A stretch of 24,059 bases of DNA, taken from positions 1 to 24,059 of the IMG/VR virus record IMGVR_UViG_3300044731_001819. One strand, written 5' to 3'. Shown piece by piece: positions 1 to 24,059 of the stretch. The translations under genes and the position numbers were made by a program. Positions within the stretch are counted from its first letter, which is position 1, and each line of letters starts with the position of its first letter. The notes beneath the pieces were generated by a model. It had not been told where the DNA came from. It ran no database searches and saw only the letters and a list, made by a program, of their open reading frames with translations. This DNA comes from a virus.

Positions 1-555
1 CTGAACATATTCAACAGGCATGTAACCTATAGAACCAACACGACTTTTGGTTAAGAACTTCCTCTTGCTTTCAGGTATATTGTATAAAAATTTCCATCGA
101 TATCCATCTGCTAATTTTCGCACGACTGAATCTGTATGGGTTGGTGGTGTAAGCGAAGCAGAACCAAGATTATTATCAATACAGACATACACTCTTTCCT
201 CATCCACTAATGCATAAAAATTTGCCGGACTAACATCATCAAATAAATCTATAGTGTTTCTGTATGCGGTGTAAACTTCTCCCACGGTCCAATCTATTCT
301 AGGTACAACTAATGAAACATCATCCCTATTAATTCGTTTTGCAGCAATAAGCCCTCGCCAAAAATCGATGTCATTCGTAACTGTATCGAGTGCAGAGACC
401 GGAGTATCTCCAGTTCCTCTAACACCACCCCAAGAGGTTATTTTTCCAATGCATAAGTAGAAATTCTGGTTAGAGATATCACTGAATTGATCCAGAACAG
501 TATCTGCTATGAATCTTCTATGACTTTGACGAAATGGGTCGCAACTTGATGACAT
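1..555 (-). CDS. 8: Baseplate wedge protein gp8-like, N-terminal part (cut by window edge)
   Basis: I translated the minus strand from ATG 555-553 and found 185 codons with no stop, running off the window at base 1, so the C-terminus is missing. The start is preceded by AGGAGA 3-4 nt before the ATG. The protein carries the pattern seen in T4-superfamily gp8 wedge proteins: an NFYLCIGKITSW strand near residue 35, a DIDFWRG...AAKRI segment, DVSLVVPRIDWTVGEVYTAYR near residue 95, a DLFDD...NFYALV segment, VYVCIDNN, and a DGYRWKFLYNIP motif near residue 155. gp8 forms a dimer in each of the six baseplate wedges and contacts gp6, gp7 and gp10. It is the last gene seen in the leftward baseplate operon, 32 bp after the preceding stop. 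A late-promoter-like box lies in that gap. The family call rests on recalled motif similarity. Confidence 0.75.
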   Translation of the reverse strand, partial: MSSSCDPFRQSHRRFIADTVLDQFSDISNQNFYLCIGKITSWGGVRGTGDTPVSALDTVTNDIDFWRGLIAAKRINRDDVSLVVPRIDWTVGEVYTAYRNTIDLFDDVSPANFYALVDEERVYVCIDNNLGSASLTPPTHTDSVVRKLADGYRWKFLYNIPESKRKFLTKSRVGSIGYMPVEYVQ

Positions 556-563
556 ATCTCTCC

Positions 564-571
564 TATTTAGA
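564..571 (-). promoter_or_regulatory. Late-promoter-like box upstream of gp8
   Basis: On the minus strand the sequence is TCTAAATA, 7 of 8 matches to the T4 late -10 element TATAAATA. It lies in the 32-bp gap between the wedge gene ending at 588 and the gp8 start, 8 nt before the ATG. If used, the mRNA would begin almost at the start codon and would lose most of the Shine-Dalgarno sequence. The match could also be chance in A+T-rich DNA. Confidence 0.4.
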
Positions 572-587
572 CTGGTTTATACTGCTA

Positions 588-2780
588 TTAAGATCCGGGT
601 GGGGCTGAGTAAGCACAAACTATACGATCTCCTATGCCCTGAATTACTTTTCCGCTACCATTAACAATATCTACACTTATATTAAAATTGCCATTTCCCA
701 CATTTGAAAATTGAGTTGTTGTTGAATTTAGGTTGACTAACTGAACAACACCACCATCAGGATTGTTAGCGGCCAATACACCTGACAATCTAACTCTAAT
801 TTTAGACAACCCATCAACACCAAACCTAATAAGGTTTTCATAATTTGCTATCGTCCAGTTAACTGTCAATTTTTTGCCGCCCGAAATAGTTCCAACGACT
901 GAAGATGAATTTAGAGGAGAAGTTATGTTTATAACTGGCGTAGCGTATGCAGTTGCTGATTCTGTTCTACAATCGAATTCATCCCCAATTGGAACATTGA
1001 AAAAAGATCTCGCTGTTATTTTGAAGAACTGTGTATTTCCTGAATACCTAAGAAATGCAAGTTTAGAATCTACTGGATTAGTCTCATCATAAAAATCCGC
1101 AGTCCAACCCTGCGGAGGGCTACCTCCAGTTGAGGATATCCATTCATTCCAGTATTGAAATTGAAGCCAATTTCGATAACCAACAGGTGAACTTATATGT
1201 GGAGCACTTACTGTGAGTTGAGACTTTTCTATTCTGGCTAAAACTGCATCCCTTATTCTTCTATTTGGATGTTCATATATTATCCAAAACGGATCTGCAC
1301 CAGAAAATCCTGTAAGACCGACCGGAGGATTGGCTTCGGTCGCTGAAACAAATAACTGTGTGTTCGATATTGGGTTTCCGGCTGTTGAATATGCTAAATT
1401 ATAATATATGCTATTTACATCTGTTACATTACTATAATCTAGTGTTGTTCTAATTTTAGCGTCATGTATTGATCTTGAATACCCCGCCTTAACATTAGTA
1501 CCAATTTCATCGCCAGCGGTTCCAGGAACTTGAAACCAATCATACAAATTATCATGTGTATTAAAGGTGTAAGGTAAGTAGTGTCCGATCAAGGGGACTT
1601 CATATCTAATCAAAGTTGTTGCGTTTTTGAGGTCACCACGGGAACATCTTTTAATTAGGACTTGCCCAAACATTGCGGTTCCTGCCGGATGAATTAAGCG
1701 ACGAATAGTTTCTTTATATTGATCAAGGACTATTTCTGCTTTAAGAACATACGAGTACTCTTGATAGTAATGGTTGTCCTGTAGAACCTTATTTGTACTT
1801 ATTCTACCGTCAAAATTTAGATAATATCCATCCGCACTACACACAGTTGAAATATTTGCTGTCCCCGAAAATCCTGATCCCCCTAAAGAAAAAACCTTTA
1901 CCGACGGGGTACTTTCGTAGTTTATTCCAAAGTTATCTATTTTAATTTTACGAATACTGCCTGAACTTGTAACCGATGAAACTGATCCTTTTGCACCTTG
2001 ACCGCTATCACCTGGAGCAGATGTAATTAAAACTTCGTCACCAACTGAATAACCTGATCCCCCATTATTAACTGTAATCGATCCGAGAACATTGTAGACT
2101 TTTTGCTCTCTGTAAATGTTTTCACCCGATCTAAATTCTAGTCCTATAATTCCAGATAGAAATGTTCCATTCTTACCAGATATCGTTAGTTCTGCAATTT
2201 CATACTGTCCCTGTTGATAGACACTCACATCTAAAACCTTGGCCGATGCAATTATTTTTCCATTCGAATCTCTCTGATAAACAAGATTTCCAATTGAGTT
2301 AAATATATCATTACCGATTGTATTTGATATCAGTAAAGAGGTTTTTTGAAACCATTTACCATCAGATGTACGAAGAATGTCCCTTTTAGGATAGTAAAAT
2401 TCTACTCCGACATCAAATAAAATTCTGAACAAGAACTCGTATGATTTCTCTGTTCCTTTTGCACGATAAAAAGACTTAATGTTCTTTATTAATTTTTTAA
2501 CATCAAGAGGTGTTCCTGTTGATGTTGTAGCCAATTGCTCAGGGAAATCGTGCAAATACTCCTTCTTAAAATGTGTTATAAAATCGCCAATACTTTGATC
2601 AATATCAGTGACATCTTGGAGTACCATTGGGCTGACTATCTGCCCTCCTCTCTCTGTCCTTTGCAACCACTCATAGTAAGCAGACAAAAAGGCAACTAAT
2701 GTCGGATGATCTACCCTAACAAATTCAGGCAATCTACCCGATACTAGACTCGAAAGTTGATTTGGTTTGCTGTAATCCAT
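588..2780 (-). CDS. 7: Baseplate wedge protein in the gp7 position (730 aa)
   Basis: This 730-aa structural protein sits between gp6 and gp8, where T4 carries gp7 (1032 aa), the wedge protein that starts wedge assembly. The first 150 residues hold the conserved part of the family in distant T4 relatives: LPEFVRVDHPTLVAFLSAYYEWL near 18, a DIDQSIGDFITHFKKEYL segment near 59, then FYRAKGTEKSYEFLFRILFDVGVEFYYPKRD and a DGKWFQK motif near 105-147. Gly/Ser-rich segments near 232-305 (SGYSVGDEVLI type) look like repetitive beta structure. The last about 110 residues (SPLNSSSVVGTISGGKKLTVNW onward) look like an Ig-like beta domain and may be surface exposed. The start follows the gp6 stop by 9 nt and has no clear Shine-Dalgarno. 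The baseplate role is well supported by context; equating it with T4 gp7 is mainly positional. Confidence 0.7.
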   Translation of the reverse strand: MDYSKPNQLSSLVSGRLPEFVRVDHPTLVAFLSAYYEWLQRTERGGQIVSPMVLQDVTDIDQSIGDFITHFKKEYLHDFPEQLATTSTGTPLDVKKLIKNIKSFYRAKGTEKSYEFLFRILFDVGVEFYYPKRDILRTSDGKWFQKTSLLISNTIGNDIFNSIGNLVYQRDSNGKIIASAKVLDVSVYQQGQYEIAELTISGKNGTFLSGIIGLEFRSGENIYREQKVYNVLGSITVNNGGSGYSVGDEVLITSAPGDSGQGAKGSVSSVTSSGSIRKIKIDNFGINYESTPSVKVFSLGGSGFSGTANISTVCSADGYYLNFDGRISTNKVLQDNHYYQEYSYVLKAEIVLDQYKETIRRLIHPAGTAMFGQVLIKRCSRGDLKNATTLIRYEVPLIGHYLPYTFNTHDNLYDWFQVPGTAGDEIGTNVKAGYSRSIHDAKIRTTLDYSNVTDVNSIYYNLAYSTAGNPISNTQLFVSATEANPPVGLTGFSGADPFWIIYEHPNRRIRDAVLARIEKSQLTVSAPHISSPVGYRNWLQFQYWNEWISSTGGSPPQGWTADFYDETNPVDSKLAFLRYSGNTQFFKITARSFFNVPIGDEFDCRTESATAYATPVINITSPLNSSSVVGTISGGKKLTVNWTIANYENLIRFGVDGLSKIRVRLSGVLAANNPDGGVVQLVNLNSTTTQFSNVGNGNFNISVDIVNGSGKVIQGIGDRIVCAYSAPPGS

Positions 2781-2789
2781 TTACATTAC

Positions 2790-4703
2790 TTATGAAGTTC
2801 TATATGGGAAGTTTGCATCACTTGCATTTTTATCAATTACAGTAGATTCAGGAACAACTGTTATATCAATTTCATTATCATTGATTAATAGGACTTGATT
2901 TCTTCTAACAAATATATCGTTTCTTTCCGGAATCAAAGAAATCTTAATTTCAACATTACCATCCGGTATTCCTAAAGGAGCAAAAGATTTCAATTCAACC
3001 AGTCCAGTTGAATAATTTATTGTTCCAGCATTTCTCTTTATGTAGATCCTTTCTTGACCCACAAGTTTATAGATTCTTACATTCCCATACCCATCATCAT
3101 CGAGATACGCTGCAACAGATCCGTTCGTATCTGTAAAGAAGAATGGTGACGAACTAAGTACAGGAGTATAGCCATCAATTGGATGGTTTATAGCGTTGTC
3201 AAATTTGATTGTATATGGAAGAGATTTTCCAAATTGTGGCTCTAATCTTTTCTCAATGACAATAGATGTTCTATTGCTATTGATAGATGGATCAAGGCCA
3301 TCTATGTAAGAACTGAACTTCGATTGTCTGAAATTTTTACCAAACTGATCTAGATTCTCGTTGCCGTATTGAAGAATCTTATTTCTAATTCCCTGAGATA
3401 AAACATCTGGTGATGCAGTTGTTTTTCTTTGGTCATAGTAAACAACTACTTTCGTATTGATATAAGTTAGATCGGGATCTACGACTTCAGGAGTAACTGT
3501 CAACATACTGATGGGGGATAGGATATTTCTTGATATTGACTGTTTTTCTTGTATAGAAAGTTTCGATGCATTTTTAGGCTTAACTGAAATAAATACCTTT
3601 CCATATTGAGGAGGGTCGTTTTCCTCTCCCCCCCAAACAAGAAATGATTCTGATCTTATGGAATAGTTTTTTGCCAAAGCAGTTAGATAGTCATTTGCAG
3701 TTACCGCTCTATCTTGTGCTTGAAAATTCTTAGGAGCATAATACTTTATAGAATCAATACTTTCAGAATCTGACCCACCAAATGAAGATTGAACTACATT
3801 ATTGATACGATTCACAGATACAATATATGTGGATGTTGATGTGTTTTCGGTGGTAAAAGCGGGAGACTGCGGAGTATCTGTACTTCCTATTCCATTACCA
3901 GATACACCATTCGTCCTTAAATATACCACACTAATTAGATTACCATTTTCGACTGACTTGCCCAAGATGCCATCACCAAAGTAAATCTCCCACTTGTTTC
4001 CCTCTGATTCTTGAACAAAAAAAACTGTTGTGTCCCCATTTAAACGATTGGTATCATTAACTCTCGTCCAAACCTCATCCAAACCCTGTGAATCGGTTAC
4101 GGACCTTTGCACTCTGACAACCAATGAATCTATATCAATATTTTCATCCTCTATTATAAACTTTTGGTTTGCGTCTTTTCTATTAACTATGAATGAAGTT
4201 GTTTGTAAACTACCTTCATATAAAAAAACATCTGAAACAAAAAACCTGTTGTTGATGACTCTGAATGTATAATTCTCAAGTGTGACAAAGTTGATAGATC
4301 TTCCGTTTGCATCTCGGGCGGTAAATGTCTTACCAATAGGAAGAATTTCTTTGTTTGCTGCCACAGTTATAACAGCCGGTGCATCTCTTGCGCCTTCAAT
4401 CGGTATTAATTCAACGGAGACATTTACTCTTGATGCTTTCTTTGATCTTGGTGTATAGTTGAGTTGTTTTGCAAGCGATACAACAGAGTTTCGTATCAAT
4501 GCTGAATCTAGAAATGCCTCATTAGCAACCATGTTTGCATAAAAGGCTTGGTAATGTGTATTATATGCAAGCAGATCGAGAAGGATATTCATAGTCGATC
4601 CCTCAAAATCATAGTCTTGAAATTGTTCTTGTCCTCTAAGGTAATCTTTGAGACTGTTTTTGATCTGATCAAAATCTAGATCACGAATGGGTGTATCTGC
4701 CAT
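2790..4703 (-). CDS. 6: Baseplate wedge protein gp6
   Basis: The 637-aa product is close in length to T4 gp6 (660 aa). The N-terminus (DLDFDQIKNSLKDYLRGQ, then DYDFEGSTMNILLDLLAYNTHYQAFYANMVANEAFLDSA) is the hallmark of gp6 and the related J-type baseplate proteins. A central TANDYLTALAKNY segment near residue 337 and a GKVFISVKPK strand near 368 match the conserved core. gp6 dimers form the inner ring of the baseplate, join neighbouring wedges and rearrange when the sheath contracts. The start codon overlaps the gp25 stop as TAATG and is preceded by AGAGGA, so the pair is probably translationally coupled. Nothing looks truncated. Confidence 0.93.
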   Translation of the reverse strand: MADTPIRDLDFDQIKNSLKDYLRGQEQFQDYDFEGSTMNILLDLLAYNTHYQAFYANMVANEAFLDSALIRNSVVSLAKQLNYTPRSKKASRVNVSVELIPIEGARDAPAVITVAANKEILPIGKTFTARDANGRSINFVTLENYTFRVINNRFFVSDVFLYEGSLQTTSFIVNRKDANQKFIIEDENIDIDSLVVRVQRSVTDSQGLDEVWTRVNDTNRLNGDTTVFFVQESEGNKWEIYFGDGILGKSVENGNLISVVYLRTNGVSGNGIGSTDTPQSPAFTTENTSTSTYIVSVNRINNVVQSSFGGSDSESIDSIKYYAPKNFQAQDRAVTANDYLTALAKNYSIRSESFLVWGGEENDPPQYGKVFISVKPKNASKLSIQEKQSISRNILSPISMLTVTPEVVDPDLTYINTKVVVYYDQRKTTASPDVLSQGIRNKILQYGNENLDQFGKNFRQSKFSSYIDGLDPSINSNRTSIVIEKRLEPQFGKSLPYTIKFDNAINHPIDGYTPVLSSSPFFFTDTNGSVAAYLDDDGYGNVRIYKLVGQERIYIKRNAGTINYSTGLVELKSFAPLGIPDGNVEIKISLIPERNDIFVRRNQVLLINDNEIDITVVPESTVIDKNASDANFPYRTS

Positions 4704-5101
4704 TATCTTGTCCTCTGTAGTGTCAATGATGTTGTGAATACTTTACGGACATTCTTTATCGTGTACAAAACCTTGACATTGACCGTATTTCTATCAATAT
4801 TGTACTCAAGTTCAACTTTTGTCTGTGCAACTCTAGGCTCATACACCTTGATCACTTTCATAATTCTTCTCTTGATCTCTTCCATCACAATTGGATTGGC
4901 ATTTTCAAATAATAAATCAAATATGCCTGTGTTTATTTCTGGATGAAATGGCTTTTCATTTCCCTTAAGTAAAACTAGACTCTTGATTGCTCTTCGAATA
5001 GCATCATCACCAGTTTTGACATTAACATCGTTTGTGAATATGTTTCTCTCAAAATTAATGTCGAGATCGGATGAGTTATTTGTTGGTTGGGGAGTTGTCA
5101 T
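4703..5101 (-). CDS. 25: Baseplate wedge protein gp25
   Basis: At 132 aa it is the same length as T4 gp25. The conserved EPR motif of the gp25/GpW lysozyme-like family is visible at residues 88-90 (VIKVYEPRV), followed by two strands (TKVELEYNI, VNVKVLYTI). The core starts at DINFERNIFTNDVNVKTGDDAIRRAIK. gp25 links the wedge to the tail sheath and starts sheath polymerisation; relatives occur in R-type pyocins and type VI secretion systems (TssE). The gene lies between the PAAR protein and gp6. No strong Shine-Dalgarno precedes the ATG (only GGAA about 11 nt upstream), so it may depend on translation from the upstream gene, whose stop is 30 nt away. Confidence 0.93.
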   Translation of the reverse strand: MTTPQPTNNSSDLDINFERNIFTNDVNVKTGDDAIRRAIKSLVLLKGNEKPFHPEINTGIFDLLFENANPIVMEEIKRRIMKVIKVYEPRVAQTKVELEYNIDRNTVNVKVLYTIKNVRKVFTTSLTLQRTR

Positions 5102-5131
5102 TTTTACTTTAATTCCGAGAGTTGATTGGAA

Positions 5132-5422
5132 TCATCCTCCACAGTAAACATTATTTGATCCTGTTCCGCAAGCAGATCCACATGCGACGGGATCACCTAT
5201 TCTTGCCGCTGGCTTGCTATTTACAAATACGCTAGATGATCCGGCGGCTGTTTTTGAGTTCTTATGACACGGTTTACCACAACAATGTGTCGCCCATTTA
5301 TCGGTTTTTCTATGCCACCCACGACTATTTACAACTACATTTGAGGATGCTGATAGATTCTTCCTTGGAGGGAAGCATGCATGTCCTGTACATATGTCGC
5401 CTAATCTCGTTACTGCTGGCAT
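5132..5422 (-). CDS. 5.4: PAAR-repeat tail spike tip protein (gp5.4-like)
   Basis: This 96-aa cysteine- and glycine-rich protein has the PAAR layout: an N-terminal MPAVTRLGDICTGH segment, a central part with H47, C48, C52 and H53, and a PAARIGDPVACG motif at residues 71-82. PAAR proteins form a small metal-stabilised cone that caps the gp5 or VgrG spike and pierces the outer membrane. The cysteine content (C11, C16, C48, C49, C52, C81, C85, C94) is high; some of these with the histidines probably bind zinc or iron. It sits downstream of the spike gene in the same operon and is preceded by AGGAAA, 7 nt after the stop of the neighbouring gene. Family assignment is confident; the metal ligands are inferred. 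Confidence 0.92.
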   Translation of the reverse strand: MPAVTRLGDICTGHACFPPRKNLSASSNVVVNSRGWHRKTDKWATHCCGKPCHKNSKTAAGSSSVFVNSKPAARIGDPVACGSACGTGSNNVYCGG

Positions 5423-5428
5423 TTTTCC

Positions 5429-6097
5429 TCACTCACAACCTGGTCCTGGATAAAATCCTTTATCTTTCATGCCATTTATGTATTCACGATTCGTAACAGG
5501 ATATCCATTCAGATAAAACTGATTCTCGATATTTAGGATGAATTTATCCCTCCTAGAACTCCAATTTGTTTGTACATAAAGTGTGAAATTTTTGTCTGAA
5601 TATGCGGCTGTATTTCCAGAGTCAAAAGCACGGATTGTATAATAAATTTCCCCGCCAGGTTTTGCTCCCTGAAGATAGTTTGTCTCGTTGAACTTAAAAT
5701 CTATTCCACCAAACCTCTCTGGTGCAATATCCATAAGATTATCAACTATGCCACATATATTTCCTGTGTCTATATTCAAATATAAACTCGGAGGGAACTC
5801 ACCCGCAACTACTGCATATTTAATTGGTCCAATCGGGTCATAACTACAGAAAAAAGTATCTTGATCTTGGTCTGGATCTTGGTCTGGTTGATTTGCGGAA
5901 GTTCTGACTCTATAGTTCGCACGAACGGCCAAAGATCCACACTCACATAATCTCTGCATTTCATATATCTCATTGAATCTATTAATTTCAATATCGTCAG
6001 GCATCCAAACAAAAGAACAGGCAGACGCACCCCCAAATAAAATACCAAATCCATTAGGATAATAAGTTTCTATGGGCAACGATCCCGTCATTGGCAT
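5429..6097 (-). CDS. Putative virion protein with Ig-like (He_PIG-type) domain
   Basis: I do not recognise the 222-aa protein as a T4 gene product. Residues about 92-178 read like a He_PIG/cadherin-like Ig fold: IKYAVVAGEFPPSLYLNIDTGNICGIV is the usual alternating pattern around LPPGLxLDxxTGxIxG, closing with a YYTIRAFDSG...NFTLYVQT strand pair. Before it, residues 70-80 are a low-complexity Pro-Asp-Gln run encoded by short direct repeats. Six cysteines (27, 51, 53, 84, 115, 221) are present. The C-terminus ends MKDKGFYPGPGCE. The start overlaps the upstream stop as TAATG and follows a GGGGGAG Shine-Dalgarno, so it is clearly translated. Its place between the spike and the PAAR tip suggests a tail-tip or baseplate accessory that could touch the cell surface; that role is inference. 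Confidence 0.6.
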   Translation of the reverse strand: MPMTGSLPIETYYPNGFGILFGGASACSFVWMPDDIEINRFNEIYEMQRLCECGSLAVRANYRVRTSANQPDQDPDQDQDTFFCSYDPIGPIKYAVVAGEFPPSLYLNIDTGNICGIVDNLMDIAPERFGGIDFKFNETNYLQGAKPGGEIYYTIRAFDSGNTAAYSDKNFTLYVQTNWSSRRDKFILNIENQFYLNGYPVTNREYINGMKDKGFYPGPGCE

Positions 6098-6711
6098 TAA
6101 AAATCTCCCCCATCAATCACTATTGGTATTTCAGGTATTTGAAGAACTGGAAGATCATCTACAACCTGTGTATCTAAATTTTCATCAGGAAACTGCGTCG
6201 AAAGGATTTCACTAATCAATTCCTGTTGTTGTGTTTGATATGCAAGTTTAGTACCGAGTTCAAAAGTTTCACTCGATGTGCCATTAACATCCGTGGCTGA
6301 AGAAAATACAGTATTTTGTAATAGAACGGCGGTTTCGTCTTTGTCAAGAGCGGACTCTTGCGCTTTCTCAATTTCTATTGAACTCATTTGTCCGTAGTTA
6401 CCACCAAAAGCAAGTTTATCAGTTTCACTTGGTGGCGAAACTCCATAGGATACAAATTCTTTAGATCCATTAGTAGGAAATACCGACACAGTATTTGCTT
6501 CCACCAATTCCGGATTATCCAGAAGTTGGTCGTTTATGATCGCATCATCAAAAGTCGAAGGAACACGGATATTTGGTGACTCAGCAAGACCTATAAACTC
6601 AGGCATCTTCACATTCAATTCAGAAGGAACTTCAACTCCATTCACCTTAAGTTTCGGAGTTTCATCTTTCGTTTGAGGTTTAGGCTTTTTATATGGGACT
6701 GGACCAATCAT
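6097..6711 (-). CDS. Unrecognised acidic baseplate-operon protein (204 aa)
   Basis: The product starts MIGPVPYKKPKPQ, a short basic proline-rich tail, and then becomes strongly acidic with many Glu, Asp, Thr and Ser residues. It has no cysteine, no membrane segment and no motif I recognise. A helical glutamine-rich stretch (KLAYQTQQQELISEIL) lies near residues 152-170 and the end is hydrophobic-acidic (LPVLQIPEIPIVIDGGDF). It follows the spike gene by 2 nt, is preceded by AGGAA, and overlaps the next gene as TAATG, so it is co-translated with the spike and Ig-domain genes. Possible roles are a spike or tip chaperone, or an extended linker in the baseplate hub. No function is assigned. Confidence 0.5.
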   Translation of the reverse strand: MIGPVPYKKPKPQTKDETPKLKVNGVEVPSELNVKMPEFIGLAESPNIRVPSTFDDAIINDQLLDNPELVEANTVSVFPTNGSKEFVSYGVSPPSETDKLAFGGNYGQMSSIEIEKAQESALDKDETAVLLQNTVFSSATDVNGTSSETFELGTKLAYQTQQQELISEILSTQFPDENLDTQVVDDLPVLQIPEIPIVIDGGDF

Positions 6712-6713
6712 GT

Positions 6714-7817
6714 TTAATTCCTACTGAATACTTTTTTAACCGTACTTCTTAATTTTGCAAGAAGTGTCTTGATTCTACCGGCTGATGCGCCTTGCGGATT
6801 TAAATCTATTCTTGGTGCAACAAAAAGCATCTTTCCGTCGCTGGCAACTGTGTATTTTCCATTCACCTTATGAAGAAAGTTACCTTGAGTCTCCATGACC
6901 GTATTTCCTTTCACAAGAACACGCATCTCGCCCTCTGTCTCTATCTCTAGATCCTTACCGACACGGATCTTGAGTAATTTATCAGAATTTAATGTGGTAT
7001 TTCCCCGAACAAGAATCAATCTATCATTTAGGGTTATGTTCCACTCATTTCCAACTACCTTATGTACCTCACTACCATTAGGATGAACTTCATTGAATGT
7101 ACCTGACTTATGATAATTATGTATCCGTTCTGCTCCAGGAGTATCGTCTACCTCAAACACATGTCCCGATTTTGTCTCTGTCACATGGTTATTAGGATAA
7201 ACTGCGGCATAAGGTGTTATAGGCTCTTGCCAATATCCATATAGCGCAGTATCACACTCAACAACTTCATCTTTCTTTTTTTTGACAATAGTCCACTCAA
7301 CATTTTCGTTTCTAACTAATCTGTTCGTGTCTGGTTCATTCATTCTTCCTTCAATAGGATAGAACCCATTCGGATCCCTAAATCCAGCAGAATTATTCAT
7401 AAGACTATTCTTCTTTGGCCCCATACCAAGGTCGTTGTATGGAACATCCGGCAAAGAAGATTGAGATTGACTGTTGTTTTTTAATACATCTGGTTTTTGT
7501 ATTCCCCCATATGAACCTAGAACAAATGGCTGTTGTGCATTTTTTCCGTCTAAGAAGAATCCTATAACCCAAGAACCCGGAAGTATTCCGGTTGGTGAAG
7601 TTCCTATTCCTGTCATCGCAGCACTTGTAATAGGCTGTAAAACCATTGCCCAAGGAAGATCATTCGTGGGAATTCCATATTCAGTTTTATTGTCCGTGTG
7701 CCATCCAAGCACACGCACACGAACACGACCCATTTTTTGGGGGTCGTTCACATCTTCGATTACACCATGCCACCAAACAAACTTATCCAAACCAACATAA
7801 TCATGTGTATCGCTCAT
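6714..7817 (-). CDS. 5: Baseplate central spike protein gp5-like, no lysozyme domain
   Basis: The 367-aa protein has an N-terminal OB-fold at about residues 13-106 (FVWWHGVIEDVNDPQKMGRVRVRVLGW, then LPWAMVLQP, GSWVIGFFLDG and QPFVLGSYGG), typical of gp5 and VgrG. Residues about 208-340 form a VgrG-like region (HVTETKSGHVFEVDDTPG, HKSGTFNEVHPNGSEVHKVVGN) followed by alternating short strands such as LIRVRGN and IETEGEMRVLVKGN, consistent with the trimeric beta-helix needle. T4 gp5 (575 aa) has a lysozyme domain between these parts; the linker here (about 107-207) is too short and shows no lysozyme motif. It would trimerise on the gp27-like hub and carry the PAAR tip. The ATG overlaps the hub stop (ATGA). 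Confidence 0.9.
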   Translation of the reverse strand: MSDTHDYVGLDKFVWWHGVIEDVNDPQKMGRVRVRVLGWHTDNKTEYGIPTNDLPWAMVLQPITSAAMTGIGTSPTGILPGSWVIGFFLDGKNAQQPFVLGSYGGIQKPDVLKNNSQSQSSLPDVPYNDLGMGPKKNSLMNNSAGFRDPNGFYPIEGRMNEPDTNRLVRNENVEWTIVKKKKDEVVECDTALYGYWQEPITPYAAVYPNNHVTETKSGHVFEVDDTPGAERIHNYHKSGTFNEVHPNGSEVHKVVGNEWNITLNDRLILVRGNTTLNSDKLLKIRVGKDLEIETEGEMRVLVKGNTVMETQGNFLHKVNGKYTVASDGKMLFVAPRIDLNPQGASAGRIKTLLAKLRSTVKKVFSRN

Positions 7818-9121
7818 TTTAAAGTCTTCTCTTTCTTATCTGGTAACTCTTCATTGTAAGTGTCACGGGCAATAGTTACTCTCATGGTGTGTATTCCATC
7901 TGTTACATTGTGCATGATTGCAGTCACCATATACTTACCCGACAAATACCTATCGAGATAATCATCCTTGTTTTTGCTATATTCCTGTGTAAAGAACTCT
8001 AAGTCTACCATCTGACCAACTCTCATAGTTGAGTCTCCGTAGACATCTATCGTCATAGTCATAGAATTCATCTGATTTAGTAAAGATTGTCTATACGGTG
8101 ACTTATCAATAAATGATGAATCGTCTAAATTATCATAAACAAAATAAGACTTATCATAGTACTTAAGGTAAGAGTTTGGTGTGCTTTGGGTTTTACTATC
8201 GTAGGGTATCATTCTCCCTTTATTCATATGAGGTGTATCATTAAATGCATCTCTGTATGAAAAATTGTTTGAGTAATATGATTTAGTTGTAACTTCATGT
8301 ACAAGTATATTAGATGAATACACACCAAGTCTACTCTCTCGTATTTTATCTCCCATATCACGAATGCTGTAAGAACTGATGTTTCTTAGTTCTGATTCTA
8401 TCATCCGATCTCCACTTTTTGCTCGGAATCCGCTTGGTGCGGATTTATATGTGCAAACTGCTGGTGCTTGTTTCAAAGCAGAAATAGGTGTAAAGTTGAA
8501 ACCATCTAGAGTTTCATAAAATAAGTAGTCGCATATCTGTCTATTACTTGGTGATACGGACCTATTTGCAAACCAATTAATAGCATACAAAGGAGACCAA
8601 TTGGTCAGCAATACTGTTGTTTTACCATAAGTATCATTTATACTGATTGGTGGTAGAGAGGGATCAATTTTTGTCAAATCTCCATGTAGAGTATTCACCA
8701 TCTCAGAAAATTTCATATTTCTCATAACACGATTGAATTTTAATTGTGACGATAGTTCAGCGATGTGACTTATAAATTCTAATCGTATCGCCACAGTTAT
8801 ACTTCCCTCGCCTCGGATGTATGATGATACCTTGTACACTTTAAATCTAACCCTTCTAGGTTTATCATCTAATCCAGGAGTATAAAATGTGATATACAAA
8901 TCTTCTTGACCAATAATTGGAAAATTTTTCACCAGGTTCATTGAATCCGGAAATACCAAAGACCCCGATAAACAATTTGAATAAATGTCTTCATATATGG
9001 TGAAGTCACCAACTATTTTTCGCAAGTCCAATTCAAATCCCGTATATGATACAAGTTTGATCTCATCTACAATGACATCTCCTGCATTCATCAATTTATC
9101 GGGCGATTTACTTTTACTCAC
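7814..9121 (-). CDS. 27: Baseplate hub protein gp27-like
   Basis: I chose the GTG at 9121-9119 as the start, giving 435 aa, because GGAGGG lies at 9128-9133, six nt before it. A longer TTG-started reading to 9148 would run through the ribosome site and further into gp53. The protein resembles T4-superfamily hub proteins: a DFTIYEDIYSNCLSGSLVFPD strand-rich segment near 40, PIIGQEDLYITFYTPG, then VYKVSSYIRGEGSI and a VTTKSYYSN region, ending with SGKYMVTAIMHNVTDGIHTMRVTIARD. gp27 trimers form the torus joining the tail tube to the gp5 spike. It overlaps gp53 by 8 nt at the 5' end and the spike gene by 4 nt at the 3' end, which fits coupled expression. T4 gp27 is 391 aa. Confidence 0.85.
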   Translation of the reverse strand: MSKSKSPDKLMNAGDVIVDEIKLVSYTGFELDLRKIVGDFTIYEDIYSNCLSGSLVFPDSMNLVKNFPIIGQEDLYITFYTPGLDDKPRRVRFKVYKVSSYIRGEGSITVAIRLEFISHIAELSSQLKFNRVMRNMKFSEMVNTLHGDLTKIDPSLPPISINDTYGKTTVLLTNWSPLYAINWFANRSVSPSNRQICDYLFYETLDGFNFTPISALKQAPAVCTYKSAPSGFRAKSGDRMIESELRNISSYSIRDMGDKIRESRLGVYSSNILVHEVTTKSYYSNNFSYRDAFNDTPHMNKGRMIPYDSKTQSTPNSYLKYYDKSYFVYDNLDDSSFIDKSPYRQSLLNQMNSMTMTIDVYGDSTMRVGQMVDLEFFTQEYSKNKDDYLDRYLSGKYMVTAIMHNVTDGIHTMRVTIARDTYNEELPDKKEKTLK

Positions 9122-10007
9122 CAAAAACCCTCCGCATATCCTTAACAACTATATCCAGCATCTCGGGCCTTAGCATTTTAATAGTTCTCAGGCTCTCGTT
9201 TCTTCTAACCTCATGCTCATAGTTAGTTACTACCCTAATTGTACTCCCTGCAAGAGAGAAAACATCTATTCCTTTTGTGGCATATCGATCAAGAATACTA
9301 GTTTGAATTAGTTCTCCTGATTCCGAAGATAACAGCGAGTGATGGTCAACCATCATACCATCATCAACATTTTCAAAATGATGAACAGCATTCACATTAT
9401 CGCTAATATATCTGCCTAGTGGAGCATATATGTAAACACCGTCACTTCTTCCGTGTATAAGATCTCTAGTTTCATTTGTGACGCTATCAACATTTTCTGT
9501 TGGTGTGAATGATTCTCCTGTAATATTTTCCTCAATAACAATTTTGTATAAATCAGGATCCCAAGATTTAACGATACCGACAACACCATCTTTAACCAAT
9601 GTTTGTCCCGGTTCGTACCACAATTCTTCGTTGGCTTGTGCTGCTGGTCCAACTGAACTTCCATAATAAGTTCTTTTGCTGTCTATAATGAGAGTTCTTC
9701 CCTTGTATTTTTCTTGAACAACTCTCTGTAAATCTTGCGATGAGATCGGCCACTCAAATAACGGATTAATTATCTCATTGAACAAAAGTATTATCCAATG
9801 TAAATCAGATCTACCATATACACGATTAGCCAATGTATCTGGTCTCTCCCCATCTCTTATGACATAAGTCAAATATGAAGACTGTGTGTTTTTTACATAT
9901 TCAAGAAACTTAGCCCTAACCAATATGTTTTTTGCATTCACAACCTTTGTCTTTCCATTGACCTTTATTGGATAATTGATAACTGGCATGTTTGCGAAAT
10001 AAGACAT
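9114..10007 (-). CDS. 53: Baseplate wedge protein gp53
   Basis: The 297-aa product begins with a gp53-type N-terminus: MSYFANMPVINYPI, then LVRAKFLEYVKNTQSSYLTYVIRDGERPDTLANRVYGRSDLHWIILLFNEIINPLFEWPIS. That middle part reads like a LysM-type fold, known for gp53 and its TssE-neighbour relatives. It is about 100 residues longer than T4 gp53 (196 aa); the extra part (about 115-260) includes YEPGQTLVKDGVVGIVKSWDPDLYKIVIEE, a likely beta-rich insertion. gp53 clamps neighbouring wedges round the hub. A Shine-Dalgarno AGGGGG precedes the ATG, which follows the gp48 stop (TAATAG) directly. The C-terminus LDIVVKDMRRVFGE overlaps the hub start. Confidence 0.88.
   Translation of the reverse strand: MSYFANMPVINYPIKVNGKTKVVNAKNILVRAKFLEYVKNTQSSYLTYVIRDGERPDTLANRVYGRSDLHWIILLFNEIINPLFEWPISSQDLQRVVQEKYKGRTLIIDSKRTYYGSSVGPAAQANEELWYEPGQTLVKDGVVGIVKSWDPDLYKIVIEENITGESFTPTENVDSVTNETRDLIHGRSDGVYIYAPLGRYISDNVNAVHHFENVDDGMMVDHHSLLSSESGELIQTSILDRYATKGIDVFSLAGSTIRVVTNYEHEVRRNESLRTIKMLRPEMLDIVVKDMRRVFGE
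9128..9133 (-). promoter_or_regulatory. Shine-Dalgarno that sets the GTG start of the hub gene
   Basis: GGAGGG on the minus strand lies six nt before a GTG at 9121 within the last codons of gp53. The frame also has an upstream TTG at 9148, but that codon has no ribosome site of its own. The site supports the shorter hub protein and an 8-nt gp53/hub overlap. Confidence 0.75.
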
Positions 10008-10010
10008 CTA

Positions 10011-11192
10011 TTATGCCCCCTGTTCAGTTATACTTTGCTGAGTCAAAAGTTCAAGTTCGCTAAACTCAAGATCAAGAATAATTTTTGTCGGTGATATTTT
10101 ACCCTGTGAATCCTTGATTGTTCCAGTGAAAACACTTTCGCCGTAAGATAAATTGATTGATGTTAATGCACACTTTCTTATTTTAGGAATTCTTAGGTTG
10201 TCATTGCCGCCATGAAGAAATGCAATGTCGAACTCGGCAGGAAAATCTAAAAATCTCCCACCCTCTGATCTTTTTGGGTGACCATACTTTCTAAATGTGG
10301 TAACAATATTTTCTATAGTTTGGGCTTCTTTTTCCGACTTTGGAATCATGGTGAATGAGAAACTAAATGTTCTTCTTCCAACTCCCTTGAACAAATGAAC
10401 TACGAATGGATTTGTTACTTGTCTATCCATTGCCTGTTGATTTTTTGTGAATACATCCCTACCACCTACTAATTCAAGAACATCTTCACCGACTTTGATT
10501 GCGGACATCCCCATTTTTCTGGCAATTTCCGCTTGTGCTACAGAACCTGATCCTGTTTGTGTTTCTGTTAGGCTTCTCAATCCCCTTAGAATATCAAGTG
10601 AAGTAAGATCAGCATCTTCATATTCAAATCTATGCTTAATTGAAATATTTCCTGGCAAATACATGTAAACGCTAGCCTCATATTCCGTAAGATTTGAAAG
10701 TCCTGTGGTTTCCTCCACGAAAGAGTCTCTAGTTCTACCTTGCTGTCCAGTATTCGGTATACCGCTTCCGTTATACCCACCAAAGGCTGATGTCGCAGTT
10801 CCTAATATGGCCTCTCCAGCAGATCCAGCAAGGCTCACGAATTGACCCACACTCAGGCTTCCACCGGCATCTACGACGCTTTGTTGAACTGCCGAATAGA
10901 GAGCGTTTTGTCTACTTCTCTGTTGCGATAAAGTTGCTCCTCCAGTGATATAGATATCAAATCTAATCATAAACTGATGTTCTGGATTTTCACCTAGATC
11001 GATTGGATAGCACAACAAGGGGGGAGATGTTCTTTCTGTGCTATTCAAAGTTCTTTCGAATACATCTCTATCCGTAGAGAATGAAAGGTCGCTACTTATG
11101 CTGTTGGCATCAAAATTACCAAACGCTTCATTGTAACTTATTGAGGGTGGTTGATAGATAGGCATATGCTTATTTAGTGGGAAAGTAATCAT
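10011..11192 (-). CDS. 48: Baseplate tail-tube cap protein gp48-like
   Basis: The 393-aa protein fits gp48 (364 aa in T4), the tail-tube-fold protein that caps the hub and begins the tube together with gp54. Features are a Ser/Gly/Ala-rich low-complexity middle (about 85-170), a tube-like strand set near YMYLPGNISIKHRF, and the C-terminal part FSFSFTMIPKSEKEAQTIENIVTTFRKYGHP, GRFLDFPAEFDIAFLHG, ALTSINLSYGES and ISPTKIILDLEFSELELLTQQ, closely following tube and gp48 architecture. The first ATG (11192) has no Shine-Dalgarno. A second ATG at 11165 (MPIYQPPSISYN) lies 5 nt after ACTAAATA on the minus strand and could be the true start. It opens the leftward operon, divergent from gp4 with only 12 bp between start codons. 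Confidence 0.8.
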   Translation of the reverse strand: MITFPLNKHMPIYQPPSISYNEAFGNFDANSISSDLSFSTDRDVFERTLNSTERTSPPLLCYPIDLGENPEHQFMIRFDIYITGGATLSQQRSRQNALYSAVQQSVVDAGGSLSVGQFVSLAGSAGEAILGTATSAFGGYNGSGIPNTGQQGRTRDSFVEETTGLSNLTEYEASVYMYLPGNISIKHRFEYEDADLTSLDILRGLRSLTETQTGSGSVAQAEIARKMGMSAIKVGEDVLELVGGRDVFTKNQQAMDRQVTNPFVVHLFKGVGRRTFSFSFTMIPKSEKEAQTIENIVTTFRKYGHPKRSEGGRFLDFPAEFDIAFLHGGNDNLRIPKIRKCALTSINLSYGESVFTGTIKDSQGKISPTKIILDLEFSELELLTQQSITEQGA

Positions 11193-11197
11193 AAATA
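11190..11197 (+). promoter_or_regulatory. Late-promoter-like box directly before gp4
   Basis: CATAAATA matches the T4 late -10 element TATAAATA at 7 of 8 positions. It ends 7 nt before the gp4 ATG at 11205, so transcription would begin within about two nt of the start codon. Its first three bases are the complement of the gp48 start codon, so the promoter and the divergent gene overlap. gp4 has no other upstream space for a promoter outside the gp48 coding region. Confidence 0.55.
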
Positions 11198-11204
11198 ACT
11201 AATA

Positions 11205-11693
11205 ATGAAGGGGGATAAAATTCGTCGCTCTAACTCAAGTTACAAAGGACTCTATAGGCCAAAAAATACTCACAAATACCGAGGTGATGTAACTGCTTGC
11301 TTCTATCGGTCTTTGTGGGAAAGGAGGTTCATGGTTTTTTGCGATGAAAACTCATCTGTGATCGAGTGGTCTTCAGAGGAAGTGATAGTTCCATACGTTT
11401 CTCCAATCGACGGAAAATTCCACAGGTATTTTGTAGATTTTTATGTAAAAGTGAAATCTACAGATGAAAAGACCAAAGTCTACTTAATAGAAGTTAAACC
11501 CAAATCTCAGACTAAACAACCAGAACCCCCAAAAACAAAGAAAACATCTAAATCGAAGATAGCGGAGATGCGTAACTGGATTATCAACAACGCTAAATGG
11601 TCGGCGGCGAGGTCATTGTGTGAGGATAAGGGGTGGGAATTTAAAATTCTGACAGAAGAAAATCTATTTTCGGGTTCAGGAGAAGGATTATGA
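11205..11693 (+). CDS. 4: Head completion protein gp4 (PD-(D/E)XK/TnsA-like nuclease fold)
   Basis: The 162-aa product matches T4 gp4, a head completion factor needed before tails join. The family block is clear: SSYKGLYRPKNTHKYRGD at 11-28, then YRSLWERRFMVFCDENSSVIEWSSEEVIVPYVSPIDGKFHRYFVDFYV and a VYLIEVKPKSQ strand. E40, D78 and the E96-x-K98 pair form the expected catalytic set of a PD-(D/E)XK nuclease like TnsA. It may trim or process packaged DNA ends; the biochemical role in T4 is not settled. The ATG has a G-rich run inside the coding region but no Shine-Dalgarno before it. The stop overlaps the next start by 4 nt (ATGA). T4 gp4 is of similar size (about 150 aa). Confidence 0.9.
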   Translation: MKGDKIRRSNSSYKGLYRPKNTHKYRGDVTACFYRSLWERRFMVFCDENSSVIEWSSEEVIVPYVSPIDGKFHRYFVDFYVKVKSTDEKTKVYLIEVKPKSQTKQPEPPKTKKTSKSKIAEMRNWIINNAKWSAARSLCEDKGWEFKILTEENLFSGSGEGL

Positions 11694-12292
11694 GTAAAAA
11701 AGAAGTCCAAAAGGTACTAAACCAGTTTAGAAAAAGTGGAAAAGACATACAGTCTGACCAAGCAACGAGGTGGCTAGCGCAAAACCTCGGAAAAATTCAG
11801 ACTCAAATGAGGTCTGAAAACTTTAATCGTGACAACCCGTCTGTAAAAAAACCCGGAAATATAAAAGAAGGATCCATGATATTTTTCGGATATGATCCGA
11901 AAACAAAAGCAACTCTGCCCTTTTGGGATGCGTTCCCACTTGCAGTTTTAATAGACAAAAGTAAAGATAGTTTATTAGGGCTAAACTTGCACTATCTCAG
12001 TCCAAATATTAGATGGGTCTTCTTGAATCAACTTCTACGATTCACCAACAATCCAGAATATGCAAAAACCCCACCGGCAAATTTTACAATAGACTATCCT
12101 CAACTTAAAGCAATAAAGTCCTTTAAACCGTTTAGGGCAGCGATCAAACGATACTACATCAAATCTATAATGACAGAGATCAACGTAATTCCATCGAACG
12201 AGTGGAAATATACAACATTCATGCCCTTAGATAAATTCAAAGGGGCAAGTAGAGAAGAAGTTTGGAAATGGTCGAATAAATACTCTAGTTAA
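11690..12292 (+). CDS. Conserved T4-superfamily protein, 200 aa, role uncertain
   Basis: I recognise the core of this protein from many distant T4-like phages but cannot name it safely. The core is MIFFGYDPKTKATLPFWDAFPLAVLID near residue 63, followed by LGLNLHYLSPNIRWVFLNQLLRF and FKPFRAAIKRYYIKSIMTEINVIPSNEWKYTTFMPLDKF. The N-terminal 50 residues are basic and helical (RKSGKDIQSDQATRWLAQNLGKIQTQMR). It lies between gp4 and gp54, overlaps gp4 by 4 nt and is preceded by AGGAGAAGG, so it is expressed with head completion and tail initiation genes. Such proteins have sometimes been labelled as DNA end protector (gp2) or as structural; either is possible. The basic charge and company fit a DNA- or virion-associated role. 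Confidence 0.55.
   Translation: MSKKEVQKVLNQFRKSGKDIQSDQATRWLAQNLGKIQTQMRSENFNRDNPSVKKPGNIKEGSMIFFGYDPKTKATLPFWDAFPLAVLIDKSKDSLLGLNLHYLSPNIRWVFLNQLLRFTNNPEYAKTPPANFTIDYPQLKAIKSFKPFRAAIKRYYIKSIMTEINVIPSNEWKYTTFMPLDKFKGASREEVWKWSNKYSS
12275..12282 (+). promoter_or_regulatory. Late-promoter-like box before gp54
   Basis: AATAAATA matches the late -10 element TATAAATA at 7 of 8 positions and continues as ATAAATACTC, the same 10-mer found at two minus-strand sites near 17302 and 18772. It lies inside the last codons of the preceding gene and ends 11 nt before the gp54 ATG, which has no Shine-Dalgarno. The expected leader would be about 4-6 nt. Confidence 0.45.
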
Positions 12293-12293
12293 C

Positions 12294-13031
12294 ATGCCTG
12301 AAAGAAACTTCATAGACAATCTAATTGGACAAATGCGAGTAAAGGGTTTCGCCAGACCCAACCGCTGGATTGTTATAATCGATCTTGATGCGAATCTTGC
12401 AACAAATCTGGGATTTTCCAAAGCGGCTATAGTTAGGAGACTAGCAACGACTTGCAACTCTGTTTCTATTCCCAATAAGTCTTTCTACACACATGAGTTG
12501 AATGTATCTTATCCATCTACTCTGATTCCTTACGCAGTATCAACAAATAACCAAAGCGGTGCATCAATTGAGTTTAATGTTTTAGCAGATATGTTTGAGA
12601 AAGATGTGTTTGAAAATTGGCAAAATCAAATCATAGATCCTATTACCAAACAAGTTAATTTCTACGACAAATATGCAAAGAATTCCTCTGTTGTGATAGT
12701 TGAGTTACCCAATTCCATCAAGGATCTTGAAGAGGGGATTGGTTATTCATACAACCAAAACGCATCTGGAATAAGACTCACAGAGATATATCCATACAAT
12801 CTGAGCGTCAATAATGGAACACAGTCATATGATCAAACAACAGATGCATTAAAGATAAAAGTAGACTTCATGTATAGAGAAATCACAAAAATATCTCAAC
12901 CAAGAATCAGCAATATAAACGAAGGTTTATATCTTGTCGATGAAAACGGAAATAACATGGAAATACGAAGACTATTAACACAAGGATTAACTTTTATATC
13001 TCAAGGACAAGGGTTCCTTGGACAACTGTGA
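12294..13031 (+). CDS. 54: Baseplate-tail tube initiator gp54-like
   Basis: The 245-aa protein has the tail-tube fold signature: GFARPNRWIVIIDL at the N-terminus, ATTCNSVSIPNKSF near 58, SGASIEFNVLADMFEKDVFENWQNQIIDPITKQVNFYDKYAKN, then LTEIYPYNLSVNNGTQSYDQTTDALKIKVDFMYREI. This is the layout of gp19 tube proteins and their gp54 paralogue. Its length (T4 gp54 is 320 aa, gp19 163 aa) and place among baseplate genes favour gp54, the ring on which the tube polymerises. A tube protein would usually sit with the sheath gene gp18, which is not here. The ATG follows the upstream stop by 2 nt and has no Shine-Dalgarno. Confidence 0.75.
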   Translation: MPERNFIDNLIGQMRVKGFARPNRWIVIIDLDANLATNLGFSKAAIVRRLATTCNSVSIPNKSFYTHELNVSYPSTLIPYAVSTNNQSGASIEFNVLADMFEKDVFENWQNQIIDPITKQVNFYDKYAKNSSVVIVELPNSIKDLEEGIGYSYNQNASGIRLTEIYPYNLSVNNGTQSYDQTTDALKIKVDFMYREITKISQPRISNINEGLYLVDENGNNMEIRRLLTQGLTFISQGQGFLGQL

Positions 13032-13057
13032 AACCGAACTAAGGAGAATGAATTGAC

Positions 13058-13768
13058 ATGGGAAATTTAACGAATCTAATATCAACCACACCGACATATG
13101 AAACTGTTCTTCCGACTAGTAAACAAAGAATTTCATACCGTCCGTTTCTAGTCAAAGAAGAAAAAATACTTCTAATCGCATCAGAATCAAAAAACGAAAA
13201 AGAAATATCTAGAGCGATGAATGATGTTGTGAGTGCATGTACCTTCGGAAAGGTTAATATGCAAGACTCTTCCATCATTGATATCGAATATCTATTTTTA
13301 CAGATAAGAAGTAAATCGGTTGGCGAAACCACTAAACCTATGGTCAAGTGTAAAAAGTGCGAGGCAACCAACGAAATTCAAATCGACTTGACAAAAATTC
13401 ATCCCGTTACGAATTCAAATCACAACAGTAAAATTCAATTAACCGATAGTGTTATTGTTGAAATGAGATATCCAAAATTTTCCGATATAGAAAAGTTACA
13501 AGACGCCAATACCGAGACACAAAAGTTGTTTACATTAATGTCATTATGCATTGATAAAATACACACAAAAAAGGGCACATTCAATTCAATTGATCTTGAA
13601 GAAAGTGAGATTATTGACTTTATAGATAATTTAACGCAAAATCAATTTAGAAAAATGACTGAGTTTTTTGAAACAATGCCGCAAATGAAATATGATGTGG
13701 ATTACTCATGTGGTAAATGTGGAAACCGAGAAACCTTAAGTCTAAAAGGTGCCCAAGATTTTTTCTAA
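13058..13768 (+). CDS. 26: Baseplate hub/tail assembly protein gp26-like (zero-frame product)
   Basis: The 236-aa protein resembles T4-type gp26 hub proteins (208 aa in T4). Its N-terminus carries the family block TPTYETVLPTSKQRISYRPFLVKEEKILLIASES. Two CxxC pairs, C98/C101 (CKKC) and C218/C221 (CGKC), are about 117 residues apart and probably form one zinc ribbon. The helical C-terminal half includes KFSDIEKLQDANTETQKLFTLMSLCIDKI. A clear Shine-Dalgarno AAGGAGAATG precedes the ATG. The gene ends in ...GAT TTT TTC TAA, a canonical -1 slippery heptamer right on the stop, and a gp51-like frame continues in -1. It is immediately upstream of the tape measure gene, the place of tail assembly chaperones in long-tailed phages. 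A chaperone role is inference from this arrangement. Confidence 0.8.
   Translation: MGNLTNLISTTPTYETVLPTSKQRISYRPFLVKEEKILLIASESKNEKEISRAMNDVVSACTFGKVNMQDSSIIDIEYLFLQIRSKSVGETTKPMVKCKKCEATNEIQIDLTKIHPVTNSNHNSKIQLTDSVIVEMRYPKFSDIEKLQDANTETQKLFTLMSLCIDKIHTKKGTFNSIDLEESEIIDFIDNLTQNQFRKMTEFFETMPQMKYDVDYSCGKCGNRETLSLKGAQDFF
13759..13765 (+). promoter_or_regulatory. -1 programmed frameshift slippery site (T-TTT-TTC)
   Basis: The zero-frame codons are GAT TTT TTC TAA. The heptamer T-TTT-TTC allows both P- and A-site Phe tRNAs to re-pair after a -1 slip, and it is followed at once by the stop codon. Slippage leads into an open -1 frame coding 63 further residues. A short inverted repeat GACC (13773-13776) and GGTC (13791-13794) lies downstream, but it is weak and I do not rely on it as a stimulator. 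Confidence 0.8.
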
Positions 13769-13956
13769 TTTCGACCTCCCATGATAGTCTGGTCAACTAC
13801 TACGAAACTAACTTCGCTATGATTCAACACCACAAGTACTCACTTTCAGAATTAGAATCAATGATGCCGTGGGAGCGTCGAATTTACATAGAACTTCTAA
13901 TACAACACCTAAAGGATGAAAAAGAAAGAATGGAAAATGAAAGTCGGAATAGATAA
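13765..13956 (+). CDS. 51: gp51-like extension reached by -1 frameshift from the gp26-like gene
   Basis: The -1 frame codes 63 residues after the slip and then stops, so the fusion would be 299 aa. The sequence includes NYYETNFAMIQHHKYSLSELESMMPWERRIYIELLIQHLKDEKER, a block I recognise from gp26/gp51-region proteins of distant T4 relatives. An independent start is unlikely. The in-frame ATG at 13819 has no Shine-Dalgarno and would cut off the NYYETNFA part. The in-frame ATG at 13717 lies inside the zinc-ribbon coding region and would add unrelated residues. In T4, gp51 is a separate 249-aa hub assembly catalyst, so this short module is gp51-like at most. The tape measure starts 27 nt after the stop. 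Confidence 0.7.
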   Translation, partial: LISTSHDSLVNYYETNFAMIQHHKYSLSELESMMPWERRIYIELLIQHLKDEKERMENESRNR

Positions 13957-13982
13957 CTTGACAAGTCAGTAGGAATCCCCAG

Positions 13983-16900
13983 ATGAAAGACCCAAACGAG
14001 ATCAATCCCAAAAATACATTTGCACCTGAGAGTGACAATATCTCCAATAAACTCAAATCTAATTCTCTCAGTGATACAGATAAAACTAGTATTGTTAATG
14101 ATCTCCTTGACAAACTGAGAATTAGAGAAACTAAGTCTAATCTTGGTAATGTAACTGTCACAATAGTGGATGGATCCAAAAAGCCACGATCTCCATCAGG
14201 AATTTTTCCGCCGTCAACATCGGGATCTTCTTTCATATCGACCACAACAAATCTTGTGGTGAACTCCTCACCAAAAAATCAAACCAATACTAATTCTTCT
14301 CTAACTGGAGAAACCGCAAATCAAACCAAAAAAGAAGAGAAAAAAGAACCCGTTATAGAAAATAGTATGCGGGTAGGTTTTGAAAAACTTTTAGAGTCTC
14401 AAGATAGTTTGTTCAAAAAATTTGAGGTTGCCTCATCAAAAATGGAGCAGAGTTGGAAGGAAATCAGTAGTCTCAAGGCTGAAATATTTAAGATCGAAGA
14501 AACCGGTGAAGGAATAGACCAAATTGAAAAACTTCGCCTTCAACTTGATCGTGCAGTTCTCCTTAATAAATTAAGTAGTGACGAAGCCAATGCGATTCAA
14601 TCCGAAATAAAAGATCGCCAAACAGAAATAGAAACATCCTTAACAACTATATCTGAACAGTCATCTATAAATGCTGATGTTGCTCGTAAACTTCTTGGAG
14701 TAACAAAAAATGCAAGTGAAGAGTCATTAGAAAAACTTCGGGAAATCGATGATCGTATAAACGACGATAACAAAAAGTTCGAATCGTTTATGATGCAGTT
14801 CAAATATGAAAATGAACTGACACGAAAGGTCGAAGACGAAATTAACTCTCGTCTAGACAAATCGATATCCGATGCCGTGGAAAATTTCCAACTATTTACA
14901 AATCAAGATACATTAGTTGAAATATCGAAAAAAACAGGTCTTAATCTTGAAACTTTGGCTCTTATTCAAGAAGAAATTGCAAACAGTATTAACTCGGCTG
15001 GCGATAAAGTAGATCTATCTGATAAAAAAGAAGTAGAGAGATTCAAACAACAAATTATAACCGAAACTAAATTCAAAAACGATATTGTAAAGGAACTAAT
15101 AAAGAGCCGAGAAAAAATTGATACTGAAAGTGTCAAAAAAGAACTAAAATATCAGTATGAAAGATCTGGTCTACCCGCAGCATTTGCAACAATAAAAGCA
15201 AAACAAAATGCAGAGCAAGAAGCGAATTTAAGAAGGAAGGCCATAGATGAGCAAATTCAAATACTGAAAACTCAAAACGAAACTGAAAAAAAGCAACTAG
15301 ATCAAAGTTTATTCCAATCATCTCTGATTGAAGAAGACATCAGATATCGTCTTGAGAAAGAAAAAGAAGATTCCGGACTTCCTAAATGGTATCGTGAACT
15401 GAGAGAAAAACTTGAACCAATAAAAACAGTTCTTGATGATATGCTAGAAGCATACAAAAGTCAGGGGATATTGACTAAAATTTTGATGGCTCTTGGTCTT
15501 GTTGGAGGGATAATTGCAGGAGTAATTTCCGCTGCTATTTCTAAAGTTTTCTCAACACTTGCAGGAGCATTCGGTGTATTTTCAAGACTGTTCCCTAACA
15601 TTGCAAAGGGTATAACATCGTTCCTAGAAATATTGTCAAAAAGTGGAACGATTGGGAGTAAAATTATAAGTCCAATAATTAAAATGGTCAAACCTGTTAT
15701 CACGGCTATGAAGTTCGTTATGAATTATCTTGGAATGTTGATAAAACCATTAGGTGCAATTTTCAACTCTTTTAAAGTTGGAGTATACCTTGGTAAAGAA
15801 TTGGCGAAGGGTTTAAAGTATTTTATTGGGATACTAGGCAAACTGGCTTTGCCAATAACAGTCTTATTGACAGCAATTGATGCTGTTATAGGAGGGTTTA
15901 AAGGATATAGCAAAGAGGGAGTGTCTGGAATAATCAAAGGAGCATTGTCGGGAATTATAAGTGGTCTAACTTTCGGATTGATAGATTTCGAATCCATATT
16001 CAAGTTTTTTGGTGATACAATTCAACCAATATTTGATTCGATCAGCGATGCTGTTGCTCCATTTGCAGATTGGTTGACATCAACATATCGAATATTCAAA
16101 AAGGCTTTTGATGATATATCAGAAACATTTCAAGGTGGTGGGTCTCTAATCTACAAGATATTCAAATCTTTTGGTCACTTGGCGGTCCTAGGGCTTGAGT
16201 ACATTAAAAACAACATAATGTTAATTGTCAAAGGACTGTTTCAACTTGCAGTAGCCTTACCATTCAAAATTGGTGTGTTTTTAGGTGAAACATTAATTCA
16301 CATATCAAAAGTGATACGAGATACTATCGATATGGCTATCAATTGGTTTATAAACTGGATAAGTAGCGGACAATGGCTAGGTGATATGAGGAATTTCGGT
16401 AATTGGATATGGAATGAATTAGTTGGTGTATTAGAAGATGCGATTAAAGGTCTTGCGGATGGTCTAGGTGAACTCCCGATAGTTGGAGAATATATCAAAC
16501 AGGCTATAGGTGGGGGATCTAAATCTGCTCCCCCGATGACACAAGAAGAAATGCTGTCAGGTGAAGAAACAGGGATAGAAAGAACTTCAACTGAGATACT
16601 AGCAAGTAAAGATGCAGAGGCACAAAGAACTTCAACTGAGATACTAGCAAGTAAAGATGCAGAGGCACAAAGAACTTCAACTGAGATACTAGCAAGTAAA
16701 GATGCAGAGGCACAAAGAACTTCAACTGAGATAGCCAAAGAGTTTGGTGAAAAATTAAATGAAGATCAAAAACGCAGAGATACTGCTGCTGTTATCACTT
16801 TAAATAAACTAATTGGAAACGCACAATCAAGTGAAGAAACCTTGTCGAAAATTAACAATATTTCATCTACTACGGAGAGAATGGCGAGTTCATATGCCGC

Positions 16901-17222
16901 CGAAAATAGAAAAATGATGACGCATGAGGCCATGATTTTTAGATCATTCAATGCAATATCTAATACATCATCTAAAAATAGTTCTGCTATCAGTATTGAA
17001 GACTCCACAAAAATCAAAAACATATCAAAAGAATTGGTCCGTGAAGTGAAAACAAGTGAGAATTTTAATGCAAGTAAAGGTAATTTGACAAGCGTAAATA
17101 CGACTATGGTGAATAATAATACTTCTCCAGCACCACAGCCTGCTCTTATAGCACCTCAGCCACCGAGAAATACTGAGCCGACATATAGAAATATGATGTT
17201 TGCAGAAAATCCAGGATTCTGA
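13983..17222 (+). CDS. 29: Tail tape measure protein (gp29-like, 1079 aa)
   Basis: This is the longest gene of the window and follows the gp26/51 pair, as expected for the ruler of tail length. Residues about 1-115 are Ser/Thr/Asn-rich. Residues about 120-480 are a charged coiled coil (for example KKFEVASSKMEQSWKEISSLKAEIF and RRKAIDEQIQILKTQNETEKKQL). Three hydrophobic glycine-rich blocks follow at about 497-535, 614-665 and 735-765, typical of tape measures ejected with DNA. Residues 867-917 are three perfect 15-residue repeats plus a partial copy. The end is Asn/Pro-rich. T4 gp29 is 590 aa; if the usual 0.15 nm per residue applies, the tail would be about 160 nm. An AGGAA lies about 9 nt before the ATG. 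Confidence 0.82.
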   Translation: MKDPNEINPKNTFAPESDNISNKLKSNSLSDTDKTSIVNDLLDKLRIRETKSNLGNVTVTIVDGSKKPRSPSGIFPPSTSGSSFISTTTNLVVNSSPKNQTNTNSSLTGETANQTKKEEKKEPVIENSMRVGFEKLLESQDSLFKKFEVASSKMEQSWKEISSLKAEIFKIEETGEGIDQIEKLRLQLDRAVLLNKLSSDEANAIQSEIKDRQTEIETSLTTISEQSSINADVARKLLGVTKNASEESLEKLREIDDRINDDNKKFESFMMQFKYENELTRKVEDEINSRLDKSISDAVENFQLFTNQDTLVEISKKTGLNLETLALIQEEIANSINSAGDKVDLSDKKEVERFKQQIITETKFKNDIVKELIKSREKIDTESVKKELKYQYERSGLPAAFATIKAKQNAEQEANLRRKAIDEQIQILKTQNETEKKQLDQSLFQSSLIEEDIRYRLEKEKEDSGLPKWYRELREKLEPIKTVLDDMLEAYKSQGILTKILMALGLVGGIIAGVISAAISKVFSTLAGAFGVFSRLFPNIAKGITSFLEILSKSGTIGSKIISPIIKMVKPVITAMKFVMNYLGMLIKPLGAIFNSFKVGVYLGKELAKGLKYFIGILGKLALPITVLLTAIDAVIGGFKGYSKEGVSGIIKGALSGIISGLTFGLIDFESIFKFFGDTIQPIFDSISDAVAPFADWLTSTYRIFKKAFDDISETFQGGGSLIYKIFKSFGHLAVLGLEYIKNNIMLIVKGLFQLAVALPFKIGVFLGETLIHISKVIRDTIDMAINWFINWISSGQWLGDMRNFGNWIWNELVGVLEDAIKGLADGLGELPIVGEYIKQAIGGGSKSAPPMTQEEMLSGEETGIERTSTEILASKDAEAQRTSTEILASKDAEAQRTSTEILASKDAEAQRTSTEIAKEFGEKLNEDQKRRDTAAVITLNKLIGNAQSSEETLSKINNISSTTERMASSYAAENRKMMTHEAMIFRSFNAISNTSSKNSSAISIEDSTKIKNISKELVREVKTSENFNASKGNLTSVNTTMVNNNTSPAPQPALIAPQPPRNTEPTYRNMMFAENPGF
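16581..16733 (+). repeat. Tandem 45-bp repeats inside the tape measure gene
   Basis: Three identical 45-bp copies lie at 16581-16625, 16626-16670 and 16671-16715, followed by an 18-bp partial copy at 16716-16733. They code RTSTEILASKDAEAQ three times (residues 867-911) and then RTSTEI. I compared the copies base by base and saw no difference, including at third codon positions. The unit is a multiple of three, so gain or loss keeps the frame. The repeats also produce a misleading long open frame on the minus strand. Confidence 0.97.
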
Positions 17223-17247
17223 CATCATACATCCTAAAGGAAAAGAA

Positions 17248-17269
17248 ACAGCCCCCTTTCGGGGGCTGT
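17248..17269 (-). terminator. Rho-independent terminator downstream of gp32
   Basis: A perfect 9-bp stem ACAGCCCCC / GGGGGCTGT with a four-base loop (GAAA on the minus strand) is followed on the minus strand by TTTCTTTTCC. It lies in the 88-bp gap between the convergent ends of the tape measure and gp32. On the plus strand the downstream bases (CGGACC) are not U-rich, so its main effect is on minus-strand transcripts. A second small hairpin, AAAGAT-GCG-ATCTTT, lies at 17276-17290. Confidence 0.9.
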
Positions 17270-17304
17270 CGGACCAAAGATGCGATCTTTAGTGGGGTTA
17301 TGAG

Positions 17305-17312
17305 TATTTATC
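17305..17312 (-). promoter_or_regulatory. Late-promoter-like box at the gp32 stop, pointing at the terminator
   Basis: On the minus strand GATAAATA (7 of 8 to TATAAATA) overlaps the gp32 stop codon. It is part of the 13-mer ATGAGTATTTATC (plus strand 17300-17312), repeated exactly at 18770-18782. A transcript from here would reach the terminator after about 55-60 nt. It may be a remnant, a small-RNA promoter, or chance. Confidence 0.3.
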
Positions 17313-18234
17313 ACTCATCATCTTCCGCTAACTTACGGAAGTATGAAAGTGCCTCAGATTCATCATCGTCATCAACAACATTCTTCTTTGCAGTAGTCTT
17401 CTTGGAAGACGATTCGGCAATCTGATTAGCCTTTCCCATCTTACTGCGGAAGTCCTCTGGCTCTGAATCTTCTGCCTTTACAGATGCAGCAGAAGATGCC
17501 TTCGAAACCTGTGTAAATCTTGTCGAAAGTTCTTCATAAGATTTAAACTGATCTTCCGCAACAAATTCCTTAAGAGCGTATTCCTTCTTCCACAATGCTT
17601 CCAACTTAGAATCATCTCCCTCAAAGAGTGGAGCAGGAGCAGAGAAGCCACTCTTTTCGTAGGAAACATACCCTGAATCAATATGTGCCTTCAACTTAAA
17701 GTTGGCTCCCTTCCAAAAATCAAAAGGATTAAACTTAGGCTCATCGGGATCAGAGGGATTCATGGCTTCCTGCAACTTATCGAAGATCTTCTTACCATAC
17801 TTAAAAAGAAAGACCTTTCCTTCATTGTCACGATTTGCGGGATCCGAAACAACAAGAATGTTGCTGATATAAGATAACTTGCGTTTACGATCACGGGCAA
17901 TCTTCTTGTTGGATTCGATGCCACTATTCCAAAGTTCATTGTTTGCCTCACAAACAGGACATTTGCGGCCAAGTGTCGTTGGACAATTTTCGATGAACCA
18001 TCCCCCCTTGCCTTGGAATCCATGACTAAAAACCCGAATCATGGGAATCTCTTCGCCATCGGCTGCCGGAAGAAAACGAATCACAGCCATACCATTTCCA
18101 CTCTTGTCTCGCTCAAGCGACCAGAAGCGATCATCCTTTTGGTAACCACCTTCCTTACCGCCCTGCTTTTCCATTTCCTTCTGTAGTCTATCTAAACCAG
18201 TCTGTGCGCTCTTTTTTAGATTTGCAAATGACAT
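17311..18234 (-). CDS. 32: Single-stranded DNA-binding protein gp32
   Basis: The 307-aa protein (T4 gp32 is 301 aa) protects ssDNA and organises replication, recombination and repair. The N-terminal LAST-like basic region is MSFANLKKSAQTGLDRLQKEM, used for cooperative binding. The zinc site is visible as H71, C84, C92 and C95 (HGFQ...ENCPTTLGRKCPVCEANN), with the same H-to-C spacing as T4 (13 residues). The OB-fold core includes KLSYISNILVVSDPANRDNEGKVFLFKYGKKIFDKL, PFDFWKGANFKLK and YVSYEKSGF. The C-terminus is acidic (VVDDDDESEALSYFRKLAEDDE), as needed for contacts with partner proteins. An AAGGAGA ribosome site lies at 18239-18245 and the gene has its own sigma70-like promoter, plus a strong terminator after it. 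Confidence 0.96.
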   Translation of the reverse strand: MSFANLKKSAQTGLDRLQKEMEKQGGKEGGYQKDDRFWSLERDKSGNGMAVIRFLPAADGEEIPMIRVFSHGFQGKGGWFIENCPTTLGRKCPVCEANNELWNSGIESNKKIARDRKRKLSYISNILVVSDPANRDNEGKVFLFKYGKKIFDKLQEAMNPSDPDEPKFNPFDFWKGANFKLKAHIDSGYVSYEKSGFSAPAPLFEGDDSKLEALWKKEYALKEFVAEDQFKSYEELSTRFTQVSKASSAASVKAEDSEPEDFRSKMGKANQIAESSSKKTTAKKNVVDDDDESEALSYFRKLAEDDE

Positions 18235-18272
18235 TGTATCTCCTTGTATTTTAAGTGTAACGATGTGTTTGA

Positions 18273-18300
18273 ATTGTAACTACGATATCACATTAGTCAA
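18273..18300 (-). promoter_or_regulatory. Sigma70-like promoter of gene 32
   Basis: On the minus strand TTGACT (18300-18295), a 16-bp spacer and TACAAT (18278-18273) form a good promoter. The -35 box overlaps the last codons and stop of gp33. Transcription should begin near 18266, giving a leader of about 30 nt that is A+T-rich, apparently unstructured, and carries AAGGAGA. In T4, gp32 represses its own translation by binding an unstructured A+U-rich leader; the same control is possible here. Confidence 0.75.
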
Positions 18301-18532
18301 GAGGTAACTTCGTGGTTTTTCTTTTCCCACGAACCATGTTCAATAATTCAAATTCACTTTTAAGTTTCTCACGAATCGGCTTCGATAACAACTTCGCTGC
18401 TGATTCAGGTTCAATACCATACTTCTCACATAAATCGATAATTGATTCCATATACTTTCCACTCATTCTTGATCGAGTGAGTAACTCCACTTCCTTTGAA
18501 AAATCGTGGTCGATGTTCATTATTGATCCCAT
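18293..18532 (-). CDS. 33: Late-transcription coactivator gp33
   Basis: The 79-aa protein matches the phage late-transcription coactivator family: FSKEVELLTRSRMSGKYMESIIDLCEKYGIEPESAAKLLSKPIREKLKSEFELLN. T4 gp33 (112 aa) bridges host RNA polymerase and the sliding clamp gp45, together with the late sigma factor gp55, to fire late promoters. The helical body and the conserved LLSKPIREKLK segment are present, while the T4 C-terminal extension is shorter. The start ATG directly follows the preceding TGA stop and has GGAGGA about 6-9 nt upstream. A second ATG four codons in is less well placed. It sits next to gp32 as in T4. Its presence supports the late-promoter boxes reported elsewhere in this window. 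Confidence 0.88.
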   Translation of the reverse strand: MGSIMNIDHDFSKEVELLTRSRMSGKYMESIIDLCEKYGIEPESAAKLLSKPIREKLKSEFELLNMVRGKRKTTKLPLD

Positions 18533-18745
18533 TCAGATTCCTCCTTCCTCTTGAATATCTTCCTGTATGGGCATAGTTTCGATTTTCTGAACCCACCGAA
18601 AAACTCCCTTTTCAAATTCCTCATGTGTCAAAAGAAGACCAAGTTGCTCCCCTTTCTCGGTCATAAATCTAACACAATGATACTTTTCCATCTTTGGTGG
18701 CGGTGATGGTTCAATTGATTTGAACAGTCGCTTTATGAATTTCAT
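18533..18745 (-). CDS. Small unknown protein (70 aa) upstream of gp33
   Basis: I do not recognise this protein. It starts with a basic stretch (MKFIKRLFKSIEPSPPPKMEKY), continues with a likely small alpha/beta unit (HCVRFMTEKGEQLGLLLTHEEFEKGVFRWVQKIE) and ends acidic (MPIQEDIQEEGGI). AGGAGA lies about 7 nt before the ATG, which overlaps the last 35 nt of the exonuclease gene. The stop touches the gp33 start, so the two are probably coupled. The single Cys and no membrane segment suggest a small soluble protein. The good ribosome site makes it likely to be real. Function is unknown. Confidence 0.6.
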   Translation of the reverse strand: MKFIKRLFKSIEPSPPPKMEKYHCVRFMTEKGEQLGLLLTHEEFEKGVFRWVQKIETMPIQEDIQEEGGI

Positions 18746-19391
18746 TTGCTATCTCCTGCACATCTTTAAATGAGTATTTATCCCAATAAGTCTTGATCAC
18801 TTCGAACATGGACTTTTTATAGTCCAATGGATCTTCAACAAACTCTTGCAATGTTCCATCGTCAGTAACAATCAAAACGACAACCCTCTCAATCAAATCC
18901 TCTTTCTCATGAGATTGATTCCACATATATGCATATGCAGTTGTCTGATGAAAATAATTAAGAATCTGATCTTTAGTCTTGTCTTTGCCTGCTGTTTTAA
19001 AATCAACTACAGCCAACTTGCCATCGTATTCTGCAATACAATCTACTCTTCCTGCAAGGAGAATATTGTCCGACCACATTGGAATTTCGATTGCTCGGAT
19101 GCTAGTAATTTTATCTAGACAAGGCTTCAGTAAATCAAACTTCATCCTATCAAATGGATCTTTTGGTACTATCTTCTCACCAAGATAATCTTCCATCACT
19201 TGATGTAGACGATTACCTCTTGCTAATGCTTTTTTTGAAATGGCAAGATTTTGCGGATTTTTCCTCCACTCTCGCCAAAAGTCTTCCATTTCATGGTTGA
19301 CAACTGTGGTAACCGATGGATACCAACGAAGAGTTGTTGGGGATTGATAGTATCTACCTTTACCCTCTAATTCGACAGATTTCAACTTCAT
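18711..19391 (-). CDS. PD-(D/E)XK exonuclease (RecB/MGME1-like)
   Basis: The 226-aa protein has the motifs of a RecB-type nuclease related to the mitochondrial exonuclease MGME1 and common in distant T4-like phages. Visible are YYQSPTTLRWYPSVTTVV near the N-terminus, ARGNRLHQVMEDYL with H63, E102 in IRAIEIPMW, D117 in LAGRVDCIAEYDGKLAVVDFKTA, D130 and K132 of the D-x-K core, and Q149 with Y153 in HQTTAYAYMW. It should degrade ssDNA or DNA ends with Mg2+ or Mn2+, serving recombination or recycling. It lies between an FmdB-type zinc ribbon and the gp33/gp32 genes. The start follows the upstream stop by 3 nt (TAAGCAATG), without a Shine-Dalgarno, so coupling is likely. Confidence 0.85.
   Translation of the reverse strand: MKLKSVELEGKGRYYQSPTTLRWYPSVTTVVNHEMEDFWREWRKNPQNLAISKKALARGNRLHQVMEDYLGEKIVPKDPFDRMKFDLLKPCLDKITSIRAIEIPMWSDNILLAGRVDCIAEYDGKLAVVDFKTAGKDKTKDQILNYFHQTTAYAYMWNQSHEKEDLIERVVVLIVTDDGTLQEFVEDPLDYKKSMFEVIKTYWDKYSFKDVQEIANEIHKATVQIN
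18775..18782 (-). promoter_or_regulatory. Late-promoter-like box before the 70-aa gene and gp33
   Basis: On the minus strand GATAAATA (7 of 8 to TATAAATA) lies inside the 3' end of the exonuclease gene, within the exact 13-bp repeat shared with 17300-17312. Transcription would start about 22-25 nt before the 70-aa start and keep its AGGAGA site. It could allow late expression of the 70-aa gene, gp33 and gp32. Confidence 0.45.
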
Positions 19392-19394
19392 TGC

Positions 19395-19652
19395 TTAATA
19401 GTCACGCATTTTATGCCGTGGGTGCGCTTTCTTTATTTTAGATAAAACTTCCTTGAAACCGTTATCCACCTTGCCTACGCTACCAACCCGAATAGGGTCG
19501 CAAGCAGATGGAGCCTCTTTAATGATCTGTTCTACTTTCTTCTGACCACATTTTTCACAAGGCTTTTTGGTTGGCTTCTTGCGATCATCAATACGAAGCA
19601 TCTCTTCGAATTCATGGTTGCAAGCCCTACAGATGTAGTCATAGAATGGCAT
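19395..19652 (-). CDS. FmdB-type zinc ribbon protein
   Basis: The 85-aa protein has the CxxC...CxxC zinc ribbon of the FmdB family: MPFYDYICRACNHEFEEML with C8 and C11, and PCEKCGQKKVEQIIKEAPSACDP with C32 and C35. Cellular members are labelled putative regulatory proteins without a proven mechanism, and phage copies are common in T4-like genomes. The basic tail (FKEVLSKIKKAHPRHKMRDY) could bind nucleic acid. It sits in the early replication operon between a 76-aa unknown and the exonuclease. Upstream on the minus strand is ACTAAATA about 11 nt before the ATG, only a weak late-box match. No Shine-Dalgarno is seen. The fold is confident and the function open. Confidence 0.85.
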   Translation of the reverse strand: MPFYDYICRACNHEFEEMLRIDDRKKPTKKPCEKCGQKKVEQIIKEAPSACDPIRVGSVGKVDNGFKEVLSKIKKAHPRHKMRDY

Positions 19653-19666
19653 AGTACTAGTTGTAT

Positions 19667-19897
19667 TTAGTCAACATCTGAATCGGAATTTGATGGACTT
19701 CCCTTAGCCGTCGTAATCGGTTGAACATCACTACTCTTAACCCAAAAGAATTCCGGCCCCCACTCTCGGGAATAAGTGCTAACGAAATACTGCGTCCCCC
19801 AAACGGGGTCTTCTTCGACCTTGCGAACGGTCGCAACCTTATCCAGCGAGTTAACATAAACCTTCTGAGGAACAACGCCCTGATGATTCTTAGACAT
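19667..19897 (-). CDS. Small unknown protein (76 aa), first gene of the leftward early operon
   Basis: I do not recognise this protein. It reads as a small beta-rich domain (KVYVNSLDKVATVRKVEEDPVWGTQYFVSTYSREWGPEFFWVKSSDVQPI) with a short Ser/Asp-rich acidic tail (GSPSNSDSDVD). The fold could be SH3-like. I preferred this frame over the overlapping arginine-rich frame because it is acidic, ends cleanly and lies directly after a promoter leader. The upstream AGGATAG is a modest ribosome site. It precedes the FmdB-type gene by 14 nt. Function is unknown. Confidence 0.6.
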   Translation of the reverse strand: MSKNHQGVVPQKVYVNSLDKVATVRKVEEDPVWGTQYFVSTYSREWGPEFFWVKSSDVQPITTAKGSPSNSDSDVD

Positions 19898-19932
19898 TTT
19901 CTATCCTATTTTCTATCTTGAAACTTTACGAC

Positions 19933-19954
19933 ATCCCAACATCCAAATTGGGAT
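19933..19954. other. Hairpin at the predicted 5' end of the leftward early mRNA
   Basis: A 7-bp inverted repeat ATCCCAA / TTGGGAT with an 8-nt loop lies at the predicted start of the minus-strand transcript (around 19955), with the start codon about 35 nt further on. A 5'-terminal stem-loop could protect the mRNA or regulate it. It lacks a U-tract, so I do not call it a terminator. Confidence 0.5.
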
Positions 19955-19961
19955 TTCATGT

Positions 19962-19990
19962 AATATACACCCATATTTAATCCTTGTCAA
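19962..19990 (-). promoter_or_regulatory. Sigma70-like promoter for the leftward early operon
   Basis: On the minus strand TTGACA (19990-19985), a 17-bp spacer and TATATT (19967-19962) form a near-consensus promoter. It should start near 19955 and drive the 76-aa gene, the FmdB-type gene, the exonuclease, the 70-aa gene and gp33. Its -35 box is one arm of a palindrome whose other arm is the -35 box of the rightward promoter. Confidence 0.75.
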
Positions 19991-19993
19991 GTC

Positions 19994-20021
19994 TTGACAA
20001 CTTAAGTTTTGTCTGTATACT
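19994..20021 (+). promoter_or_regulatory. Sigma70-like promoter of the RNase H gene (leaderless geometry)
   Basis: TTGACA (19994-19999), a 16-bp spacer and TATACT (20016-20021) are followed by only 7 nt before the ATG at 20029. With the usual 6-7 nt to the start point, the mRNA begins at or within a nucleotide or two of the start codon. There is no Shine-Dalgarno sequence. The promoter lies inside the longer TTG-started reading of the frame, which is a further reason to reject that reading. Confidence 0.85.
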
Positions 20022-20028
20022 ATTCAGT

Positions 20029-20868
20029 ATGATCCTTTTGGACATGAACCAAATCACTATTGCCAACTTGATGGCTGAGTCAAAGGGTAAGCCCAATATG
20101 GATATTGGTCTTATTCGTCATATGGTGGTCAATAGTATTAGACTTATCAGACTTAGGTTCTCAAGTGAATACGGTGAACCTGTTTTGTGTTATGACTCCC
20201 GTGTACGGGCGTGGCGCAAGGATATCTTTCCACAATACAAGGCCAATCGAAAAAAGGTTAGGGAAGAGTCCGATATTAACTGGGATCAGTTATGGGACAT
20301 TCTGCGTCAGATCAAAAAAGAGTTGAAGGATGTCTTCCCCTATAAACTGATGGAAGTTGATTCGTGTGAAGGTGATGACATCATTGCAGTCCTTTCAAAG
20401 AATCTTGAAGGGAAGCATCTGATTGTATCGTCAGACCATGACTTCTTCCAACTACAGAGCCTGCCGAATGTGAAGCAATGGTGTCCTCGGACGAAAGAAT
20501 TCATCGTCTGCAAAAATCCTAGAGAGGAACTTATACGCCATATCATGAAGGGAGATAGTGGCGATGGAGTTCCCAATTTCCTATCGGACGATTCTGTTTT
20601 TGTCGAAAGTAAACGACAAAAACCTATTTACGAGAAGAAACTTGTCGAATGGATTCAGGTTCCGCTAAATACATTCTGCACAGATGAAATGCTTCGCAAC
20701 TACGAACGCAATAAGACGATGATCGATTTTTCACGAATTCCGGATAGAATTGAAACCGCAATTATGCGTGAATTCGAAGTCCCCTCTGAAGGCAATCGAT
20801 CAAAGATATTACCATATATGATAGAAAACAATATGCGTTTGCTTATTGAACACTTACAGGAGTTTTAA
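20029..20868 (+). CDS. rnh: RNase H / 5'-3' flap exonuclease (T4 rnh-like)
   Basis: From the ATG at 20029 the product is 279 aa (T4 RNase H is 305 aa). It belongs to the FEN/5'-nuclease family that removes RNA primers and flaps from Okazaki fragments. Visible are MILLDMNQITIANLM with D5, the CYDSRVRAWRKDIFPQYKANRK segment with D56, the acidic cluster EVDSCEGDD (109-117), SSDHDFFQL with D136 and D138, and the helix-three-turn-helix GDSGDGVPN (176-183) with D176 and D179. A TTG codon at 19984 would add 15 residues, but it overlaps the promoter and the extra residues are not family-like. The next gene follows the stop by 2 nt. Confidence 0.92.
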   Translation: MILLDMNQITIANLMAESKGKPNMDIGLIRHMVVNSIRLIRLRFSSEYGEPVLCYDSRVRAWRKDIFPQYKANRKKVREESDINWDQLWDILRQIKKELKDVFPYKLMEVDSCEGDDIIAVLSKNLEGKHLIVSSDHDFFQLQSLPNVKQWCPRTKEFIVCKNPREELIRHIMKGDSGDGVPNFLSDDSVFVESKRQKPIYEKKLVEWIQVPLNTFCTDEMLRNYERNKTMIDFSRIPDRIETAIMREFEVPSEGNRSKILPYMIENNMRLLIEHLQEF

Positions 20869-20870
20869 AC

Positions 20871-21308
20871 ATGTCAGCGAATTTAACTATTGCAGAAATT
20901 CTAATTGATATTAAGAACAAGGCCAAAGGACCGCAAGATATTGTTCGTGGTCTTCAAGCAAATAACACAATAGCCATGCGAGAACTGTTGAAATATGCAT
21001 TCGATGGAACTTCTTGGTATAGAAAGACCCTACCGGATTTCACCGAAGACGGCAGTCCTGATGGATTAGCACCATCTTCGCTTTGGGCTGAAGTTCGAAG
21101 ACTTTACATTTTCAAAGAAGAATACAACCTTTCCGCTAAACGAAAGGATGAAATCCTGATTCAGATTCTTGAATCCATTTCCAAAAAGGAAACGGAAATG
21201 CTCAAGTCTATGTTTGAGGGATCTTTCAAGTATTCATACGGAATCGATAAAGAAATGGTTGAAAAGGCTTTCCCTAAAATCTACACAACGAGATCTTTGG
21301 CCGTATGA
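20871..21308 (+). CDS. DUF6433-like conserved phage protein
   Basis: The 145-aa protein resembles a family of unknown function common in distant T4-like phages (DUF6433 as I recall it). The pattern is an N-terminal helical region (IAEILIDIKNKAKGPQDIVRGLQANNTIAMRELLKYAFD), a loop with WYRKTLPDF, a LWAEVRRLYIF segment, then KRKDEILIQILESISKKETEMLKSMFEG and a closing GIDKEMVEKAFPKI. A good AGGAG lies 9 nt before the ATG, and the gene is 2 nt after rnh, so it is in the same operon. A replication-linked role is suggested only by the neighbours. The last residues (YTTRSLAV) overlap the resolvase gene on the other strand by 28 bp. Confidence 0.65.
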   Translation: MSANLTIAEILIDIKNKAKGPQDIVRGLQANNTIAMRELLKYAFDGTSWYRKTLPDFTEDGSPDGLAPSSLWAEVRRLYIFKEEYNLSAKRKDEILIQILESISKKETEMLKSMFEGSFKYSYGIDKEMVEKAFPKIYTTRSLAV

Positions 21309-21868
21309 TTAGCCCATTTGGCTAAGTAAAACGAGTCAACCACATCTGAAACTGGACTGATGCAGTCCTTGGCATTAGGGGTCATCTCTTTCATGAGATC
21401 GACCCCTGTGTCTTTAATGAAGTGAGCATGCATGATGTCTTTATTAGAATTGCCTTTACCTGTAGCAAATTTCTTTAAAGATGTTGGTGCTATTGTCTCA
21501 AACTTGAAACCCTCACTCCACAGTTTGTGTTTCAACAAGCCGCAATTTTCTGCTATGTGGAAAACTTTACCTTTAGACCCCATGGCATAATCCTCTATCA
21601 CGATTTTAGCACGAACATCATCAATACAAGCCATCGCCCATTCTGAAATATCATGAAATCTATGCTCTTGAGTTTTCCATAATTCCTTGTGCGGGTCTCC
21701 AACTATACTAATCTTACCCATTAAAGTTTGAAATTGATATTCTTTCACATGTCGTGAAGATGAAGTCAAGTATCTCACAGACCACTCCTCACCATCAAAT
21801 AAACAGATGGCTGGAGAAGTCATAGAATAATCTATTCCATAAACTCTCATATTATTATGTATTGACAT
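21281..21868 (-). CDS. RuvC-like Holliday junction resolvase
   Basis: The 195-aa protein has the RNase H-fold resolvase motifs: D13 in VYGIDYSMTSPAICLFDG, E92 in AKIVIEDYAMGSKG, the basic segment APTSLKKFATGKGNSNKDIM (128-145), and D175/D178 in SDVVDSFYLAKW. It would cut four-way junctions made by recombination-dependent replication before packaging. This is RuvC-like, not the endonuclease VII fold of T4 gp49, and is the usual form in distant T4 relatives. Two starts are possible. ATG 21868 lies 6 nt after a TAAAAT box. ATG 21850 (MRVYGIDYS) looks more family-typical. Neither has a Shine-Dalgarno. It is divergent from uvsY and convergent with the DUF6433-like gene. Confidence 0.85.
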   Translation of the reverse strand: MSIHNNMRVYGIDYSMTSPAICLFDGEEWSVRYLTSSSRHVKEYQFQTLMGKISIVGDPHKELWKTQEHRFHDISEWAMACIDDVRAKIVIEDYAMGSKGKVFHIAENCGLLKHKLWSEGFKFETIAPTSLKKFATGKGNSNKDIMHAHFIKDTGVDLMKEMTPNAKDCISPVSDVVDSFYLAKWANHTAKDLVV

Positions 21869-21889
21869 TTCAAGATTTTAGGATACAAT
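21862..21889 (+). promoter_or_regulatory. Sigma70-like promoter of uvsY (leaderless geometry)
   Basis: TTGACA (21862-21867), a 16-bp spacer and TACAAT (21884-21889) precede the uvsY ATG at 21897 by exactly 7 nt. No Shine-Dalgarno is present. The geometry repeats that of the rnh promoter. The -35 box overlaps the ATG at 21868-21866 of the divergent resolvase gene, so the two genes may compete for polymerase. Confidence 0.85.
21875..21880 (-). promoter_or_regulatory. Possible -10 box of the resolvase gene
   Basis: On the minus strand TAAAAT (5 of 6 to TATAAT) lies 6 nt before the ATG at 21868. No good -35 hexamer is found 16-18 bp upstream. If used, it would again give a leaderless mRNA. The evidence is weak and stands mainly on its similarity in spacing to the neighbouring promoters. 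Confidence 0.25.
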
Positions 21890-21896
21890 TTACGCA

Positions 21897-22334
21897 ATGA
21901 ATATTGAAAGAATCCGTGAAATGGCCGAAACCGACCTGAAAATGGACGGAACTGAACTTGCAGACGAATCCGTTCGAATTCCTCAACTGCATGGAAAGTA
22001 TCTCAATATTTTCCACGACGAATCTCTCGTACTGAGAAAGTATGAGGCTGATTACAAAATTCTTCGAAGACAGAAATGGGAGTACTATTCGGGCAAGATG
22101 TCAAAAGACGAACTTACCGCTTTAGATTGGGAGCAGTTTGACCACAGAATTCTTCGGCAAGATATGGATGTTTATCTTGATTCAGATGCTGATTTGATCA
22201 AGATCCAAACGAAAATTGACATGCAAAAACAAAAAGTTGACTATCTAGATTCTATTCTCAAAGGAATCAACAATCGTCAATGGGTCATTCGCAACGCCAT
22301 TGAGTGGCGTAAGTTCATGTCTGGTGTAACCTAA
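21897..22334 (+). CDS. uvsY: Recombination mediator UvsY
   Basis: The 145-aa product matches UvsY (137 aa in T4), which loads the UvsX recombinase onto gp32-coated ssDNA. The family segments are visible: a LRKYEADYKILRRQKWEYYSGKM block at 46-68, DHRILRQDMDVYLDSDADLIKIQTKIDMQKQKVDYLDSILKGINNRQWVIRNAIEWRKFMSG at 82-143. The helical and basic composition fits the hexameric ssDNA-binding protein. UvsX itself is not in this window. The gene begins right at its promoter without a ribosome site and is followed 10 nt later by uvsW. Confidence 0.92.
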   Translation: MNIERIREMAETDLKMDGTELADESVRIPQLHGKYLNIFHDESLVLRKYEADYKILRRQKWEYYSGKMSKDELTALDWEQFDHRILRQDMDVYLDSDADLIKIQTKIDMQKQKVDYLDSILKGINNRQWVIRNAIEWRKFMSGVT

Positions 22335-22337
22335 ATA
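22330..22337 (+). promoter_or_regulatory. Late-promoter-like box before uvsW
   Basis: CCTAAATA overlaps the uvsY stop codon and ends 7 nt before the uvsW ATG at 22345. It matches TATAAATA at 6 of 8 positions and keeps the TAAATA core. T4 uvsW is known to be expressed from a late promoter, which makes this placement more meaningful than the match alone. No Shine-Dalgarno precedes the ATG. Confidence 0.45.
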
Positions 22338-22344
22338 CGAATGA

Positions 22345-23868
22345 ATGAATGTGATAGGTGTTCGTCATGTAAACTCTGCGTTTATCCGTGTCCTTGCAGA
22401 CAATGGAATCGCATATGAGTTGCAAGACTATTTTACTTATGATGTTCCAGGTGCTAAGTTCACTCCTGCCTTTAAGAACAAGTACTGGGATGGTAAAATC
22501 AGGCTATTCAACGCACACTCGGGACTTCTTCCTGCGGGACTAATTGAATACCTTGCTTCATTCTCGCAGCAGCGTGGGTACACAATGGAAGTGGACTCAC
22601 TACTAGCAAGTCCCGAAATCAAAATAAATTGCGAAAAGGCCAAAGATTTTATCAGGAGTCTCAAACCCAAAGCAGGAGACCAACCTCTTGATCCACATGA
22701 CCACCAAGTAGATGCGTTTTGTCACGCTATCAATAAGTCTCGTTGTGTGCTTCTGTCTCCAACTGCTAGTGGTAAGAGTCTAATCATCTATAGTCTATGC
22801 CGCTACTACCAAAATGTAATTAATCCGTCGAGAAAGATACTCATAGTTGTTCCCACAATCTCGCTAGTTGCACAGATGTATGCAGACTTTGATGACTATT
22901 CAAAAAACTCGGGATGGGAAGTTCACAAAAACTGTCACAAAATTCATGGTGGTGTGGCTAAACTAACAGATCGTCAGATAGTCATTTCCACATGGCAATC
23001 TATTTACAAAATGCCCCGTGCTTGGTTTGACAATTTTGAGGTTGTTATAGGCGACGAAGCACATCTATTCAAGTCTCAATCACTAACAACTATCATGAAC
23101 AAGTTGGTTGATTGCCCCTACAGAATTGCTCTCACGGGAACACTCGACGGAACGAAAATCCACAAGTTGTGCATCGAAGGTTTATTTGGACCTGTCAACA
23201 AAGTTGTATCCACAAAAGAACTCATGGAGAGGGAACTGTTAACGGCGTTGAAGATCGAATGCGTACTGTTCAAATATCCACAAGAGATTCGTGAAGCCTT
23301 AAGGGGTCTAGATTATCAACATGAAATTGATTGGATTGTCAACTGTGAAAAACGCAATTTCATGATCTCTAAACTCGCAACATCCGTAAGAGGCAACACT
23401 CTTGTTCTGTTTCAGTATGTCGAGAAACACGGTAAGCCTCTATATGAGATGATTCGTAAGATGGCTCCTATTGAAATAGAAAACCGTAAAGTGTTTTTCG
23501 TAGCAGGAGAAACTGATGTGGATGACCGTGAGCAAATTCGCCACATTGTAGAAAAAGAAGACAATGCAATTATTGTTGCTTCATATGGGACATTTTCTAC
23601 AGGGATTAATATCAAGTCTCTGAAAAATTTGATCTTCGCTAGTCCATCCAAGAGTAGGATTCGAATCCTTCAGAGCATCGGTAGACAACTTCGCAAATCA
23701 GAAAACAAAGATATAGCAAAGTTATACGATATAGCAGACGATTTACATTGGGAAGATGAAGTAAACTATACCTTCAAACATTTCTTATCACGAATGAAAT
23801 TATACGACGAAGAAGGATTCCCGTACAAAATTGTTAAGTTGCCTGTTTATGGAAAGGACAAACCATGA
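22345..23868 (+). CDS. uvsW: UvsW helicase (SF2, branch migration)
   Basis: The 507-aa protein matches T4 UvsW, which drives branch migration, unwinds R-loops and helps switch from origin-dependent to recombination-dependent replication. The N-terminal domain includes FTPAFKNKYWDGKIRLFN. The SF2 motifs are: Q121 in PHDHQVDAF, Walker A SPTASGKS at 138-145, IVVPTISLVAQM (Ia), GDEAHLF with DEAH at 237-240, ALTGTLDG (III) at 262-269, VASYGTFSTGIN (V) near 411-422, and QSIGRQLRKS (VI) at 443-452. All catalytic residues look intact. Three ATGs (22341, 22345, 22349) crowd the start; only 22345 is in frame. The stop overlaps the next start (ATGATG). Confidence 0.95.
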   Translation: MNVIGVRHVNSAFIRVLADNGIAYELQDYFTYDVPGAKFTPAFKNKYWDGKIRLFNAHSGLLPAGLIEYLASFSQQRGYTMEVDSLLASPEIKINCEKAKDFIRSLKPKAGDQPLDPHDHQVDAFCHAINKSRCVLLSPTASGKSLIIYSLCRYYQNVINPSRKILIVVPTISLVAQMYADFDDYSKNSGWEVHKNCHKIHGGVAKLTDRQIVISTWQSIYKMPRAWFDNFEVVIGDEAHLFKSQSLTTIMNKLVDCPYRIALTGTLDGTKIHKLCIEGLFGPVNKVVSTKELMERELLTALKIECVLFKYPQEIREALRGLDYQHEIDWIVNCEKRNFMISKLATSVRGNTLVLFQYVEKHGKPLYEMIRKMAPIEIENRKVFFVAGETDVDDREQIRHIVEKEDNAIIVASYGTFSTGINIKSLKNLIFASPSKSRIRILQSIGRQLRKSENKDIAKLYDIADDLHWEDEVNYTFKHFLSRMKLYDEEGFPYKIVKLPVYGKDKP

Positions 23869-24059
23869 TGTATCCAATCAGGATTGTTCGACTTGTGAAC
23901 AATGAAACTGTTATTTGCGGAATATCTAAGACAGGTTCTGTCTATCAACTTGAGAGGCCAATGACCATTTCATTTGTCACTCCTATGTCGAAGACTGGTA
24001 AACCCGGTGAGCCAATGATGTTACTCAAACCGTGGATGGAATTTTCAAAAGATGAGATG
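23865..24059 (+). CDS. Small Sm-like phage protein, partial at window end
   Basis: An open frame runs from ATGs at 23868 (in frame) to the window end. I translated it as MMYPIRIVRLVNNETVICGI, then a SVYQLERPMTISFV segment, and an MMLLKPWMEFSKDEM end. The pattern of a short strand with NNE and CG, then ERPM and a LKPWM segment, is familiar from small Sm-like (LSm-fold) proteins widespread in marine T4-like phages. Their role is unknown; RNA binding is a reasonable guess. AAGGA lies 6-9 nt before the ATGs. The start overlaps the uvsW stop, so co-expression with uvsW is likely. At least 64 residues are visible; the true end is outside the window. The coordinates begin at the first of the two overlapping ATGs; the frame used is that of 23868. 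Confidence 0.6.
   Translation, partial: MMYPIRIVRLVNNETVICGISKTGSVYQLERPMTISFVTPMSKTGKPGEPMMLLKPWMEFSKDEM

Follow-up and report, generated by a model that had tools for sequence, protein, structure and literature searches.

A conserved slippery heptamer and a very probable programmed −1 frameshift in the gp26/gp51-like tail assembly chaperone locus of a virus record from IMG/VR

A programmed −1 ribosomal frameshift very probably makes two tail assembly chaperone (TAC) forms from one locus in the virus record IMGVR_UViG_3300044731_001819. We analysed the whole stretch of 24,059 nucleotides, a single contig that we call the window. The sequence signal at the end of the gp26-like gene, its conservation among relatives, the homology of both reading frames and the gene order are direct observations, and the features of the locus are collected in Table 1.

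Table 1. Features of the gp26/gp51-like locus, with positions in the window
Feature	Positions	Strand	Basis or remark
Tail tube protein (gp19/gp54-like), upstream neighbour	12294..13031	+	phrog_45 'tail tube', E 1.8e-13
gp26-like gene, short tail assembly chaperone (TAC-N), 236 aa	13058..13768	+	PF12322, phrog_150
SD-like AAAAGG	13744..13749	+	About 10 nt upstream of slip site; weak in the window, duplex -3.9 kcal/mol
Slippery heptamer T TTT TTC	13759..13765	+	In register with the gp26 frame
0-frame stop TAA	13766..13768	+	Abuts the heptamer
−1 extension, 63 codons + TAA, C-terminal tail of gp51	13765..13956	+	phrog_634, phrog_150
First ATG past the slip site in the −1 frame	13819..13821	+	No SD; rejected as start
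Putative tape measure protein, 1079 aa	13983..17222	+	Position, length, hydropathy; own SD AGGA 13971-13974

The slip site, the −1 extension and their neighbours

The gp26-like gene ends in GCC CAA GAT TTT TTC TAA with 13768 as its last base, and the earlier note had correctly read a T-TTT-TTC heptamer that touches the stop (13759-13768). The encoded protein matches PF12322 'T4_baseplate' with an E of 2.4e-59 and 201 bits, against a curated cut-off of 24.5, and phrog_150 'baseplate hub' with an E of 2e-62. The −1 frame reads CTA ATT TCG ACC ... from 13765 and, as had been noticed before, stays open for 63 codons through a conserved-looking block to the TAA at 13954-13956; we find this block in relatives as well. 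Its gp51-like identity is borne out by phrog_634 'baseplate hub assembly catalyst' (gp51), which the −1 peptide matches with an E of 4e-26. The peptide has a further match, with an E of 2e-5, at the C-terminal end of phrog_150, so some phrog_150 members already hold both parts in one chain. It belongs to a conserved family with a mean column identity of 54%.

Fusion of gp26 and the extension gives a predicted long form (TAC-NC) of 299 aa, in which ...AQDFF is joined to LISTSHD.... Three helices are predicted in the extension (pLDDT 85.7): the first starts right at the junction and spans residues 2-22, the second is short, and the third, a long one, covers residues 35-62. The AlphaFold2 model of the short form has a pLDDT of 92.8 and matches models of T4-like gp26 proteins with E values down to 3e-20. 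Sequence and fold searches of the PDB gave no significant solved relative: no sequence homology to the solved chaperones was detected, and the HK97 tail chaperone 2ob9 appears in the Foldseek search of the PDB with the short form at rank 5 (E 0.88, prob 0.20, rmsd 15.7), which is not significant. The window gp26 contains two CxxC pairs, CKKC and CGKC, at about 13350-13366 and 13710-13722, which resemble a zinc ribbon and are absent from several cyanophage relatives.

The order of tail tube, gp26, −1 extension and large ORF is the classical TAC position. The 1079-aa ORF has three long hydrophobic stretches; since PF and phrog profile searches gave no family match for it, we treat it as a putative tape measure protein. 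In HTVC008M, the extension is followed at a short distance by a large ORF that carries the annotation putative tape measure. Near the C-terminal third of the window ORF, at 16500-16740, about four copies of a near-exact 15-residue repeat (RTSTEILASKDAEAQ) are found, and variation of tape measure length through repeat number is possible.

Slippage, its frequency and the chaperone action are what we infer from these observations. Most ribosomes would stop after TTT TTC TAA and release the 236-residue gp26-like short form. A minority would slip back by one base on T_TTT_TTC, with both Phe tRNAs re-pairing with TTT TTT, and these ribosomes would bypass the stop and continue on CTA ATT TCG ... for another 63 residues, so that the 299-residue long form would end with the gp51 tail. 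If the system works as lambda G/GT does, the short domain would coat the product of the next gene, the putative tape measure protein, and tail tube subunits would be recruited by the gp51 tail. PMC4066793 lists U_UUU_UUC as a motif prone to shifting in E. coli.

Conservation of the heptamer and rival explanations

Within the window, 20 T6Y heptamers are found on both strands against 38 expected, and in-frame T_TTT_TTN occurs five times in 7599 codons. These motifs are not rare, so that a single heptamer alone is little proof and the case rests on homologues. The T6Y count itself lies below expectation (at least 20 in all 100 shuffles), as if slippery runs were avoided elsewhere.

We gathered homologues by gp26 similarity, and a few cultured phages by gp51 similarity, never by the heptamer. 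The sample comprises 80 viral contigs found by gp26 similarity alone, another 80 contigs with a gp26 alignment, and nine cultured phages, five found via gp26 and four via gp51. In each of the 138 distinct homologous loci that were counted, T_TTT_TT[C/T/A] stands in frame at the corresponding position, 0-8 codons upstream of the gp26 stop, and the −1 frame is open. The frame is open into the block SHxSLxNxYxTNFALMQHHKYSLxELENMxPWEREIY, with one contig ending nine codons into the extension. Heptamer and −1 frame are thus conserved together, the association that the earlier note had proposed to look for by alignment; the opposite arrangement, in which the gp51-like frame has its own start and ribosome site and the heptamer is missing, occurs in none of these 138 loci.

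Removal of sequences at least 80% identical leaves 107 loci (65 in a first, smaller set). The heptamer is present in all 107, as TTTTTTC in 76, TTTTTTT in 25 and TTTTTTA in six. The base that precedes the Phe codon pair is T in 65/65 loci, where codon usage predicts 39. The product of the codon-usage probabilities over these 65 loci is about 1e-24 if rows are taken as independent; the rows are related, so this is a guide value only. The window alone leaves room for a chance origin of the heptamer, and conservation among homologues rules chance out.

Among seven further cultured relatives, six keep the heptamer, two Rhizobium phages in the form TTTTTTG. The seventh, Pseudomonas phage Cygsa01, lacks it and reads ATT TTC ACC TAA with an ATG overlapping the gp26 stop (L100, 1800-1990). 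This could reflect a change from frameshift to coupled initiation, or a slip on the tetramer T_TTC. In the records of S-CAM1 and ACG-2014j the gp51 extension is unannotated.

The gp51-like frame could instead encode a separate small protein, started at ATG 13819, at ATG 13717 inside gp26 or by re-initiation after the gp26 stop. GenBank records of S-PM2, P-SSM2, Syn33 and others indeed annotate a short gp51 with its own start, and the TAATG overlap of Cygsa01 would suit such an arrangement. However, the annotated starts differ in place and often cut into the conserved block, and relatives do not share a start and ribosome site specific to this frame. From 30 nt before the heptamer to extension residue 16, there is no ATG, GTG or TTG in 30 of the 65 non-redundant loci, and 2/65 have, ahead of the conserved block, a start that is accompanied by an SD-like sequence. 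In the window, ATG 13819 corresponds to extension residue 19, and a protein begun there would lack almost the whole of the first predicted helix. The earlier note had already dismissed this codon for its missing SD and had seen no good start in the −1 frame, which we confirm. It left unmentioned ATG 13717, which lies in the −1 frame upstream of the slip site and from which its interval 13717-13956 was counted. A start at this offset is rare in relatives (ATG in 2/65, GTG in 3/65). The heptamer, in contrast, is invariant in the 65 relatives, with the −1 frame open from that point in every one of them, and the T4-type phages examined carry the same gp51 tail joined to a gp26-like domain. With usable starts this rare and the heptamer invariant, we reject an independent gp51 start, and a separate small protein appears very improbable.

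T runs are also slippery for polymerases, and six consecutive T's could therefore yield a mixed mRNA pool by transcriptional slippage. The run is short, however, and usually followed by C (76/107), and the exact register for tRNA slippage, T_TTT_TTN, is kept. Selection on synonymous codons for an upstream element that pairs with the anti-SD, described below, further points to an effect on the ribosome. We give polymerase slippage very little credence and retain ribosomal frameshifting as by far the best explanation.

Upstream and downstream elements at the slip site

In the 18 nt before the slip site, the mean anti-SD pairing energy over the 107 loci is -6.3 kcal/mol, compared to -4.9 kcal/mol for synonymous recodings (p 2e-9). 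In control windows of the same genes the difference is small and in the opposite direction (-1.58 observed vs -1.69 expected). The codon before a conserved Gly shows the same preference, with GAG over GAA at 25:11, against 326:1057 elsewhere (p 1e-8). Across relatives, the upstream codons form an SD-like element that is stronger than the protein needs. Frameshifting in dnaX uses an upstream SD, and the element of the gp26 loci resembles it.

Downstream of the slip site, the window shows no more structure than synonymous recodings (z -0.06) and no hairpin. Given this value and the weak SD-like element, the window is poor in stimulators. Among relatives, the downstream z falls below -2 in 15/65, with the strongest values in a cyanophage branch and a few isolates. 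One cyanophage branch has a hairpin with z of about -3 to -5.5; six loci contain a stem of 10-11 bp, in which one pair covaries as T-A, A-T and G-C. As a general stimulator the downstream hairpin is rejected, being absent in the window and in most relatives. What may be new in detail is the SD-like element under selection, together with the branch-specific hairpin.

The two-gene state of T4 and comparison with known systems

T4 gp26 (208 aa) and T4 gp51 (249 aa) both match PF12322, with E values of 9e-64 and 4e-52, and align directly to each other with an E of 2e-6. T4 gp51 is matched along its entire length by phrog_150 and in its C-terminal part by phrog_634, and its tail can be aligned to the −1 extensions with an E of 3e-6. 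It thus consists of a whole gp26-like domain and a 50-residue tail, which means that T4 has a separate gene for each form and that these genes are paralogous: gp26 encodes the short form, gp51 the long one. The earlier note had described them as separate genes; there are indeed two genes, but this description missed their common domain.

At the place of the slip motif, the C-terminus of T4 gp26 reads ...GLKEFFELL with the codons GAG TTC TTT GAG, which are not slippery, and the heptamer is kept in none of the T4-type gp26 genes examined. In the window, conversely, no second gene with a complete gp26-like domain and tail is found at the locus, since the extension is the 63-codon tail and its neighbours are the tail tube gene and the 1079-aa ORF; this holds for the 24-kb fragment. 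In the tree of the shared domain, all frameshift-type sequences lie on one side of a branch (97/97), as do all gp51 sequences (100/98), and the gp26 rows group together except for KP15, which has a long branch. Such a pattern agrees with a single duplication in the T4-type lineage; the tree is unrooted, so the direction of this change is inferred. Frameshift-type loci are also found inside Straboviridae, in phiAS5, Vibrio R10Z and Vibrio 6E35.1a.

Two observations on single records belong here. In Klebsiella phage KP15 (L096, 1501-2795), gp51 and gp26 stand in tandem on one strand with an overlap of 4 bp, which fits an origin by tandem duplication, whereas the T4 arrangement is divergent. The record MG010123.1, named Staphylococcus phage SAJK-IND, has a gp26 98.6% identical to that of T4, and its host label or the record itself looks doubtful.

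A more far-reaching proposal combines these strands: the slip would be tuned by a synonymously selected SD-like stimulator, as in dnaX, and by a hairpin in one cyanophage branch, and T4-type phages would have replaced the frameshift once by gene duplication into gp26 (short) and gp51 (long), with loss of the heptamer. We see the chances for and against this combination as balanced.

The frameshifted T4-like TAC class and its link to G/GT are already known, and the window is another member. The earlier note had suggested that the locus encodes tape measure chaperones and links the T4 hub proteins to the G/GT system. The gene position agrees with this role; the link is not new, as T4-like TACs were identified as short and long forms by Vladimirov, Gautam & Davidson (Virology 2022), according to the accounts in PMC10885494 and PMC12846349. 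The latter, on phage Adele, cites that work for poly-T slippery sequences in T4-like TAC-N genes. As far as these accounts convey, it was then proposed that the long puzzling T4 hub 'catalysts' gp26 and gp51 fall in the class of tape measure chaperones, and the large sample analysed here supports this. Sullivan et al. 2010 (PMC3037559) described cyanophage gp51 as being without its first ~200 residues but similar at the C-terminus. It would have looked truncated because the frameshift supplies the N-terminal part from the gp26 frame. In many public T4-like genomes, the chaperone is split into two annotated genes, or the second is missing from the annotation.

Among known systems, the T4-like TACs (PF12322/phrog_150; T4 gp26 and gp51) share with the window locus the family, the short and long forms and the tail domain. 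Where T4 uses two paralogous genes and has no slippery site, the window has one gene with a −1 heptamer. Kyanoviridae cyanophages and pelagiphages (S-PM2, P-SSM2, Syn33, HTVC008M, Mosig) share the heptamer, the −1 extension and the position between tail tube and downstream tail genes; a subset of them has a stable hairpin with a covarying pair a few nucleotides downstream, unlike the window. In lambda G/GT, P2 E/E+E' and HK97 gp13, a slip site near the 3' end and a −1 extension stand before the tape measure gene. The window resembles these and other siphophage and myophage chaperones in gene order, slip position, −1 extension and place before the tape measure; the lambda slip site is G GGA AAG, whereas the window uses a U run. 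In Vandenendeviridae and Andersonviridae, which are different phage families, the slip site of a −1 frameshift is likewise T-rich (GTTTTT) and lies close to where TAC-N ends on its 3' side, before the tape measure gene (phage Adele, PMC12846349).
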